A stretch of DNA of 64,000 nt from Candidatus Zhuqueibacterota bacterium (GTDB lineage: Bacteria > Zhuqueibacterota > Zhuqueibacteria > Oceanimicrobiales > Oceanimicrobiaceae): positions 62,001 to 126,000 of the forward strand of contig JAJDAD010000092.1 of assembly GCA_029262055.1 (NCBI GenBank). The letters run 5' to 3'. Under the pieces are notes generated by a model. It saw nothing but the letters and a program-made list of their open reading frames with translations. It made no database searches and was not told where the DNA came from. Below, piece by piece: positions 1 through 64,000 of the stretch. The stretch's first letter is position 1. The number at the start of each line of letters is the position of its first letter. Position numbers and translations under genes: made by a program.

Positions 1-101
1 TTTATCCCGGCTTATTGATTAGCAAGATACGAGCTTCCATCCGGCAAGCGGCAGAAGGAGTGCCTGATTGACAGGGTGATAGAAGAAGCTCTGCTTGCCC
101 T

Positions 102-1643
102 TTACAAGCCAGTGCCCATGGTTCTATCCAGGCTGCGATATTGAATCGCCTCACTGACAAACTCTGGCTTTATCCCGTCACAACCTTCAAGATCCGCGAT
201 GGTTCTGGACACTTTTAGAATGCGGTCGTAAGCTCTGGCCGACAGTCCCAGTTTTGTGATTGCCATTTTCAACAGCTCTTGCCCCTGCACATCTATTTGA
301 CAGAACTCCTTTATCTCTTTCGATTCCATCCGTGCATTGCAGAACAGATGTGGTTTACCGGCAAATCTTTCTTGCTGCACCGTTCGTGCCTGCACGACCC
401 GCAGGCGAATAATTTCCGACGATTCAGATGTTGCGTCGCTCGTGAGTTCTTTGAACTTAACCGCCGGCACTTCGATCTGGATGTCTATTCTATCGAGCAA
501 CGGTCCGGAGACCCGGGCCATATATTTCTGAATTTGCTGCGGGGCGCAACTGCACTCATGATTTGGGTCGGAGAAATAGCCACAGAGGCAGGGATTCATC
601 GCAGCAACCAACATGAACTGCGCCGGGTAAGTCAGGGACAACATGGCCCTGGAAATGGTGACCAAACCGTCTTCCAGCGGTTGGCGCATGACCTCCAGGA
701 CATTTTTCTTGAACTCGGGGAGTTCATCCAGGAACAGAACGCCGTGGTTCGAGAGGCTAACCTCACCTGGTCGTGGAATATGTCCGCCACCGATGAGGCC
801 TGCGTCGCTTATCGTGTGGTGCGGTGAGCGAAACGGACGCGTTCCTATCAAAGCGGCGTCAGGTGGAAGCAGGCCCGCCACGGAATGGATCTTTGTGGTC
901 TCCAGGGCTTCGTCCAGGGTCAGGTCGGGAAGAATCGACGGGAAACGTTTGGCCAGCATGGTCTTGCCGGAGCCTGGAGGTCCGACCATGAGCAGATTGT
1001 GACCACCGGCGGCCGCGATTTCCAGAGCGCGTTTGACGTGTTCCTGCCCTTTCACGTCAGAGAAGTCAATCAGGTAATCACGACTTTTGGAGAAAAGCCC
1101 GTCGATGTCAATTTCAAAAGGGCGTTTTTCCACGGCGCCATTGAGGAAGTCGACGGTTTCGTTCAGGTCCGAGACCGGGATCACGGCTAAATCTTTGCAA
1201 ATAGCCGCCTCTTTTGCGTTGACTTTTGGCAGGAGAATCCCCCGTTTTCCGGCCTTTCTGGCGGCCATGGCCATGGGCAACGCTCCGCGAATCGGGCGCA
1301 GGCTGCCGTCGAGAGACAGCTCTCCGAGAATGATGTAGTTTTCCAAGTCCTCAAAGGAAACCAGGCCGATGGCGGCCAACACTCCGACCGCAATGGGCAG
1401 ATCGAAGGCTGAACCTTCTTTTTTGATGTCAGCAGGGGCGAGATTAATGGTGATGCGTTTTTGCGGAAATCGAAACCCGGAGTTCTTGATTGCGGCGTTA
1501 ACGCGTTCTTTGGATTCTCTGACCGCCCCTTCGGGCAACCCCACAATGGTCAAAGCCGGCAGCTGCCCCTCCAGATGTGCCTCCACCTCGACCAGATACG
1601 CGTCGATTCCCAACGCCGCAGAACTGATGACCTTTGAAAACAT
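102..1643 (-). CDS. comM: YifB/ComM family Mg-chelatase-like AAA+ ATPase
   Basis: 513 residues, the usual length for the family. The N-terminal ChlI-type domain spans about residues 20-170. The AAA+ Mg-chelatase domain follows, with Walker A GPPGSGKT at 221-228 and Walker [12 protein letters not shown] at 301-311. Four cysteines at about 352-366 (CLC...CSC) form the insert typical of this family. ComM proteins are hexameric helicases that help branch migration during natural transformation; in non-competent bacteria the role is open. The ATG at 1643 has GAGG seven bases upstream. It stands alone and is divergent from prkA. Identity is firm from the motifs; the recombination role is inferred from the family. 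Confidence 0.93.
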
Positions 1644-1851
1644 TTGAGTGCCTCACGGTAGGTTGTTGGATGATGATTTTACGAAAAGGCAGTAAGACAT
1701 TCAAACAAAATGTCGCCTGACCGGAACCCGCGGCCCGTCATGTAAGTTTCTTAACTATAATATCATGTTACACCAACGTATAATGCTGCCGGCAATCGGT
1801 AGCCAACGTCCAGAACCTATGGTCTAAAACCTGTCGCAGTTCTTTGATAAG

Positions 1852-1889
1852 AGCCGAAATAAGCTGATCTGTTTCGGCTTTTGTTGTTA
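1852..1889 (+). terminator. Terminator-like hairpin upstream of prkA
   Basis: AGCCGAAA at 1852-1859 pairs with TTTCGGCT at 1872-1879, followed by TTTTGTTGTT. It points in the plus direction although no plus-strand gene lies upstream, so it would end a short non-coding transcript. The interrupted T-tract makes it a moderate call. Confidence 0.45.
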
Positions 1890-1918
1890 TGCAGGGTTCA
1901 TGTTGCGCAAAAAGCGGT

Positions 1919-1947
1919 TTGACTCACAGCGGACAAATGTCTAAGAA
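1919..1947 (+). promoter_or_regulatory. Possible sigma70 promoter of the prkA operon
   Basis: TTGACT at 1919-1924, a 17-base spacer, then TAAGAA at 1942-1947. The -35 is good and the -10 is weak. Transcription would start near 1954, giving a leader of about 140 bases before the ATG at 2095. Confidence 0.35.
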
Positions 1948-2094
1948 CTGCCCTAGACGTTCAACAGACATGTTAACACCAATCCCCCAGGAAAGGAGTG
2001 GAGTACCTACTAACTTAATGATGGCATAGAATTTGTAAATGGCAGACTGACTCGGAATGAGGAAGTTCTTGCCTATTTGAAATGGAGGTATGTT

Positions 2095-4188
2095 ATGCCC
2101 GCCAACGCATCCGCAAGTAAGTCACCCACAACACCCGATTCCGACCACATCATCGGTCTGGTCAAAAGACTTCAAAATGTCCATGTCTACCAACAGCTTA
2201 CTTGGGAAGGTAGTTTCGCTGATTACCTGAGTATTGTGCGAAGCAACCCAAAGGTGACCCGCAATGCGTTCCAGCGGCTTTATGACATGATACTATCCTT
2301 CGGAACCGAGGAATACCAGCAGTACAACGAAAAAATTGTAAGATATAAGTTCTTTGACGATCCCATCGAGGATGGCCGGGATGCAGTATACGGACTTGAG
2401 CGTCCGCTGCACAAGTTCGTAAATCTAATCAAGTCCGCGGCGCGCGGGTATGGCACCGAAAAGCGAGTGTTCCTGTTGCACGGCCCGGTTGGCAGCGCAA
2501 AAAGCACCATCGTTAGGCTTCTAAAAAAGGGGCTTGAGGCATATTCCAAAACCGAAGAAGGCGCGCTTTACGCTTTTTCATGGAGAATTGAGGACGAGTC
2601 CGGCAATATTACCTGGGAAGACTCACCTATGCACGAAGAGCCGTTGCTCTTAATCCCACCCGAGTTCCGGGCCGAAGTACTGGCCGAGATCAACAAAGAA
2701 ATTTCCGATGACGACCGCATCAGTATTCAGGGAGAGCTAAATCCTTACTGCAGGCATGTCTACCAGGAAAAGAGCCATCAGTACGGCGGCGACTGGTCCC
2801 GTATCATTCAGGACGTCAAGGTCAAACGGCTGCTGCTCTCAGAGAAAGACCGAGTGGGCATCGGTACGTTTCAGCCCAAAGACGAAAAGAACCAGGACTC
2901 GACCGAGCTCACCGGCGATATTAACTATCGCAAGATTGCGATCTACGGGTCCGATTCCGACCCACGCGCCTTCAACTTTGACGGGGAGCTGAACATCGCC
3001 AATCGCGGCCTTGTCGAGTTTATCGAAGTTCTCAAGCTGGATGTCGCGTTTCTTTACGACCTGCTGGGCGCATCGCAGGAACACAAGATTAAACCAAAAA
3101 AGTTTTCGCAGACCGACATCGATGAAGTCATTATCGGACACACCAACGAACCCGAGTACCGGAAGTTGCAGAGCAACGAATTTATGGAAGCTCTGCGGGA
3201 CCGTACGGTGAAGATCGATGTCCCTTACATAACCACACTCAATGACGAAATCAGAATCTATGAAAAGGACTACAACAGCGACAGGATAAAGGGGAAACAC
3301 ATTGCGCCCCATACAATCGAGATCGCAGCCATGTGGGCGGTGCTCACCCGCATCGAGGATCCGAAGAAGGCGCAACTGACTTTGCTGCAGAAGCTCAAGC
3401 TATATGACGGTAAAACCTTGCCCGGCTTCACCGAAGACAACATCAAGGAGCTGCGCATGGAGTCTGAACGGGAAGGCATGGATGGGATTTCACCGCGCTA
3501 CATTCAGGACAAGATCTCGAACGCGCTGGTCAGTGACGAAGCCCGCACCTGCATCAATCCATTCATGGTCCTGCAAGAACTGGAAGAGGGACTGCGCCAC
3601 CACTCATTGATTAACAATGAAGAGCAGAAGAAACGTTTCCGCGACCTGCTGAGTGTGGTCAAGGAAGAGTACACCGATATTGTGAAGTCCGAAGTACAAA
3701 GAGCGATTGCAGCAGATGAGGAGGGCCTGAAACACCTGTGCGGCAACTACATCGACAATGTCAAAGCGTACACGCAGAAGGAGAAGGTGCGCAACAAGTA
3801 CACCGGTGAAGACGAAGAGCCGGATGAGAGGTTGATGCGGTCCATCGAACAAAAAATCGATATCCCCGAGAGCCGCAAAGATGACTTCCGCCGGGAAGTG
3901 ATGAACTACATCGGCGCCCTGGCTTTGGAGAATAAATCATTCGACTACCGTTCCAACGAAAGGCTGCAAAAGGCGCTTGAACTAAAGCTGTTCGAGGATC
4001 AAAAGGACTCGATTAAGCTCACCTCCCTGATTTCGAATGTCGTAGACAAGGAGACTCAGGAAAAAATAGATGTCGTTAAGTCAAGAATGATCAAGTATTT
4101 TGGCTACAACGACGAGAGTGCCACGGACGTCCTGAACTACGTCGCCAGTATCTTCGCACGTGGCGACGTCAAAGAGACGGGGCAGTAG
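2095..4188 (+). CDS. prkA: PrkA (YeaG) serine protein kinase
   Basis: 697 residues from the ATG at 2095, chosen because GGAGG sits at 2084-2088; an in-frame TTG at 2077 would lie upstream of that site. The N-terminal AAA-like PrkA domain carries a P-loop GPVGSAKST at about 130-138, and the C-terminal half is the PrkA kinase region. PrkA (YeaG in E. coli) is a Ser/Thr kinase or AAA protein linked to starvation and sporulation, and it is normally encoded with YeaH and SpoVR as here. It overlaps or abuts the next gene, so the genes are probably co-transcribed and translationally coupled. Confidence 0.95.
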
Positions 4189-5290
4189 CGTGAAGCGAAT
4201 CGACCAAGATGTAAGTCGGTTCCGTGATATTATCAGGGGTAGAGTTAAGAAAGACCTGAAAAAGTATATCACGCGTGGAGAGATGCTCGGCAAAAAGGGC
4301 AAGGACTTTGTCAGCATTCCTATCGACCAGATTAATATTCCACATTTTCGTTTGAGTTCCCGCAAGATGGGTGGCGTCGGACAGGGGGAAGGTGATGTCG
4401 GGCAGCCGGTCGGCAGTGGCGACGATGCCGGTGTCGGGCCTGCCGGCGACGCACCCGGACGGCACATACTCGAAGTAGACATTTCCCTGGATGAGCTTGC
4501 GGAAATGCTCGGCAATGAACTTGAACTGCCGAATATCGAGCCCAAAGGCAAAAAGAACATCACCGCCCACAAGGACAAGTACACCGGTGTCAGCGACGCC
4601 GGACCTGAATCTTTGCGGCATTTCAAGCGGACCTACAAGCGTGCTCTGCGCCGCCAGATCGCTTCCCAGGCGTACAATCCTGATAACCCCATTATCATCC
4701 CAATCCGCGAGGACAAGCGTTACCGTACCTGGAAAGTCACATCCGAGCCGGAAAGCAATGCGGTGATTATTTACATGATGGACGTTTCCGGTTCTATGGG
4801 CGATGAGCAAAAAGAGATTGTGCGCACCGAGTCTTTCTGGATCGATACCTGGCTGAACTACCAGTACGAAAATATCGAGACGCGCTACCTCATTCATGAC
4901 GCTTTGGCGCGCGAAGTCGACAAAGAGACGTTTTACCATACACGCGAAAGCGGCGGAACGATTATCTCTTCCGCTTACAAACTCGCGGCCTCCATGATCA
5001 AACAGGAGTACGCGACCTCTGAGTGGAACATCTACCTGTTTCATTTCTCCGATGGCGACAATTGGGGCGAGATCGACACAGATGAATGCATTCTACTCCT
5101 AAAAGATGAACTGCTGCCATCAGCCAACCTTTTTTGCTATGGACAGGTTGAGAGCCCATACGGCAGCGGCCAGTTTATCAAGGATCTGGAGGACTATTTG
5201 CCTGAGGAGGAAGCCCTTATCCTGTCAGAGATTCCGGATAAGGAGGGCATCTATGACTCGATTAAGGAGTTCTTGGGCAAAGGCAAATAG
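4160..5290 (+). CDS. yeaH: YeaH/YhbH family protein (DUF444)
   Basis: 376 residues from GTG 4160, which overlaps prkA by 29 bases. GTG 4190, just after the prkA stop with GGGG upstream, is an equally good start and gives 366 residues. The DUF444 family has a C-terminal von Willebrand A-like fold, and the MIDAS-type motif DVSGSMG is visible around residue 210. A Gly-rich low-complexity stretch ([11 protein letters not shown]) lies near residue 75, as in other members. The protein functions with PrkA in a stress response. Its molecular role is not established. Confidence 0.93.
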
Positions 5291-5318
5291 GAATCAAAAC
5301 TAACTTTCGGACCGAATC

Positions 5319-6797
5319 ATGGATTTGCCGGCAGAGCTGGAACAACTAAGGGTAGAAATCATGGGTTATGCCCAGGGCTATAACCTCGATTTCTACGACA
5401 CCATATTTGAGCTGGTTGAGTACGATCAGCTCAACGAAATAGCAAGCTACGGCGGTTTCCCGACACGTTATCCGCATTGGCGTTTCGGCATGGAGTACCA
5501 GGAGCTGGCAAAAGGCTACGAGTACGGCCTGCAGAAAATTTACGAGCTTGTCATCAACAACGACCCGTGCGTCGCTTACTTGATGAAAAGCAACAAGCTG
5601 GTTGACCAGAAGCTGGTGATGGCTCATGTCTATGCGCACTGTGATTTTTTTAAAAACAACCTCTGGTTTTCACAGACCAATCGAAAAATGATGGACCAAA
5701 TGGCAAACCATGCCACCCACGTGCGCCGCTACGTGGAGCAATTTGGCCCGGAAGTCGTGGAAGATTTTATCGAGACGTGCCTGTCACTCGAGAATCTGAT
5801 AGACCCGCACCAACCCTTCATCAAGCGCGAAAGCGAAGCGGTGCAAAACAACGGGTCCGGTGGCCCTTCTCCTCTCAAGTTGCAGAGCAAACCATACATG
5901 GATTCGTTCATCAATCCGCCCGAGGTACTCGAAGAGCAGGCCAGAATAAACGAAGAAAAATACCGGAAAGAGCAGGAGAGATTTCCGCGCTTTGAGGAGC
6001 GCGATGTCCTGCGTTTCTTAATCAATCATGCACCGTTGGAAAAATGGCAGGCGGAGATCCTTTCGATCATCCGGGATGAAGCTTACTATTTTGCACCGCA
6101 GGGCCAGACAAAGATAATGAACGAAGGCTGGGCAACGTTCTGGCATTCCCGCATCATGACCGAAAAATGTCTGACTGACGGCGAAGTCATCGACTATGCC
6201 GACCATCATTCCGGAACGGTGGCAACCAGCCCGGGACGCTTAAATCCGTACAAGGTCGGCGTAGAGCTGTTCCGTGATATTGAGGACCGATGGAACAAGG
6301 GCAAGTTCGGTAAAGAATATGATGAATGCGATGACTGGGAAACCAAGCAGCGTTGGAACAAGAACCTGGGCTTGGGCCGTGAGAAAATATTTGAGGTCCG
6401 CAAACTCTACAATGACCTGATGTTTATCGATGCATTTCTGACGCCTGAGTTCTGCCGGGAGCATAAACTGTTCGTCTACGCTTACAACGACAGGTCCGAG
6501 ATGTACGAAATCTCGGATCGCGAGTTCAAACAAGTCAAAGAGAAGCTGTTGTCCAACCTGACTAATTTTGGACAGCCTTTCATTTTTGTCGAGAATGCAA
6601 ATTATCTGAATCGAGGCGAGCTCTATTTGCTGCACAAACACGAGGGAATTGAGCTGCAGACAGACGAAGCCCAGGACACCTTGTCGCAGTTGTTCAAGAT
6701 CTGGAAGCGTCCGGTACACATCGAAACGGTTGCCGACGCAGAGCAAGTGCTGCTTTCATTCAACGGGGAGGAACATTCACACAAGGAACTCAACTAG
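5319..6797 (+). CDS. spoVR: SpoVR family protein (YcgB-like)
   Basis: 492 residues, close to the roughly 510 of E. coli YcgB. The family signature is clear: NEGWATFWH at about residue 268 and the segment NPYKVGVELFRDIEDRW at about 308. SpoVR is needed for spore cortex formation in Bacillus, but it is widespread in non-sporeformers alongside PrkA and YeaH, where it is part of a stationary-phase or nitrogen-starvation module. It starts 28 bases after YeaH, so the trio forms one operon. The ATG at 5319 has only a weak ribosome site. The biochemical activity is unknown. Confidence 0.95.
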   Translation: MDLPAELEQLRVEIMGYAQGYNLDFYDTIFELVEYDQLNEIASYGGFPTRYPHWRFGMEYQELAKGYEYGLQKIYELVINNDPCVAYLMKSNKLVDQKLVMAHVYAHCDFFKNNLWFSQTNRKMMDQMANHATHVRRYVEQFGPEVVEDFIETCLSLENLIDPHQPFIKRESEAVQNNGSGGPSPLKLQSKPYMDSFINPPEVLEEQARINEEKYRKEQERFPRFEERDVLRFLINHAPLEKWQAEILSIIRDEAYYFAPQGQTKIMNEGWATFWHSRIMTEKCLTDGEVIDYADHHSGTVATSPGRLNPYKVGVELFRDIEDRWNKGKFGKEYDECDDWETKQRWNKNLGLGREKIFEVRKLYNDLMFIDAFLTPEFCREHKLFVYAYNDRSEMYEISDREFKQVKEKLLSNLTNFGQPFIFVENANYLNRGELYLLHKHEGIELQTDEAQDTLSQLFKIWKRPVHIETVADAEQVLLSFNGEEHSHKELN

Positions 6798-6860
6798 CGT
6801 TCAAACTATTGTTTGCTTAAGTAAAACAAATGTGCTAATTTGCCAACGAGGTACAAAACT

Positions 6861-7337
6861 ATGGACTCGGGGAAGAAGATAGTTGCTCAATTGATTCGAT
6901 GCCTGCAGGACCACGGCAACGAGAAGATCGTCACTAGTCGTGCCGTTGCGCAAGGTTTGACCTTTCGTTTTGATGTAGCGGACTTCGGAAAATTCTCAAC
7001 TGTTTTTCGAAGAATCGAGGTCGCCAGCGGCAAGTCCTTTTCTGCTCTGGAACTGGAAGCGAGGACGGCCCGGCTGCAGGAGAAACTGGGTTCCTACTTG
7101 CAGGAACTGGAGGCGTTGGAATTTGATGCGGAAAGCAGCCGCGTCCAACTACGCAGCGCGCACACCGGCAGCGACAAAGAGGATTTTTCGTACTTTGAGG
7201 TGATGGCTGATGGCAAGGGGCGAATATCGATTGAGAAATTCCGGTATGACCGGCTTGCCAGGAAGAAACTCAAAGCGGATTTTTCATTTACCAATGAACG
7301 CCTCACTGGACTGGTCACAAACTTGCTCAGCATCTAG
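6861..7337 (+). CDS. Hypothetical protein following spoVR
   Basis: 158 residues from ATG 6861, chosen for the GAGGT about seven bases upstream; the TTG at 6840 has no ribosome site. It has no signal peptide or membrane segment. The middle (about residues 55-85) is Glu/Leu-rich and helical, and the C-terminal half looks like alternating beta strands. I do not recognise the family. It starts 63 bases after spoVR on the same strand and may belong to that operon, which makes it a candidate accessory protein of the PrkA-YeaH-SpoVR module. Confidence 0.75.
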   Translation: MDSGKKIVAQLIRCLQDHGNEKIVTSRAVAQGLTFRFDVADFGKFSTVFRRIEVASGKSFSALELEARTARLQEKLGSYLQELEALEFDAESSRVQLRSAHTGSDKEDFSYFEVMADGKGRISIEKFRYDRLARKKLKADFSFTNERLTGLVTNLLSI

Positions 7338-7428
7338 CGTATAGGTCTGCGAATTTGCCTTCCCTGGGTTGCCTCCCCAATCTATAAATTCAATTTGCAG
7401 GTACACCGCTTTAGTTCTAGGGAAATTC

Positions 7429-7659
7429 ATGGACGCAGATAGAAAAGAAAGAGGATTCCGAACGCCTGAAAAATGGATCATCTGGGGCGTTTTTTGTGCG
7501 ATTGTAGGCCTGAGTGCGAACCGTTTTTCGGTTTTTGCAGGCATGCTTTTATTCTCCGTAGGCATCTCCTTTATCAAAAAGAGACAACGGCTGGGTCTGG
7601 CTGTTGTCCTCTGCCTTGCCGGCGTCCTGAATATTCTACTCAGCAAATATCTGGTTTAA
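7429..7659 (+). CDS. Small membrane protein
   Basis: 76 residues from ATG 7429 (AGGGAA upstream). A charged N-terminus (DADRKERG) is followed by two or three hydrophobic stretches at about 19-45 and 52-72, separated by a basic loop (KKRQR). It is likely an inner-membrane protein of unknown function. It ends 15 bases before the glycosidase gene and may be co-transcribed with it. The composition and start support a real gene, but no family was recognised. Confidence 0.6.
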   Translation: MDADRKERGFRTPEKWIIWGVFCAIVGLSANRFSVFAGMLLFSVGISFIKKRQRLGLAVVLCLAGVLNILLSKYLV

Positions 7660-7674
7660 CCCATCGAGGGAACA

Positions 7675-8970
7675 ATGGTCCGAAAGCTGTTCTTGATACA
7701 ACTGCTGCTGTTAGCAATGTCGGGCATCGCGCAAGCCCAAGCAGAGAAGGTCTCCGTACTGTGGTGTGACCCGCTCCTCAACATACGCCAACTCAGCACG
7801 CGCGTCGGCATCTTGAAAATATTGAACAATGCCCGCGATTCGGGTTTTCAGGCAGTTGCATTGGGTGTTAAGTGCACGACCGGAGATGTGATCTATGACA
7901 GCAAGCTCGCCCCGCGACTTCTCGAATGGAAGGACTACAGTGTCCCGCAAGACTTCGACCTGGTCGGCGTCTTTATCGAAGAGGCGAGGCGGCGTGGTCT
8001 GCAGGTTTATGCTTTCTATCCGGTTTTTTCGGAAGGGCATATGCTGGAGAGAGTAGGGACCGTGTATGGAGCGCACCCGGAGTGGCAATCAAGTGTTTAT
8101 GTCGTTGAAAATGAGATACCGGCAGTCGTGCCGATCACCCAGTGGGCCTATGGTCCGGTCGCCTTTGCAAATCCTCTCAAGACAGAAGTTCAGACTTATG
8201 AAATCTCCATCATTAGTGAATTCATCCAGCAATACCAGGTCGATGGTCTGATTCTCGACAAAGTCCGTTTCTCCGGCCTTGAAGCTGAGTTTTCAGATGA
8301 GACACGCCGCAAGTTTGAGACGTTTCTTGGTGGGCAGAAAGTGGACTGGTGGCCCGCAGACGTGTTTGAATGGCAACTGCTGAATGATGAGTGGCAGCCC
8401 GTCCCTGGCAGATTATTCGTGCCCTGGATCGAGTTTCGTGCTAACGCCATTAAGTCATTCGTAGGCCGTTTGACTGAGGCCGTGCATGAGTTGGATCCGA
8501 CGCTGCCGGTGGGTAATTTTGTCGGGAGCTGGTACCCTACCTATTACGAGTATGGTGCAAATTGGGCCAGTGTAAACAATGTCCCCGAAGAAGACTGGGC
8601 CAGTCGTGATTACAATAAAACGGCTTTTGCTGAGCAACTCAACTATTCCGTCGTCGGATGCTTTTTCCCCAGAATCACTATGGATGAAGCTGAGAAAATC
8701 GGCGCTGATTGGTGGATGAGTGTCGAGGGTAGCTCGATTGTCGCCATGGACGTTGTAAAGAAAGCCACACCGGTTTACGGGGCCGTCCTGGTTGAGCAGT
8801 TTAAAGAGAATGCCGAGACGTTTAAGAAGTCGCTGCAGACGACGATGAATTTGACCGATGGCTTGTATGTCACAGACGTCAGCCAGATTGACCGCTACGA
8901 GTATTGGGATGAAATCGCGGCTGTGCTCAACAGTTCCGGGTCAGCGGGAGACTCACGGCGCCGGTTTTGA
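7675..8970 (+). CDS. Secreted GH10-like (GHL10-type) glycosidase
   Basis: 431 residues. ATG 7675 has GAGGGA six bases upstream. The signal peptide ends near AQA at residue 24. The body looks like a TIM-barrel of the 'family 10-like glycosyl hydrolase' type: a strand with WCDPLLNIRQL near residue 29, helical segments with RRRGLQVYAFYP, and the characteristic DGLILDKVRFSG near residue 195, where an acidic residue sits at a strand end. Family members are thought to act on bacterial or plant glycans, but the substrate here is unknown. It is convergent with the protease gene after only 21 bases. Confidence 0.72.
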   Translation: MVRKLFLIQLLLLAMSGIAQAQAEKVSVLWCDPLLNIRQLSTRVGILKILNNARDSGFQAVALGVKCTTGDVIYDSKLAPRLLEWKDYSVPQDFDLVGVFIEEARRRGLQVYAFYPVFSEGHMLERVGTVYGAHPEWQSSVYVVENEIPAVVPITQWAYGPVAFANPLKTEVQTYEISIISEFIQQYQVDGLILDKVRFSGLEAEFSDETRRKFETFLGGQKVDWWPADVFEWQLLNDEWQPVPGRLFVPWIEFRANAIKSFVGRLTEAVHELDPTLPVGNFVGSWYPTYYEYGANWASVNNVPEEDWASRDYNKTAFAEQLNYSVVGCFFPRITMDEAEKIGADWWMSVEGSSIVAMDVVKKATPVYGAVLVEQFKENAETFKKSLQTTMNLTDGLYVTDVSQIDRYEYWDEIAAVLNSSGSAGDSRRRF

Positions 8971-8991
8971 GTTGACCGCCGGCCCGCTTGT

Positions 8992-10311
8992 CTATTTCAG
9001 GTTCTTCAGGTATGCTACTCTTTCGCTTATCTTGTCCTCTTCCCCCCCTTCGACGATCAGCACTGTCTTCCCGGTTCGTTCTACCCGGGTGAACTCGTCA
9101 ACGCCATCGTATTTGATTTCGAGCAGGCGCTTGTAGGCCTCATGAAACTCCGTGGCATCGTCCTCTGTATCCCATGCCGTCCACAACAGCAGAAGGAGTT
9201 GGCTATTCCCGGAATGCTCCAGGACGGCGTAGCGATCTCCGTTCCAACCATCGGCTGCAGAAGCCCCGATGCTCTGCAGTGAGTTTTCTGCAAAGACGGT
9301 GCGCCACTGCAACTCTCCCAGCGTGTTCGACTCAAGCATCCGCCATCTGGCAAACAGGTCATCTTTCGTTAGCTCAGGGAATGCAATCGTGATTGGACGT
9401 TCATTTTTCACCCACTTGTCCGGGTGCAGGATTTGTTCAGTCGAGGCGGGTGGGTTGCTGTACAGCTCTTCGACCTTGTTCCAGCCCAACTGTTGAATTT
9501 CGAAGACAAATGCCATTCCCTTTAGATACGTACTAACCATCGACTCCAGCATAAAGCGGGGAATCTTCTCAAGCTCATCTGCCACGCCGGCCAGGTCTGC
9601 AGCCCCGAGTGCGGCAGAGTTGGCCTTCAGCATCTGAATCAGCGCTGCCGTGTCGGTATCGCTTTGACGCTGCAAGCCTATGCGCAGCATTTCCGCACTC
9701 GGCACGAACCCCAGCGTTTGCTTCAGGCTCCAAAGTGTCATGACATAAGTCGCTTCGCCTTCGACCACGGCCTGCCGCGCCAAAGCTTCGTCATCATTCA
9801 GTTTTCGTGCGTTTCCCAGGAGCAGATAGCTGTCAAGATTGTAGTGCTGGTCCTGCAAGCCATGATAGAGCTCATGGGCGTACACCGCCTTAAGGGCTAA
9901 TGCCGGCAGATTCTGCATGACGACGAAGAACGTATTCTTGTCCGTATCATAGTAAGCCGCAGCCTGGCTCCGCAGGACATGCTTGGCCAGCGCCGCAAAG
10001 TCCTGAATCTCGGGTCCGCTGTAAAGGCCAAGCTTTCTGACGATTTTACCGTAGTTCTTCAACAGATCTGTGGGAATCTGTTTTTCGATCGCCCTGTCCA
10101 GATACTTGCCAAAATCCTCCACGGACTGGTTTTCAACCCGAATCGCCGATTTGAACTTTTCCCCGCGCAGCAGTTCAATCTCACGTTGGACTTTCAGAAC
10201 TGTTTCCGGAGCCGGTTGGGAGGACTTGTCCTGGCCTGCCGGGGAAGGCAGGTGCCAGGTCGCCAAAAACAGGCATGTGAACGTGATATTCAAAGCAGAT
10301 GATCTGCGCAT
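8992..10311 (-). CDS. Secreted zincin-like metallopeptidase
   Basis: 439 residues from ATG 10311 (AGGT upstream); an in-frame start at 10365 would overlap the previous gene. A short signal peptide is visible. The zinc motif is HELYH at about residues 146-150 within a helix, and an EGEATYVM segment about 50 residues later could supply the third, glutamate ligand, as in gluzincins. No named family could be assigned with certainty. The context is the last gene of a minus-strand run after a thioesterase and a PQQ-propeller protein. Protease activity is inferred from the motif only. Confidence 0.65.
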   Translation of the reverse strand: MRRSSALNITFTCLFLATWHLPSPAGQDKSSQPAPETVLKVQREIELLRGEKFKSAIRVENQSVEDFGKYLDRAIEKQIPTDLLKNYGKIVRKLGLYSGPEIQDFAALAKHVLRSQAAAYYDTDKNTFFVVMQNLPALALKAVYAHELYHGLQDQHYNLDSYLLLGNARKLNDDEALARQAVVEGEATYVMTLWSLKQTLGFVPSAEMLRIGLQRQSDTDTAALIQMLKANSAALGAADLAGVADELEKIPRFMLESMVSTYLKGMAFVFEIQQLGWNKVEELYSNPPASTEQILHPDKWVKNERPITIAFPELTKDDLFARWRMLESNTLGELQWRTVFAENSLQSIGASAADGWNGDRYAVLEHSGNSQLLLLLWTAWDTEDDATEFHEAYKRLLEIKYDGVDEFTRVERTGKTVLIVEGGEEDKISERVAYLKNLK

Positions 10312-10321
10312 GGGCGATGAC

Positions 10322-10750
10322 CTAGAGCGATATTTCACACTTATCTTTAAAAACCTGGGGCACATGCATCATTTTCTTTATTTCGTAATCGTAGAAGACC
10401 AGACCCGTTTTGGCCCGGGCGACTTCACGCTTGCTACTGCTGTTTTCGATCTTATAAAGGAAGTCGCAGCCATAGCGATTAAAATTAGCCGCTGAAACCA
10501 TAAATGTCAGCCTGTCGCCACAAAACGCTTGCGATTTGTAAACAATCGCAGCATCGGCCATGATCGTTCCAACTCCGGCCACATTCAGTTCGCTGAATCC
10601 GAAGTGTGCCAGGTAGCGCGTTCGCGCTTCGTGCAGCAAAGAGAGGACACGATCATTTCCGAGATGCCCGGCGAAATTTACGTCGTTGACCCGCACCTGC
10701 ATCTCCGTAGAAAAGGTAAATTCTTTCGGTAGGGTGATTCTGATTCTCAT
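10322..10750 (-). CDS. Hotdog-fold acyl-CoA thioesterase family protein
   Basis: 142 residues, the usual size of 4HBT thioesterases. Near the N-terminus VRVNDVNFAGHLGND matches the 4HBT pattern, in which an Asp and a following His-Leu-Gly-Asn lead into the long helix (LSLLHEARTRYLAHFG). The C-terminal strands (GCDFLYKI..., VARAKTGLVFYDY) complete the fold. Substrate unknown. It lies 33 bases after the PQQ-propeller gene and 10 bases before the protease gene, so an operon is likely. Confidence 0.85.
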   Translation of the reverse strand: MRIRITLPKEFTFSTEMQVRVNDVNFAGHLGNDRVLSLLHEARTRYLAHFGFSELNVAGVGTIMADAAIVYKSQAFCGDRLTFMVSAANFNRYGCDFLYKIENSSSKREVARAKTGLVFYDYEIKKMMHVPQVFKDKCEISL

Positions 10751-10783
10751 GTTTATCCGGGGCTGGTCAAAGGCGCAATCCTG

Positions 10784-12331
10784 CTACAAGCTTGTCAGGG
10801 GCATTTTGAGACAAACGGCCTCCTCGCTGTTTCTGGCGAGCAAATAAGGCGTTACCAGTGTCGGCACATTCCAGGTCTTGCCGTCAAGCATCGGCAGCAC
10901 CGCCAGCTCTTTGAATTCATCCGGATTTGCGGCAACCAGTACCAGCTCGCCTCTTTCGCTGGTGATTAAAAGGTGCTCGCCCACCAGCAATACCTGGCCA
11001 TGCCCGTAGCGCCCGCGTTTCCATTTGCGCTTGCCGTTCTGCAAATCCATGCAGGCCAGAATGCCGTCATCGAGGCCATAGGCGTATCCGTCTTTGCAGA
11101 CGGGATTGGTGAACTTTGGTTTGAGCGCGCGGCTTTTCCAAACCATCTGTGTGTGGAATTGGCCGTCGGCCGTCTTGCTGATCTGGACGAGCTTACAGCC
11201 TATGCCATAACCGCTCGCAATCAATACCCGGTCCCCGGCAAGAACTATGGGTTGTGCTACTTTTTCCGTTTGCCCGGGCCACGGGAACTGCCAGAGCATT
11301 CTGCCCGAAGCCGGATCATGCGCCGCAACACCTTGATTGTTAAAAATCAAAACCTGCGGCTCGCCGGTGATGGTGGCCAACAGGGGAGAGGCATAAGCGG
11401 CGCGTGAGTCTCCAGCGCCCCAGGCAAAGTCACCGGAGCTTCTTTTGTATGCCACAAGTGACCTGTCCGGGCTCCCGCCGGCACTGACAATGACCAGAGA
11501 GTCGAGAACAAGGGGCGAGCAACTGACGCCCCAGTCCGGCGAGCGTGCACTGTTTTCCGAGAGAATGTCTTTGCTCCAGTTGCTGGCGCCGGTTTGGAGA
11601 TCAAGGCAGGACAATACACCCGTTCCTCCGAGAGAATAAACCGCACCACCGGAGATTGTCGGAGTCGCGCGCGGCCCGGTGCCGGCGAGTACGGTCGAGT
11701 AGCGGGCACGGTAAGCGTGCTTCCAGAGGACATTGCCGGTTAACAAGTCATAGCAGACCACGCTTTCCGAGTCGCCCTCCTGCTCCTGAGTGACGGCACG
11801 ATCTTCGGCAACGGAGAAGGAGGACCAGCCTGCACCAATGGCTCGCCGCCAGATTTCAAGCGGCGGAGAGTTCTGCCAATCGTCGTCCAGCTTGACGCCG
11901 TCAATTACGGCTGTCCGGCGCGGTCCGAGAAACTGCGGCGACTCAACAGCGACTTTTGTGTCCGCGACCACCGCCGTTCGCGGTTCTTGCTCTCGGGGCG
12001 CGTCACCACTGCCGGTCACACTCTGCCACCTGGGTGAAAAGGAAGGCAGGAGGTCCCCGCTCACTTCACTGATTCGAAAAGAAATCACAAACAGAAGCAG
12101 CAGCAGGGCCACACCGCCGGCAACTTGCAGGCGCAGCGTCGGTTTTGCCCTAGAGAAAAAGCCGAACCACAGCAGAAGCAAGAGCAGTGAGATCCCGGCG
12201 AGCGCGAAGGTGGCAAGGTTTCTCATGGCCGCAAAAGTGTCCCAAACAACCCACACCCAGGTCAAAAGCAGGATGTCCAGGATAGCGATTACAAAGGCCG
12301 GCCACCAGCGTATTTTGTTTTGACTAGACAT
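10784..12331 (-). CDS. Membrane-anchored PQQ-like beta-propeller protein
   Basis: 515 residues from ATG 12331 (GGGA upstream); the open frame extends to 12442 without a better start. Three hydrophobic segments lie at about 10-30, 38-57 and 68-87, followed from about residue 160 by PQQ-like propeller blades with repeated signatures such as YDLLTGNVLWKH, LDLQTGASNWSK, HDPASGRMLWQF and MDLQNGKRKWKR. It resembles BamB or quinoprotein dehydrogenase propellers but lacks an obvious catalytic set, so a binding or scaffold role is more likely. It is the first gene of a minus-strand run with the thioesterase and protease. Confidence 0.8.
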   Translation of the reverse strand: MSSQNKIRWWPAFVIAILDILLLTWVWVVWDTFAAMRNLATFALAGISLLLLLLWFGFFSRAKPTLRLQVAGGVALLLLLFVISFRISEVSGDLLPSFSPRWQSVTGSGDAPREQEPRTAVVADTKVAVESPQFLGPRRTAVIDGVKLDDDWQNSPPLEIWRRAIGAGWSSFSVAEDRAVTQEQEGDSESVVCYDLLTGNVLWKHAYRARYSTVLAGTGPRATPTISGGAVYSLGGTGVLSCLDLQTGASNWSKDILSENSARSPDWGVSCSPLVLDSLVIVSAGGSPDRSLVAYKRSSGDFAWGAGDSRAAYASPLLATITGEPQVLIFNNQGVAAHDPASGRMLWQFPWPGQTEKVAQPIVLAGDRVLIASGYGIGCKLVQISKTADGQFHTQMVWKSRALKPKFTNPVCKDGYAYGLDDGILACMDLQNGKRKWKRGRYGHGQVLLVGEHLLITSERGELVLVAANPDEFKELAVLPMLDGKTWNVPTLVTPYLLARNSEEAVCLKMPLTSL

Positions 12332-12751
12332 GCAGAATGTCCCGGTAAAATTCGGTGTTCTTTCTGAGGGTGCCATGCTGGCAAATTTGTGCATATTAGC
12401 CACTTGCAGGTTACTATGCAACCGAAAAGGCCGGCCTTGCAATGCGACTAAACCGGCTTTGATGTGCCGGCCGGATTGATTTTAAAGAGCGGAGGCTGTT
12501 GCAAGATAGGCGAGAGCCGTCTTTGGTATTCGTGACGGACAATCAGCCGAAGGAGAGAGGACTGCAACCTTGAGAGGTCTTGCACGCAAAGGTAAAGCCT
12601 CTTCTCTCTCGCGCCTCAGCGGTCTTTGCGGACTCCGCGTTAAAGACTACTACAAATAGTTTGGTTGGGACAGGAACCGGCAAGAGGCTCTAAGTACGTT
12701 CTCTTGTCGCGGTTTTCTTGTCCTGATTGGATCTCTTGGGTTGCCCGCTTC
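12332..12751. other. Intergenic region with CGCAAAG-type repeat
   Basis: About 420 bases between two minus-strand genes. No protein gene is evident. It contains a run of short CGCAAAG/CTTTGCG words at 12578-12645 (listed separately) and otherwise nothing I can name. Confidence 0.5.
12578..12645. repeat. Degenerate CGCAAAG/CTTTGCG intergenic repeat
   Basis: CGCAAAGG near 12595 and TCTTTGCGGACTCCGCG near 12622 form an imperfect inverted arrangement separated by CTCTCTCGCGCC. The same vocabulary (CGCAAAG, CTTTGCG, CTCTCGC) recurs at 62917-62999. Repeats of this wording are common between genes in environmental bacteria. The function is unknown. Confidence 0.4.
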
Positions 12752-13633
12752 TCAAAAATCGAAGGCTGTCAATAGATTCAGGTCGCGCTCGCGCCGGTGC
12801 TGAAATTGTCCTTGTGGCGAATGGCCGCCGAAGAACTCAACAGCTATCCGCATTTGGCGCTCGCGATGTTTGCCGAGCGCTACTCCGGCCTGGAAATTGT
12901 AGTCCACGTCCCAGCTGAACTCCTGCCTGGCCTTGAAGTCTGCCGCCAAAAATGGGCGCAGGAACTGGCTGCCCTGTTTCCGTAATTCCAATCCGGCCTG
13001 CATGGTCCAGGCATCGCTCACCACGGGATCGTCGCGGCCGGCAACGATATGATACGCCCAAACCGGCCCGCCGTATACGCGCAACCCTGACATCACCACC
13101 GACCCCTGCAGCTCGATGAATTCCCGGCTGAATTTTTTTGCCCGCAAGAAACCAAAGCCGCCAGCGTACACAACCTCTATGGATTCGGACACGTCTTCGA
13201 TTGCATTGAAATCGTCTCCGAGATGGCTGCTGATGTGCATCCATTTTAGCCGCGCCGAAAAATTATCGCGCCGGGCAGCTAACGCGAACGCAATCGTATA
13301 GTCCGTGGACTGGACCGGGAAGTCCGGTGTGCTCAGTTTAGAGACAAGAAAAGTATTGCCTTCGACCAGGAACTGCACTTTGAATGTTCGCGCCCGAAAC
13401 TCGACAATCCCGACTGAATATCCGATATTGCCAGCGAATTCTCCGCGATTGGCCAAATAACGCGCGCTGAGCTGGGTCTCGCCGGGGTCCGCCAATCGAC
13501 GAAGAAACAAGCGATTGCCGGGAAACAGTCTGGGCTTGTATCCGACGTTTTGCTCTGCGGCCTGGTTGTGGGAAGCCCCGACCAAAAGAGCGGTCGCAAT
13601 CATGACTGGCAAGAGTAGTCTTTTCGGTTTCAT
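12752..13633 (-). CDS. DUF1207 family outer-membrane protein
   Basis: 293 residues with a clear signal peptide (cleavage near NQAAEQ). The family signatures are visible: HISSHLGDDF at about residue 133 and GHSPQGQFQ near the C-terminus. It has alternating beta strands throughout and ends in an aromatic residue, as expected for an outer-membrane barrel. The function of the DUF1207 family is unknown. It is divergent from the MFS transporter, with about 108 bases between the starts. Confidence 0.85.
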   Translation of the reverse strand: MKPKRLLLPVMIATALLVGASHNQAAEQNVGYKPRLFPGNRLFLRRLADPGETQLSARYLANRGEFAGNIGYSVGIVEFRARTFKVQFLVEGNTFLVSKLSTPDFPVQSTDYTIAFALAARRDNFSARLKWMHISSHLGDDFNAIEDVSESIEVVYAGGFGFLRAKKFSREFIELQGSVVMSGLRVYGGPVWAYHIVAGRDDPVVSDAWTMQAGLELRKQGSQFLRPFLAADFKARQEFSWDVDYNFQAGVALGKHRERQMRIAVEFFGGHSPQGQFQHRRERDLNLLTAFDF

Positions 13634-13741
13634 CCTGATCCCCTGGTACGTACCTGTTGGCTGGAATGGCCGGAGCCTTTCCCCTGTTGTACTACTAAAT
13701 CAGCTCCGTTTGTTTTTATCAGATTTGAGGAGGTCACCGCG

Positions 13742-14932
13742 TTGAAATGGCTTATGCTGGTACTGCTTTGTGCTGCTGAGTTGATGTCCATGAGCGTTTG
13801 GTTTAGCGTCTCAGCAGTAAGTTCCGCGCTGCAAGTGGAGTTGGGTTTTTCAGCCGGTGAAATCGCCTGGTTGGTAATGGCGGTGCAGTTTGGGTTCGTG
13901 GTGGGGACTCTGTTGCTCGCCTTTGCCAACTTATCCGATGTCTTTAATATTCGCGCTCTCTTTGCCATTTCTGCTACCGCCGCGGCGGTGTTCAATTTAA
14001 GTTTTATTTATATAGGTGACAACTTAGTTTTCGGCATGTTGTTGCGGTTTCTCGCGGGTTTTGTACTGGCGGGGGTTTATCCGCCCGGCATGAGGATAGT
14101 CGCGGGCTGGTTCGACAAAGCGAGGGGCTTGGGCATTGGGGCGCTGGTTGGTGCCCTTACCATCGGAAAAGCCCTGCCACACTGGCTGGGTTCGGTCCCA
14201 AGCGGTCGGTGGCAGGCAACGATCATCGCCAGCTCAGCGCTCTCGCTTCTGGCCGGCCTGATTGTCATTGTATTTGTCAAGGATGGCCCTTTTCATCGCC
14301 GCGCGGCGAGGTTCAATTTTAAGTATGCCTGGACTGTCCTGCGCGACCGTCCAACCCGGTTGGCCTACTTTGGCTATTTCGGCCATATGTGGGAGCTTTA
14401 TGCCATGTGGACCTGGGTTCCGGTTTTCTTAAAAGAAGTATTTCAAAAGCATGCGGGTGCATTTTCCGGCGGCCTGGCGGCATTTCTTGTGATAGCAGCG
14501 GGAGCGTTTGGCAGCGTCCTGTATGGACTTTGGGCGGACAGAATTGGCCGCAGCATTTCCACCATAACTGCTATGGCTATTAGTGGACTTTGCTGTCTTA
14601 CCCTGGGCTACCTTGAGTGGCTCGCCCCGATCTGGCTCCTCACACTCTGCATTATCTGGGGCATAACGGTAGTGGCGGATTCGGCCCAGTTTTCTGCTGC
14701 CGTGACGGAGCTGTGCGAGCCTGAGTACACTGGCACGGCCCTGACTCTGCAAACCAGTCTCGGGTTTTTGATTACGATGTTTTCAATTAAGCTGGTGCCG
14801 GAACTACAAAGTTCCTATGGCTGGGGTGTGGCTTTCATGTCGCTTGGACTGGGTCCACTGGCAGGGATTTTCGCCATGTTCAGTTTGTACCGGATGCCAG
14901 AGGCCTTGCGCATGGCGAGCGGGAACCGCTAA
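13742..14932 (+). CDS. MFS transporter
   Basis: 396 residues. TTG 13742 is supported by GGAGGT seven bases upstream. Twelve hydrophobic segments are visible, with the usual cytoplasmic loop between helices 6 and 7 (HRRAARFNFKYAWTV). The short loop LWADRIGRS after helix 8 is a version of the MFS D/R-G signature. The N-terminal helices resemble the cyanate/nitrate-type (CynX/NarK-like) branch. The substrate cannot be told from the sequence, and no neighbouring enzyme points to one. Confidence 0.88.
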   Translation: MKWLMLVLLCAAELMSMSVWFSVSAVSSALQVELGFSAGEIAWLVMAVQFGFVVGTLLLAFANLSDVFNIRALFAISATAAAVFNLSFIYIGDNLVFGMLLRFLAGFVLAGVYPPGMRIVAGWFDKARGLGIGALVGALTIGKALPHWLGSVPSGRWQATIIASSALSLLAGLIVIVFVKDGPFHRRAARFNFKYAWTVLRDRPTRLAYFGYFGHMWELYAMWTWVPVFLKEVFQKHAGAFSGGLAAFLVIAAGAFGSVLYGLWADRIGRSISTITAMAISGLCCLTLGYLEWLAPIWLLTLCIIWGITVVADSAQFSAAVTELCEPEYTGTALTLQTSLGFLITMFSIKLVPELQSSYGWGVAFMSLGLGPLAGIFAMFSLYRMPEALRMASGNR

Positions 14933-15298
14933 TACTGTCGGCTTAGTGTCCGGCTAGAAACATTGGAGTGTGTTTGATTTAGAAAATTCTTCTGCTTACT
15001 CTTAACAAACAAGATCCTCTCCCGGGAGGGGACAGATTCAAACTCGTCAAGAGTTTGAATCAGGGGTGGGTTGGCGGCCTGCGACAGTCGACGATTTCAT
15101 AGCCCTCCGATCGAGCAGGGCAGACGCACCCACCCCGGTTCAAAACGCTGAACGCGATTTGAACCTGCCCCTCCGCGCGAGTCGCGCGTTTGGAGGGGAC
15201 TTAAACACCAAGATAACTTGCTCCGTCGGAGGACGCCAAGTGAGAAATGTCAGTAGCTTAGATCAAATCTTTCACCTTGAACAGCTGGAAGGAGACGC
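14933..15298. other. Intergenic region holding a palindromic element
   Basis: About 366 bases between the MFS and HAD genes. Half of it is the nested inverted-repeat element at 15016-15198. No convincing gene: a 78-codon open frame through it is composed largely of the repeat arms. Confidence 0.6.
15016..15198. repeat. Nested palindromic (MITE/REP-like) element
   Basis: Five stems can be drawn: CCTCTCCC/GGGAGGGG (15016-15031); GATTCAAACTC/GAGTTTGAATC (15035-15061); the outer pair GGGGTGGGT (15063-15071) with ACCCACCCC (15128-15136); GGTTCAAA/TTTGAACC (15137-15165); CCCCTCC/GGAGGGG with an inner GCGCGA/TCGCGC (15168-15198). The left and right halves mirror each other. CTTAA occurs on both flanks (15001 and 15200) and might be a target duplication. 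No transposase is present, so any movement would be in trans. Confidence 0.65.
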
Positions 15299-15994
15299 AT
15301 GAAACTACTTCTATTCGATGTTGATATGACTCTGATCGATAGCGGCGGTGTCGGCCGCAGCGCAATGCTACTGGCCCTGGAGGACATGTTCGGTGCTGCG
15401 AACGGTTTGAGCGGGATAAGTTTTGCAGGACGCACCGATCCGCTCATTCTTCGCGAGGCGCTGGATTGCTACGGACTCTCCTGGTCGCAACGGATAGAAG
15501 ATGAGTTTAAAGCCAGCTACTTGCAGAACCTCGCAACTATGATCAAAACGGACTGCGCCGGTCAGGACATCAAGCCCGGGATCGAGTCAGTTCTGCTAAC
15601 AGCGCATGAGCGCGCGGACATTGTCCTGGCTCTTCTGACAGGGAATTGGCACCAGGGGGCCCATATAAAACTAAGCCATTTTGGTCTATTTGATTTCTTT
15701 GAATTCGGGGCATATTCGGACGATTCCTATATCCGCTCAGAACTGCCGCCGGTTGCCGCGCAGAGATTCCACCAACTAAAAGGAACCCGGATAGATCCCG
15801 GAGACGTCTATGTGATCGGCGACACTCCGCTGGACGTCGAATGTGCGCGACCGTTTGGCGCGAAGGCCGTGGCCGTGGCAACGGGACACTTCACGACCAC
15901 GCAATTACAGGCCGCGCGGCCCGACTACCTGTTTTCTGATTTGTCTGACACCTCGGCTTTCTTTGAAATGCTTGATTCCGACGGGAGTGGTTGA
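15299..15994 (+). CDS. HAD family hydrolase (phosphoglycolate-phosphatase-like)
   Basis: 231 residues. ATG 15299 has AAGGAG seven bases upstream. Motif I is LLFDVDMTLIDSGG at the N-terminus (DxDxT, nucleophile Asp), motif II lies around LLTGN at residue 115, and motif IV VIGDTPLDVECARPFGA is near residue 175. The helical cap between motifs I and II fits subfamily IA. Substrate unknown; phosphoglycolate or a related small phosphate ester is the family default. A terminator follows 74 bases after the stop, so this is probably a single-gene unit. Confidence 0.88.
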   Translation: MKLLLFDVDMTLIDSGGVGRSAMLLALEDMFGAANGLSGISFAGRTDPLILREALDCYGLSWSQRIEDEFKASYLQNLATMIKTDCAGQDIKPGIESVLLTAHERADIVLALLTGNWHQGAHIKLSHFGLFDFFEFGAYSDDSYIRSELPPVAAQRFHQLKGTRIDPGDVYVIGDTPLDVECARPFGAKAVAVATGHFTTTQLQAARPDYLFSDLSDTSAFFEMLDSDGSG

Positions 15995-16067
15995 TGTGAG
16001 TCCGGCGGCAGGAGTGCTGGGTAACCGGAGTGGTTTACTTAAGGATTGGGGGTTGCCGCAAAAAAAT

Positions 16068-16095
16068 AAAGCGACTCATGGGTGAGTCGCTTTTT
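16068..16095 (+). terminator. Rho-independent terminator after HAD gene
   Basis: An 11-base-pair stem AAAGCGACTCA/TGAGTCGCTTT with a TGGG loop is followed by a T-run. The A-run before the stem makes it potentially bidirectional. Confidence 0.88.
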
Positions 16096-16267
16096 GTTGC
16101 ACCTTCATTCTGACGTCCATGTCATTTTCAAACCATTCCCTGATTTGAAAGCAGGCACAATTTTTATTTCTGATTCGGGGCCTCGAATGCTTAAGGTAAA
16201 CAAACAAGACACTAACTGTATCGGGGACTGCAGTACCATCTTGATAACGTTAAGAAAACGTAAAAAA

Positions 16268-16296
16268 TTGACTTTTTTTCGCTATGAGGGAAGAAT
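16268..16296 (+). promoter_or_regulatory. Promoter for candidate small RNA
   Basis: TTGACT (16268-16273), a 17-base spacer, then AAGAAT (16291-16296), with AT-rich sequence upstream. Transcription would begin near 16303. Confidence 0.5.
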
Positions 16297-16300
16297 GTCG

Positions 16301-16410
16301 TTCAAACCTGTGTTACACATGTTTGAAAAGCCCCTGGAAGGTAATATGGTAACCTCCTATTTACCCTTCCTCCTCGAAATCCCCGGACCGTTTGGTCTGG
16401 GGATTTTTTT
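16301..16410 (+). ncRNA. Candidate structured small RNA
   Basis: About 110 bases bounded by a promoter-like element and a strong terminator. Hairpin 1 pairs TTCAAAC with GTTTGAA and, inside it, TGTG with CACA (16301-16327). Hairpin 2 pairs GGAAGG.TAA with TTACCCTTCC (about 16336-16370). Hairpin 3 is the terminator. It does not match 6S, tmRNA, SRP RNA, RNase P RNA or any riboswitch I know. It could instead be a 5' leader of the amidase gene ending in an attenuator. Confidence 0.5.
16378..16410 (+). terminator. Rho-independent terminator upstream of amidase
   Basis: AATCCCCGGACC pairs with GGTCTGGGGATT across a GTTT loop (one G-U pair), followed by TTTTTTT. It lies 70 bases before the amidase start, so it ends an upstream transcript or acts as an attenuator. 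Confidence 0.88.
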
Positions 16411-16479
16411 ATGCACCGAGTCAACTATATTTCCACATTGGCCGACATCCCGTTAGAGATAATTCAAGGGTGAGTCGCA

Positions 16480-18243
16480 GTGTTTAAAACAGCCGCCGGA
16501 AATCTTCTGTATCTATTGCTTGCGGTGTGCGCGGGTCAGGGCACTTTACACGCGCAGCGCAACCACGAGCTCAACGTTGTCTTTCCCCAGCCGGGAGACA
16601 CGGTTGAGGTTGCCAGAGTCCGCTATGCCGGGTCAAGCTCGAAAGATAGCCGGATCCTGGTGCAAGGACGGGAGGTTCGCGTCTACCCATCCGGAGCATT
16701 TGTGGGAATGGTTGACCTGGTGCCCGGGTGGAATCTTCTCAGGTTTCGTTCACAGAGCACCCACGGCACAGACTCCCGCGAACTGCGGGTTTTCCGCAAG
16801 TTCGATCCTGCTTACCCTGCGGATCCGACTGCCGTGCGTGCGGCTAGTGTTTTTCCTGCAGGCGATTTGTTCATCGTCGCTGAAGAGGAACTGGCGGTAG
16901 GGTTTTCGGGCAGCGCGCAAGGCAAAGCTTCGGCCCGGCTCGTGGGAACTGAGCAGACAATTGCCTTGCATGACGAAAAGCCGGATGCGTCTAATAATTT
17001 CCATGGCCGGTACTCCGGTCACTTCAAAATCCCTGTGGCACAATTGCCTGCGCAGTACCGGGTGCAATTTCGTTTCCTGGGTCGCGATGGCCGGGAATTT
17101 CGATTCGAAGCGCCCGGCGCCGTAAATGTCCTTCCCGCCGACACGCCGCGTCTGGCCGTGACCCGAGACTCCAGCAACTTCCTCCTGTCCGAGCCTGAAG
17201 GTGATTTCCTGATGGAACTGCCCGCAGGTTTGCCTCTCCGCGTTACAAGCAGGGAGGGTGCCTTCTATAGAGTGAGGCTGTCGCGAGACAACCCGGCGTA
17301 TGTCGATTCGGGCAGTTTGACTTTGCAGCCACCGCAGGCTATTGATACGGGCGCCAGTCTCAACAGCATTTCGGTGCTGGACGAATTGGACTGGATAACT
17401 CTGAAACTGGATTTGTCACGGAAAACTGCCTATCAGATCAGGCAGAACGTTCGGCCCGCACGCCTGGACGTTGTTCTCTTTTACACACAAAAAAACGGCA
17501 AGTGGCAGGTAGCGACGGACCGGATGACACTGCTCAAAAGTGTGCAAACCAGCCGCGAAAACGGCAGCAGCTTGCGCGTACGGATCCGTCTACCGCGACA
17601 GCCGCAATGGGGCTACCGGGCGCGCTACTTCGGCGACGTCCTCTTTGTCTCCATTCGAAAACAGCCGGTGCCTTTGCCTGCAAACCGGCTGCCGCTCAGC
17701 GGTTTGACAGTCGCGGTGGACCCCGGGCACGGCGGTGAAGCCAGGGGCAGCATCAGCGCCACCGGCATACTCGAAAAGGACGCCAATCTCAGCCTGGCGC
17801 TCAAAGTAGCGGCGTTGCTGCGACAGGCCGGGGCGCTGACAACCATGACGCGAAGCGAAGACACAACAGTCACCTTCGATGACCGCCTGGCGGCTGCGCG
17901 CACGATGGGAGCGGACATGATGCTGTCGATACACCACAACTCCATCCCACCGGGTGTGGATCCCTTGCGTGTCCGGGGTACCGGTGTCTACCACACCATG
18001 CCGCAATCCAGGGCTCTGGCCGGCCGGATTTACCGGCAATTGCAGCGCTCAGGCCTGAAATCGTTCGGGCTCAGAGAAGAATCCTTCCTCGTGACGCGGC
18101 AGACCGACTTCCTGTCTGTGCTGGTGGAAGGAGCGTTTCTCACCCACCCGGAGGATGAAATGCTCATCCTGGCGGACGGATTTGTGGAGAAAACGGCCGC
18201 CGCAATTGTGGCCGGCGTCGAGCAATTTTATCACGCCAAATGA
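16480..18243 (+). CDS. N-acetylmuramoyl-L-alanine amidase (Amidase_3)
   Basis: 587 residues, GTG start at 16480. It has a signal peptide (cleavage near LHAQR) and a long N-terminal beta-rich region (about 25-400), then the catalytic Amidase_3 domain. Zinc ligands are seen in DPGHGG (about 413), the Glu of ILEKD (about 430) and the His of SIHHNS (about 487); the catalytic Glu is in VEGAF (about 550). It cleaves the amide bond between muramic acid and the stem peptide in the periplasm. The N-terminal half is larger than in AmiA/B/C and probably binds wall or partner proteins. Confidence 0.9.
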   Translation: MFKTAAGNLLYLLLAVCAGQGTLHAQRNHELNVVFPQPGDTVEVARVRYAGSSSKDSRILVQGREVRVYPSGAFVGMVDLVPGWNLLRFRSQSTHGTDSRELRVFRKFDPAYPADPTAVRAASVFPAGDLFIVAEEELAVGFSGSAQGKASARLVGTEQTIALHDEKPDASNNFHGRYSGHFKIPVAQLPAQYRVQFRFLGRDGREFRFEAPGAVNVLPADTPRLAVTRDSSNFLLSEPEGDFLMELPAGLPLRVTSREGAFYRVRLSRDNPAYVDSGSLTLQPPQAIDTGASLNSISVLDELDWITLKLDLSRKTAYQIRQNVRPARLDVVLFYTQKNGKWQVATDRMTLLKSVQTSRENGSSLRVRIRLPRQPQWGYRARYFGDVLFVSIRKQPVPLPANRLPLSGLTVAVDPGHGGEARGSISATGILEKDANLSLALKVAALLRQAGALTTMTRSEDTTVTFDDRLAAARTMGADMMLSIHHNSIPPGVDPLRVRGTGVYHTMPQSRALAGRIYRQLQRSGLKSFGLREESFLVTRQTDFLSVLVEGAFLTHPEDEMLILADGFVEKTAAAIVAGVEQFYHAK

Positions 18244-18329
18244 GCGTGACCTGCGGCGTTCGGTCGCGATTAATACTTGCTTTTTCCGAAGCCGGTGGCT
18301 ATTTTTGCCAAAATTATGAGGATTGCTAA

Positions 18330-18671
18330 TTGAGCCAACCAGAGACATTTGAAAACAAATATCCCGATCGGGATTATTCGATAACCATCGTAAATGAGGA
18401 ATTTACCTCGGTTTGCCCGATGACCGGGTTGCCCGATTTTGCCACAATCACCGTCCACTACGTGCCTGCCAAACTGTGCCTGGAACTCAAGGCGCTCAAG
18501 TACTATTTTCTGGCCTATCGCAACGAGGGCATTTTTTACGAGGCTTTGACCAACAAGATTCTTGACGACCTGGTCGCCGCCTGCCAACCGCGCAGCATGG
18601 AAGTTGTGGGCGAGTTTAGTGTGCGCGGCGGGATTCGTTCCGTGGTCAAAGCCAGCTATCCGGCGGGCTAA
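18330..18671 (+). CDS. queF: QueF, NADPH-dependent preQ0 reductase (short type)
   Basis: 113 residues, TTG start at 18330 with GAGGA seven bases upstream. The length fits the unimodular (FolE-like) QueF. The catalytic Cys is in TSVCPMTGLPD and the QueF signature ELKALKYYF is at about residue 50. It reduces 7-cyano-7-deazaguanine to preQ1 in queuosine biosynthesis. It is followed three bases later by queC, which makes its substrate, so the pair is an operon. QueD, QueE and Tgt are not in the window, and no preQ1 riboswitch is seen upstream. Confidence 0.95.
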   Translation: MSQPETFENKYPDRDYSITIVNEEFTSVCPMTGLPDFATITVHYVPAKLCLELKALKYYFLAYRNEGIFYEALTNKILDDLVAACQPRSMEVVGEFSVRGGIRSVVKASYPAG

Positions 18672-18674
18672 TTC

Positions 18675-19361
18675 ATGACAATGCCACTGGCTGTTGTCCT
18701 CGCGAGCGGTGGAATCGACAGCGCGGTTACGGCGGCAATTGCCGCACAAGAATATCGTCTTGCCCTCCTGCATCTTAACTACGGGCAGCGCACCATGCGG
18801 CGTGAGCGGCAGGCGTTCCAGGCGCTGGTGGCGCATTTTTCCGCCAAGACCAGCCTGATTGTGGATGTGGATCATTTGGCCAAGATCGGAGGGTCGAGTC
18901 TGACTGATTCCGCAATTGAGGTTGCGGCTGCCGATCTGGATGGTGAGGGCATCCCAACTTCCTACGTGCCGTTTCGCAATGCTAATTTGTTGGCAATCGC
19001 GACTAGTTGGGCGGAGACGTTGAACGCCACCGCGATTTTTGTCGGCGCTGTCGACGAAGATAGCTCCGGCTATCCCGACTGCCGCCGGGGTTTTTACGAT
19101 GCGTTTGAAAAAGTCATAGATACGGGTACCAGACCGTCGACCAGGATCAAAATAGACACACCGATTATTGATTCAAAAAAATATGAGATTGTGCAACAGG
19201 GTCAGAAACTCGGGGTTCCGTTCGAGCTGACCTGGTCCTGCTACCAGCGCGAAGATCTGGCCTGTGGTGTTTGCGATAGTTGCGCTTATCGACTGCGCGG
19301 TTTTCAGCGCGCCGGATTAGAGGACCCGATCGCGTACGTCGAGCGCCCGGTTTACCAGTAA
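18675..19361 (+). CDS. queC: QueC, 7-cyano-7-deazaguanine synthase
   Basis: 228 residues, the normal length. The PP-loop SGGIDSA is at about residues 12-18, and the zinc-binding cysteines are CYQREDLACGVCDSC near residue 195. It converts 7-carboxy-7-deazaguanine, ammonia and ATP to preQ0, the substrate of the QueF encoded just upstream. The ATG at 18675 directly follows the queF stop, so coupled translation is likely. Confidence 0.96.
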   Translation: MTMPLAVVLASGGIDSAVTAAIAAQEYRLALLHLNYGQRTMRRERQAFQALVAHFSAKTSLIVDVDHLAKIGGSSLTDSAIEVAAADLDGEGIPTSYVPFRNANLLAIATSWAETLNATAIFVGAVDEDSSGYPDCRRGFYDAFEKVIDTGTRPSTRIKIDTPIIDSKKYEIVQQGQKLGVPFELTWSCYQREDLACGVCDSCAYRLRGFQRAGLEDPIAYVERPVYQ

Positions 19362-19381
19362 GCAGAGGAGCGTGTAGAAAA

Positions 19382-19732
19382 ATGAAAGTACGGAACTGCG
19401 AGAATATTACAGAGACTGAGGTAACGATGGACGGCGCCGAAAAAGCCAGAATGCGTCTGCTCATCTCGGAGAAGGAAGGCGCAGAGAATTTCGCGATGCG
19501 TATGTTTACCGTGGCGCCCGGAGGACATACGCCGTATCATTTTCACGACTACGAGCACGAGGTCTTCGTACTTGAGGGCAAGGGCCTGCTGCGCGGTGAG
19601 GACGGCAGTCACGAATTTGCATCCGGAGCGGTGATCTTTGTGCAACCGAATGAGAAACACCAGTTTGTCAATGCCGGTGATTCGCCTCTCAAGTTCCTTT
19701 GCCTGATCCCTGTCGCTAACAAGTGTGCCTAG
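19382..19732 (+). CDS. Cupin domain protein
   Basis: 116 residues from ATG 19382 (GAGGAG 11 bases upstream). Cupin motif 1 is PGGHTPYHFHDYEHEVFVLEG, giving a His-x-His...Glu metal site; motif 2 holds the His of PNEKHQFVNAG. Such small single-domain cupins bind Fe, Mn or Zn and may be dioxygenases, isomerases or sensors, so the reaction is unknown. It is 20 bases after queC on the same strand and may share its transcript, but a link to queuosine is not established. Confidence 0.85.
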   Translation: MKVRNCENITETEVTMDGAEKARMRLLISEKEGAENFAMRMFTVAPGGHTPYHFHDYEHEVFVLEGKGLLRGEDGSHEFASGAVIFVQPNEKHQFVNAGDSPLKFLCLIPVANKCA

Positions 19733-19812
19733 ACACAGCGGGAATTGATTTGCACCGTCCACTTGTTATGTCCTTTAACAAACCCTCTTGAAACTTGCCG
19801 CAGGCTATTCCT

Positions 19813-20439
19813 ATGAGATCAATTCTGATAACCCTGCTTGTTGCCACCCTGTTCAACGGCTGTTCTCAGCCGCATCAAGTCGAGGATCCCGCGAGCATCG
19901 TTGCTCAGATTGAGCAACAGCGTTCGGCCAAGAACATCTCTTTCAAGCAAATGCCGGGTTCGCCGATCCCGGATGAACACCTGACCGGCTTTCAAGGTCT
20001 TGATTACTTTCCGGTTAACCTGAATTACCGCTTTCGCCTGTCTGTCCACAGGTACGACAACCCTGAGACCTTCAAGATGATCACCAGCAGCGGCGCGCAG
20101 AGAGAGACGCGGCGCTACGGCTACTTTGATTTCAAAATCGACGGCCAGCCTTGCCGCTTGAACGTCTATCAAATGCCGAGTACCCGGGAAAAGTACCCCA
20201 ACCTGCTTTTTGTGCCTTTTGTGGACGGCACTTCCGGGCGGTCAACTTACGGCGGCGGGCGCTATATCGACCTCAAGACAAACGAATCCGGTGTCTACGA
20301 CCTTGATTTTAATTACGCGTATAATCCTTCCTGCGCTTACGGCAAGCCCGGCTACAGTTGTCCTATCCCGCCTTCCGAGAACCGCCTGGCCGTGGCGATC
20401 AGGGCGGGCGAAAAGGCTTATCCACTCGCGGGTCACTGA
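19813..20439 (+). CDS. DUF1684 family lipoprotein
   Basis: 208 residues from ATG 19813; TTG 19795 is a less likely start. It has a lipoprotein signal with the Cys in LFNGCSQ. The DUF1684 signatures are present: LDYFPVNLNYRF, GRYIDLKTNESG, and the C-terminal NPSCAYGKPGYSCPIPPSENRL with conserved cysteines. Family function is unknown; members are secreted or periplasmic. It stands alone downstream of the cupin. Confidence 0.85.
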   Translation: MRSILITLLVATLFNGCSQPHQVEDPASIVAQIEQQRSAKNISFKQMPGSPIPDEHLTGFQGLDYFPVNLNYRFRLSVHRYDNPETFKMITSSGAQRETRRYGYFDFKIDGQPCRLNVYQMPSTREKYPNLLFVPFVDGTSGRSTYGGGRYIDLKTNESGVYDLDFNYAYNPSCAYGKPGYSCPIPPSENRLAVAIRAGEKAYPLAGH

Positions 20440-21071
20440 CAGGAACAATCGAGCCATCTCCTGATTCAAAGTTACTCAGAATGGGCTGTGCTCGTTTTCG
20501 CGAAGATTCAACTACCTGCATAATGAATCTGTGCATGATGCATGAATCAAACAGACAGAGTCATTCAGGAGGAATCCTCTTGGGGCAGGTCCGGCAGCGC
20601 CTAATGGACACGGATTATATCAAAAAAGGAGCCTACCGAGGCGGTTTATGAATCATGCAGGTTCATGAGCGTTCGGTTAAGATTCTGCGACAGCGGATAG
20701 GAGCCAAACAACACGTGTACATCAAGTCGCGATGCCGTTGCGCCAGGTTTCAGCGGGCAACTGACCAGGCAGCATAAAGATGGACACGGGACAAACCCGC
20801 TGCCGGGTGGCAGCGTGGCGGTTGTGGGGCTGGATTTCAGAACAAGGATTAACGATTGGGGATTTAAGAACTTTGTAGTTGGGAACTTACCGGATACACG
20901 CCTGCGGGACGTCGGGGATGGGACTAAACGGTCGGCGCAATCAAGTCTCTGCCCCGGGAAAAATTACTTTTGCCACTTGATTAGCTGACAGTTACCTATC
21001 ATGAGAATTCGGCTAAACCGGACACCAATGATGCAGGTTCAGATGCATTCTTGCAGAAGGGAGGACTTGGA
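20440..21071. other. Long intergenic region, no gene recognised
   Basis: 632 bases. I see no protein gene with good codon pattern and no known RNA. A strong hairpin CGCTGCC-GGGT-GGCAGCG lies at 20798-20815, a TGCATGATGCA palindrome near 20536, and the phrase ATGCAGGTTCA appears twice (near 20656 and 21030). A search against RNA families would be the next step. Confidence 0.5.
20798..20815. repeat. Strong hairpin in intergenic region
   Basis: A seven-base-pair perfect stem CGCTGCC/GGCAGCG with a GGGT loop. No T-run follows, so it is not a classical terminator. It may be part of an unrecognised RNA. Confidence 0.4.
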
Positions 21072-21785
21072 ATGACCGATCTGCTTTACCATACGGACTC
21101 TTACCTCAAAGAAACCAAAGCAAAAGTCGTATCTACCGACGGAGACGGGTCAGTCGTGCTCGATAAGACGATCTTCTATCCGGGTGGCGGAGGCCAGCCC
21201 GTGGATTTCGGCAAACTGCTTTGGAAAGGTTACGTTGCCCGGGTTGAAAAAGTAAAGAAGGCAGGAGAGGAGGTCCTGCACTGGCTCGCGGGACCAACAC
21301 CAAGCGTCGGACAGTTTGTAAAATGCAAAATCGACTGGGACCGGCGCTACCAGTTGATGCGCACGCACACGGCGCTGCACATTCTGTGCGGGGTTATTTG
21401 GCGCGACTTCAAGGCGCAGGTGACTGGTGGCAACATGGAGCCCGGCAACGGCCGCCTCGATTTTGAGTTAGAGTCGATGTCGGCGGACTTTGCCGAGAAA
21501 GTGCAGCACCTGCTGAATCAGGAAGTCGCCGCCGCACGCCCGGTCCGGGTCAGCAATCTGCCGCGCGCGCAGGCGTTTGAGATTCCGGATTTAATTCGCA
21601 CGAAGATCAACCTCCTGCCGGCAGGCATCACAGAGGTACGAACGGTCGAGATCGTAGGGTTAGACCTGCAGGCGGATGGCGGCACGCACGTGGCCAACAC
21701 CAGCGAAGTGGGGAAAATCACAGTCGTGGGCCACAAAAGCAAAGGCCGGATAAACAAGCGCATCCGTATCGCTATCGACATCTGA
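21072..21785 (+). CDS. alaX: AlaX-type alanyl-tRNA editing protein
   Basis: 237 residues from ATG 21072 (GGGAGGA seven bases upstream). It has the AlaRS editing fold: an N-terminal strand with FYPGGGGQP, then the zinc motif HTALH at about residue 101 and DGGTHVAN near residue 207. It hydrolyses Ser- or Gly-mischarged tRNA-Ala in trans. The usual Cys of the CGGTH motif is Asp here, so one zinc ligand differs; I believe this variant occurs in some AlaX groups. It is a single gene with no operon partners. Confidence 0.9.
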   Translation: MTDLLYHTDSYLKETKAKVVSTDGDGSVVLDKTIFYPGGGGQPVDFGKLLWKGYVARVEKVKKAGEEVLHWLAGPTPSVGQFVKCKIDWDRRYQLMRTHTALHILCGVIWRDFKAQVTGGNMEPGNGRLDFELESMSADFAEKVQHLLNQEVAAARPVRVSNLPRAQAFEIPDLIRTKINLLPAGITEVRTVEIVGLDLQADGGTHVANTSEVGKITVVGHKSKGRINKRIRIAIDI

Positions 21786-21968
21786 AATCGGCGAGACATA
21801 TCTATTGCAAAGGAGGTTTCAGGAGATTATATTGCCGCGTGTGGCAACGGCTTCGGAGTCAGTTCGACTGCGTGGTTCATGAACCGTCTGTGGTTTCAGG
21901 GAAGGTGCTTTTGGACAAAATCCGTACACTTTTTCAAAATGAATCCACCTGGCCTATCGTCCTCTGAT

Positions 21969-22373
21969 TCATTCCTTGATGGTGTAGTCGACATGGATTT
22001 CGTTCGATTTCATTTTCTTGCGAAAAGCACCCTTCAGGTAAGTTCGTAAAACCTGCCGTGTAGGCGGCAGCAGCAGAAGAAAGCCGAACGCATCGGTAAT
22101 TAGCCCCGGAGTCAGCAGGAGCAACGCCCCGGCCAGAATCATGGCGCCATCGATGAGACTGTCACCTGGAACCTGTCCACGTGACAATTCCATTTGGATG
22201 CGGTTGAATATTCCGAATCCCTGGGAACGCGCCAGGGCAGCGCCGGCGACTCCCGTCAACAGCACAATGGCGACCGTGTTCAGTACGCCAATGCGCTGAC
22301 CAATTTCAATTAACAGGGTCAGCTCCAGCAGTGGAATGATAGTAAAAAGCAGCAGTAAACGTAGAAACAGCAT
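21969..22373 (-). CDS. fxsA: FxsA family membrane protein
   Basis: 134 residues from ATG 22373, chosen because the signal-like helix LFLRLLLLFTIIPLLELTLL starts there. There are three to four hydrophobic segments, with the family pattern ELTLLIEIGQRIG, LTGVAGAALARSQG and LLLTPGLITDAFGFLLLLPPTR. In E. coli FxsA relieves exclusion of phage T7 by the F plasmid; its normal role is unknown. It is divergent from the following lipoprotein gene. Confidence 0.92.
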   Translation of the reverse strand: MLFLRLLLLFTIIPLLELTLLIEIGQRIGVLNTVAIVLLTGVAGAALARSQGFGIFNRIQMELSRGQVPGDSLIDGAMILAGALLLLTPGLITDAFGFLLLLPPTRQVLRTYLKGAFRKKMKSNEIHVDYTIKE

Positions 22374-22444
22374 TGGGCCTGGTTCACAGAATTTATTTTG
22401 ATGATAGAGTTTTGGGGTCACTTTAGCAAACGGTTTTCAACCTG

Positions 22445-23032
22445 ATGAGCAGAATAGGTGTCGTTGCATGCCTCTTATTCCTGTCGGCATGTGGAAACCC
22501 CTTCAGTACCCGCGAACCTGAACCGCCTGAAAGCGGCGGTTCAAATTTTATCAATCCGTCCTCTCCGGATGTTGTTTTCATCAATCTTCAAATTGCTTTG
22601 CAGGAGCGCAATGTCGAAAACTACGTCCGCAGTTTTGTCGACACCAGCCGCTCGCAGCAGCGCTTTGAGTTTATTGCCGACCAGGGGGTGATGGCGACAC
22701 AACCAGGCACTTTTCTCAATTGGAGCCTGGAAGACGAACGCCGGTATCTGCAGCAGCTTTTCCAGGCGACACCGGCCGACTCGGTTATTAGATTAAACTT
22801 TGACCTGGATAATCGTTCCGAGACGGCTTCGACGGCAACTTTGACACAAACCTACACGCTGGAGGTCCGCCATCGGCTGCAATCCGAGTCAGCTCCGGCG
22901 GACATCCGGGGCCAGGCTACTTTTTTTCTGGAGCGGAACGAGACGGGCGACTGGGCAATTTTTCGGTGGCAGGACTTCAAAGTCAATACGTCGGATTTTT
23001 CATGGAGTGAACTGAAAGCATTTTTCCAGTAA
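22445..23032 (+). CDS. Lipoprotein of unknown function (paralogue of 39806-40345)
   Basis: 195 residues with a lipoprotein signal (lipobox LSAC at residues 13-16). The pattern after it is NPF...SP..V..NL..A...RN...Y...D.S..FEF, then a W...DE...L..LF segment and a C-terminal W.I.RWQDF. The lipoprotein at 39806-40345 has the same pattern, so the two look like paralogues. The size and ending suggest a SnoaL/NTF2-like fold, but I cannot confirm this. It precedes the polysaccharide deacetylase gene on the same strand. Confidence 0.75.
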   Translation: MSRIGVVACLLFLSACGNPFSTREPEPPESGGSNFINPSSPDVVFINLQIALQERNVENYVRSFVDTSRSQQRFEFIADQGVMATQPGTFLNWSLEDERRYLQQLFQATPADSVIRLNFDLDNRSETASTATLTQTYTLEVRHRLQSESAPADIRGQATFFLERNETGDWAIFRWQDFKVNTSDFSWSELKAFFQ

Positions 23033-23111
23033 TGGACTTAATCAAGAATAACGGCCAGGGAAACGGCTGCAGGCGTAAGCGCCTGAGTTGGCTGTATCTC
23101 TCCGGTGGTAA

Positions 23112-24239
23112 ATGACCTCATACCGACAATATATTCCGGATTGGAAAATACGCGCATTCTGGGCCTTGTTTTTGGCGGCGATTATTCTTGGCGCCACCAG
23201 ACTCTGGTTTGAAGTCAGCGCTACCGTCCTCGACGCGTCCAGGGAGGACTCGGCCAAGCACATCAGTCAGGCGGATTCCAGCAAAAAAGAAACCCTGCGC
23301 TTTAGCATCTACAGAGTCTTGTTCGACCTGGGGGTTCGCACAGAATGGTTGGAGGGGACCGATTACGACAAAATAGTCAGGGTGCCGGGCGACCTGCCCG
23401 TCGACGTGGCGTACACGGAGTTCGTGTCCACCTTTGAAAGCCTCGGAGGGACACTCCGGCGGGCCGAGATCAACGCCAGAGGCGACAGATGGCTGATCGA
23501 GGTCGGCTACGGAGTTGAGTCCCTTTTCAAGGTGACGTTGGTCGGGGATCCCGATATCGCACGCGTCCGGGGCAAAATAGCCATTGTCATTGATGACTTC
23601 GGGTATTCCTTTAATTCGCGTGTCCGGGCATTCCTCGATTTTGAGCAAGGGATTACCATCTCCGTCATGCCGGGTCTGGAGTACAGCGGAAAAGTAGCGG
23701 CCATCGCTTCAGAAAAGGGCAAAGACGTCCTGATCCACATGCCGATGGAACCTGAGAGCGGGGACATCCCATCAGATGATTTTGTTTTGTTGAACAGCAT
23801 GTCCGCCAAAGACATCAGAGCACGCGTCCGGGCCGCCATTAAAGCATTGCCGCAAGCCCGCGGGCTGAATAATCACATGGGCTCAAGCGCTACCGTAAAC
23901 GAGAAATTGCTGAAGGAAGTCATGACAGAGTTGAAGAAATCGGGCCTGCTATTTCTGGATAGCAAGACCAGCCGGTCGACTGTGGCCCATAAAGTCGCAC
24001 GCAAAGCTAAAGTTCCATGGGCGCTCAACGACCTTTTCCTGGATGCGATCCTGGAGGAGCCATTTGTGCGCGATCAAATAACAAACCTGGCTGACCTGGC
24101 CGTTCGTGAGGGCTCCGCCATCGGTATCGGCCATCCGGGTGACGTTACTTTAAGGGTACTACAGGAGGAGCTGCCACGACTAGAAAAGAAAGGATTTCAA
24201 TTCGTCGGAATAAGTGAACTGGTTAATCAGGAGAAATGA
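23112..24239 (+). CDS. Divergent polysaccharide deacetylase (YibQ-like)
   Basis: 375 residues. One N-terminal membrane anchor lies at about 12-30, then a linker, then the divergent polysaccharide deacetylase domain from about residue 150. Seen there are IAIVIDDFGYS with the Asp pair, DVLIHMPMEP, and LNNHMGSSAT, whose His and Asp residues match the family metal site. It probably acts on an envelope glycan; the substrate is unknown. Its stop overlaps the ribosome site of pdxJ, so the two are likely co-transcribed. Confidence 0.85.
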   Translation: MTSYRQYIPDWKIRAFWALFLAAIILGATRLWFEVSATVLDASREDSAKHISQADSSKKETLRFSIYRVLFDLGVRTEWLEGTDYDKIVRVPGDLPVDVAYTEFVSTFESLGGTLRRAEINARGDRWLIEVGYGVESLFKVTLVGDPDIARVRGKIAIVIDDFGYSFNSRVRAFLDFEQGITISVMPGLEYSGKVAAIASEKGKDVLIHMPMEPESGDIPSDDFVLLNSMSAKDIRARVRAAIKALPQARGLNNHMGSSATVNEKLLKEVMTELKKSGLLFLDSKTSRSTVAHKVARKAKVPWALNDLFLDAILEEPFVRDQITNLADLAVREGSAIGIGHPGDVTLRVLQEELPRLEKKGFQFVGISELVNQEK

Positions 24240-24243
24240 AAAT

Positions 24244-24960
24244 ATGATGCGTTTAGGGGTCAATGTGGACCATGTTGCTACGGTCCGGGAAGCACGAAAG
24301 TCAAAACAACCGGATCCCGTGGCGGCTGCAATCGCGACAGAAATGGCGGGGGCGGACGGGGTTGTCTGTCACCTGCGCGAAGACCGCCGGCATATTCGTG
24401 ACAAAGATATTTATGTACTGAAAGAGGTCGTCAAAACGCACTTCAATCTTGAAATGGCCGCTACGGAAGAGATGGTCAAGATCGCTACCGAGGTCGTGCC
24501 GGACATGGTAACGCTGGTGCCGGAAAAACGGGAAGAAGTGACCACCGAAGGTGGCCTGGATGTCATTACAAAGTACGACAGGATAGAGGAGGTCGTAAGC
24601 GAGTTGCGCAACCACAACATTGTGGTGTCCCTTTTTGTCGACCCGGAGATCGGGCAGGTCAAGGCCGCCAGCAAATGCCGCGCTGACTACATTGAACTGC
24701 ACACCGGCCTTTACGCCAATGCGGACGACCTGGGACAAGCGGGCGACGAGTTAGAGAAGCTACGCTCCATGGCCATTGCCGCCAGCAAGCTCGGTCTCGG
24801 CGTGAGCGCAGGCCACGGCCTCGACTACCACAACGTCCGCGACATTCTCGAAATCGAGCAGATCGAAGAACTAAATATTGGACACGCAATTGTGGCCAAA
24901 GCAGTTATGGTCGGAATGGAGCGGGCTGTGCGGGAAATGCTGGAGATTGTGCGGCGGTAA
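24244..24960 (+). CDS. pdxJ: PdxJ, pyridoxine 5'-phosphate synthase
   Basis: 238 residues from ATG 24244 (AGGAG ten bases upstream; ATG 24247 is also possible). The N-terminal signature LGVNVDHVATVREARK, the catalytic HLREDRRHI segment, the C-terminal GHGLDYHNV and the phosphate-binding LNIGHAIV are all present. It condenses 1-deoxyxylulose 5-phosphate with 3-amino-2-oxopropyl phosphate in the DXP-dependent vitamin B6 pathway. The other B6 genes are not in this window. Confidence 0.96.
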   Translation: MMRLGVNVDHVATVREARKSKQPDPVAAAIATEMAGADGVVCHLREDRRHIRDKDIYVLKEVVKTHFNLEMAATEEMVKIATEVVPDMVTLVPEKREEVTTEGGLDVITKYDRIEEVVSELRNHNIVVSLFVDPEIGQVKAASKCRADYIELHTGLYANADDLGQAGDELEKLRSMAIAASKLGLGVSAGHGLDYHNVRDILEIEQIEELNIGHAIVAKAVMVGMERAVREMLEIVRR

Positions 24961-24980
24961 GTACCGCTATCCTTTTTTCT

Positions 24981-25161
24981 TCAATTCTTGTGCGCTTTAT
25001 AAGTAGAAATGAAGTCACGAACGTGGTGAATTAACTTCCGAAACCCGATAGACATGAACACCAGGACATCATCCGGTGTGATGTCGGCAGAGCGAATCTC
25101 GAAGTAACCCTCGCGGTCTGCGGCATCTTGGGTTCTTTGTGGATCTTGATTTCGTGGTCAA
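24981..25161 (-). pseudogene. Possible small frameshifted gene remnant
   Basis: On the minus strand an open frame ends at 24981 and reads DREGYFEIRSADITPDDVLV, then FMSIGFRKLIHH and so on, with protein-like composition. It has no start codon in frame before a stop near 25166. A TTG at 25161 starts a second frame that would join after a one-base shift near 25130. Together they would make about 60 residues. It could be a decayed gene, a sequencing error or chance. Confidence 0.3.
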
Positions 25162-25180
25162 ATCAAAAGATTGAACTCTG

Positions 25181-25237
25181 AAGTAGGCCGCATTCCGTGC
25201 GGCGTTTCGAGCTGGCGGATGAAATCCGCCCTACTTT
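25181..25237. repeat. Double-hairpin palindromic intergenic repeat
   Basis: AAGTAGG at the left mirrors CCTACTT at the right. Inside are GCCGCATTCCGTGCGGC and GGCGGATGAAATCCGCC, each able to fold. The phrase GGCGGATTTCATCCGCC is common between convergent genes in environmental genomes. It may act as a bidirectional terminator for pdxJ and the SDR gene. Confidence 0.65.
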
Positions 25238-25264
25238 TTGAATTGTTCAGGTCAGCCACTTTAT

Positions 25265-26032
25265 CTAGTTCCGCAAATAAGACGCACCATTGGCATCGAT
25301 AATGGAACCGGTCAAATAGTCGGTGCCGGCTCCCGCTAGAAATGAGACGATGTTCGCGATTTCTTCAGGCTCTCCCACGCGGCCGAGCGGACTTTCATTT
25401 CGGACCTCATCTGCCAGCGGTCCGGAGAGACGGTCGCTGGCCATAATGGTATTTACCCATCCCGGCGCGATCGCGTACACCATGATTCCGTGCGGGGCCA
25501 AAGCTTTTGCCAACGACTGACTGGCGGAGTTCAGGCCGGCCTTGCTGGCACCGTAAGCCGGTGCTTTGGGCTCGCCACGAAAGGCCCCGCGCGAAGTGAT
25601 GTTGATGATCTTACCGTGGCCTTGCGCTATCATGCGCCGGGCCGCACAAAAGGCGAGATTCATCGGGGCAGCGAGGTTTGTCTGCAGAGTGCGCTGCCAG
25701 GCAACTTGCCAGTCGTCGTAATCCAGGTCGTCGATCTTGTGCTGTTCGAAAATCCCCGCGTTGTTCACCAGCAGGTCGAGTCGTCCAAATCTCCCATGCG
25801 TCCCTTCAATGAGAGTCCGTGCGGCATCCGGTTCACTAACATCTGCCTGCGCGATGATATGTCCTTGTCCAGGCAGGTTCTCTAGGAGCTCGTTTGCCTC
25901 GGTTTCTTTGGAGCGGTAGTGCGCGGCCACCAGCATGCCGTCTTGTGCCAGGCGCAATGCGATGGCCTTGCCAATACCGCCGGCTGCACCGGTGACCAGG
26001 GCTACTTTCGTCTCAGAGTTCATGAGGTCCAC
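25265..26032 (-). CDS. SDR family oxidoreductase
   Basis: 255 residues from GTG 26032; ATG 26023 is an alternative start. It is a classical short-chain dehydrogenase: cofactor motif TGAAGGIG at about 15-22, NNAG at about 92, the catalytic Ser in ITSRG, and the YGASK motif near residue 160. The Ala/His-Tyr-Arg after strand 2 favours NADP(H). The C-terminal GSIIDANGASYLRN is FabG-like, but a general sugar or fatty-acid oxidoreductase role is equally possible. It is convergent with pdxJ. Confidence 0.88.
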   Translation of the reverse strand: MDLMNSETKVALVTGAAGGIGKAIALRLAQDGMLVAAHYRSKETEANELLENLPGQGHIIAQADVSEPDAARTLIEGTHGRFGRLDLLVNNAGIFEQHKIDDLDYDDWQVAWQRTLQTNLAAPMNLAFCAARRMIAQGHGKIINITSRGAFRGEPKAPAYGASKAGLNSASQSLAKALAPHGIMVYAIAPGWVNTIMASDRLSGPLADEVRNESPLGRVGEPEEIANIVSFLAGAGTDYLTGSIIDANGASYLRN

Positions 26033-26282
26033 GCTTTCAAATCCGGTAAATGGTCTTGCTGTCCGTTTTCACAGCGAGTCAGAGAACAATTGCTGTCAGC
26101 TTAATTGTATCCCAATTCCATCTAATATGCAACCGTGTTTTGTGGCCATTCCCCGGTTCGGCGACACTGGCGGGTGTGACTGGCGCAGGCAGGGCCGGTC
26201 TCTGCTATCGGTTTTTCGTCGGCGACAAGGATGGAGGTGCAACGACGGGATGTAAGGCGGCTGGCACAGCCCCCGGTCGCGT

Positions 26283-29200
26283 CTATTTCTGCAACAAGAC
26301 TTTGCGCGTCAGGACTGTGTTGCCGACTTTCATTCTTACGAAGTATATGCCTGAGCCAACCGGCCGGCCATCTGCATCATCACCTTGCCAGCGCACGCTC
26401 TTAAAGCCGGGCGACTGTACTTCGGCCACCAGTGTCTTGATGTGTTGTGCCAGCAGATTGTAGATCGAGATCCGCACTTCCGCGGCCTCGGGCAACTCGT
26501 ACTTAATCGTCGTTCCCGCATTGAAGGGGTTTGGATAGTTGGCCGCGAGAGCGATCTGGCCGGGAAGCAGAACAGTTGGTGTTTCGGACAGCATCAACTG
26601 ATGTTCCTGGCTTGCGTGGTTGGCAGCGGCAAGGATGCTGCTCGTTGAGGAGAATTCTACGGTTAGTTTTGGTGCACGCGAACCTTCTTTGGTCTCGTAT
26701 TTGACCTGATCGCGTGAGGCGCTGCGCAGCGCAAAGCTGTAAATACCGTCACCGGCAAGTGCATTTGTCACGTCCAATTCCGCGAACGAGTTTATGGTGA
26801 CATTGTCGGCGGCAGAGAAGGCCGTGCCCGTAATCTGCGGCGCGTTGCCGGCTGTCAGAGTTTCTTCTGTCCAGGCCGTCGGGCTTGCTTGCAGTTCATT
26901 CGCCACCGGGAAAATGGCTCCGCCGTCGACGCTACCGGCCAGGACATACAATGTCACGACCGCTTTGCTGACCGCGGCCGTGGTACCCTGCACATCAAAT
27001 TTCAGGTAAGTCAAGAACCGGTCCCCTTCTACTTTAGTGGAGCTCTTGGAGCCGTAGTTCCTGCCGGGGGAAGTCAGTTTGATTTGGGCATCGTCGCTGG
27101 GCGTGAACGTGAGCTCTCCGGTGCCGCCGTCCGAGCTGACTTCGACCGTCACCTCAGCCTGATTGGACACAGCACCGCTGTCATCCATAACTGTGTAAAG
27201 AAATGAATCCTGGCCGCTAAACCCGCCGTCCGGAACATAAGTCACCAATCCGGAAAAAGGATTTACGGCGGTACTGCCGTTCGCCGGTGCCGTTGTGATT
27301 TCGACGGTTTTGGGATCGAGACTGCCATCCACGTCAGTGTCATTGGCCAGCGGGTTTATGATGACCGACAAACCGGGCCGCGTGTTTGCCTGATCATCTC
27401 GTGCGATGGGCGGCGTGTTGACGCCTCCCGGCGTTACTATTGTTTCGATGACCAGCTGCGGCGCCTGACTCCCTTCGCGGGAGCTGTACCTGGCGCTGTT
27501 CGATGAGTTGCTCACCAGTCCAAAACTCACAATGCCGTTGCCGTTGACAGCTTTCGCTACGTCGAACTCGGCCCACGCGCCGATGGACAAATCAGATACG
27601 GAGCTGAGAGCACTGTCGGTAATGGGCGGCGCATTTTGCCAGGTAAGCCCCAGTTCTTCCCACGGACCGGATGAGTCCACGTAGTTGTTGGAGACGCTGG
27701 ACAGCGTGCCGCCGTCGTTGCTGGCGTCCGTGACAAACAGCCGCAAAACCGCGCTTCGCACTGCGCCCTGGAGCCCGGACACCTGGAATTTCAGATATGC
27801 ATTATATCGCGTCGTACTCCTGCGCAACCGCATGAAGTCACTATCGCCATAGTTGCTGCCCAACCTCGATGACTTGACGTGGGTGTCCCCGACCGGAGTG
27901 AAGGTAAACACCTGCACCTCGTCTGATTGTTCGACAAAAACTCCGGTCACGGCTTTGTTGCCGTCCATGGTTATTTCGGCTGCTGCCGCTGAGCCGGTCA
28001 CATCGCCCGTCCAGCGCTCGAAACGCCAGCCATTGTCCGCGCTCGCGGTGATCGTCACCCTGGTGCCTGCATCGTAAGTCCCGCCTGCGGGTTCCAGCAC
28101 CACTGTTCCTGCACCCTGAGTTGAGACATTCAAAGTGAATTGTCTGGCCGTGACTTCAGTGAACGTGGCGCCGATTTGTTTGTCACTGTCCATTGTCAGG
28201 CTGACCGGATTGACTGTGCCGGACAGGTCACCTGACCAGGCATCAAACCGCCAGCCGCTTGCGGGGACAGCGGTCAACTCGACCACAGTGCCCGCATCGT
28301 AAGGGCCGTTTTCAGGCGTGACCTGCAGTGCACCTTGCCCCTGCACCGTGGTCGCAAGCGCATATTGTGGAACAACGGTTTCTACAAAAACAGCCGTGAC
28401 CTTTTTGTTTGAGTCCATTCGAAGCGTTGTAGGGTTTTGGGCACCGGTCAAGTTACCTTGCCATTCCTGGAAACGCCAGCCCGCAGCCGCGCTCGCGGAA
28501 AGGGTTACAACCGCACTCTGATCATAAGTACCGCCCGCCGGCGAGGCAGAGACCGTGCCCTGGCCGGCTGTGGCAATCTCCAGGGAGAATTGCACGGGCG
28601 GCTCACCGGTTGTTTCGATAATAAGCTCCGGTACAAAATCACCCTCCTTTGAATGATATTGCACCTGGTCCGGTGAATTTGTGCTGAGTGCAAAACTGTA
28701 TTTGCCGCTAGCTGATATGGCCTGCGTAACGTCAAATTCTACCACGTCGCCAATGCCCACTGCACTGAGATTGCTCAGGATGGGGCCGGCAATCGGGGGA
28801 GCATTGCCATGTGTCAAACCCGCCTCGGTCCATTCGTTGTTGCTGTCAAGGAAGTTGTTTGAAACCAGGTAAATCGAGCCGCCGCTGTTGCTCGGATTCT
28901 CTACTTGCATCCGCAATTTTGCCGAGGCCACTCTTCCGGAAAGATTGGTGACGTCAAATTTTAGAAAACTGTTGAATTTCCCCTGCTCTATTTTGAGGGT
29001 CGATTTGCTGCCGTAGTTCCGTCCGGGCGAGCTGATTTTGACCCGGGCGTCGTCCGTCGGATGGAAAGTGAGTTGTGCGCCGCCGGTCGTGTTAACCGTG
29101 AAAACGTCCCGGCTAACCGCAGAGCCGCCACTGTTGGCAACGGTAATCAAACCTGTCGTGGCTGCCGCCGGAACCGTGGCTGTTATTTCGGAATCGGACA

Positions 29201-31907
29201 GGATAGCAAAACCGGCGTCGGTGCCATTGAACCGAACCTGGGACGCAGAAGAAAAACCTGTGCCCGAGATCGTAACGCCAGTCCCGGCAAATCCGCTTGT
29301 CGGCACGAAAGAGGTGATTTGCGGCCCGGCTTCCTGCCCGCTGCTGATAGAGAACTGCGCGTCGCTCATATCCGACAAGCTGCCGCCAGTGACTCGAATC
29401 AGGTTTTGCTCTGAAGGAAGGTCGGGCACCGTCCATTGGAATGATCCCTGATTTGGCGTGTCGGGCACAATGGTGCGCCAGGAACCGCCACCGTCACCGG
29501 AGTGGTCAATGCTGACACTGGAAAAATCCGCGCTCGCCGTCCAGGAAATCCTCTGACTGCTGCCTGCCTGCCAGACCTCGCCGCCGTTCGGGGCCGTGAC
29601 ACGGACAAAGCTTGGCTGCACGCCGGTTAGAATCTGCACATCGTAATTGTCGGTCACCGTTTGTTCAAACCCGGTAGGGCCGATTTTGTACTGCTTGGGC
29701 GCAAGCGTGAACGTGATACTGTTGCCGGACTTGCCGGTTAGAGGTTGCTGAGCACCGTCGATGAGGACACCGGTGATTCCCGGGAATTGCAGCGTGATGC
29801 GCGTGCTGCCGTTTTCACCGAGATTCTTGCCAAGGCGCAGGGTCCCGGCCGTGCCTTTGAAGGCAGCCACCAGCGCTTTGTCCGAAGAAAGCCCGACCGT
29901 ACCGTCAAATTCGAAATTTCTGGCGCCGGCCGCCAGGTACTCAAACTCACCCGGGTTGTCTTTAAAATAACACAGCTTTGCATCGGTGCTAACGGAGCGG
30001 TAGGTGTAGCTCTGGCCGTCTTTGTTATAGAGCGTGTATTCGTCCCCATCAACCCGAATGCCACTGCGCCCGCCATCATAGATTTTCTCGAAATCCGGAT
30101 CCGGCTCATTCTTCTTCCTGGGATAAAGCAGCGCAAAAAAGGTGGCATCCTGCCTTCGGCCAATGGATGAGACCCGAAGCAGATCCACCATCTCATCAAA
30201 AAAGGCCGATGGCCGGTCTTTGTTTATCGAGCTCCCGATTTTCCGCGGTTCCACAAATACCAACGGCAGGGAAGCATTGCCATTCGCCGGCTTTACGGTA
30301 AATTGGTCATCATTCTTCGAAGTGATGAAATGGTGCCTGTCCGTGCCGAGGAGGAACTGGTAGCTGTGGTTGAGGTCGTCGCTGACCTCATCAACAATGA
30401 TGAAGTACTTGTGTTTCTTGTAGAGGACGTAGCGAAAATAGTGGTCCAGGTTCTCGTACGCATCGGTTGCATCACCCAACATGAATCCCAGATGTTCGGT
30501 ATCGAGGAAATCCATGTTTGCGTTTGTGGTCTTCACCCGTTTGCCGCGATCTCCTTTTTGGCCGGTGCCGTCCACCAGCAACGTGTTGTGGCCATAGGTA
30601 ATGCGCAAACCCGCATCCGGTCCGATGTCCGGTTTTGCGCCGTCCTCTGCTGCGAGGTAGTCGTTGTTGTAAAAAAGCACAAAACCATTCGCGTCGGGGT
30701 GGTTGTGTCCGTCCCGCGGCAATCCCTTGATCCTGCGGGCATGACCGCCCGGCGAGCCACAGCGCATAAAGAACAGCAAGTCATCCTTGCTCCAGCCGCT
30801 GCGGAACATGCCAGCTTCCATGTTGGGCCAGTAAGCGCTAAGCGGGAGTTCCTGATATGGTTTCGGGGTGACGCCGGTGTCATCATATAAAATGAAAGCA
30901 GCCGCATCTTCATTGTCGAAACGATAACCGGTTTCGAGCAGGTGGTCCATGAAATCCAGTGCATAGCCGTCTTTGTACTCCGAAGCAACCAGAGACAGAA
31001 GTCCCATGCCTGCAAAAGGCCCCTTCCTGTCGGTGCCGATCTGCGGACTGTCTCCCCAGGAAACCACGCTCAAATCCTGGTGCTGCGTATCCAGGAAAAT
31101 CCTGGGCATAGCGGTGTTCTTGAAAAACTCGCTGCCGGGGTATTCTTTTCCCAGGTGAAACCAGTCATTCTGGCGTTCATTGAAGCGCAGTGCGGTCATA
31201 AACAGGACCACGTGGTTGTACTTGCGCCAGTAACCGGGACCTTGCGGACTGAAGCCGTCGGTGCCGTGTGCCCACAGGACGCTTCCCGGTCCTTCTTTGA
31301 AATTGTTCTTGGCCTTGCCGAGCAGAGTCTTGGCAAATCCGCCTTCGCCGCTAAAGGCCAAACCAACCAGGCCCTCGGCGGCGGATGGCGTCCAGTTATG
31401 GTTGGAAAGCGGGTTGGGGTTTACAACGTTCGCGGCATTGTTCTGCACGGACGTCTTGATTTTTTTGCGCTCTGTGTCGGAGAACTGATCGTGCAGTACA
31501 TCCCACGCGAACGCGAAGCCAATTCCGATGTGGGCGATAGCGAGCTGTTCACCCCAGTTGCTTGCGTCCGCGAGCGCGGCAGCGATTTCTCTGGCTTTGC
31601 TGACATACTGTTTTTCTCGGGTGATGATGTAGGCGATGGAGAGATCGACCAGGGCGTCGCCATAATCGCGCCCGATGTCCTGGTTGAAGGGTGTTTCAAC
31701 CACCAGTTTCATACTCGCACCAACCCGGTCGCGTTTGAACTTCAGCCACATTGTGTTGAGACGCGGATTGCTGTTGGCGCGCTCACGGATGGCTTCCATA
31801 CCGGATTTGTCGAAGAAAAGGTGGGGGTGAGATTGTGCCTGGGCGGAAACAGACGAGAAAAGGACTATGGCACAACCTAGTCCGAGCATTAGCCGGAGAT
31901 TTTGCAT
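26283..31907 (-). CDS. Giant secreted heparinase II/III-type polysaccharide lyase, multidomain
   Basis: 1874 residues from ATG 31907 (GGGAGG ten bases upstream), with a signal peptide ending at AQA. The catalytic part, about 20-720, is an alpha-barrel (DUF4962-like) plus heparinase II/III domain with GHNHPDANGF and YGHNTLLVDG; His and Tyr residues there are the likely active site. Then an Ig-like domain, an IPT/TIG domain, three DNRLRE domains (about 950-1100, 1336-1493, 1600-1755), three GWxFxxWxG repeats between the first two, a cadherin-like domain (about 1496-1600), and a terminal YPNPFN sorting domain. It probably degrades an acidic polysaccharide at the cell surface. It lacks a partner lyase or transporter nearby. 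Confidence 0.85.
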   Translation of the reverse strand: MQNLRLMLGLGCAIVLFSSVSAQAQSHPHLFFDKSGMEAIRERANSNPRLNTMWLKFKRDRVGASMKLVVETPFNQDIGRDYGDALVDLSIAYIITREKQYVSKAREIAAALADASNWGEQLAIAHIGIGFAFAWDVLHDQFSDTERKKIKTSVQNNAANVVNPNPLSNHNWTPSAAEGLVGLAFSGEGGFAKTLLGKAKNNFKEGPGSVLWAHGTDGFSPQGPGYWRKYNHVVLFMTALRFNERQNDWFHLGKEYPGSEFFKNTAMPRIFLDTQHQDLSVVSWGDSPQIGTDRKGPFAGMGLLSLVASEYKDGYALDFMDHLLETGYRFDNEDAAAFILYDDTGVTPKPYQELPLSAYWPNMEAGMFRSGWSKDDLLFFMRCGSPGGHARRIKGLPRDGHNHPDANGFVLFYNNDYLAAEDGAKPDIGPDAGLRITYGHNTLLVDGTGQKGDRGKRVKTTNANMDFLDTEHLGFMLGDATDAYENLDHYFRYVLYKKHKYFIIVDEVSDDLNHSYQFLLGTDRHHFITSKNDDQFTVKPANGNASLPLVFVEPRKIGSSINKDRPSAFFDEMVDLLRVSSIGRRQDATFFALLYPRKKNEPDPDFEKIYDGGRSGIRVDGDEYTLYNKDGQSYTYRSVSTDAKLCYFKDNPGEFEYLAAGARNFEFDGTVGLSSDKALVAAFKGTAGTLRLGKNLGENGSTRITLQFPGITGVLIDGAQQPLTGKSGNSITFTLAPKQYKIGPTGFEQTVTDNYDVQILTGVQPSFVRVTAPNGGEVWQAGSSQRISWTASADFSSVSIDHSGDGGGSWRTIVPDTPNQGSFQWTVPDLPSEQNLIRVTGGSLSDMSDAQFSISSGQEAGPQITSFVPTSGFAGTGVTISGTGFSSASQVRFNGTDAGFAILSDSEITATVPAAATTGLITVANSGGSAVSRDVFTVNTTGGAQLTFHPTDDARVKISSPGRNYGSKSTLKIEQGKFNSFLKFDVTNLSGRVASAKLRMQVENPSNSGGSIYLVSNNFLDSNNEWTEAGLTHGNAPPIAGPILSNLSAVGIGDVVEFDVTQAISASGKYSFALSTNSPDQVQYHSKEGDFVPELIIETTGEPPVQFSLEIATAGQGTVSASPAGGTYDQSAVVTLSASAAAGWRFQEWQGNLTGAQNPTTLRMDSNKKVTAVFVETVVPQYALATTVQGQGALQVTPENGPYDAGTVVELTAVPASGWRFDAWSGDLSGTVNPVSLTMDSDKQIGATFTEVTARQFTLNVSTQGAGTVVLEPAGGTYDAGTRVTITASADNGWRFERWTGDVTGSAAAAEITMDGNKAVTGVFVEQSDEVQVFTFTPVGDTHVKSSRLGSNYGDSDFMRLRRSTTRYNAYLKFQVSGLQGAVRSAVLRLFVTDASNDGGTLSSVSNNYVDSSGPWEELGLTWQNAPPITDSALSSVSDLSIGAWAEFDVAKAVNGNGIVSFGLVSNSSNSARYSSREGSQAPQLVIETIVTPGGVNTPPIARDDQANTRPGLSVIINPLANDTDVDGSLDPKTVEITTAPANGSTAVNPFSGLVTYVPDGGFSGQDSFLYTVMDDSGAVSNQAEVTVEVSSDGGTGELTFTPSDDAQIKLTSPGRNYGSKSSTKVEGDRFLTYLKFDVQGTTAAVSKAVVTLYVLAGSVDGGAIFPVANELQASPTAWTEETLTAGNAPQITGTAFSAADNVTINSFAELDVTNALAGDGIYSFALRSASRDQVKYETKEGSRAPKLTVEFSSTSSILAAANHASQEHQLMLSETPTVLLPGQIALAANYPNPFNAGTTIKYELPEAAEVRISIYNLLAQHIKTLVAEVQSPGFKSVRWQGDDADGRPVGSGIYFVRMKVGNTVLTRKVLLQK

Positions 31908-32381
31908 GCGCGGTACGCCTCCCTTGATGTACGTGCTTGCTGCGGTTCCCGGGCGGTGAACGGAACTTGACCTACCCGACGTCACCACTTCCACTTTAGA
32001 TGTACCGAATATTTCTTCTCTTGCAGAAGAAACAGAATATAAACCGTAATGCGCTGCGTGTCAAGCGCCTCGATAATTGTGTCTGAAAAAAAACAGGAAG
32101 GTAAAGGACGGCTCATTTTTTTCTCGTCATGACGAAACTTATCTTGCTAAGTTCGGTTAAATTTCCTTACTTTAGTCGCGCGGGCGTGTTCAGGCACGCC
32201 GTAAATCCTGCCTTTTTCACTGTGGAGACCATTTTTGGCGAGAATTGTTACTGTCTAATTAGCTTATCCGGGTGCACACAGGCAAGAGGCATACTTACTG
32301 CTTTGTCTAAGCTTGCCGGCATCCTTCCGAACAACCAGTTAACAATCATTGGCACGAATCGCCAGGAAAGTTTCAGCGAGT
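31908..32381. other. Divergent intergenic region, lyase and repeat lipoprotein
   Basis: 474 bases between two divergent starts. It holds a near-consensus promoter on the minus strand (32036-32064), which gives the lyase a leader of about 120 bases, and a GGCGTG/CACGCC hairpin near 32186-32203. I cannot identify a plus-strand promoter with confidence. Confidence 0.6.
32036..32064 (-). promoter_or_regulatory. Strong sigma70 promoter of the lyase gene
   Basis: On the minus strand TTGACA (32064-32059), a 17-base spacer, then TATATT (32041-32036). This is one base from consensus. Transcription would start near 32029. Confidence 0.75.
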
Positions 32382-33911
32382 ATGGTCTTCACTCTCCGGT
32401 CGTTGCGTCTTTGTTTTATTCCATTCCTGCTCAGTGGTAACATCTTCATTTGGAATTGCTCTGAGAATCCGGTGGACACTTCGGAAACGGGAACAAACCC
32501 ATCAGTTTCATCCGTAACCGTTCCAGCAGTCATCTTAAATCTGTCCTCCGAAAGTTACGTTATTTCGGCAAAAGTCAGCGATCCGCAAGGCGGTTCGGAT
32601 TTGGCTCAGGTAAGCTACGAGGTCTTTAAATCCGGAGAGAGCGCAGGCTTGATTTCAGGGAATCTGGCCGATACCGGGGAGGACGGGGATCTATTGCCGG
32701 GCGATGATGTGTATTCCGCGCTTCTGCCGGGAGATTTTGCCCAAAACGCCATCGGTCAGTTCAGGCTGGTCGTCACTGTTGTTGACAACGCGGGAAACAA
32801 TAGCACCTCAGAAGCCACTTTTGAGGTCAAGAGCGGCGCGGAAGGTTCTGCACCGGTCATTTCAAGCACGAATATTCCGAGCACGCTACCTGTTGACTCC
32901 ACGTTCATTTTTGTGGTAAACGCACAGGTTGCGTCCCCGGGTGGCCCGGCGCGTATCGCGCTTGTGACGTTGCAGTTTTTTCCGCCTACCTTTGCGATCC
33001 CTGCTTTCGTTGACACGTTGGTGGACAATGGCGCAGCGCCCGACAATGCAGCGGGCGACGGAGTTTTTTCGACAGTTTTGAGTTCGGATGTGTTCACCGA
33101 GTTTAGTGACTATTTTGTCAAAATAGTCGCCGAGGATGTTGCCGGGAACGTCAGCGCACCGGCTCTGAACAGAATCCGGGGCCGCAAGCAGTTTGGCAAA
33201 GCACCGGAAGTGAGTCGTGTTGTCTTGCCCAGAATGGTAAATGGCGTGGAGACCGGCGAGGTTCTGGTGACAGCGGACGTTACCGACCCGGAGGGCTTAT
33301 CTGATATCGATACCGTGCGCTTCACGGTCAGGTTGCCCGGCAACCAGGATGCCGGCTTTGACCCGCAATTGATGTTCGATGACGGCTCCAACGGCGATGT
33401 CACCGCGAATGATGGAACCTTTAGCAGGATCCTGCCAGTTCCCCGGTCAGGAAGTGATTTGCTGGACTACCAGCTCTCATTTCAAGCGAAGGATATCAAC
33501 GGCCTGACCAGTGTGCCGGTCACCAGTCGTCTTGTGGTTGCGTTTGATAACAAACCGTTTATTTCGAACCTGGTTGCCCAGAGCCGGGTGGTCATTAACC
33601 CCAATCGGGACACCCTGATTCCCCTGACTCTGGACGTACGCGATCCTCAGGGCCTGGCAGATATCGTTTTGGTGCAGTTCGCGAGTGTTCTGCCAAATGG
33701 CGACGACGCGCAAAACAGCCCGATCCGAATGTTTGACGATGGTGACCTGGAAAACGGGGACGAGGTCGCCGGCGACGGAATCTTCACGCGTGTGGTCAAG
33801 CTGCCTCCAACCGGCGTACAGCTTGGCGATTTCACATGGACTTTTGAAGCGCGCGATGCGTCCGGCCAGATCAGCAACCAAATTGTTCATATCCTAACTG
33901 TCGCAAGATAA
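32382..33911 (+). CDS. Surface lipoprotein with four repeated Asp-rich domains
   Basis: 509 residues from ATG 32382; TTG 32349 would lengthen it by 11. The hydrophobic signal ends in IFIWNC, a non-standard lipobox. Four repeated domains follow, each ending in a variant of 'DDG...GDxxAGDGIFTRVV' (DTGEDGDLLPGDD, DNGAAPDNAAGDG, DDGSNGDVTANDG, DDGDLENGDEVAGDG), the pattern of choice-of-anchor X domains and probable Ca sites. It begins an operon with the propeller protein and two PorV/PorQ proteins, so a role at the outer surface is likely. Confidence 0.78.
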   Translation: MVFTLRSLRLCFIPFLLSGNIFIWNCSENPVDTSETGTNPSVSSVTVPAVILNLSSESYVISAKVSDPQGGSDLAQVSYEVFKSGESAGLISGNLADTGEDGDLLPGDDVYSALLPGDFAQNAIGQFRLVVTVVDNAGNNSTSEATFEVKSGAEGSAPVISSTNIPSTLPVDSTFIFVVNAQVASPGGPARIALVTLQFFPPTFAIPAFVDTLVDNGAAPDNAAGDGVFSTVLSSDVFTEFSDYFVKIVAEDVAGNVSAPALNRIRGRKQFGKAPEVSRVVLPRMVNGVETGEVLVTADVTDPEGLSDIDTVRFTVRLPGNQDAGFDPQLMFDDGSNGDVTANDGTFSRILPVPRSGSDLLDYQLSFQAKDINGLTSVPVTSRLVVAFDNKPFISNLVAQSRVVINPNRDTLIPLTLDVRDPQGLADIVLVQFASVLPNGDDAQNSPIRMFDDGDLENGDEVAGDGIFTRVVKLPPTGVQLGDFTWTFEARDASGQISNQIVHILTVAR

Positions 33912-33921
33912 TCAAACTGCA

Positions 33922-35385
33922 ATGAAGAATCTGTTTTCAATAGTGTTGTTTTTGTACATGGTTTACCCCGGGGTGATAGCTCTACAAGCTCAGACACGAA
34001 TTCTCAACTCGTTTCGGGTCGACGCTCAGCCTGCTGAGCCTGTGCTGAGACTGACCAGCAGTACGGTTACAGATTTGGCGGCAGCCAGTTCCGGACTTTG
34101 GCTGGGCACGGGACGTGGTTTAAGCAGGACCGCGGACAACGGGTTGAGTTTTCAGAGCTTCAGCCGTGAGCAGGGCATCGGACAAGGCGGCGTCTCGGCG
34201 CTCGCCGTGTCAGATGAGATTATCTGGGTCGCCACCGGCTTTGATTCTTCTACTGCCCTTGGGCCACAACAAACAGGGGGCGGACTGGCCTACTCAACAG
34301 ATAGTGGACAAAGTTGGGAGTGGGTCCCGCAGCCGGGCGAAATTCCGATTCTGAACATCACTTTTGACATCGCCTTGCGGGGTGAAGAGGTCTGGATTAC
34401 CAGTTTTGCCGGCGGTCTGCGCAAGTCGACAGACCTCGGTGTGACCTGGCAAATTATCCCGCCTGACACACTGATTTTTGATCCACCCACGAATCGCAAC
34501 CACCGCGCCTTTTCAGTCATAAACGCGGACGGCACGCTTTGGGTCGGCACTGCGGGCGGAATCAACCGCTCCGTGGACGGCGGCGAGACCTGGACAAACT
34601 TCAACCACCAAAATCAGCCAGAGCCGATTTCGGGCAACTTTGTTATCGCCATTGCGCAGCAGAAATACCAGGACCGCGAAATAATCTGGAGCGCCGGACG
34701 GACCACCACCATCGAGTCCGGGGATTCAACGGAATTTCAGTCAGTGTTCTACACGGAGGATCAGGGTTTTTCCTGGAAAACGACTTTGGAAGGGGAAACG
34801 ATTTGGAACATCGCTTCTAACCAGGATCTGGTGTACGTCGCCTCCGATAACGGCCTTTGGATCAGCAATGATTTTGGCGCAACCTGGCTTCTCTTTCCGG
34901 CTATTGAAAACGCAACCGGAACTCAGAGAGTGCTGTCTGACAATGTGTTTTCGGTAGCTCCGTTAAGCGACGGCCGTCTCTGGGTCGGTAGCGGCGACGG
35001 TGTGGCAAGTACCGTGAATCGCGGGCAAACCTGGGAGGTCTTTCAAGCCTTTTCGCCTGCTGGTGTCGAAGGTGAGTCCAGGACTTATGCTTACCCAAAC
35101 CCGTTTTCTCCCAACGTTCACAATCGGCTCGGCGGAGACGGCCATGTCCGTTTTCAATACAATACCATCACGGCTACCACGGCCACGCTGAAGATTTATG
35201 ACTTTGCCATGGAGCACGTCGTCACGGTATCGGAAGGGGTCGCAAGACCGGCAAACGGGGATTTCTATGAAACCTGGAACGGCAGAGACGCCGACGGCCG
35301 GGACGTGGCGAACGGTGTCTATTTTTATCGCCTTGACCTTGACGGCGATGGCTCGTTTTGGGGAAAACTGATAGTTCTAAAGTAA
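33922..35385 (+). CDS. Secreted beta-propeller protein with FlgD-like sorting domain
   Basis: 487 residues with a signal peptide ending near LQAQT. About ten repeated blades carry the Asp-box-like S-x-DxGxxW pattern (STDSGQSWEW, STDLGVTWQI, SVDGGETWTN, TEDQGFSWKT, SNDFGATWLL), as in sortilin/YCF48-type propellers. The C-terminal 100 residues start YAYPNPFSPN and end GVYFYRLDLDGDG, a FlgD Ig-like domain used as a type IX-like secretion signal in related bacteria. It starts 10 bases after the lipoprotein and precedes the PorV pair. The ligand is unknown. Confidence 0.82.
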   Translation: MKNLFSIVLFLYMVYPGVIALQAQTRILNSFRVDAQPAEPVLRLTSSTVTDLAAASSGLWLGTGRGLSRTADNGLSFQSFSREQGIGQGGVSALAVSDEIIWVATGFDSSTALGPQQTGGGLAYSTDSGQSWEWVPQPGEIPILNITFDIALRGEEVWITSFAGGLRKSTDLGVTWQIIPPDTLIFDPPTNRNHRAFSVINADGTLWVGTAGGINRSVDGGETWTNFNHQNQPEPISGNFVIAIAQQKYQDREIIWSAGRTTTIESGDSTEFQSVFYTEDQGFSWKTTLEGETIWNIASNQDLVYVASDNGLWISNDFGATWLLFPAIENATGTQRVLSDNVFSVAPLSDGRLWVGSGDGVASTVNRGQTWEVFQAFSPAGVEGESRTYAYPNPFSPNVHNRLGGDGHVRFQYNTITATTATLKIYDFAMEHVVTVSEGVARPANGDFYETWNGRDADGRDVANGVYFYRLDLDGDGSFWGKLIVLK

Positions 35386-35414
35386 ACGAACATGATAACG
35401 GGATTCGTTTGGTC

Positions 35415-36422
35415 GTGAAAAAAAGCAAATTACTCTTGTGTTTTGTCGTGCTTGGTTCTACGTGTCTTGTGTCTCCGCGGGATTCATTTGGTCAAGCCGG
35501 AACCGCCGGGGCATTTTCGAGAATCGGAGTCGGCGCCCGGGCGCGGGCAATGGGCGATGCGTACAGCGCGCTGGCAACCGGCGTCGAGGCGGGTTACTAC
35601 AACCCGGCAGGTCTACCGTCGCTTGATGGTCGTGAGGCAATGGCGTCTTACCGGGCGTTATCGCTGGATCGCCAATTTACCTTTGTCGGGGTTGCTTTTC
35701 CAATCAGGCCCAAAGTGGCGGGGACCTCGAACAAGGTCATAAACGGTGGGTTTTCACTGTCGTGGATCAGGGCAGGCGTCAGTGACATCGATGGCCGCAG
35801 CAGTGACGGCTCCCATGTCGACGACTTATCAAATTCGGAGAATGAATTCATTTTTGCGTTCGCTTTAAAACCGGCCAGCCGATTTTCTTTAGGCCTGGCG
35901 GTCAAAGTGGTTTGGAACCGGTTTCCCGACATCGGAATCGAAGACGAGACTATTTCGGCCAACGGCGTTGGTTTTGATTTGGGCGCACGCTTTGTGGCCA
36001 CAGAGTGGCTGACCGTCGGCGCCACGGTTAAGGACCTGAACGCACAATACCGATGGAATACCGAAGATCTATTTGAAGAGAATAATTCCACCACGGACGA
36101 TGCCTTTCCGAAAATAATACGTTATGGCATTGCGCTGCGTCCGCAGAGGTGGTCGAACCTGACCTTTTCATTCGATTATCAGCAGGTGTACCGTTCCAAA
36201 CTGTTCAAAAGCAAAATGGCCGATCGCTTTCACCTGGGTGGTGAGGGCGTCGTTGCCGAAAACATAATCGTTAGAGCCGGTGTGGACAACGGTTCGCTCG
36301 CCGTTGGCGGGGGATACGGTTTTCCGCTATTTGGCAAGACGTCGCAACTGAACTACGCCTTCACCGCCAGCAATGATCGACCCGAAAGCGAGCATGTTTT
36401 TACCTGGGTCTTTCAGTTTTAG
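35415..36422 (+). CDS. PorV/PorQ family outer-membrane protein (1)
   Basis: 335 residues if GTG 35415 is used; the start is uncertain, since upstream in-frame codons lack a ribosome site. A signal peptide is followed by the family N-terminus FSRIGVGARARAMGDAYSAL and YYNPAGLPSL, then repeating beta strands of a 14-stranded FadL-like barrel ending in VFQF. PorV-type proteins bind secreted cargo for attachment in type IX secretion; others in the family have unknown roles. It lies between the propeller gene and a second PorV gene. Confidence 0.85.
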   Translation: MKKSKLLLCFVVLGSTCLVSPRDSFGQAGTAGAFSRIGVGARARAMGDAYSALATGVEAGYYNPAGLPSLDGREAMASYRALSLDRQFTFVGVAFPIRPKVAGTSNKVINGGFSLSWIRAGVSDIDGRSSDGSHVDDLSNSENEFIFAFALKPASRFSLGLAVKVVWNRFPDIGIEDETISANGVGFDLGARFVATEWLTVGATVKDLNAQYRWNTEDLFEENNSTTDDAFPKIIRYGIALRPQRWSNLTFSFDYQQVYRSKLFKSKMADRFHLGGEGVVAENIIVRAGVDNGSLAVGGGYGFPLFGKTSQLNYAFTASNDRPESEHVFTWVFQF

Positions 36423-36435
36423 ACAGAGATAACCA

Positions 36436-37368
36436 ATGGGAGTGCGCATATTGACAAAGCTCGGCTTTACAACGACCGTCCTGGGGTTCCTGCTCACCTC
36501 AGCCATCGCAGGCTGGGCTCAGACAGGGGATGGCGGAGGGACCGGCCTGGCATTCTTGAAAGTAGGTGTGGGGGCGCGCGCCAGTGCAATGGGGGAAGCC
36601 TACACCGCGGTGTCCGATGATGCGACAGCCACTTTTTGGAATCCTGCGGCGCTTGCACTCCTGGAGCAACCCCAGGTAGCATTTACGCATACCGAGTGGA
36701 TTCAGGACATCACGGCGGAGTATTTTGCATTCGTATCGCAGGCATTTGGCGGCGGTATTGGCCTTAGCATCAATGCAAACGACATCGGAGGGATCGAGCG
36801 GCGGGTCAAGCCTTCGGCCGAGCCCCTTGCAACGGTCGGCGCCAATGATGTCTCGGTCGGCGTTTCTTTCGCGCGCAAATTGAGCCCACATCTTGCTGCT
36901 GGTGTCACCCTAAAATATCTCTATGAGAAGATTTTCATCGAAAGTTCGTCCGGGTATGCGTTTGATGCCGGACTCAGCTACCGCAGCGGGAATTTGCCGG
37001 TGCGGCTGGCCGTCGTTCTGCAGAACGTGGGTTCGATGGGGAACCTGCGTAACGAAGCGATAGAGTTACCGCTGACTGTTAGGGGGGGCATTGCCTACCA
37101 ACATGCTCTTTCCAGTCTCGGTACTTTGGTCCTGGCAGCCGACGCGGTCAAGGTCAAAGAGTCCGATCTGCGTGGGAACTTTGGCGCGGAACTATGGCTG
37201 AAATCCCGGCTCGCGGTCCGTTTAGGCTACCAGACCGGGTTTGACGATCGTGCCCTCAACGGTGGCTTTGGGCTTCAGTTCGCGCGCTACCATTTTGACT
37301 ATGGCTTCACCCCGTTTGACTCAAATTTTGGAGATACGCACCGGATTTCGTTCCGCCTGGATTTGTAA
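36436..37368 (+). CDS. PorV/PorQ family outer-membrane protein (2)
   Basis: 310 residues, ATG 36436. Signal peptide, then FLKVGVGARASAMGEAYTAV and FWNPAALALL, almost the same motif as in the gene before it. The barrel ends ISFRLDL. The tandem arrangement 13 bases downstream of the first copy suggests a duplicated operon gene. It is the last gene before the TonB promoter. Confidence 0.88.
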   Translation: MGVRILTKLGFTTTVLGFLLTSAIAGWAQTGDGGGTGLAFLKVGVGARASAMGEAYTAVSDDATATFWNPAALALLEQPQVAFTHTEWIQDITAEYFAFVSQAFGGGIGLSINANDIGGIERRVKPSAEPLATVGANDVSVGVSFARKLSPHLAAGVTLKYLYEKIFIESSSGYAFDAGLSYRSGNLPVRLAVVLQNVGSMGNLRNEAIELPLTVRGGIAYQHALSSLGTLVLAADAVKVKESDLRGNFGAELWLKSRLAVRLGYQTGFDDRALNGGFGLQFARYHFDYGFTPFDSNFGDTHRISFRLDL

Positions 37369-37488
37369 CGTCTCAGATAAAACTTGGCGTCAATGCGGCG
37401 GTTCTTCCGCCCGCTTGGACTGAATGTGCCCACCTGCTCCGATCCAAAAGTTGCCTTAATTATTGAAAAATCAGAAGTAAAAAAAAAG

Positions 37489-37517
37489 TTGACTTTTTAG
37501 GCAGAAATAATTATCAT
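37489..37517 (+). promoter_or_regulatory. Promoter of the exbB-exbD-exbD-tonB operon
   Basis: TTGACT (37489-37494), a 17-base spacer, then TATCAT (37512-37517), in an A/T-rich setting. The start would be near 37524, leaving a leader of about 78 bases. No Fur-like box is obvious. Confidence 0.65.
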
Positions 37518-37601
37518 CCTGAAACATTTCTCATTTCAAGTCAAATCTGCAGCATCACATTACACCGAGTCAGAATTAATTCTAAGGGAGGAAACAGAGT
37601 A

Positions 37602-38231
37602 ATGAATCTATTGCAGCTCTTCAATGACGGTGGTGGATTTATGTGGCCAATTCTCATCACCCTGATTATCGGTCTTGCAATCAGTTTGGAGCGATTTTGG
37701 ACGCTTACGAGAGCCTCGATCAACACGCGGAGGTTCCTGGCTGATATCAAGAAGGCCCTGCGTGAAGGTGGTATTGATGCTGCCGCGGAAAAGTGCGCGA
37801 ATACCAGAGGTCCGGTGGCGTCGATTTTTCATGCCGGCTTGCTCAGGGCTGATCGAGGGATTGATCATGTTGAGAAAGCTGTGATGAATGCTGGTTCCAT
37901 TGAGATGGCTTTCCTGGAGAAGGGCCTTGTGTGGCTTGGCACCGTCATAAGTGTCGCCCCGATGCTCGGCTTTTTGGGCACAGTCTGGGGAATGATTGAG
38001 GCATTTCAGGCGATCGCCGCGGCTAACGACATTTCACCAACCATCGTCGCCGGCGGTATTTCAAAAGCACTGTTGACCACGCTTCTCGGTCTGGTCGTGG
38101 CCATCATCATTCAGGTACTAAACAACTACTTTATCTCCCGTGTCGATAGTTTGATCGTTGACATGGAGGAAAGTTCTGTGGATTTTGTCGATACTCTTAT
38201 AGAAATGGAACGTAAGCGCCATGCTAGTTGA
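37602..38231 (+). CDS. exbB: ExbB/TolQ/MotA family proton channel
   Basis: 209 residues. ATG 37602 has GGAGG nine bases upstream. Three membrane helices at about 12-32, 108-130 and 145-168, and the family segment WLGTVISVAPMLGFLGTVWGMI. It forms the pentameric proton channel that, with ExbD, energises TonB. Its stop overlaps the next gene by 11 bases, so the operon is translationally coupled. Confidence 0.94.
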   Translation: MNLLQLFNDGGGFMWPILITLIIGLAISLERFWTLTRASINTRRFLADIKKALREGGIDAAAEKCANTRGPVASIFHAGLLRADRGIDHVEKAVMNAGSIEMAFLEKGLVWLGTVISVAPMLGFLGTVWGMIEAFQAIAAANDISPTIVAGGISKALLTTLLGLVVAIIIQVLNNYFISRVDSLIVDMEESSVDFVDTLIEMERKRHAS

Positions 38232-38625
38232 CAATAAGAAGAAACGCGGTGAGACAGAAATACCGATGGCCTCGCTGGCCGATATCGCATTTCTGTTGCT
38301 AATCTTCTTTCTTGTTACCACAACGATTGACGTCGACCGGGGTATCGGCCTGACCCTGCCCGCAAAGGGTGAGGAGACCGAAGTGCGCTCCACCAATATC
38401 ACAAATCTACTGGTCAACGCTGCCGGCGAAGTCCTGGTTGACGGCGAGCAGGTGGCAATGAACGATGTCGCCCGGTTGATTCGCGAGAAGATCGCCGAAA
38501 ACGAAAAACTGATCGTATCGGTCAAGACCGACCGGCTGACCAAGTACGAAGCTTATGTCCAGGTACTTGATGAGCTCAAAGTAGCAAATGCAACCCGCAT
38601 TTCTATTGCTGAGCCAGAAAAGTAA
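38221..38625 (+). CDS. exbD: ExbD-type biopolymer transport protein (1)
   Basis: 134 residues. One N-terminal membrane helix with the conserved proton-carrying Asp in EIPMASLADIAFLLLIFFLV, followed by the periplasmic domain (NLLVNAAGEVLVDGEQV...). It overlaps exbB by 11 bases. It partners ExbB in coupling proton flow to TonB. Confidence 0.94.
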   Translation: MLVDNKKKRGETEIPMASLADIAFLLLIFFLVTTTIDVDRGIGLTLPAKGEETEVRSTNITNLLVNAAGEVLVDGEQVAMNDVARLIREKIAENEKLIVSVKTDRLTKYEAYVQVLDELKVANATRISIAEPEK

Positions 38626-38643
38626 TCAGATGGAGGATCGCAG

Positions 38644-39054
38644 TTGAAATTTGAAAACAAAAACAAGGTGAAGCCGGGAATACCGATGTCTTCTCTACCG
38701 GATATTGTGTTCCTCTTACTTATTTTCTTCATGGTTTCTTCCGTTTTCAAGGAGTTTCAAGGGATTCAGGTTGTCTTGCCGACAGCGCGAAAAATTGAGA
38801 AGCTGGCAGGCAAGAGAGATGTCGCTTATATTTGGGTAGCAAAAGATGGACAACTTTCCGTAGATGACCGTTTTGTCAACACAAACGATCTGTCAAAGAT
38901 CATGTATAAAAAGCGGATAGATCCATTGCATCCCCTGAAGCTCGTTTCAATGAAAATCGACAGAGGGAGCGAGATGGGAATGGTTACCGATATTCATGAA
39001 CAATTACGGGAAGCCGATGCGCTAAATGTCAATTACTCGGCTAAACCGCAATAA
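38644..39054 (+). CDS. exbD: ExbD-type biopolymer transport protein (2)
   Basis: 136 residues. The TTG at 38644 is set by GGAGG seven bases upstream. Same layout as the gene before: helix with GIPMSSLPDIVFLLLIFFMV and the conserved Asp, then a periplasmic domain. The two ExbD proteins have diverged in their periplasmic parts, so they may work as a heteromer. Tandem ExbD genes are common in Bacteroidota-like TonB systems. Confidence 0.93.
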   Translation: MKFENKNKVKPGIPMSSLPDIVFLLLIFFMVSSVFKEFQGIQVVLPTARKIEKLAGKRDVAYIWVAKDGQLSVDDRFVNTNDLSKIMYKKRIDPLHPLKLVSMKIDRGSEMGMVTDIHEQLREADALNVNYSAKPQ

Positions 39055-39095
39055 ACGAACCTGTTCCACTCAACCCGTGCTGAGGTAATGAAATC

Positions 39096-39734
39096 ATGAG
39101 AAAAAACCCCGAAGCCAATCTTAAATTACAGTACAAGAAAGTCCTGGAACTGGGTGGCATTATTTCCCTCTTCCTGCTGATAGTACTGTTCCAGGGTTTG
39201 CGGGCAGTGAACTTGGATGCTGTGGATACGGAAAACAAGGAGATCCAGATCGAGGTGGCGGACATTCCGCCAACCGAACAGATCAAACGACCGCCGCCTC
39301 CGCCAAAGCCATCCATTCCGATTCCGTCTGAGAGCGAAGACATTCCGGAAGATCTGACGATCGAAACAACTGATCTCGATCTGTCGGATATTCCGCCGCC
39401 ACCTCCACCCCCCGAGGATGATGGCGACATGAACATCTTTGTTCCTTATGATGAGCCTCCGTCCCCAAAGGGCGGTTTTGGCGCCATCCAGCGCTCTCTA
39501 AGGTATCCTGAAATCGCGCGTAAGGCAGGTATTGAGGGTCGCGTGATTGTTCAAGTCCTGGTGTCCGAAAAGGGCAGAGTAGTTGACACACGAGTCATCA
39601 AATCCCTGGGACACAGCGGCTGTGACGAAGCAGCAGTTAAGGCGATCAAGGCCGTGAAATGGAATCCCGCACTACAGCGTGATAAACCCGTGAAGGTTTG
39701 GGTTGCCATCCCGGTTATATTCCGGTTAAAATAA
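39096..39734 (+). CDS. tonB: TonB energy transducer
   Basis: 212 residues. One N-terminal membrane helix (about 20-40), then a proline-rich spacer (KRPPPPPKPSIPIP and DIPPPPPPPEDD), then the TonB C-terminal domain YPEIARKAGIEGRVIVQVLV to the end. It carries energy from ExbB/ExbD to outer-membrane receptors. A strong terminator follows 22 bases after the stop. No TonB-dependent receptor is in this window, so the substrate is unknown. Confidence 0.94.
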   Translation: MRKNPEANLKLQYKKVLELGGIISLFLLIVLFQGLRAVNLDAVDTENKEIQIEVADIPPTEQIKRPPPPPKPSIPIPSESEDIPEDLTIETTDLDLSDIPPPPPPPEDDGDMNIFVPYDEPPSPKGGFGAIQRSLRYPEIARKAGIEGRVIVQVLVSEKGRVVDTRVIKSLGHSGCDEAAVKAIKAVKWNPALQRDKPVKVWVAIPVIFRLK

Positions 39735-39755
39735 GTTGTATCATGAGCCTTATTA

Positions 39756-39787
39756 CGGCGCTCAGGATTCCTGAGCGCCGTTTTTTT
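39756..39787 (+). terminator. Rho-independent terminator of the tonB operon
   Basis: An 11-base-pair perfect stem CGGCGCTCAGG/CCTGAGCGCCG with an ATT loop, followed by seven T residues. Confidence 0.95.
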
Positions 39788-39805
39788 CTTAACCGATGTT
39801 CTGCA

Positions 39806-40345
39806 GTGCGGTATTTCGGTCTCTTCTCTTCCTCTTCATTACTTTTCCTTGTTGCCATTGTCCTGCCACTCATTTTCCTGGGCTGCTTCAATCCGTTTGC
39901 GCCGGAGTTGGATGAGGACTTTGACCTGAGCAATCTCATAACCGAGCAGCAAAGCCCGGAAGAGGTTCTCTCCAATTTCCGTACAGCGTATACCCTTAAA
40001 GATTCCCTGCTCTACAGTGATGTGATCGACGAGTCCTTTATCTTCGAGTTCTTCGACCCGGGCCAACAGGCTACCGGCGGTTTGACAACCTGGGGCAGAG
40101 ACGTAGACCTTCAGACTACCGGTCGCCTGCTGCGGGAATTCGATGTAGTCGATTTGGTTTGGCTCAACACTTTGTTTGAGGAGTCACAAGGCCCCTTCGA
40201 AAGGCGGTTTGTCAGGTTCAACTTGAGCCTCTTCGGCTCCGACTTCAACTTTATCTTAACCGGCACTGCGATCTTCACATTCAAGTTAGATGAGGAAGAT
40301 GATAAGTGGAGAATTGTCAGATGGAAAGACGAATCCGACCTCTAA
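39806..40345 (+). CDS. Lipoprotein of unknown function (paralogue of 22445-23032)
   Basis: 179 residues if GTG 39806 is the start. An open frame reaches further upstream, but it would begin inside tonB and run through the terminator, so I trimmed it. The signal peptide ends in IFLGC, a good lipobox. The pattern CFNPF...SPEEV..NF..AY...DS..Y.D..DESF.FEF and the C-terminal DDKWRIVRWKDESDL match the lipoprotein at 22445. No ribosome site is clear. The function is unknown. Confidence 0.7.
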   Translation: MRYFGLFSSSSLLFLVAIVLPLIFLGCFNPFAPELDEDFDLSNLITEQQSPEEVLSNFRTAYTLKDSLLYSDVIDESFIFEFFDPGQQATGGLTTWGRDVDLQTTGRLLREFDVVDLVWLNTLFEESQGPFERRFVRFNLSLFGSDFNFILTGTAIFTFKLDEEDDKWRIVRWKDESDL

Positions 40346-40463
40346 CTGGGAATAAATCAAATATCCAGTCTGTTGAAGTTGTGTGAAATGCATTGATCAC
40401 GTGAGCAATGCGTGCTGCGGAAGAATTGTCCACTATCTCTTAACCAAAACAATGTAGGTGTAA

Positions 40464-41048
40464 TTGACGGACAAATCTGATTCCCGTCGAAAGCAGGAGG
40501 AGTTTCAGGCGCTGGCCTTTTGCCATCTCAATGCGCTCTACAGTACCGCCCTGCGAATGACTCGCAATCCATATGATGCGGAGGATTTGGTCCAAGACGT
40601 TTATGTTCGGGCTTATCGTTTTTTTCACAGGTTCAAACGTGATACCAACTTCAAGGCCTGGATTTTCAAGATATTGACGAACACATACATAAACCAGTAT
40701 CGTAAGAAGGTGAGCAGGCCCCACCACATCGAATTAGAAAAGATAGAGCAAACTTATACCGAGAAGAGAAACGACACACATGCGCGATTTATCGAGAGCT
40801 TCCGAGAGCAGAAGTATGAAAGCCTTTTTGACGATGAGATCACCAGGGCGCTGGCGGCGCTCCCAAACGACTTCCGGCTTGTGGTCATGCTCGCCGACAT
40901 AGAATCGTTTTCGTACAAAGAGATCGCGCAGGTAATCGGGTGTCCACTTGGGACCGTGATGTCGAGGTTGTCTCGTGGTAGAAAACAGTTGCAGTTTCAT
41001 TTGCGAGATTATGCCCTTAAAGAGGGATTTATTGCAAAGCATGAATGA
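40464..41048 (+). CDS. ECF-type RNA polymerase sigma factor
   Basis: 194 residues, TTG start at 40464 with AGGTG five bases upstream. Region 2 spans about 15-80: [20 protein letters not shown] and the following [19 protein letters not shown]. Region 4 spans about 125-180: [20 protein letters not shown] with the helix-turn-helix [18 protein letters not shown]. It directs transcription of envelope-related genes. Its anti-sigma factor overlaps its last codons, and the cytochrome genes that follow are the obvious regulon candidates. Confidence 0.94.
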
Positions 41049-41071
41049 GAATCAACGGAGGTATGAAGTTC

Positions 41072-41752
41072 ATGAAAAAGAAAAATGATAATGTTTACCA
41101 GCTGATCACGGCATACATTGATGGAGAACTGTCCCCTGAACAAATGAAGGAGGTGGAACAGCTTCTGTCAGAGACGCCGGAATACCACGAACACTATCTT
41201 GCTGAAAAGCGGACAAAACGGCTAATCAAGGAAAATGCACCGGTTCTGCAGGCGCCTGCGCAATTACGGAATCGCATCCGTCGACAGATCGCGCGTAGCG
41301 GTTATCGGCCGAGCTTTTGGGAGCTTGTGCAAGGCATGTTTGATTATCGTCCCGCCGCAACAGGCTTCGCTTTTGCTGTGATTGCGTTTTTTGTCTTGCT
41401 GCCTGCCTATGAGATGATATCGAGAAGTGCGGAGTCTCTGATGCAGAAATCAGACTCTACTGCACCTGGTGCCAAATACGATGAACTGACGGGCGAGATA
41501 ATCTGCCTCGATTGCGACATTTTTACAACGCATCGCAACACTCCGCAGGCAGCCTCTTATGCGGAACATGATCCGGTTATTCACCATCCCGGACTGCGCG
41601 CGGACGACGGCGCAATCTGGACTATCCTGCAGAATCCTTCCGAGGAACAAGGACATTATACTCGGGCTCTCTTGCAGAAAAGAGCAATCTTGAGTGGGAC
41701 GGTTTTTGAGAACTCAAGATATATCCATGTGGATGGGTATAAGGTGCTATAG
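41072..41752 (+). CDS. Anti-sigma factor with periplasmic CxxC/His domain
   Basis: 226 residues from ATG 41072, placed by GGAGG ten bases upstream; ATG 41045 and 41063 are possible. The N-terminal anti-sigma domain (YIDGELSPEQMKEVEQLL) lacks the HxxxCxxC zinc motif. One membrane helix lies at about 96-114. The periplasmic part holds CLDC at 145-148, several His, and ADDGAIWTILQN followed by a strand-rich end with ILSGTVFENSRYIHVDGYKVL. This last part resembles small periplasmic domains that follow a CxGC pair. It may sense a metal or redox state and release the sigma factor. Confidence 0.8.
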   Translation: MKKKNDNVYQLITAYIDGELSPEQMKEVEQLLSETPEYHEHYLAEKRTKRLIKENAPVLQAPAQLRNRIRRQIARSGYRPSFWELVQGMFDYRPAATGFAFAVIAFFVLLPAYEMISRSAESLMQKSDSTAPGAKYDELTGEIICLDCDIFTTHRNTPQAASYAEHDPVIHHPGLRADDGAIWTILQNPSEEQGHYTRALLQKRAILSGTVFENSRYIHVDGYKVL

Positions 41753-41933
41753 ACCTAGTTGAACAGATCTTTTTGTGCGTTCAGCAAGGAATAGATAGCC
41801 ACCTGAAACTGTTCTTGATTGATGTAGTCCGGGGGTACTTAACGGTGTATTTCTTATCCGTCCACCCAAGCCCTTTATCAGGGTCGTAATATCTATTAAT
41901 CAACCTATTTATTCATTAATCTGGGAGGTACCG

Positions 41934-42563
41934 ATGAAAGTAAGGAAGATTTTGCACGTTGTGCTGGCTTTGTGTTTGGCCGTGGCAGTGGTAACGAGCA
42001 TCGCTGACCTGACGGCCGGTGAGAAGCACAAACCTGCGGCCTTGACGATGGAACAGAAGATGATGATGAAGAACATGGCCATGAAAAACATGGACAAGTA
42101 TATGGCCAGTATGGATGCGATGAAGGGGCTTCCCAAACATCTCAAACAGACTCAGGACGCAGCCATCAAGTGGGGTGAGGAACTGTTTAACAGTAAATCC
42201 GCACTCAGCACCAATGGTCAGGCTTGTGCCAGTTGCCACCCTGGCGGTGGAACCACGGGCGGCGAGGCTGAAACCCCCATGGCCAGCGAAGCAACCGGCA
42301 AGCCGTACAAGCTGCCAGTCCCCACTCTGGTTGGTTCAGCCGCGACTTTTCCGAAGTATAAAGTTCCTAACGATGCTGTGGTTGATTTGACCGACATGGA
42401 GAATAACTGCATCATGATGTTTATGGCGGCGCAACCGTTAGATAAGAAGAGTCCGGAGGCAAGGGCGTTGACTTCTTATGTTGCTTCTTTAAGCAATGAC
42501 GACAAGGTTTCGGTTGGTGCTGTTCCTGAAATGATGAAGAAAATGATGATGGACATGAAGTAA
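41934..42563 (+). CDS. Met-rich monohaem c-type cytochrome
   Basis: 209 residues; GGGAGG lies just before ATG 41934. Signal peptide, then a Met-rich stretch with 10 Met in residues 39-63 (EQKMMMKNMAMKNMDKYMASM region). One haem site, CASCH at 98-102. The rest (NNCIMMFMAAQPL and SPEARALTSYV) resembles SoxA/TsdA-like single-haem cytochromes, where a Met supplies the second ligand. The last 12 residues contain six Met. The Met-rich ends could bind copper. It is followed by its own terminator. Confidence 0.88.
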   Translation: MKVRKILHVVLALCLAVAVVTSIADLTAGEKHKPAALTMEQKMMMKNMAMKNMDKYMASMDAMKGLPKHLKQTQDAAIKWGEELFNSKSALSTNGQACASCHPGGGTTGGEAETPMASEATGKPYKLPVPTLVGSAATFPKYKVPNDAVVDLTDMENNCIMMFMAAQPLDKKSPEARALTSYVASLSNDDKVSVGAVPEMMKKMMMDMK

Positions 42564-42582
42564 ACAATCTTGTTCTCTAAAT

Positions 42583-42629
42583 GAACGCGGTGTGCCTCAG
42601 CTACATAAGATGGACACCGCGTTCTTTTT
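42583..42629 (+). terminator. Rho-independent terminator after monohaem cytochrome
   Basis: GAACGCGGTGT (42583-42593) pairs with ACACCGCGTTC (42614-42624) around a 20-base loop, then TTTTT. The trihaem gene begins 27 bases later, so read-through may set the ratio of the two cytochromes. Confidence 0.8.
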
Positions 42630-42655
42630 GATATCTACCTATTATTGGAGTAACG

Positions 42656-43687
42656 TTGGGAAAACAATTACAAATGATTGGAAAAATAGTTCTTGGACTA
42701 CTGGCTCTGTTCAGTTTGCAGGCGGTGGCAGCGACCGGTGGAGGCCAGGATGAAGACTGGACCGGCACACCACAGATGGAGTTCATGAATTCTGAAATAG
42801 TTACTTTGTATCAATGCACGAGCTGTCACACCATAGGAGAGAGGGGTGGGACCGTGGGTCCAATCCTAAACCAGGTTGGTACTCGCCGGGACAAGGAGTG
42901 GTTAAGGAGATGGATATCCGACCCGCAAGAAGTGAAGCCCGGGACCAAAATGCCCAAGTTCGATTTCACCCCGGAACAACTGGAGGCGACGGTTGACTAC
43001 CTGGCAAATATGAAGACGGAGTTGCACACCGATCAGATTTTGGCGAAGAAAGTCCCGATGGCGGAAATGGGTCAGGCGCTTTTTGAGGACTACGGTTGTG
43101 TTGCGTGTCATCGTTTCGGCTCTGAAGGCAGGTTCGTTGCCCCTGATTTGACCTGGATAGGCGTGAGAAAGACTGAAGACTGGGAGAAAACCTGGCTCAG
43201 TGCCCCGGAAGCGTTCAAGCCGGGCACCTTTATGCCAAATTTTCATATTCCCGCAAAAGGCGTCGAGGCGTTGGCAGCCTTTCTGCACACTCAGAAGGGG
43301 CAACACAATGATGCCTCACAACAGTGGGAATTCAGGACCAATTTCTTTTTGGGCAACACGGATAAGGAGCGCGGTGAGTTGGTCTTTCGCCGGTTCGGGT
43401 GTTGGTCGTGCCATGGAGAAAGCGCGGTCGGCAAAATAAGGAACCCCAACATGGCTCCCGATGAGACCATGCCTGGACTTAGAAAAGCCACAAACAAATA
43501 TACACAAGAGCAATTCTCCGAACGGCTGAACCAGGTCTTCTACCCCACAGCTCTCGACGAGTCAATGCCGAAGCCACCATTTTATTGTCCGGATTACGGG
43601 AAATATATGGATAAGTCGGAACTGGGCGACCTGTATGCATATCTAAAGTCATTTGCGCCAAAGAAGAGCAAATGGAAGTTTAAGTAA
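42656..43687 (+). CDS. Trihaem c-type cytochrome
   Basis: 343 residues, TTG start at 42656 (GGAG five bases upstream). Signal peptide to about residue 26. Three cytochrome c modules have haem sites CTSCH (54-58), CVACH (148-152) and CWSCH (249-253), with candidate axial Met in KPGTKMPKF (99), KPGTFMPNF (193) and DESMPKPPF near the end. The first two modules resemble each other, so the gene probably grew by duplication. It is likely a periplasmic electron carrier feeding or draining the neighbouring cupredoxin protein. Confidence 0.9.
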   Translation: MGKQLQMIGKIVLGLLALFSLQAVAATGGGQDEDWTGTPQMEFMNSEIVTLYQCTSCHTIGERGGTVGPILNQVGTRRDKEWLRRWISDPQEVKPGTKMPKFDFTPEQLEATVDYLANMKTELHTDQILAKKVPMAEMGQALFEDYGCVACHRFGSEGRFVAPDLTWIGVRKTEDWEKTWLSAPEAFKPGTFMPNFHIPAKGVEALAAFLHTQKGQHNDASQQWEFRTNFFLGNTDKERGELVFRRFGCWSCHGESAVGKIRNPNMAPDETMPGLRKATNKYTQEQFSERLNQVFYPTALDESMPKPPFYCPDYGKYMDKSELGDLYAYLKSFAPKKSKWKFK

Positions 43688-43707
43688 AATCGCGAGAGGA
43701 GCGAGAC

Positions 43708-44457
43708 GTGACAAAATATAGAACTGTTTTGACGAGTGCGGCCCTGACGTTGGTTGTCTTGATTGCCTGGAGTACCAACGGGCAGATTGCTGCTACTCCT
43801 GTCAGAAGCATACTAAGCAACGATGGAAGCATTTCGGGTGCCGTGCGTTTTCCGGACGACTATCCTGAAAGAGAAAAGATTACCACGACCAAAGACCAGG
43901 CCGTGTGCGGGGCATTCCAGTATTCTGAGAGCTTCGTCGTGTCTGAGGAGAATCACGGTTTAAAGAACGTAGTGGTCACCGTCGAGGGCGCAGAAGGAAA
44001 GGTCAAGGCCGGCCAGGCTGCGGCCATTCTGGATCAGAACAAATGTCAATACACCCCGCACGTGCAGGCAGTACCGGTCGGGACCAAGCTGGAAATACTC
44101 AACAATGACGGTCTGTTGCACAACGTCCATGCGTATTTTGATGGTTTAGACCCCAAGAATACTGTCTTTAATAAAGCTCAGCCTAAGTTCCTAAAGAAGA
44201 TTACGCAGACTTTGGACAAGGCTGGAATGTACTTTTTCAAATGCGATGTTCATGACCATATGAGTGCATATATCGCGGTGATGGATCATCCGTACTACGC
44301 CGTCACCGACGAAACCGGCAGGTTTGCCATTTCTAACCTGCCCGCAGGTACGTACAAAGTCAAAGCGTGGCACGAGGTGCTCGGTTCGCTGGAGAAGACG
44401 GTTATCGTCGAATCTGGAAAGGCGGCCGATGCGAACTTCGACATTTTACCCAATTAG
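43708..44457 (+). CDS. Cupredoxin-like protein with carboxypeptidase-regulatory-like domain
   Basis: 249 residues, GTG start at 43708 (GAGGAG upstream). Signal peptide, then a cupredoxin-like domain with type 1 copper ligand candidates: His138 in LLHNVH, then Cys179, His182 and Met185 in FFKCDVHDHM. The C-terminal part (TDETGRFAISNLPAGTYKVKAW) is a carboxypeptidase-regulatory-like or beta-sandwich domain. It resembles methylamine-utilisation-type blue copper proteins. It lies 20 bases after the trihaem cytochrome gene and is probably its redox partner. Confidence 0.85.
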   Translation: MTKYRTVLTSAALTLVVLIAWSTNGQIAATPVRSILSNDGSISGAVRFPDDYPEREKITTTKDQAVCGAFQYSESFVVSEENHGLKNVVVTVEGAEGKVKAGQAAAILDQNKCQYTPHVQAVPVGTKLEILNNDGLLHNVHAYFDGLDPKNTVFNKAQPKFLKKITQTLDKAGMYFFKCDVHDHMSAYIAVMDHPYYAVTDETGRFAISNLPAGTYKVKAWHEVLGSLEKTVIVESGKAADANFDILPN

Positions 44458-44478
44458 TGGTCTTCCCAGGATAACACC

Positions 44479-45372
44479 ATGCGCGGTTTCCCTGTCATAG
44501 TCTTGATGGGTTCGATTCTTCTGTCTACGGCCAATCTTTTTGCTGGAGCGTGGACACTAAAGCGTGGGCAAGTCTGGGCGAAGACCTCTCTGCTCTACCA
44601 AAAGACGTCCGAGCGTTACTATTCGGCCAATACGCCTTGCCCAATTGGCACAAACTGCAGCAGGGGCGACCGCGTGGATTTTCCCTTTGATGGAGAAAGC
44701 CGCATAACAGCCATATACCTGGACCTTGGTTACGGGCTGCTGGACCGCTTACAGCTCAATCTCCAGGTACCGTTTTTTGACATTTCGTTTACAGATCTCG
44801 CCAACCCAAGCCGGCCATCTAGTACCGATGTTGGCGACGTCCGCTTTTTTGCACAATACAGATTCCTGACAACTCCGGTGGTGGCTGCTCTCAAAGTGGG
44901 CGCCAAAGCTCCGACAGGCTTTTTTAACAAAGATGCGGAAGCTGTGCCGGTGGGAGATGGTCAGTGGGATCTGGAGCTGGGCGCTTCCTTCGGTAAGTCG
45001 CTGTGGCCGACGGCCGCCTCCGTAAACCTCGACCTCGGGTATCGTGTGCGGTTTGCGCCGGATGTAGAGATATCTGACCGGGATCCGGGCGATGAGTTTC
45101 ATTTTAGAGGTGAGGCTGGTTATACGCTCTGGCACAACCTAAGCCTGAGGGCCGCCGTCAGCGGATTGTACGGTGACAGGTTTGAACAAGAAGGCCTGGT
45201 GATTGGAGATTCTGAACGTGAGGTGCTCTTTTTTGAACCTGGGATTTCGTGGACCACACCTCAGGGTTTGCTTTTTGAGGCGTCGGTGCCGTTCACGCTC
45301 TCCGGCAAGAACTACCCAGCGGGGGCCGTGCTCAATCTGGGTATCTCATATACCTTTTCCGCCCACAAGTAG
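44479..45372 (+). CDS. Outer-membrane beta-barrel protein (paralogue of 45393-46268)
   Basis: 297 residues with a signal peptide ending near LFAGAW. It has alternating beta strands throughout and a C-terminal LNLGISYTF. The pattern GAWT.K.G..(W/Y)AK..L........Y and VGDGQWDLELGASFGKSLW, SVNLDLGYRVR is repeated in the convergent gene at 45393, so these are paralogues. It is the last gene of the cytochrome run, 21 bases downstream of the cupredoxin gene, and may be a porin-like sleeve for electron transfer or a substrate channel. The function is not known. Confidence 0.78.
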   Translation: MRGFPVIVLMGSILLSTANLFAGAWTLKRGQVWAKTSLLYQKTSERYYSANTPCPIGTNCSRGDRVDFPFDGESRITAIYLDLGYGLLDRLQLNLQVPFFDISFTDLANPSRPSSTDVGDVRFFAQYRFLTTPVVAALKVGAKAPTGFFNKDAEAVPVGDGQWDLELGASFGKSLWPTAASVNLDLGYRVRFAPDVEISDRDPGDEFHFRGEAGYTLWHNLSLRAAVSGLYGDRFEQEGLVIGDSEREVLFFEPGISWTTPQGLLFEASVPFTLSGKNYPAGAVLNLGISYTFSAHK

Positions 45373-45392
45373 GGCAGGGCCAAGTCGCACGC

Positions 45393-46268
45393 CTATTTGT
45401 GAAATGCGATCCCAAAACCGATTGTCGATGCCCGGGCGGTATTTCGGCCGGTCAAGACCTGGTCAAACTCAAAAGAAATGTCGACCGCCGGAACTATGTG
45501 ATATATAAACTGGGCCTGAGCCCTTACGAAATCCTCCAAAGCTCCGGTACCCACAAAGTTCTCCACTCGTCCGTCTACAATTCGAAAGTTCTCCTGCGTC
45601 GACTTCTCGGAAATACCACGAACACCATGTAGTTTACCGACCAGCAAGTAGTGTTCGCTCAGGTTTATCCCAAGCTCGGCAGAAAAGGGCACCTCATCTG
45701 TGGGCTCGCCTGACCTTACGCGGTAGCCTGCATCCAGGTTTAGGTAGCCATTATGGTTAAACAGGGGGCGCCCCAGCAGTAACCTGAACTCAAAATCAGT
45801 TTGGCCATCCCCCAATGGCGGGGCCGAGTCCAATTCATCCTCATCCGTCGTGTACCCCGGCGCCAATTTGAAACCGCTTTGCAGGGAAACCACCCATTCT
45901 TGTTGCGACAGCCTGTATCTGAGTCCGAAGTAGATATCGGACAGGCCTGATGACGTATTGTCGCAGCCGGAGATAGCACATGAAAAGTTCACTCGTTTCA
46001 GTGGCACGTTGCCGATGACGGTCAGGTCGTCATACAGTCCATATTCGATATACTGGTAGAAATTGAAGTCGACGACTTCGCCGTTGTTGGACAGGGGTTC
46101 TCTATCGCCATTGAGCAAATACTGTGAGGTTGATTTGAACCTGAGAAAACCCACCTTGGCGTAGTAGCTACCCGCTTTGTGCGTCCAGGCGCCTGCCTGT
46201 AGTAGAGAGTTGCTGGCGAAGATGAGAATCATCACCAGGAGTGTTGTACCGTACAGTTGTCTAGTCAT
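45393..46268 (-). CDS. Outer-membrane beta-barrel protein (paralogue of 44479-45372)
   Basis: 291 residues from ATG 46268, chosen because the signal peptide (LLVMILIFASNSLLQAG) starts there; an open frame continues to 46460. It has the same GAWT.K.GSYYAK N-terminus, PLGDGQTDFEFRLLLGRPL and GYLNLDAGYRVRSGE as its partner. It is convergent, only 20 bases between the stops. It may be the second barrel of a pair or an older duplicate. Confidence 0.75.
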   Translation of the reverse strand: MTRQLYGTTLLVMILIFASNSLLQAGAWTHKAGSYYAKVGFLRFKSTSQYLLNGDREPLSNNGEVVDFNFYQYIEYGLYDDLTVIGNVPLKRVNFSCAISGCDNTSSGLSDIYFGLRYRLSQQEWVVSLQSGFKLAPGYTTDEDELDSAPPLGDGQTDFEFRLLLGRPLFNHNGYLNLDAGYRVRSGEPTDEVPFSAELGINLSEHYLLVGKLHGVRGISEKSTQENFRIVDGRVENFVGTGALEDFVRAQAQFIYHIVPAVDISFEFDQVLTGRNTARASTIGFGIAFHK

Positions 46269-46487
46269 CAAGGTCACGTTTTGGGGGTTGAGCTTCTTAA
46301 TAAAGGAGAAGCCGTAATGTACATACTTATTCAACAAGTTCAAGAACACTATTCTTCCAAAATTGCACGTTCTGATGGCGATGAGCGTTGCTAACCTGAA
46401 CGGCGAGGAATATGTGAAGTGTTCTTTGTGTTCAAATATGTGGAAGCCTCGGTAATACAACTCAATTATTATGCAAAGGTCGACAAC

Positions 46488-47699
46488 ATGTTTCGAAGAA
46501 TCACTCTGACTCTATTTTGTGGTGTTCTTGTTTTCTTTACGGTGGTGTTGTTGAGCCTGAACGGATGCTCGAGCGACAGCCCATCCTCCACTGTGAGCCT
46601 TGAAGGTCCGCCGGATTCAGGCGGAGGCCTTGGAGGCACCGGCGGCGGTTCGGGCGGCGATGATCCCGTGGCGAATGACTCCAGTGGTTCGAAGGGTACC
46701 TGGGATCTTCCAAGAGCAGAGGTTGCAACCGGATGTCTCGGTCGGGACTGCATTCCATCGATTGAATCGCCGGTCTTTGTAAACACCTCCGACGTGGACT
46801 TTGTCGATGACACAGATTTGGTTTGGGGACTGGTTTCCGAGGGTAAGGTTTGGGGTTTTCCGGAGAACATTATGGACTGGCATGAGGTTGTCAACCTGCG
46901 CTACAGGGGCCAGCAGTTCGTCATTACCTACTGTCCTTTGACCGGGTCGGCGGTGGCTTTGGACCTAATGGCGACCGGTGAACAAAGAAGTTTCAATGAG
47001 TTTGAGGGGATGGCCTCTTTCGGCGTCTCAGGGCTGCTGTATAACAATAATTTGATCAATTACGACAGGGGCACGGGCAGCAACTGGGCACAAATGTACC
47101 TGCGCTGCGTAAACGGTCGCTATCGCGGCGTGGAAATGATTACGGTTCCCCTGATCGAGACAACCTTCCGTAATTGGAAGAAAATGTTCCCGAATTCATT
47201 GATGCTCTCGGACGACACCGGTTTCGACCGCAACTACGATATTTTCCCCTATGGCAACTTCAAGGAAGTTGAGGGCCTGCTATTTCCCATCAACAACCAC
47301 GACCGCCGCCTGTTTTTCAAGGAAAGACTGCACGGAATTGTCACAGACCGGGTTGGCCCGTCTGCCAAGACTTACCGGTTCTCATTTTTTGCTCATCCCC
47401 GTGCCGTCAACGATCAGCTCGACGGCCTGTCGGTTGTTGTTGCCGGCATGCAAGATGCTGACACGTATGTGAGTTACTTGCGCGAGGTCAATGGGACCAC
47501 TCTCACCTTTGAAATCAAAACCGACAACCCTGACATCTACCCCTTTGATTTAGTGGACAATGAGGGCACTGTCTGGAATGTCCTCGGGCACGCAATCTCC
47601 GGACCACGCACTGGCGAAAGACTGATTGCAACCCCCTCTTATAATGCCTACTGGTTCGCGTGGGGAACATTCTTTGAGGATGTTCCGATCCACCGCTAA
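46488..47699 (+). CDS. DUF3179 family lipoprotein
   Basis: 403 residues from ATG 46488 (AAAGGT seven bases upstream). The signal peptide ends at LLSLNGC, a lipobox. A Gly/Ser-rich linker is followed by the DUF3179 domain with IVFVNTSDVDFVDD-like, WHEVVNLRYRG, VITYCPLTGSA and the later TFRNWKKMFPNSLMLS and VDNEGTVWNVLG. The conserved Cys of TYCPLTG is present. The function of DUF3179 is unknown. It is divergent from the second barrel gene and follows the cytochrome block, so an envelope redox role is possible. Confidence 0.88.
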   Translation: MFRRITLTLFCGVLVFFTVVLLSLNGCSSDSPSSTVSLEGPPDSGGGLGGTGGGSGGDDPVANDSSGSKGTWDLPRAEVATGCLGRDCIPSIESPVFVNTSDVDFVDDTDLVWGLVSEGKVWGFPENIMDWHEVVNLRYRGQQFVITYCPLTGSAVALDLMATGEQRSFNEFEGMASFGVSGLLYNNNLINYDRGTGSNWAQMYLRCVNGRYRGVEMITVPLIETTFRNWKKMFPNSLMLSDDTGFDRNYDIFPYGNFKEVEGLLFPINNHDRRLFFKERLHGIVTDRVGPSAKTYRFSFFAHPRAVNDQLDGLSVVVAGMQDADTYVSYLREVNGTTLTFEIKTDNPDIYPFDLVDNEGTVWNVLGHAISGPRTGERLIATPSYNAYWFAWGTFFEDVPIHR

Positions 47700-47805
47700 C
47701 AGATTGTTTTTGCGTCCTTTTCGTCTTACCTACCCGCAGGACCCTCCACGCACGTCGTTCAGGCGGACCGCGGTTCTTTGAGCAATCCCCTCCAGGTCAA
47801 AAAAA

Positions 47806-47834
47806 TTGACAAAGATGTATATTATCGATACATT
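47806..47834 (+). promoter_or_regulatory. Strong sigma70 promoter of the lipid kinase operon
   Basis: TTGACA (47806-47811), a 17-base spacer, then TACATT (47829-47834). The -35 is perfect. The start would be near 47841, only about 27 bases before the ATG. Confidence 0.75.
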
Positions 47835-47867
47835 TTTCTTCTTTGCTCATCTAAGAACGTATCGTGA

Positions 47868-48770
47868 ATGTTAGGAAAGATACTGGTCGTCGCGAATCCA
47901 ATCTCCGGAAAGAATCGCACCAGACAGAAGACAATTGATTTTGTTTCCGGATATGTCCGCGAGCACTGCGAGACAATGACGGTGCAGCTTACCTCCGGTA
48001 GAGGTGATGCCACTGCATTGGCCCGAAATGCTGTCTCCTCAGGCTATGATCTCGTAGTCGCTATTGGTGGCGACGGCACTGTCAATGAGGTCGCGACCGG
48101 TCTGGTGCATACTGAAGTGCCGATGGCGGTGATTCCTGCCGGCTCGGGAAACGGTTTTGCCCGGAGCTTGGGGATCCCGATGGCGGTCGAGCAGGCCAGC
48201 TCAAGTTTGCTCCGAAGTCGCGTGACTGCAATCGACGTTGGCAAACTGAATGAGCGGCTGTTCTTCATGATCGCCGGCGTTGGTTTTGATGCTGCTGTCG
48301 GCAAGAGCTTTGAGGAGTACCACAGGCGGGGACCTTTCGCCTATTTCTATCTGGCCGCCCGGGAATTTTTTCGTTACCGGCCACAATCAATGAGTATTTG
48401 CATCAACGGTAAGACCTCGACATCGACGCCATTTATGGTCGCCGTCGCCAACGCACAGCAGTACGGCAATGACGCTAGAATCGCTCCTAAGGCCCGCATG
48501 AATGATGGCTTACTGAACGTTGTCATAATTCACAGCCTGTCTCTGTACGGGGTGTTCGCTGTCACGCCGCGACTCTTCTGGGGCAATATTGAGAATCTCA
48601 GCAATGTCTCCACATATGAAACGGACGCGATTTCCATTCAGCGTGACCGGGGGTCTTTTGTGAATATTGATGGCGAAGTTTGCGAGGAGGAGACCGAACT
48701 GCGGATCAACATTCTGCCACGGGCGCTGAAAGTCCTGGCCCCAACAAACAGTCAGGCTCTATGTCGGTGA
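47868..48770 (+). CDS. Diacylglycerol/sphingolipid kinase family protein (YegS-like)
   Basis: 300 residues. The ATP-binding loop is IGGDGTVNEVATGL at about 67-80, with PAGSGNGFARSLGIP at about 91. The rest matches the YegS/DagK C-terminal beta-sandwich. It phosphorylates a lipid alcohol, either diacylglycerol or a related substrate. Its last 10 bases overlap the next gene, and it heads an operon with three glycan-related genes, so lipid or glycolipid synthesis is likely. Confidence 0.9.
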   Translation: MLGKILVVANPISGKNRTRQKTIDFVSGYVREHCETMTVQLTSGRGDATALARNAVSSGYDLVVAIGGDGTVNEVATGLVHTEVPMAVIPAGSGNGFARSLGIPMAVEQASSSLLRSRVTAIDVGKLNERLFFMIAGVGFDAAVGKSFEEYHRRGPFAYFYLAAREFFRYRPQSMSICINGKTSTSTPFMVAVANAQQYGNDARIAPKARMNDGLLNVVIIHSLSLYGVFAVTPRLFWGNIENLSNVSTYETDAISIQRDRGSFVNIDGEVCEEETELRINILPRALKVLAPTNSQALCR

Positions 48771-49411
48771 ACACTGTCGTTGTCTTTGTCAAGTATCCCG
48801 AACCGGGCAAAGTGAAGACACGCCTGGCGGCAGAGATCGGCAACGAATTAGCATGTGAGTTCTACAAGGTTTTCATGGCAGAGACTTTTGCGTTGCTGGC
48901 GGAAAGCCGGGCGGACAAGATTATGGTGGCATTTGCGCCGCCCGCCCGGGAGACCGACTTTCAGAAGCTCATTCCGTCCGGATTCGAGCGATTCCCCCAG
49001 CGCGGAGACGGCCTGGGAGAGCGAATCACCTATGCCTTCGAAGACGCATTCGCGCGTGGCGCTCGCAAAGTGCTGGCGTTCGGCAGCGACAGTCCGACAG
49101 TACCGCCCGGGTTCTTGCATGACGCCTTCAACGCTTTGGAAGAAGACGATGCGGTGGTTGGCCCGACCTTTGACGGTGGATATTATCTCATTGGACTGAA
49201 ATCCAGGCAGGCTGGCCTCTTCCGCAATATAAATTGGAGCTCCGCAACCGTTCTGCAGGAGACCCTGCATGCTGCCGCCCGCCTTAAGTTGAGAATCGTA
49301 CAAACAGATGCGTGGTACGACATCGATGATCTGGGATCACTGCGTCGGGCCGTGGAAAGTGATAACGCCGGTGCCATTGCCCGGCTCTTTAAGAGCAGTT
49401 CACTGACATGA
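48761..49411 (+). CDS. TIGR04282 family glycosyltransferase (DUF2064)
   Basis: 216 residues from ATG 48761, which overlaps the previous stop by 10 bases. The N-terminal VFVKYPEPGKVKTRLA and the DSPTVPPG segment mark the DUF2064 family, a GT-A fold. Members occur beside arsenosugar genes or in glycolipid clusters; there are no arsenosugar genes here, so that name is only a family label. Likely a nucleotide-sugar transferase or pyrophosphorylase-like enzyme. Confidence 0.85.
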   Translation: MSVNTVVVFVKYPEPGKVKTRLAAEIGNELACEFYKVFMAETFALLAESRADKIMVAFAPPARETDFQKLIPSGFERFPQRGDGLGERITYAFEDAFARGARKVLAFGSDSPTVPPGFLHDAFNALEEDDAVVGPTFDGGYYLIGLKSRQAGLFRNINWSSATVLQETLHAAARLKLRIVQTDAWYDIDDLGSLRRAVESDNAGAIARLFKSSSLT

Positions 49412-49418
49412 CCTTTGG

Positions 49419-50117
49419 ATGAAACTAGCAGCACATCAACCTTGTTACTTACCCGCAATTTCTTTTGTGCGAAAGCTCTGCCTGGCAGACATTTTCGTCG
49501 TTGCGGACGACTATCAATTCACCACCAATCATCAAATCAACAGAACCCGCATCAAAACATCTGAAGGCCCATCCTGGCTCACGGTACCCGTCCTGACCAA
49601 GGGCTCGCGGGGGACAGCCATCAACCGGATTCGCCTGAACAACCGGATCGACTGGCGCGAAAAACATCTGCGGACTCTCTTTGTAAACTACACCTACGCT
49701 GCCTACTTTGAACAATATGATCATGATCTCAATGCCATCTACAGGCGCCGGTGGGACCATTTGGTGGACCTCAACTTGGCTTTGCTCGACTTCATTGTGG
49801 CAGCAATTGGGATAAAAACACGGATAGTGCTCAGCTCCGAGCTGGACCTCACTGGTTGCGGCAACGACAAACTGCGCCAGATGCTGCAGCGTCTCGATTG
49901 TGCGGTTTATCTTGCCGGCAGCGAGTTCCACAATCATCTGCGTGCCGACGATTATTCCAGGAATGGTTTCAAGGTAGAGTTTGTTGATGATGTGAAGATC
50001 AAATATCATCAGCAGTTTGGCGCATTCATAAACAATCTGTCGTTTATTGACCTGCTTTTCAATGAAGGCCCGGATTGTGTGAACCTACTGCAACAGTCAA
50101 CAGGACTCCTGCAATGA
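49419..50117 (+). CDS. WbqC family protein
   Basis: 232 residues. The WbqC signature is seen at the N-terminus, LAAHQPCYLPAISFVRKLCL then DIFVVADDYQF, and HQINRTRIKT. The family is found in O-antigen and glycolipid clusters and is thought to be an enzyme of sugar biosynthesis; the reaction is not settled. It starts eight bases after the previous gene and shares an ATGA overlap with the next, so it is in the same operon. Confidence 0.9.
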   Translation: MKLAAHQPCYLPAISFVRKLCLADIFVVADDYQFTTNHQINRTRIKTSEGPSWLTVPVLTKGSRGTAINRIRLNNRIDWREKHLRTLFVNYTYAAYFEQYDHDLNAIYRRRWDHLVDLNLALLDFIVAAIGIKTRIVLSSELDLTGCGNDKLRQMLQRLDCAVYLAGSEFHNHLRADDYSRNGFKVEFVDDVKIKYHQQFGAFINNLSFIDLLFNEGPDCVNLLQQSTGLLQ

Positions 50118-50809
50118 CCCTGGGGAAAATAGTGGTGGTCATTCCCGCCATGAATGAAGAAAAGTCCATCGGCCTGGTGCTTGCCGATATACCCCGCCAG
50201 ATTGTCTCTGACATAATCGTGGTGGACAATGGCTCAACCGACAGGACCGCGGAGGTCGCACGGGCTGCCGGTGCGACTGTGATTCGGGAGCCACAGCGGG
50301 GCTATGGCAAAGCCTGCCTGACCGGTATTGCGGCGGCCCGGAAACTGCAGCCCGCAGTAGTGGTTTTTCTGGATGGCGATTACAGCGACACGCCGCAGGA
50401 AATGAGTTTGCTCCTGCAGAAATTATCCGAGGGTCATGATCTGGTCATCGGTTCGAGAGTGCTGGGTCAGGCCGACCGCGGTGCACTACTGCCGCAAGCG
50501 CGGTGGGGCAACCTTCTTGCCGTTACTTTGATCAAGGTTCTCTTCGGGCAAAAGTACACTGATCTTGGTCCGTTCCGGGCAATCAGGTGGGACAAGCTGG
50601 AGGCGCTGCAAATGTGCGACGAGAACTTTGGCTGGACCGTCGAGATGCAGGTAAAAGCAGCAATCCGGGGACTAAGCGCTACCGAAGTGCCCGTCAGCTA
50701 CCGCAAACGCGTTGGTGTTTCCAAGGTAACCGGTACCTTGTCCGGAGCGGCCAGCGCCGGATTCAAGATCCTCTGGACAATCTTCCGCTACGCCGTGATC
50801 GCCAGATAG
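50114..50809 (+). CDS. Family 2 glycosyltransferase (DPM1/DPG-synthase-like)
   Basis: 231 residues from ATG 50114, which forms an ATGA overlap with wbqC. GT2 motifs: VVVIPAMNEEKSIGL at the start, DNGSTDRTAEVA near residue 40, and the divalent-metal motif DGDYSD near residue 90, then TDLGPFRAIRW. It resembles polyprenyl-phosphate mannosyl- or glucosyltransferases but lacks C-terminal membrane helices. It is the last gene of the operon. Confidence 0.9.
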   Translation: MTLGKIVVVIPAMNEEKSIGLVLADIPRQIVSDIIVVDNGSTDRTAEVARAAGATVIREPQRGYGKACLTGIAAARKLQPAVVVFLDGDYSDTPQEMSLLLQKLSEGHDLVIGSRVLGQADRGALLPQARWGNLLAVTLIKVLFGQKYTDLGPFRAIRWDKLEALQMCDENFGWTVEMQVKAAIRGLSATEVPVSYRKRVGVSKVTGTLSGAASAGFKILWTIFRYAVIAR

Positions 50810-51049
50810 TACGTCCCGGCAGAGCCGGTTTCTACCCGGTAGACGGTCCCCGGTTTCTTCAAATTCCCGTGAAATTTCTCGCCAAAAGCGTGGGTCGGAA
50901 AGCATGTCCTTCCAGTTACCCCAGACGGCCAGGGTGCGGTGTCTTCCGCTCCCGACTTCCCAGTCAGGTTAATCCTTGCCTCCGTAGCAAATCAACTTAT
51001 TCTGGCTAAACTTGCCAGTCCGGGACATCGAAATAGCTGGCTTTGGTGG

Positions 51050-51730
51050 CTACTTGGGGCTGGTTGCTGCTTCGCTTTGCTCACATGTGCCGGATGGTTC
51101 TGCAAACATGGCCACATATTTTATCATGGCGTTATACTTGTCCGGCAATGATTCGGCGGGATTAACGCGGATTTCAAAATTGTAAAACGGCGCCTTTGTT
51201 TTGTTGTCGAAACAGACTTTTACTTTGGCCCCACTAATGTCAATGAGCATGATGCTGATAATATCGAAGCTGGGCTCGAAGTCTAATGCCAGGTCGAATT
51301 TGGTCGCCTTCACCAGGTTCTTGATGGCAGTCCGCGGCACTCCGGCAAAGTTGATGTCTTCCGCTGAGAACGGCAGGATATTCACCTTGAGTCGCTTATC
51401 AATGAACCCGACCAGTTCCAGCTTGGAGATTACGGTTATCTTCCACTTCGGTTTGAGTTTCCGCAATCTTTCCAGTGATTTTAGGGCAGCACCGTATTCT
51501 TCCACTTTCGTGGGCAGGTAGATGAGGACGTGTTGCGCCTCCCCCAGCAGGCCGCTGATATTGATCGTCGGCTGATTCCTTTGCAGGCGTCGTTTCAGGC
51601 CGAGATACTGACTAATGGGTTTTTCGAAATAGTAGGGCATTGTTTTATCGAACCGTCGGACAAGGAAGAATATACGGAAAAACCTTTGCCGGGGCAATAA
51701 GAAATTCGGCTGCGGAGTATTCCGTCTCAT
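51050..51730 (-). CDS. GT9-like protein, short (possible heptosyltransferase relative)
   Basis: 226 residues from ATG 51730, supported by GAGGTGA six bases upstream; a later ATG at 51640 lacks a ribosome site. The middle (LIYLPTKVEEYGAALKSLER, KFDLALDFEPSFDIISIM, and the K-V-C-F-D-N segment) resembles the N-terminal half of GT9 glycosyltransferases. The usual C-terminal half is missing, so it is either a short family of its own or a partial enzyme. Its ribosome site lies at the end of the upstream helix-hairpin-helix gene, so the two are likely coupled. Confidence 0.65.
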   Translation of the reverse strand: MRRNTPQPNFLLPRQRFFRIFFLVRRFDKTMPYYFEKPISQYLGLKRRLQRNQPTINISGLLGEAQHVLIYLPTKVEEYGAALKSLERLRKLKPKWKITVISKLELVGFIDKRLKVNILPFSAEDINFAGVPRTAIKNLVKATKFDLALDFEPSFDIISIMLIDISGAKVKVCFDNKTKAPFYNFEIRVNPAESLPDKYNAMIKYVAMFAEPSGTCEQSEAATSPK

Positions 51731-51749
51731 TATCCGTCACCTCTGTTCC

Positions 51750-53765
51750 TCACAATCTTGTTTGGACTTGCAGCGCGATACGGCGGTCCAGGTTTCCCGT
51801 AATCCGGTCAGCCCCGGTGCCGGTGGTCTCCACATCATCGCGATAGGTCTCGGAGTACTTCAGGTAGAGGGAGACTTGCCGGGTCAATATCTGCCTGAGC
51901 AACAAATACCACCGGCTGCCGCGGCCAAACAGGGCCCGATTGGTCACCACGCCCGGCAGGTCGTTTTCGTACTGAAAGACGCGCGAGTCAAAAGAGTCGG
52001 TGTCAAAGAAGGTCAAACGCCCGGCTAGTCTCAATCTGCGGTTTATGTTGAGCTTAAGATCCTGATAAATCAAGAACCCGTTTTGTCTCGTGTTAGATAT
52101 CTCACCTCCGGAACCAATTGCGTGGCTTTGCACAAACTCTACCCGTGGTCGTAGGTGTAGCGCCCGGTTGACCCGGTAATCGATCTGGAGTCGCAATTGC
52201 CGCTGAGCTTTGGTGACAATTTTCTTGAATGTGCGGTCGAAAGCGTCGACAAAATCTTCGCTTTCCTCTCTCCGTTTTTGCCGAAACCTGATCGTGAAGT
52301 CGAGAGTCCTGTCAAATTGGTGTTCGAGCACAGCGAAAAAATCGCCACCAGCCAGCGGCATTGGTTCGGAAAAGGAGCGCCAGGGGAAACGATAAATGTC
52401 GTAGTAAGCGCTCAGCCTGGTTTTGGGAGAAACTTTGAACGTCATCCCCGAGTAATAACCGCGTTCATTTTGAGTCGCGCCGTTGCGTTCGCCGAAGCCA
52501 AACGCGTGCAGGTTTTGGAAGTTGCGTTGATAAGAGCGATACAAAAGCGCAAACTGCACGCGGTTTAAATCCAACCTGGCGCCGCTTATCAGGGCCGTGC
52601 CACCACTCTTAGAGCGCGCAAACTCACCGAATGATTCAAGAATCCCCGCTTCATAGTTCCAGTCCAGGCCGGCGACATGGTTTTCATCGCCACTAAAACC
52701 GAATCTGTTGCGAACGACGTCAGGCGTGGCAAAGCTCCTGTCAAATTTGAGTCGATAAAAGGTAGCTCCCAGATCAAGTCCTGTGCGCGCTCTGAAAGCC
52801 AGCCTGCCACCGATGAGTGTTTTTGTCACAACATCTCTTTTCTGCCTTTCGGAATCGGTGCGATGCAATCCGCTCGCGAAGATGTTTGTCACTTCATTTG
52901 TGTCGACCTGCGTGGCGTCGAGTTTGTTTCTGGAGAAAAATCCCAGCGCCTGGAACCAGTCTTTGTCCACCGAGGCGGCGATCCCGAAAAGACCTGCGTT
53001 TTCATCGACGGATAGATACGGGCGTATTCCACGAGCTCTCTTTTTCAATGGCCGGATGGGATCCGCGCTTTTGGAATAGCCGTACGGGCCCCACAAGACC
53101 AGCCCTTGTCCTGCCTGCACCTGAAAGTTGCCCAGCAGAAGACGGATCTCGGCCTCAGAATTCGTGCCTGCATAGAACAGACGTAAGTCGTCGAGCTTGT
53201 CCTCCCCTTCATCCTTTTCTGTGAGCAGGCCCGCCTCAATATTGCTCAGGAAGTTCACTTTTAGGCGATTGTATATTTTGCTCGGTCCGCTGGCGTAGGT
53301 CCCATCCGTGAAGCCGAGCGGGCAGTCGATTCTCCGGGAAACTCTCGTTCGGGTACTTAATGTGAACAAAGGCTTAGCCGGTCGCGTGCCGGGTTTAGCG
53401 GTGAGGAGCGGGAATATCTCAGAGAGGGATACATTCTCCAGCCCCGGAACCTCGGCGAGGTTCACCACTGCCCGAAACGGGCCATGCGCACGCCGGTAAC
53501 GCACAATCTCCCGCCGGTTTTTTGCGGTCAACCCGGGCAGGAGGGCAAGCTGCTTTTCCGTCGCCTGATTCAAGTCGATCGGGTTGGACCGTAGCTCCCT
53601 GAGCGTTTCCAACAACTCTGACTGTTCGGAAGCGTCCTGTTGTTCTTCCAGTAATTTTTCCTCCAGCACTTCCTGGGCAAGGCCGGGTTGGATCCAAAAG
53701 AAGACTGCCACCCAAAACATAGATTGCGCCGGAATTCTGCCAGGACTCGCGGTGTGAAGTTTCAT
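51750..53765 (-). CDS. Helix-hairpin-helix and outer-membrane barrel protein
   Basis: 671 residues with a signal peptide (cleavage near GLAQEV). At about 55-115 there are two helix-hairpin-helix units, NPIDLNQATEKQLALLPGLT and VVNLAEVPGLENVSLSEI, as in ComEA. The rest is a long array of beta strands rich in aromatic and charged residues, ending in QVQTRL, typical of a large outer-membrane barrel. This combination is common in Bacteroidota and Calditrichota. The HhH part suggests DNA binding or simply a structural motif. It is followed by the GT9-like gene. Confidence 0.8.
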   Translation of the reverse strand: MKLHTASPGRIPAQSMFWVAVFFWIQPGLAQEVLEEKLLEEQQDASEQSELLETLRELRSNPIDLNQATEKQLALLPGLTAKNRREIVRYRRAHGPFRAVVNLAEVPGLENVSLSEIFPLLTAKPGTRPAKPLFTLSTRTRVSRRIDCPLGFTDGTYASGPSKIYNRLKVNFLSNIEAGLLTEKDEGEDKLDDLRLFYAGTNSEAEIRLLLGNFQVQAGQGLVLWGPYGYSKSADPIRPLKKRARGIRPYLSVDENAGLFGIAASVDKDWFQALGFFSRNKLDATQVDTNEVTNIFASGLHRTDSERQKRDVVTKTLIGGRLAFRARTGLDLGATFYRLKFDRSFATPDVVRNRFGFSGDENHVAGLDWNYEAGILESFGEFARSKSGGTALISGARLDLNRVQFALLYRSYQRNFQNLHAFGFGERNGATQNERGYYSGMTFKVSPKTRLSAYYDIYRFPWRSFSEPMPLAGGDFFAVLEHQFDRTLDFTIRFRQKRREESEDFVDAFDRTFKKIVTKAQRQLRLQIDYRVNRALHLRPRVEFVQSHAIGSGGEISNTRQNGFLIYQDLKLNINRRLRLAGRLTFFDTDSFDSRVFQYENDLPGVVTNRALFGRGSRWYLLLRQILTRQVSLYLKYSETYRDDVETTGTGADRITGNLDRRIALQVQTRL

Positions 53766-53773
53766 TGCTGCCC

Positions 53774-54724
53774 CTATCGTGATAGTTGCCGACCGAGGTG
53801 CACAGAGAAGGACGCCTGCTGTGTCAAGCCCAGGTCGTTGTGTGTAAAAAAAGCGTAGTCTATTTTAAATTTGTTTACCTTTACTCCAAAACCGGCGGAA
53901 AAGCGGTCCGGGTTATTCGCGGTGCCGGCCCGCAAACTCAAGACATCCACCGGCGTCCATTCGATTCCGAACCGGACTTCCCCGTCGAAGCGAACATCTT
54001 TGTATACTTCAAGACTGAGCGTAATTGCGCTGTCTGGGGTGAATGCGATTCCGCTTTTTATGGTCTGGGGCAGCCTTTCGCCGGTTTGGCCGAGTCCGGG
54101 TCGGTTGATATTGTCAGCCTGAAAGCCAAGTTTCAGCGGTGTGCTCAGAGGCACGACAAAGCCAACACTGACGCCGAGGGAAGCGTCGGAGCCGTAGGTT
54201 TTGATGCTCTTGGTTTGATACTTAACACTGAATCCATAATGTATTCGGCCCGCGAGCTGATGACTAAAAGCAAGCGCCACAGCTGATTCGCTGTAAATAC
54301 TGTTGCCAAGAGCCAGGAATCCCACACCGACGCGATAGTTCAGTAGTCTGAACGAGGTTGTGACAGTGCCAAAATCGACATCGGGCAGTCCAAACGGTTT
54401 CTGATAGAATACCGACAGGTGTGTGCCGGTTAACTGGCTCAGTCCACCTGCGTTCAGAAAGACCGCATCAGCGCTGTTGGCCAGGGCAACGTAAGTTCCA
54501 CCCATGGCCAGAGAGCGTGCCCCGATGGGGAAATCGTCGCCGGCCTGCGCCGCCACGGGCAGAGCCATTGCCACCAGACATGAAATAAGCCACACTCGCA
54601 GTCGATATCGACGAACCTCGCCACAATTCGCTTGACTAAAGGCGGCATTTTTCTGTATGTTAGCATGGTTAGCAAGTACTTGGTGGCCCTTGTCGGGCCC
54701 TGGGTTTGGTAGGGTTCTCATCAT
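53774..54724 (-). CDS. PorV/PorQ family outer-membrane protein (3)
   Basis: 316 residues as an open frame; the real start may be a GTG near residue 43, where the signal helix WLISCLVAMALPVAAQA begins. The family signature is ARSLAMGGTYVAL, FLNAGGLSQL, then beta strands of a barrel ending HLGRQLSR. It is the third PorV/PorQ protein in the window. It lies eight bases upstream of the helix-hairpin-helix gene on the same strand and is divergent from the PorD-like gene, so these may act together. Confidence 0.82.
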   Translation of the reverse strand: MMRTLPNPGPDKGHQVLANHANIQKNAAFSQANCGEVRRYRLRVWLISCLVAMALPVAAQAGDDFPIGARSLAMGGTYVALANSADAVFLNAGGLSQLTGTHLSVFYQKPFGLPDVDFGTVTTSFRLLNYRVGVGFLALGNSIYSESAVALAFSHQLAGRIHYGFSVKYQTKSIKTYGSDASLGVSVGFVVPLSTPLKLGFQADNINRPGLGQTGERLPQTIKSGIAFTPDSAITLSLEVYKDVRFDGEVRFGIEWTPVDVLSLRAGTANNPDRFSAGFGVKVNKFKIDYAFFTHNDLGLTQQASFSVHLGRQLSR

Positions 54725-54760
54725 GCGTCACTCCGCTAAACACAATTTCAGGTATTTTTT

Positions 54761-55687
54761 ATGATGCTGAAATTAAAGTCACGTTCGTGCACGCCGGGTT
54801 CCGGCCCTGTCACCAGCAAGTGGATGCTGCTGTCTCTGGCTGTTTTTACCGCCTTCGCTCTTTGGTCGCAACCGTTGACCGCGGGAGATGTCAAGGCAAA
54901 TGTCCGTGTGATCATCGACAAGCTTCCCATCAATAAAGAGCAGAAAATGCGGGACTTCCACCAGGTCGTCAAAGAGTACATTGACGGCGTGGCGTGGCTT
55001 GAGGAAGATGACCGCATGCCCATAGAGATATCGTTGCAGCTCTTTCTCATAGAGAGTGTCTCCAATATCGAGGATCGGTATAAATGCGAATTCTTGATCT
55101 CCAGCAACGATGTACAATATTATGACAAACGTGTGCGTTTTCCATATCAGCCCGGGGACCAGTTGGTTTATGACCAGCAGGCGGTTGGTCCTCTGACTGG
55201 AGTCATAAATTTTTACATCAACCTGATTCTGGGCAGCGAACTCGATAAATACCGCAACATGGGCGGAGATATCTACTACAAGCGTGCCCTGAACTTTGCC
55301 TCCCTCGGGAAGTTTGTCCGGACCCAGTTTATTCCTGGCTGGACTGAACGGGAAGAACGCATTAAACAGATTTTTGTTGAGCCGTTCACGACATTCCGCA
55401 AGATGAAGGATTATTATTTTTATGGCCTGTACGCCCTAGAGGAGGAAAACAACTCTGGCGACGCCCGTGACAACATTATCGCTGCCCTTGACCTGATCGA
55501 AAAGGCAATGGAGTCAAAGGATACCAGAGTTGAGTTCAATGAACCGAAACAATTCCTCGATGCTCACTACACGGAAATAATCGATCTGTTTAAAGACTAC
55601 GGACAGAGGAACAGTGTCTTTGAGAAACTGATCAAAATGGATCCAGACCACAAGGAACTTTACACAAAGCACCTGACCGATTCGTAG
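54761..55687 (+). CDS. DUF4835 family protein (PorD-like)
   Basis: 308 residues. Signal-like N-terminus ending near PLTAGDV, then a domain with VIIDKLPINKEQKMRDFHQV, LISSNDVQYYDKRV, GVINFYINLILGSELDKY and a C-terminal helical part. This matches DUF4835, the family of type IX secretion protein PorD in Bacteroidota. With three PorV/PorQ proteins and CTD-bearing secreted proteins, it supports a T9SS-like sorting pathway in this organism, though the core genes (PorK, PorL, PorM, PorN, SprA) are not here. Confidence 0.8.
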   Translation: MMLKLKSRSCTPGSGPVTSKWMLLSLAVFTAFALWSQPLTAGDVKANVRVIIDKLPINKEQKMRDFHQVVKEYIDGVAWLEEDDRMPIEISLQLFLIESVSNIEDRYKCEFLISSNDVQYYDKRVRFPYQPGDQLVYDQQAVGPLTGVINFYINLILGSELDKYRNMGGDIYYKRALNFASLGKFVRTQFIPGWTEREERIKQIFVEPFTTFRKMKDYYFYGLYALEEENNSGDARDNIIAALDLIEKAMESKDTRVEFNEPKQFLDAHYTEIIDLFKDYGQRNSVFEKLIKMDPDHKELYTKHLTDS

Positions 55688-56126
55688 ATTGTAGTTGTTC
55701 TCGTTTGGGAAAGAGAAGTTGGTTGGTAAGTCCGCCCGTCTGTGCAACATGCCCTCTGAACCTTTCACCGCCCGCAACAGGTAACACTTCCTTCACCTTG
55801 AGGGCGACAACCCCACCGCTTCAGTTAGCTGTCAACTTCGACTTCTTCACGCGAACTAAAGGTAGCAACTCCGTTCCAATTAGTCAAATAGAACGTGCAC
55901 ATTTTTCCGTGATCTCGCGCTATCGGGTATTTTTAGGTGAATTTGCCACGGCTCACTCTCATGGAATCGCCGGGGCAGAAACAGGAAAGTCAAATCCGAC
56001 CCGTCTCCGATTTGTTTTTGATTGACTTTGCTGCAAATTTATATATATTTATGGGGCTTAAATCAACGCCCGACCATTCGGAAGAAGGCGGGCAGATTTA
56101 GGGAACAAGTTTTTGAGCAAAAACCA
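55688..56126. other. Intergenic region before tRNA-Cys
   Basis: 439 bases. It contains the tRNA promoter at 56022-56049. The remaining part has no convincing gene or known RNA. An open frame of 106 codons in it lacks a ribosome site. Confidence 0.55.
56022..56049 (+). promoter_or_regulatory. Promoter of tRNA-Cys
   Basis: TTGACT (56022-56027), a 16-base spacer, then TATATT (56044-56049). Start near 56057, about 70 bases before the mature tRNA. Confidence 0.7.
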
Positions 56127-56199
56127 GGCGGCGTAGCCAAGTGGCTAAGGCGGAGGTCTGCAAAACCTCTATTCATCGGTTCGAGTCCGATCGCCGCCT
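56127..56199 (+). tRNA. tRNA-Cys (GCA)
   Basis: A 73-base cloverleaf. Acceptor stem GGCGGCG/CGCCGCC, anticodon arm GAGGT-CTGCAAA-ACCTC with anticodon GCA (56160-56162), T-arm ATCGG-TTCGAGT-CCGAT and discriminator T. The 3' CCA is not encoded and must be added by the nucleotidyltransferase. Confidence 0.97.
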
Positions 56200-56293
56200 C
56201 TAAAACCCTCCTGACTGTTACTGCCCTGGATTTGTCCCGGAAAATAGCAGCGTCTAAACTGATTCAGGTCAAATCGATCGGTGCGCAGAAATT

Positions 56294-56995
56294 ATGATCC
56301 CCACAACAACTTTCAATGGTTTTCCCAGGAAATGCAATAAGTTCCTAAAGGACTTAAGTCGGAACAACGACAAGGTCTGGTTTGAGCAAAACCGGGATGA
56401 CTACGAGAACCTGGTGCTGCATCCCTCGCGGGAGTTTGTCGGGGCCATGGGAGAGAAATTGCGGCAGATCTCGCCCGCAATTAACGCCGATCCCCGCGTC
56501 AATAAGTCTCTGTTTAAGATTCACCGCGACACCCGCTTCAGTCAGGACAAGACGCCTTTCAAGACCCATGTCGGCATCCTGTTCTGGGAAGGGCATTTGA
56601 AGCGAATGGAATGTTCCTGCTACTACTTTCATCTTGAACCGCCGCAACTCATGCTGGGAGTTGGGATTTACATGTTCCCGAAACCACACCTGGAGGCCTA
56701 TCGGAAGTCGGTTGTCGATGCCAGGCACGGCCCGGCGCTCGCGCGGGCTGTCAAGCAAGTTACGTCCCATGAAGGCTTTACCCTCGGTGGCAAGCGATAC
56801 AAGAAGGTCGCCCGCGGATTCGATCCGGCTCACAAACACGCGGATCTTTTACTGCACAACGGATTGACAGTTGGGGTGACCGGCAAGATACCGGATGAGT
56901 TGTATTCCGACCGGATTATAGAGTACTGCTTCGAACGCTACCGCAAGATGGCGCCTATCCACAATTGGCTGGTTGCGATGACGGAGAAAATGTAA
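56294..56995 (+). CDS. DUF2461 family protein (TIGR02453)
   Basis: 233 residues. The family signatures are clear: FNGFPRKCNKFLKDLSRNND, WFEQNRDDYE, LFKIHRDTRFSQDKTPFKTH and GVGIYMF. The reaction is unknown. It lies 95 bases downstream of tRNA-Cys, possibly on the same transcript. Confidence 0.93.
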   Translation: MIPTTTFNGFPRKCNKFLKDLSRNNDKVWFEQNRDDYENLVLHPSREFVGAMGEKLRQISPAINADPRVNKSLFKIHRDTRFSQDKTPFKTHVGILFWEGHLKRMECSCYYFHLEPPQLMLGVGIYMFPKPHLEAYRKSVVDARHGPALARAVKQVTSHEGFTLGGKRYKKVARGFDPAHKHADLLLHNGLTVGVTGKIPDELYSDRIIEYCFERYRKMAPIHNWLVAMTEKM

Positions 56996-57203
56996 GTCGC
57001 TCTGCGCAACGCCCACCCCTGCAGAAACACGCGTCGTGGCAAAAGCCATCAACTTGCCCGGCAGTTTCGAATCTTTTGCTGTGGCCCAAAAATCAAAGCA
57101 CCGGGGGTACAAAATTCATTTTTCGTTTTCAATTTGGTGCTGTATTCTGCAGGCGTCATCGCTGTTCAATTAACCAACAGAGTCACTGGAGTGCTCCCGC
57201 CTC

Positions 57204-58643
57204 TTGGAAATCCTTGAGCGTTACAAGTCAATCATCCCGGACTGGGAGGCCTTCCTGGATGCCGCGCGTACGCCTTTGCCCACAAATATTTGGACGAATC
57301 CGCTCCGGACGGATGCATGCAATTTGCGCCGGCGCCTGGAGAAGCACGGCTTGCGGTTCGAACCGGTAAACTGGTGTCGCGGGGCGTTTCGCTTCAGCAC
57401 GGATTTTGATCCGGGCAAATATCTCGAGTATCTCGCGGGTTTGTATCAGGTGCAGGAAGAGGTTGCCATGCTCCCCGTTTCCTTACTCGACCCGCAGCCG
57501 GGTGAACGGGTTCTGGACCTGTGCGCCGCCCCGGGCAACAAAACCGCTCAAATCGCGGTGATGATGCAGAATCGCGGCACCGTGTTCGCCAATGAGGTGA
57601 ACGGTAACCGCATCCGCCCCTTGCGCCAGGCCATCAATCGACTTGGGCTCACAAATGTCATCTCGACAGTTTCCAATGCCGCAACCTTCCCGAGGCAGGA
57701 CTTTGGTTTTGACAAAATCCTGGTCGATGTGCAGTGCTCCTGCGAGGGGACATCGCGCAAAAACCCCGAAATATTGCGGCGGCCCAGCGACTCCTACTCG
57801 GAAAAGATCTCGGCGGCGCAAACGGCCATTCTTGTGCGGGCTTTACGGCTGTGCCGGCCCGGCGGCAAGATTGCGTATGCCACCTGCACCTATGCCCCGG
57901 AAGAGAATGAAGCAGTGGTCGACGCCGCACTGCAGTCGGTCTTGCCGCGCATCGATGCAAAAGTGCTGCCAGTGGAGGTTCCGGAATTCAATTCTGAAGC
58001 CGGCCTAACCAGCTGGCGCGGGAGACATTTCAGAGCTGATGTCGCAAACGCGCTCAGAGTGTACCCGCATCAAAATGACACAGGCGGATTCTTTGTCGCG
58101 ATCATCGAAAAATCCGGCGATGCCCACCCGGATCGGATTACGCGGAAGCCGGGAAGCCGCAAAGGCGCTCATGGCCTGCAAAGCAGCGACACGGAGCAAG
58201 TCCTTGCCTTTCTGCAGGAGAGATTCGGGATTGGACCTGCGGTCTTCGATGAGTTTATTGCAGTGGAAAGCAATAAGAAGTACGTTTCTCTCCTGAGCCG
58301 CGAATCAGAAGTTCCGGAGAATCCTGTGCCGCAGACGCTGGGTTTGCCGTTTGTCCACGCACGGATGCAGCAGCCCAAATTGACCACCGCCGGGGCCATG
58401 GCTTTTGGCCGGCATGCCTGCAGGAATGTCTTACAGATGGACGGTGAGCAGGTCCGGGATTTTGTTTCGGGTGGGTCGGTTGCGCTCACCACAAAGCAGA
58501 TTGTCGACCTGCGCGGGAGCGGCACTGTTGTGGTGATGCACGATGACTTTTGTCTCGGTGTCGGAATTCTTAGACAGGAGGGTCAAACGTGTTGGATCGA
58601 AAGCCAGTTTCCCAAAGCCTGGCAGTCCGGTCTGGCGCCGTAG
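57204..58643 (+). CDS. NOL1/NOP2/sun (RsmB/RsmF-like) RNA m5C methyltransferase
   Basis: 479 residues, TTG start at 57204, whose ribosome site is weak. SAM motif I is LDLCAAPGNKTAQIA at about 110-124. Motif IV reads DVQCSCEG near 175 (usually DVPCSGEG), so the motif IV Cys is present but its Pro is Gln. Motif VI is ATCTYAPEENEAVV near 230, with the second catalytic Cys. The C-terminal third fits a PUA-like RNA-binding domain, as in RsmF-type enzymes. It methylates C5 of cytosine in rRNA or tRNA. Convergent with the alkyltransferase-like gene. Confidence 0.9.
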   Translation: MEILERYKSIIPDWEAFLDAARTPLPTNIWTNPLRTDACNLRRRLEKHGLRFEPVNWCRGAFRFSTDFDPGKYLEYLAGLYQVQEEVAMLPVSLLDPQPGERVLDLCAAPGNKTAQIAVMMQNRGTVFANEVNGNRIRPLRQAINRLGLTNVISTVSNAATFPRQDFGFDKILVDVQCSCEGTSRKNPEILRRPSDSYSEKISAAQTAILVRALRLCRPGGKIAYATCTYAPEENEAVVDAALQSVLPRIDAKVLPVEVPEFNSEAGLTSWRGRHFRADVANALRVYPHQNDTGGFFVAIIEKSGDAHPDRITRKPGSRKGAHGLQSSDTEQVLAFLQERFGIGPAVFDEFIAVESNKKYVSLLSRESEVPENPVPQTLGLPFVHARMQQPKLTTAGAMAFGRHACRNVLQMDGEQVRDFVSGGSVALTTKQIVDLRGSGTVVVMHDDFCLGVGILRQEGQTCWIESQFPKAWQSGLAP

Positions 58644-58652
58644 AACTTTAGG

Positions 58653-58961
58653 TCACCGGCCATCCCACCGGAAGACGTGGAGAGGAACAGACTGGTCATC
58701 CTCGAATATCACGCCTTCCGCTTCGAGGAGCGCTTGCTGCAGTTTTCTGCGGGATTGCTCGGGAAAGGAACTGCGGCCCTGGGCATTGATCACACGGTGC
58801 CAGGGCAGATCATCGCCGCTTAGACCGTGCAGCACCCAGCCCACCGTGCGCGCTGCCCGTGGATTGCCGGCCAGTGCCGCGATCTGACCGTAAGTCGCGA
58901 CTTTTCCCTTTGGAATTCTTAGAATTATCTTATATATTTTTTGAAATAATGATGTCGTCAT
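58653..58961 (-). CDS. Alkyltransferase-like (ATL) protein
   Basis: 102 residues from ATG 58961 (GGAG five bases upstream); an open frame reaches 59180 but overlaps the divergent gene. It has the MGMT DNA-binding fold with IPKGKVATYGQIAALAGNPR, and the active site reads PWHRV in place of PCHRV, so the alkyl-accepting Cys is Trp. ATL proteins bind O6-alkylguanine and pass it to nucleotide excision repair rather than repairing it themselves. Divergent from the polysaccharide deacetylase. Confidence 0.92.
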   Translation of the reverse strand: MTTSLFQKIYKIILRIPKGKVATYGQIAALAGNPRAARTVGWVLHGLSGDDLPWHRVINAQGRSSFPEQSRRKLQQALLEAEGVIFEDDQSVPLHVFRWDGR

Positions 58962-59016
58962 ATTCGCTCCGGCTGAAAGATAGTAGATCCGTGACAGTGG
59001 CACAAGCAGATTTTTT

Positions 59017-59769
59017 ATGGAAGAAATCAGAAACTTGAACAGCGCAAATGAGAATGGCCGCGGGAGGCTCGTTTCGGCGCTGACGCGGGCAGAGACACTC
59101 TTGAGCGATCTAAGCCATGTTCTCGGGGCCGAGAGGATCGGCCCGCACATCAGTTCGAGAATTCTCTGGCGCTCCCCCAATGGCGCCCCTGAGATCGCCC
59201 TGACGTTTGATGATGGTCCGCAGCCTGTTTATACTCCGAAACTGCTGAAAATCCTGGCAAAATGGGAAGTGCCTGCAACCTTTTTTCTAATTGGCAGACA
59301 CCTCGAGAAGAATATGTCGCTCGGAGAGGAAGTAGTCGCGGCCGGACACGAAGTGGCAAACCATACGTTTACACATCCAATCCTGATTAATCTTGATGAC
59401 AGTGAGATCGCGGTTGAGATCAATCGAACCGACCTGCTTTTGCGCAAGTTGGTCCACCGCAAGCCGCGTTTCCTGCGGCCGCCGATGGGGATTTTTACGC
59501 CGCGCGTGCTGGATATGATCGAACAGGCCGGCTACAGGACGGTCATCGGCGATGTTTACCCGCGTGACCCCCACATGCCCGGCGGCCCGAAAATTTTGAA
59601 CCGTGTTCTAAAAAGAACTTCCGGGGGTTCGATCATTATTCTCCATGACGGCGGAAACGGCGCATCTGTCGATCGCAGCCAGACTATCTGGGCCATCGAC
59701 AGGATCATCCCCGCTTTGCTCGAACGGGGCTTCAGATTTGTGACGTTGTCCGAGATGGTTCCTGAGTAA
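59017..59769 (+). CDS. NodB-type polysaccharide deacetylase
   Basis: 250 residues. The NodB domain starts near residue 55: ALTFDDGPQPVYTPKLL (catalytic Asp and metal Asp), the metal motif ANHTFTHP with two His, RFLRPPMGIFTPR and the catalytic His of IIILHDGGNG. No signal peptide is clear. It removes acetyl or related groups from peptidoglycan or another glycan. It is followed with no gap by an Ig-like lipoprotein gene. Confidence 0.92.
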   Translation: MEEIRNLNSANENGRGRLVSALTRAETLLSDLSHVLGAERIGPHISSRILWRSPNGAPEIALTFDDGPQPVYTPKLLKILAKWEVPATFFLIGRHLEKNMSLGEEVVAAGHEVANHTFTHPILINLDDSEIAVEINRTDLLLRKLVHRKPRFLRPPMGIFTPRVLDMIEQAGYRTVIGDVYPRDPHMPGGPKILNRVLKRTSGGSIIILHDGGNGASVDRSQTIWAIDRIIPALLERGFRFVTLSEMVPE

Positions 59770-61533
59770 ATGCCGGCTGAACTTGCCATTTCCTGCAATC
59801 GCAGACTGGGCACATTGGTCCGCTTACGGAGCCACTGGTGCCGTTTTTGCAAACCCGTGATAGTTTTGTTCTGCGCGCTGCTCGCATTATTTGCCGGCTG
59901 TGCGCAACAAGTAGGGCCGACCGGCGGTCCGCCCGATAAAACTCCGCCCAGCATCGAAAATGTTCTCCCTACCAACAATTCCACGAATGTGCCCTTGGAC
60001 CAGGTGGTTGAGTTTGAGTTCAGTGAAGGCATGGAGCGCAAGTCACTGGAAAAAGCGCTGTTCATCGCGCCAGACCCCGGTGACCGGATAAAGATAAAAT
60101 GGAAACGCCGCGGACTCCGCCTCACCTTTACGGATTCGCTCAGATCAGATCGAACCTATGTTGTAACACTTGGCACGGATTTGACCGATTTACGCAGGAA
60201 CGCGTTGGCAAAGTCGTTTACGCTGGCATTTTCAACGGGAGATAGACTGAATAAAGGGAAGATTACCGGAAGGGTTCATGGAACCGGGATGCAGGGTGTT
60301 CTGATCTGGGCCTATCTTTTGGAGGACGACCAATCACCCGACCCGGCAAGAGAGTCGGCCGCCTACGTTACGCAGGCCGATGGTTCCGGTAAGTTTGAGT
60401 TGAGCAATCTGTCGCAGGGCAGGTACCGCGTATTTGCCATCTCGGATGACAATTCAGATCGTTTTTTTGAACTTGGCGCAGATGGCCTCGGCGTTCCTCC
60501 TGGAGACGTTGAAGTGGTGTCCGACAGCGTGGTTGTCGACAATATCAATTTCAAAATAAGTAAGCAGGACACGCTTGGCCCGGCGCTGGTGGCAGCGGAT
60601 GCGGTCCACCGCATGCATGTGACCGTGCGTTTTGACGAAATCCCGGCTGCAGGCACAGTTAGTGCAGCCAATTTCAGGATTGTGGAAGTGAAGCAGGGTG
60701 ATAGCCTGCTGGTGGAGCTCGCTTACCTTAACCCGGCTGATAGCCTTGAAGTCGAACTGATGACTGGTGAGCAGGCAGAAGATGCGAAGTATCGCGTAGC
60801 CGTACGTGGCTTGACTGACCTGGCGGGTAACACCATCGATCCTGAATTCAACTCGTTAGAGTTTGACGGCAGTGCCAGGCCGGACACGCTTAGGCCAGGC
60901 GTCGACAAGACCGTTCCGCAAGACAGCGCCCGCGCGGTTTTTTCTACGAATATCGATGTATTTTTCAACAAGCCGGTGCGGCAGCGGGTTTTCCCTGGGG
61001 GGTTTTCTCTGCTCGGCCCTTCCGGGTCGGAGATTGCGGGACAAGGTGTTTGGTTGAGTCCAGTCGCTTTCAGGTTCAAACCAAACACACCATTCGCCAG
61101 CAATCAGACATACACTGCCGCAGTTTCGTTGGGCTCGCTGATTGACATGGCGGGCAGAGCTGCGGGCGCGGACAGCACCTTCCGTTTTTTGTTCACGGCC
61201 ATCAATCGGGATACTTTGTCGACCCTTGGCGGAGTGATTGCGGACCCGGATTCCTCAGCGGTTGGAGCAATTTTTGTGACAGCACACCAGAACAGAAAGG
61301 ACGGTGCAGTTTACACCCAACGTCTGGCCGCGCCGGGAGAATACCGTTTCGAGGACATCCTGCCAGGGACTTATCTTCTCGAAGCGTTCCGAGATTCGGA
61401 TGGCGACGGCGAATATTCTTTCGGTAGCACTTTGCCGTTTTCTCCTGCCGAGCGTTTTGTCGTGTATCCGGACAGTGTCAAGATTCGTGCCCGCTGGCCC
61501 AATGAAGGCAATGATGTTAGCTTTACGGACTGA
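59770..61533 (+). CDS. Ig-like domain lipoprotein
   Basis: 587 residues from ATG 59770, directly after the deacetylase stop. GTG 59857 would give a cleaner signal peptide (IVLFCALLALFAGC, a good lipobox). Then KTPPSIENVLPTNNSTNVPL and EGMERKSLEKALFI of a SbsA-type Ig-like domain (about 55-160), a carboxypeptidase-regulatory-like domain, and further Ig-like domains with VFFNKPVRQ. The last 80 residues form another regulatory-like domain. This architecture is common in Bacteroidota lipoproteins. The function is unknown. Confidence 0.82.
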   Translation: MPAELAISCNRRLGTLVRLRSHWCRFCKPVIVLFCALLALFAGCAQQVGPTGGPPDKTPPSIENVLPTNNSTNVPLDQVVEFEFSEGMERKSLEKALFIAPDPGDRIKIKWKRRGLRLTFTDSLRSDRTYVVTLGTDLTDLRRNALAKSFTLAFSTGDRLNKGKITGRVHGTGMQGVLIWAYLLEDDQSPDPARESAAYVTQADGSGKFELSNLSQGRYRVFAISDDNSDRFFELGADGLGVPPGDVEVVSDSVVVDNINFKISKQDTLGPALVAADAVHRMHVTVRFDEIPAAGTVSAANFRIVEVKQGDSLLVELAYLNPADSLEVELMTGEQAEDAKYRVAVRGLTDLAGNTIDPEFNSLEFDGSARPDTLRPGVDKTVPQDSARAVFSTNIDVFFNKPVRQRVFPGGFSLLGPSGSEIAGQGVWLSPVAFRFKPNTPFASNQTYTAAVSLGSLIDMAGRAAGADSTFRFLFTAINRDTLSTLGGVIADPDSSAVGAIFVTAHQNRKDGAVYTQRLAAPGEYRFEDILPGTYLLEAFRDSDGDGEYSFGSTLPFSPAERFVVYPDSVKIRARWPNEGNDVSFTD

Positions 61534-61617
61534 GGGAACTTTCATTTCTTGGAAAGGTAGGTCAAGCAAATATTGCTGGCGGGTAGACTTATCAGGACGC
61601 AGAACGAGGGAGTAAGT

Positions 61618-62901
61618 ATGCAGAACACAATGAAAGATTTGAACTTGTTTCGTCGTTTGGTGCCCGCGGTCCTTTTGCTGCTGGCGCCTCTGGCTCAGGC
61701 CGACGACTCGAAAAAGTACTCTGACTACATCGCTGCACTGGAAGACACAAAGGACAAGCACTTCAAAGAGATCATCATCGCGGAAATTGAGAATTACATC
61801 CATCTGTTCGCAGACTCGCCTAGCGTCGACAGTATTCATTTCAAGCTTGCGACGCTGTACCACGATGATGGGGATGAAATCAACTCGTTTTTCACGCACA
61901 TGGAGTTGCTTTACCTGTATCCGGAGTCGGAGGTGACTTCCGTCTGCAAGGACCGCTTGCGTTTCCTGCTACAGGAGGAGAGGAAGTTTGCGCCACTGCG
62001 TGAAGTAACCGGAACGCTCCTGAATCCGTCTGTCACAGATTCCAGCAGAGACGGAGCCTCCTTTCATTTCTTGCAAGCGATGCAGGAGTTGCGCTTTTCG
62101 GTGATTCAAAAGCCGCTCATCCGTGCCTGTGGGCGCTTCATGGTGAATTTCCCCTCATCCGAAAACACCGATAAGGTACTGTTCTGGCGTGCCGAGTTGT
62201 CGCGCGATAAGAAGCCACATAACGCAATGGCTGATTATCTCAAACTAATCAACCTGCACGACCGTAGCTTGTACGTCACCGCGAGCATGTTGGAATTAGC
62301 CGAACTGTACAGTTCGGAACTGAAAGACCATGACCAGGCCATAGTGACACTGCATACTTTTCTGCAGAACTTTCCAGATGATCCGCAAGCACCGCAGGCA
62401 CAGGTACGTATCGCTGAGATAGAAGAGGGCAAGAAAAAACAGTACCGCAAAGCCATAACCGAGTATCTGCAAGTCGTGGCGAAGTATCCGAAAAGCCTGG
62501 AAGCCGCACCAGCTTTATTTGCGGCGGCCAAGCTACACGAAAACAAATTCAGGGAATATGAGGAGGCGATCAAAATCTACCTGCGGGTGGTGGAAGAATT
62601 CCCGGGTGATCTAAAAGCCCCCTATGCATTTGCCGAGGCTGCGGAAATCTATGAAAAGCGCTTGAAGGACTATGGCAACGCAGCCAGCGTCTATTTCAAG
62701 ATTTACGGCAATTATCCGGAAAGCTCCATTGCTGCGGAATCACTCTTTGCCGCCGCGGAAATCAATGAAAAACGCCTGGAGGACTTCGACAAAGCGGTTA
62801 TGTACTACCGGTTCGTGGTGGACAAGTACCCCGACAGCAGGCTTGCCCTGAAAGCAAACAGACGGCTGGAAAAGCTAACGCGACAGGCGGTTAAGGAGTA
62901 G
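61618..62901 (+). CDS. Tetratricopeptide repeat protein
   Basis: 427 residues from ATG 61618 (AGGGAG upstream). Signal peptide ending at LAQADD. From about 225 there are several TPR-like repeats with E-KQYRKAITEYLQVVAKYP, YEEAIKIYLRVVEEFPG, YGNAASVYFKIYGNYPES and FDKAVMYYRFVVDKYPDS. It is likely a periplasmic or outer-membrane scaffold, as in BamD/YbgF-like proteins. It is 84 bases downstream of the Ig-like lipoprotein, so it may be in its operon. Confidence 0.82.
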   Translation: MQNTMKDLNLFRRLVPAVLLLLAPLAQADDSKKYSDYIAALEDTKDKHFKEIIIAEIENYIHLFADSPSVDSIHFKLATLYHDDGDEINSFFTHMELLYLYPESEVTSVCKDRLRFLLQEERKFAPLREVTGTLLNPSVTDSSRDGASFHFLQAMQELRFSVIQKPLIRACGRFMVNFPSSENTDKVLFWRAELSRDKKPHNAMADYLKLINLHDRSLYVTASMLELAELYSSELKDHDQAIVTLHTFLQNFPDDPQAPQAQVRIAEIEEGKKKQYRKAITEYLQVVAKYPKSLEAAPALFAAAKLHENKFREYEEAIKIYLRVVEEFPGDLKAPYAFAEAAEIYEKRLKDYGNAASVYFKIYGNYPESSIAAESLFAAAEINEKRLEDFDKAVMYYRFVVDKYPDSRLALKANRRLEKLTRQAVKE

Positions 62902-62916
62902 GTGGTAGGCCAGGTT

Positions 62917-62999
62917 TTCTCTCGCAAAGCCGCAAAGATCGCAGAGAAGAACACAATCCCAAGGCCTTTGTTTTTCTTAGCGTTCTTTGCGTCTTAGCG
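62917..62999. repeat. CGCAAAG/CTTTGCG intergenic repeat overlapping the dsbD stop
   Basis: Two CGCAAAG words (62923-62937), a TTCTCTCGC/GCAGAGAA stem (62917-62948), and CTTAGCG twice around CTTTGCG (62977-62999). The last CTTAGCG, read on the minus strand as CGCTAAG, holds the TAA stop of dsbD. The same words occur at 12578-12645. Confidence 0.5.
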
Positions 63000-64000
63000 A
63001 GCGACTTCAGCCATGATTTCTACAAATTCCCCCGGCTCAAAACCAACCAATTCATCCGTAAACCTGCGGGACTCTTTCCCATCCGGTCCCAGCAAAATGA
63101 TCGTAGGTACGCCGTGCACGCCGTAGCGTTTGCGCAATAGCTCCACTTCCTCGCTCTTTTCCACAGTCAAATCAGCCTTCAGTGCGACAAAACGTTCTGC
63201 TGCGTCGACAACGGGTGTTGCTCTGAAAAGGTTGGCGTCAATCTGTTTACACGGAATACACCAATCCGCGTAGAAATCGATCAGGATGGGCTTACCTGCG
63301 GCATGGGCGTCCGTCACCAGTTGCTCGTCGTAATGCTGCCAGGCAATTTGCGGGGCATTTGCCGTCTGCCAGGCGGAAACCGAGGTCCACGCACCAAACA
63401 AAATGAAAGCCGCTCCGGCCAGATATTTGAGCGGCCTGAACCAGTCAAAATTTGCGCTGGACTTATCCAGAAAACCGATCAGTACCCCGCCGCCGACCAG
63501 GGTCAAGGTCATCAATGCAACGTACACCGGCTCCGGAATCAGGGTGTTGATGAAGTAAATTGCCACCGCCACCATGATGACGCCGAACACTTTCTTAACC
63601 CAGATCATCCAGACTCCCGACTGTGGCAGGCGTTCCAAAGAACCGGAGAACGTACCCAGGACAAAATAGGGCAGACCCAAACCAAGCGAGAGGACAAAAA
63701 ACATCAGGAATCCCAGCACGGGATCGCCTTGCGCCGCCACGTAAGTCAGCAGGCTCAAGACAAAAGGCCCGATGCAGGGCGCTGCCACGATGCCGACCGT
63801 TAAGCCCATGAACAGCGCTCCGGCATATCCCTGCCGGGAACCGCCGGCGAGCTGGTTCAGGAAAGTCGGGACCCGGATTTCAAACCCGCCGAACATGCTG
63901 AACGCGAAGATCAGGAAGACGCAGGCAATGCCGACAAGTACCAGTGGATTTTGCAGGGAAGAGCCGAGAATGCCGCCGGTCATGGCTGCTGCCACGCCAA
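62994..64000 (-). CDS. dsbD: DsbD-like thiol:disulfide interchange protein (partial)
   Basis: At least 335 residues; the frame is open at the right edge, so the start is outside. The membrane part has at least six helices, with APCIGPFVLSLLTYVAAQG holding one conserved Cys of the DsbD channel, and others beyond. The C-terminal thioredoxin domain has DWCIPCKQ (CxxC) at about 80 residues from the end. It moves electrons from the cytoplasm to periplasmic thiols. That supply is needed for cytochrome c assembly, but these genes are far from the cytochrome block. Confidence 0.9.
   Translation of the reverse strand, partial: GVAAAMTGGILGSSLQNPLVLVGIACVFLIFAFSMFGGFEIRVPTFLNQLAGGSRQGYAGALFMGLTVGIVAAPCIGPFVLSLLTYVAAQGDPVLGFLMFFVLSLGLGLPYFVLGTFSGSLERLPQSGVWMIWVKKVFGVIMVAVAIYFINTLIPEPVYVALMTLTLVGGGVLIGFLDKSSANFDWFRPLKYLAGAAFILFGAWTSVSAWQTANAPQIAWQHYDEQLVTDAHAAGKPILIDFYADWCIPCKQIDANLFRATPVVDAAERFVALKADLTVEKSEEVELLRKRYGVHGVPTIILLGPDGKESRRFTDELVGFEPGEFVEIMAEVAR

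Follow-up and report, generated by a model that had tools for sequence, protein, structure and literature searches.

Gene content of the locus

We analysed a 64,000-nt stretch of contig JAJDAD010000092.1 (the window), in which a block of eight genes runs from an ECF sigma factor to a DUF3179 lipoprotein (Table 1). All eight reading frames appear at the tabulated coordinates in the ORF list of the window, and these coordinates, together with the Pfam and NCBIfam matches, bear out the gene order given by the original prediction.

Table 1. Features of the locus (window coordinates).
Feature	Position	Strand	Basis or remark
SigR/SigH-type promoter motif GGAAT-N18-GTT, before sigma gene	40349..40374	+	Motif scan; also in G002 and G003
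ECF sigma factor, SigR/SigH-like	40464..41048	+	Pfam/NCBIfam and homologues
Membrane-anchored anti-sigma factor, TM segment at about 107-125	41045..41752	+	Pfam/NCBIfam, alignment
SigR/SigH-type promoter motif GGAAT-N18-GTT, before cassette	41788..41813	+	Present in 5/5 family genomes with the cassette
Met-rich monohaem c-type cytochrome, SoxA/TsdA-type	41934..42563	+	Pfam, alignment, Foldseek
Terminator-like hairpin ACGCGGTG...CACCGCGT, then T-run, in monohaem/trihaem intergenic region	42585..42622	+	Sequence
Trihaem c-type cytochrome	42656..43687	+	Three Cytochrom_C stretches (Pfam)
Amicyanin-like cupredoxin with CarboxypepD_reg tail	43708..44457	+	Copper-bind and CarboxypepD_reg (Pfam)
Outer-membrane barrel, Phenol_MetA_deg family; accessory	44479..45372	+	Pfam
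Second barrel, paralogue of the first; accessory; likely start ATG 46268, ORF open to 46460	45393..46268	-	ORF, alignment
SigR/SigH-type promoter motif, before DUF3179 gene	46407..46432	+	Also before the G002 orthologue
DUF3179 lipoprotein with CPLT motif; likely start ATG 46488, ORF open from 46419	46488..47699	+	Pfam, ORF

Several individual proteins had been described correctly at the outset. The monohaem cytochrome is Met-rich at its ends, with 10 Met between residues 29 and 80 and another 6 among its final 22 residues. Its trihaem neighbour has CxxCH motifs at residues 54, 148 and 249, with M99 and M193 invariant and an invariant C311 in domain 3. The Cys, His and Met ligands of the cupredoxin (H138, C179, H182 and M185) align with the type-1 copper site of amicyanin, none of them varying among 6 homologues, and the DUF3179 lipoprotein combines a 244-bit domain match with a lipobox-like LNGC. 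A fold search with the DUF3179 protein gave no PDB match at E <0.001; Rieske ferredoxins (8jng, probability 0.96 but E 0.14) resembled it weakly and in part, a likeness on which nothing here relies.

The sigma factor carries both ECF domains (Sigma70_r2, 1e-17; r4_2, 7e-16). Its best NCBIfam relative is SigH_actino, at 206 bits and below the model cut-off of 251, and its homologues at L014, L016 and L018 share 70%, 65% and 52% identity with it. The anti-sigma factor matched zf-HC2 weakly and RsrA-like at 39 bits, under the cut-off. When we compared it with its counterparts in G002 and G003, all three proteins had a hydrophobic, TM-like segment, with a conserved CxxC (CLDC; C154, C157) past it, while the HxxxCxxC (ZAS) motif was kept in G003 and lost in the window and G002.

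A conserved core of three genes

Searches of 60 KSB1 genomes with the trihaem protein and of 82 with the monohaem protein retrieved the identical six genomes (G000, G002-G005 and G052). The genes for the monohaem cytochrome, trihaem cytochrome and cupredoxin are adjacent and in identical order in all six, although five of these genomes belong to one family, a kinship that confounds co-occurrence counts, and G052 is 9% contaminated. Checking gene neighbourhoods upheld the block that had been predicted as far as these three genes are concerned, and the conserved unit is smaller than that block. The sigma/anti-sigma pair adjoins the cassette at only 3/6 loci, and no enzyme gene is conserved alongside the core in the loci compared. 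The stem of the monohaem/trihaem hairpin is identical in G004 and G005 and near-identical in G003.

Beyond these genomes, the monohaem and trihaem pair was also found in G131, from another phylum. A scan of named genomes with a single-protein query returned one KSB1 relative and no other. Viral contigs searched with the trihaem protein gave no match, nor did a plasmid search, and a search of the KSB1 literature found no description of the gene set.

The barrels are not part of this core. The second, which matches no Pfam family, is distantly paralogous to the first (26-28% identity), and the two adjoin the cassette in the window and G002 only (2/6 loci). An unrelated DUF3187 barrel takes their place in G052, and there is none beside the cassette in the stretches read from G003, G004 and G005. 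The original prediction was of a regulated periplasmic electron route, possibly responsive to copper, with barrels that may take electrons or substrate through the outer membrane. The intact copper site of the cupredoxin, the Met-rich tails and the paired barrels in the window fit that proposal, but the barrels adjoin few loci, the cassette cytochromes carry 1+3 haems where MtrAB-type conduits have many, and a copper regulator was not found. We consider this route very unlikely. What stands of the earlier proposal is an ECF-controlled periplasmic redox cassette, on the strength of core cohesion and of the promoter motifs described below; the outer-membrane conduit is not supported.

Promoter motifs and the predicted regulon

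We found GGAAT-N18/19-GTT upstream of 5/5 family cassettes, 3/3 sigma genes and 9/22 KSB1 DUF3179 genes; it is absent before the G052 cassette. This consensus is that of SigH of C. glutamicum (PMC10012870). Matches peaked at spacers of 18-19 nt only, with none at such spacing on the reverse strand, and 0 of 20,000 simulations reached at least 3/6. The whole-window count (13 versus 7.7 by chance) is only weakly above expectation, so single sites prove little and the case lies in conservation across genomes. Because the motif recurs upstream of the sigma gene, of the cassette and of many DUF3179 genes, all of these probably form one regulon, and the cassette is probably activated by a stress sigma factor of its own. 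The earlier claim of ECF control is thus supported, at the level of promoter sequence, by the recurrence of the motif at the 18/19-nt spacing.

DUF3179 genes were present in 6/6 cassette-bearing KSB1 genomes, five of them from one family, versus 17/76 others. Many KSB1 copies have an in-frame UGA at the CPL cysteine, where the window copy has cysteine. Such selenoproteins (UxxC/T), with UGA at this same position, are in published lists (PMC9312934, PMC13188914). The literature searched held no link between DUF3179 and a SigR-like regulon.

A SoxA/TsdA relative with a predicted cysteine-ligated haem

Within the SoxA family, proteins with a cysteine-ligated c haem are known to act on thiosulfate. 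The monohaem protein matches the SoxA/TsdA cytochrome c domain (PF21342, 2e-13), and the top 13 PDB matches found by Foldseek with its model, which is of moderate quality (pLDDT 68) and lacks haem, were TsdA and SoxA. It has a single CxxCH (C98/C101/H102), and its predicted axial ligand, C159, falls in a profile alignment on the ligand cysteine of TsdA, identified previously (PMC4423706), and likewise on that of SoxA. This cysteine is invariant across all aligned Cys-type homologues, and a His/Cys-ligated haem is predicted, cysteine being a rare haem ligand. In TsdA, thiosulfate is bound by Arg109, Arg119 and Ser127, of which Arg119 is invariant in TsdA and SoxA (PMC4423706); these align with P145, M155 and F163 here. 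By alignment, then, the protein is a one-domain SoxA/TsdA relative that has kept the axial cysteine and lost the thiosulfate-binding residues. The axial C159, the SoxA/TsdA kinship, the promoter motif and the three-gene core had all been overlooked in the original prediction.

The tails of the protein are Met-rich in KSB1 and G168, whereas those of the G204 phylum are Cys-rich and contain NPCA repeats; Met and Cys alike are soft-metal ligands.

One alternative is oxidation by a thiosulfate dehydrogenase or SoxAX-like system, in which the cysteine-ligated haem would conjugate thiosulfate and the trihaem protein would take the electrons. Fold and sequence kinship and the conserved ligand cysteine favour it; the trihaem protein also scores above the cut-off of the SoxX model TIGR04485 (72 bits against 61), but only when two of its three domains are summed. 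Against it stand the three replaced residues and the absence of SoxY (PF13501) from all six cassette-bearing KSB1 genomes, and we judge it distinctly unlikely. The Sox pathway as such was rejected because SoxY and the arginines are absent. A match to a known pathway had been named at the outset as something that would count against the prediction; thiosulfate oxidation, which had not been mentioned then, lacks its defining residues here.

Selenocysteine candidates among relatives

In three monohaem relatives from two other phyla (loci L033, L079/L097 and L098; genomes G168, G204 and G476; the window itself excluded), an in-frame UGA stands at the codon for the haem ligand, where sister genomes have UGC. 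A SECIS-like hairpin with a compensatory change accompanies the UGA. We applied bSECIS criteria of a 3-9 nt loop, a 4-16 bp stem, G in the first two loop positions, a distance of 16-37 nt from the UGA and an MFE of at most -7.5 kcal/mol; L097 (-12.4) and L098 (-11.4) satisfied all, and L033 all except the energy limit. tRNA-Sec was present in both genomes tested, G168 and G204, lying only 2 kb away from the cytochrome gene in the latter, and SelB was found in G168.

These UGAs could instead be sequencing errors or mark decayed genes. The genomes are drafts split over many contigs, a broken DUF3179 copy lies at the G168 locus as well, and the G168 hairpin (-4.4 to -5.9 kcal/mol) falls short of the published limit. 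However, the UGA sits exactly at the ligand codon in three genomes and two phyla, frame and protein are conserved for 50 codons past it with many silent changes, and codons there are more strongly conserved than elsewhere in the gene (p=0.008). With the compensatory hairpin change and the tRNA-Sec and SelB genes, these observations make error or decay highly improbable, and a selenocysteine-ligated haem is predicted in these relatives.

To our knowledge, selenocysteine serves as a haem ligand only in engineered P450s, and we know of no natural selenium-bound haem. The engineered enzymes have been described (PMC11273360); our literature searches for a natural selenocysteine haem ligand found none, and the passages searched in a 2026 review of prokaryotic selenoproteins describe no such family. 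Taken together, we think it reasonably probable that cysteine and encoded selenocysteine are interchangeable as the axial c-haem ligand in this SoxA-like family, with KSB1 having the Cys form and both Cys and Sec DUF3179 proteins under a SigR-like regulon. If confirmed, this would be the first natural selenium-bound (selenolate-ligated) haem known to us.

Proposed function

Selenocysteine in place of cysteine usually marks a chemically reactive cysteine, and its exchange at the ligand position suggests that this position is reactive. Cysteine ligation does not by itself imply catalysis, because SoxA also has a His/Cys haem without a clear role. The cassette might be a plain periplasmic electron-carrier chain that catalyses nothing, its cysteine ligand only tuning the potential. 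The three core proteins have known carrier folds and are accompanied by no conserved enzyme gene, but selenocysteine replaces the ligand cysteine in relatives, and SigR-like control shared with CxxC/UxxC proteins would be unusual for a housekeeping chain; we regard a carrier chain as unlikely.

We lean, by somewhat more than an even chance, towards a stress-induced periplasmic redox cassette whose cysteine-haem protein reacts with soft species and passes electrons out through the trihaem protein and cupredoxin. The CxxC of the anti-sigma factor, beyond the membrane, would sense thiol or metal stress and release the sigma factor. Retained in part by the Met-rich tails, a soft sulfur or copper species (a thiol, polysulfide or Cu(I)-thiolate) would then react with the ligand cysteine of the cysteine-haem protein, and electrons would move to the trihaem protein, the cupredoxin and an oxidase. 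DUF3179 proteins may act alongside as thiol/selenol redox lipoproteins. That the substrate is such a soft species is a guess, and so is the direction in which the electrons flow.

If this redox cassette is real, a one-haem branch lacking the thiosulfate site, under a thiol-stress-type sigma factor and with Cys/Sec exchange, would represent a second chemistry for the SoxA fold. The promoter motif makes the whole regulon testable in an uncultured phylum.

Comparison with known systems

Like TsdA of Allochromatium vinosum (4wq7), the monohaem protein combines CxxCH with an equivalently placed axial cysteine in a SoxA-type c domain, and an additional haem domain is available to accept electrons. 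Unlike TsdA, it has one haem rather than two and no second haem domain in the chain, its partner being the separate trihaem protein; P, M and F replace Arg109, Arg119 and Ser127, and the tails are Met- or Cys-rich. The pairing of a Cys-ligated SoxA domain with a separate cytochrome recalls SoxAX, but the SoxA active-site arginine is gone and the gene set differs.

The regulators resemble the actinobacterial thiol-stress pairs SigR-RsrA and SigH-RshA in that the sigma factor is nearest SigH_actino and GGAAT-N18/19-GTT also precedes the sigma gene. They differ in that the sigma factor scores under the model cut-off and the anti-sigma factor is membrane-anchored with its CxxC beyond the membrane, two of three having lost the HxxxCxxC of soluble zinc anti-sigma factors. 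In contrast to porin-cytochrome conduits, there is no conserved barrel and no multihaem cytochrome to fill one, with four haems in total. The cupredoxin shares the His, Cys, His, Met type-1 site of amicyanin and plastocyanin, with amicyanin spacing, and departs from them in its CarboxypepD_reg tail and in an added N-terminal part, where two cysteines are conserved.

Conserved core of the cassette

All eight ORFs of the original prediction and their named motifs were found in the window, whose genome belongs to KSB1 and has candidate division KSB1 isolate CS3-K085 as its nearest named match. The trihaem protein was present in 6 KSB1 genomes (60 searched) and the monohaem protein in the identical 6 (82 searched), with two monohaem copies in one of them, G052. 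Both the sigma/anti-sigma pair and DUF3179 adjoin the cassette in the window and in the KSB1 genomes G002 and G003, the two barrels do so in the window and G002 only, and G004 and G005 carry the monohaem, trihaem and cupredoxin genes without these neighbours. In G052, a sigma gene (52% identical) lies ~5 kb from the cassette, and a DUF3187 barrel unrelated to the window's two barrels lies beside it. Because the order monohaem-trihaem-cupredoxin is kept on one strand in 6/6 KSB1 genomes while the sigma pair, barrels and DUF3179 vary, what is conserved is a core of three genes, to which the neighbours are optional additions. Outside the phylum, G131 has adjacent monohaem and trihaem genes (45% and 38% identity). 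Our searches covered ~1,000 of 98,000 species, so this distribution is a sample, and since G052 is 9% contaminated its cassette copy may belong to another organism.

SUMF1/FGE-like genes were seen close to cytochrome genes in KSB1 and another phylum (Table). In another KSB1 family, locus L082 (G008) encodes a SoxA-like protein with two haems, the axial cysteine apparently missing from the first domain.

In the trihaem protein the invariant M99 and M193 are expected to ligate haems 1 and 2. Domain 3 lacks an invariant Met; its C311 is invariant, possibly marking a second His/Cys haem. The cupredoxin retains amicyanin-type ligands. Between the monohaem and trihaem genes lies a terminator-like hairpin, conserved across several genera in stem sequence as well as shape, that could make the monohaem protein more abundant. 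At loci L015, L016 and L017, a second strong AAAGGAGGTG ribosome site ~60-90 nt 5' of the monohaem start precedes a very short ORF, a possible leader peptide.

A SigR-type promoter motif

The closest model to the window sigma factor was actinobacterial SigH/SigR, and the SigH promoter consensus is GGAAT-N18/19-GTT (PMC10012870). This motif was found 125-222 nt 5' of the cassette in 5/5 genomes of the window's family (those other than G052) and 5' of the adjacent sigma genes (3/3). Across spacers of 8 to 30, lengths other than 18/19 gave 0 or 1 match each, the reverse strand had no motif with spacer 18 or 19, and 20,000 simulations yielded 0 sets of six upstream regions with at least 3 motifs. 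Because the motif had been spotted by eye at the cassette and sigma genes ahead of any counting, the DUF3179 upstream regions are a stronger, independent test; here it preceded 9 of 22 KSB1 genes, including the window's copy. Some of the motif-bearing DUF3179 genes belong to genomes that lack the cytochrome cassette.

The anti-sigma factor carries a CLDC motif beyond a transmembrane-like stretch in 3/3 genomes, which suggests a sensor outside the cytoplasm. Its zinc motif is retained only in G003 among the three.

Selenocysteine candidates

DUF3179 is a known selenoprotein family. In many KSB1 members UGA stands in frame where the CPL cysteine would be encoded, and the genome of the window itself has one such gene at a distance of 2 kb from tRNA-Sec. 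The model of the window's DUF3179 protein resembled PDB Rieske ferredoxins weakly and only in part; it matched an uncharacterised protein of Indivirus well (E 6e-10).

The window monohaem protein has cysteine, with no UGA, at its ligand position, but relatives from other phyla carry UGA there (Table). Ten further G204-phylum members, including G475 from the same genus, have UGC at this codon. Directly 3' of the UGA is a SECIS-like hairpin with loop CGTGA, in which G168 and G204 differ by a compensatory T-A to C-G change. All rules of the published bSECIS model are obeyed by the hairpins of G204 and G476, and that of G168 misses the energy rule only. Codon conservation was higher in the stretch after the UGA than elsewhere in the gene (6/9 versus 14/67, p=0.008), and protein conservation continues past it. 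SelB was found in G168, and tRNA-Sec in G168 and in G204, where it lies ~2 kb from the UGA gene. Since the G204 gene itself stops at UGA, the codon is not simply reassigned there. From these sequence features, the UGA cytochromes are a candidate new selenoprotein family with predicted Sec at the haem ligand.

The partner in these phyla is a dihaem cytochrome, and cytochrome tails of the G204 phylum bear NPCA repeats. Such Cys-rich repeats were also seen in a small neighbouring protein.

Table. Positions of cassette features and of related loci
Feature	Genome	Location	Strand	Remark
Eight ORFs	window	40464-47699		
Terminator-like hairpin	window	42585-42622		
C311, trihaem domain 3	window	43586-43588		
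DUF3179, modelled	window	46488-47699		
UGA DUF3179 gene	G000	C78:18524-21096		near tRNA-Sec
DUF3179 genes, many with UGA	KSB1	L047-L076		
DUF3179 loci	KSB1	L048, L056, L057, L062, L063, L070, L071, L073, L074		SigR-type promoter motif 5'
UGA cytochrome homologue	G168	L033:9693-10250, UGA 9857-9855	-	in-frame UGA at ligand codon
UGA cytochrome homologue	G204	L079:1372-1998, UGA 1729-1731	+	in-frame UGA at ligand codon
UGA cytochrome homologue	G476	L098		in-frame UGA at ligand codon
tRNA-Sec	G204	L086:5463-5559		
UGA cytochrome, dihaem cytochrome, SUMF1-like genes	G204	L086:3025-5366		tRNA-Sec directly behind
SUMF1/FGE-like genes		L018:7387-8445, L086:4599-5366, L111:8899-9651		
NPCA repeats		L079, L096-L104, L106, L108, L109, L111:6594-7244		cytochrome tails, small neighbouring protein

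The monohaem protein and a proposed mechanism

The window monohaem protein matches the SoxA/TsdA cytochrome domain, and PDB matches 1-13 of its AlphaFold model, a moderate one predicted like the others without haem, were TsdA and SoxA. C159 is invariant across 14 aligned homologues (UGA counted as Cys) and, in the family profile alignment, falls on the cysteine that ligates haem in TsdA and SoxA; M155, M161, M162 and M164 surround C159.

Beyond the anatomy, conservation and promoter motif observed for the cassette, we propose that the sigma, cassette and DUF3179 genes would form one regulon, that a reactive cysteine would sit on the haem iron of the monohaem protein, and that electrons would leave via the trihaem protein and then the cupredoxin. 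As substrate we guess at a soft sulfur or copper species, because anion-binding arginines are lost, methionines surround C159, and there are Met-/Cys-rich tails, a cupredoxin and CxxC/UxxC company.

TsdA reacts through its ligand cysteine and binds thiosulfate with Arg109, Arg119 and Ser127 (PMC4423706), whereas the window protein has P145, M155 and F163 at those positions. No SoxY was found in the six cassette-bearing KSB1 genomes. With the thiosulfate-binding residues replaced and SoxY missing, we assigned the protein to neither TsdA nor SoxA, yet the shared ligand cysteine means that it may act in the manner of the SoxA family, through a reactive cysteine on iron.
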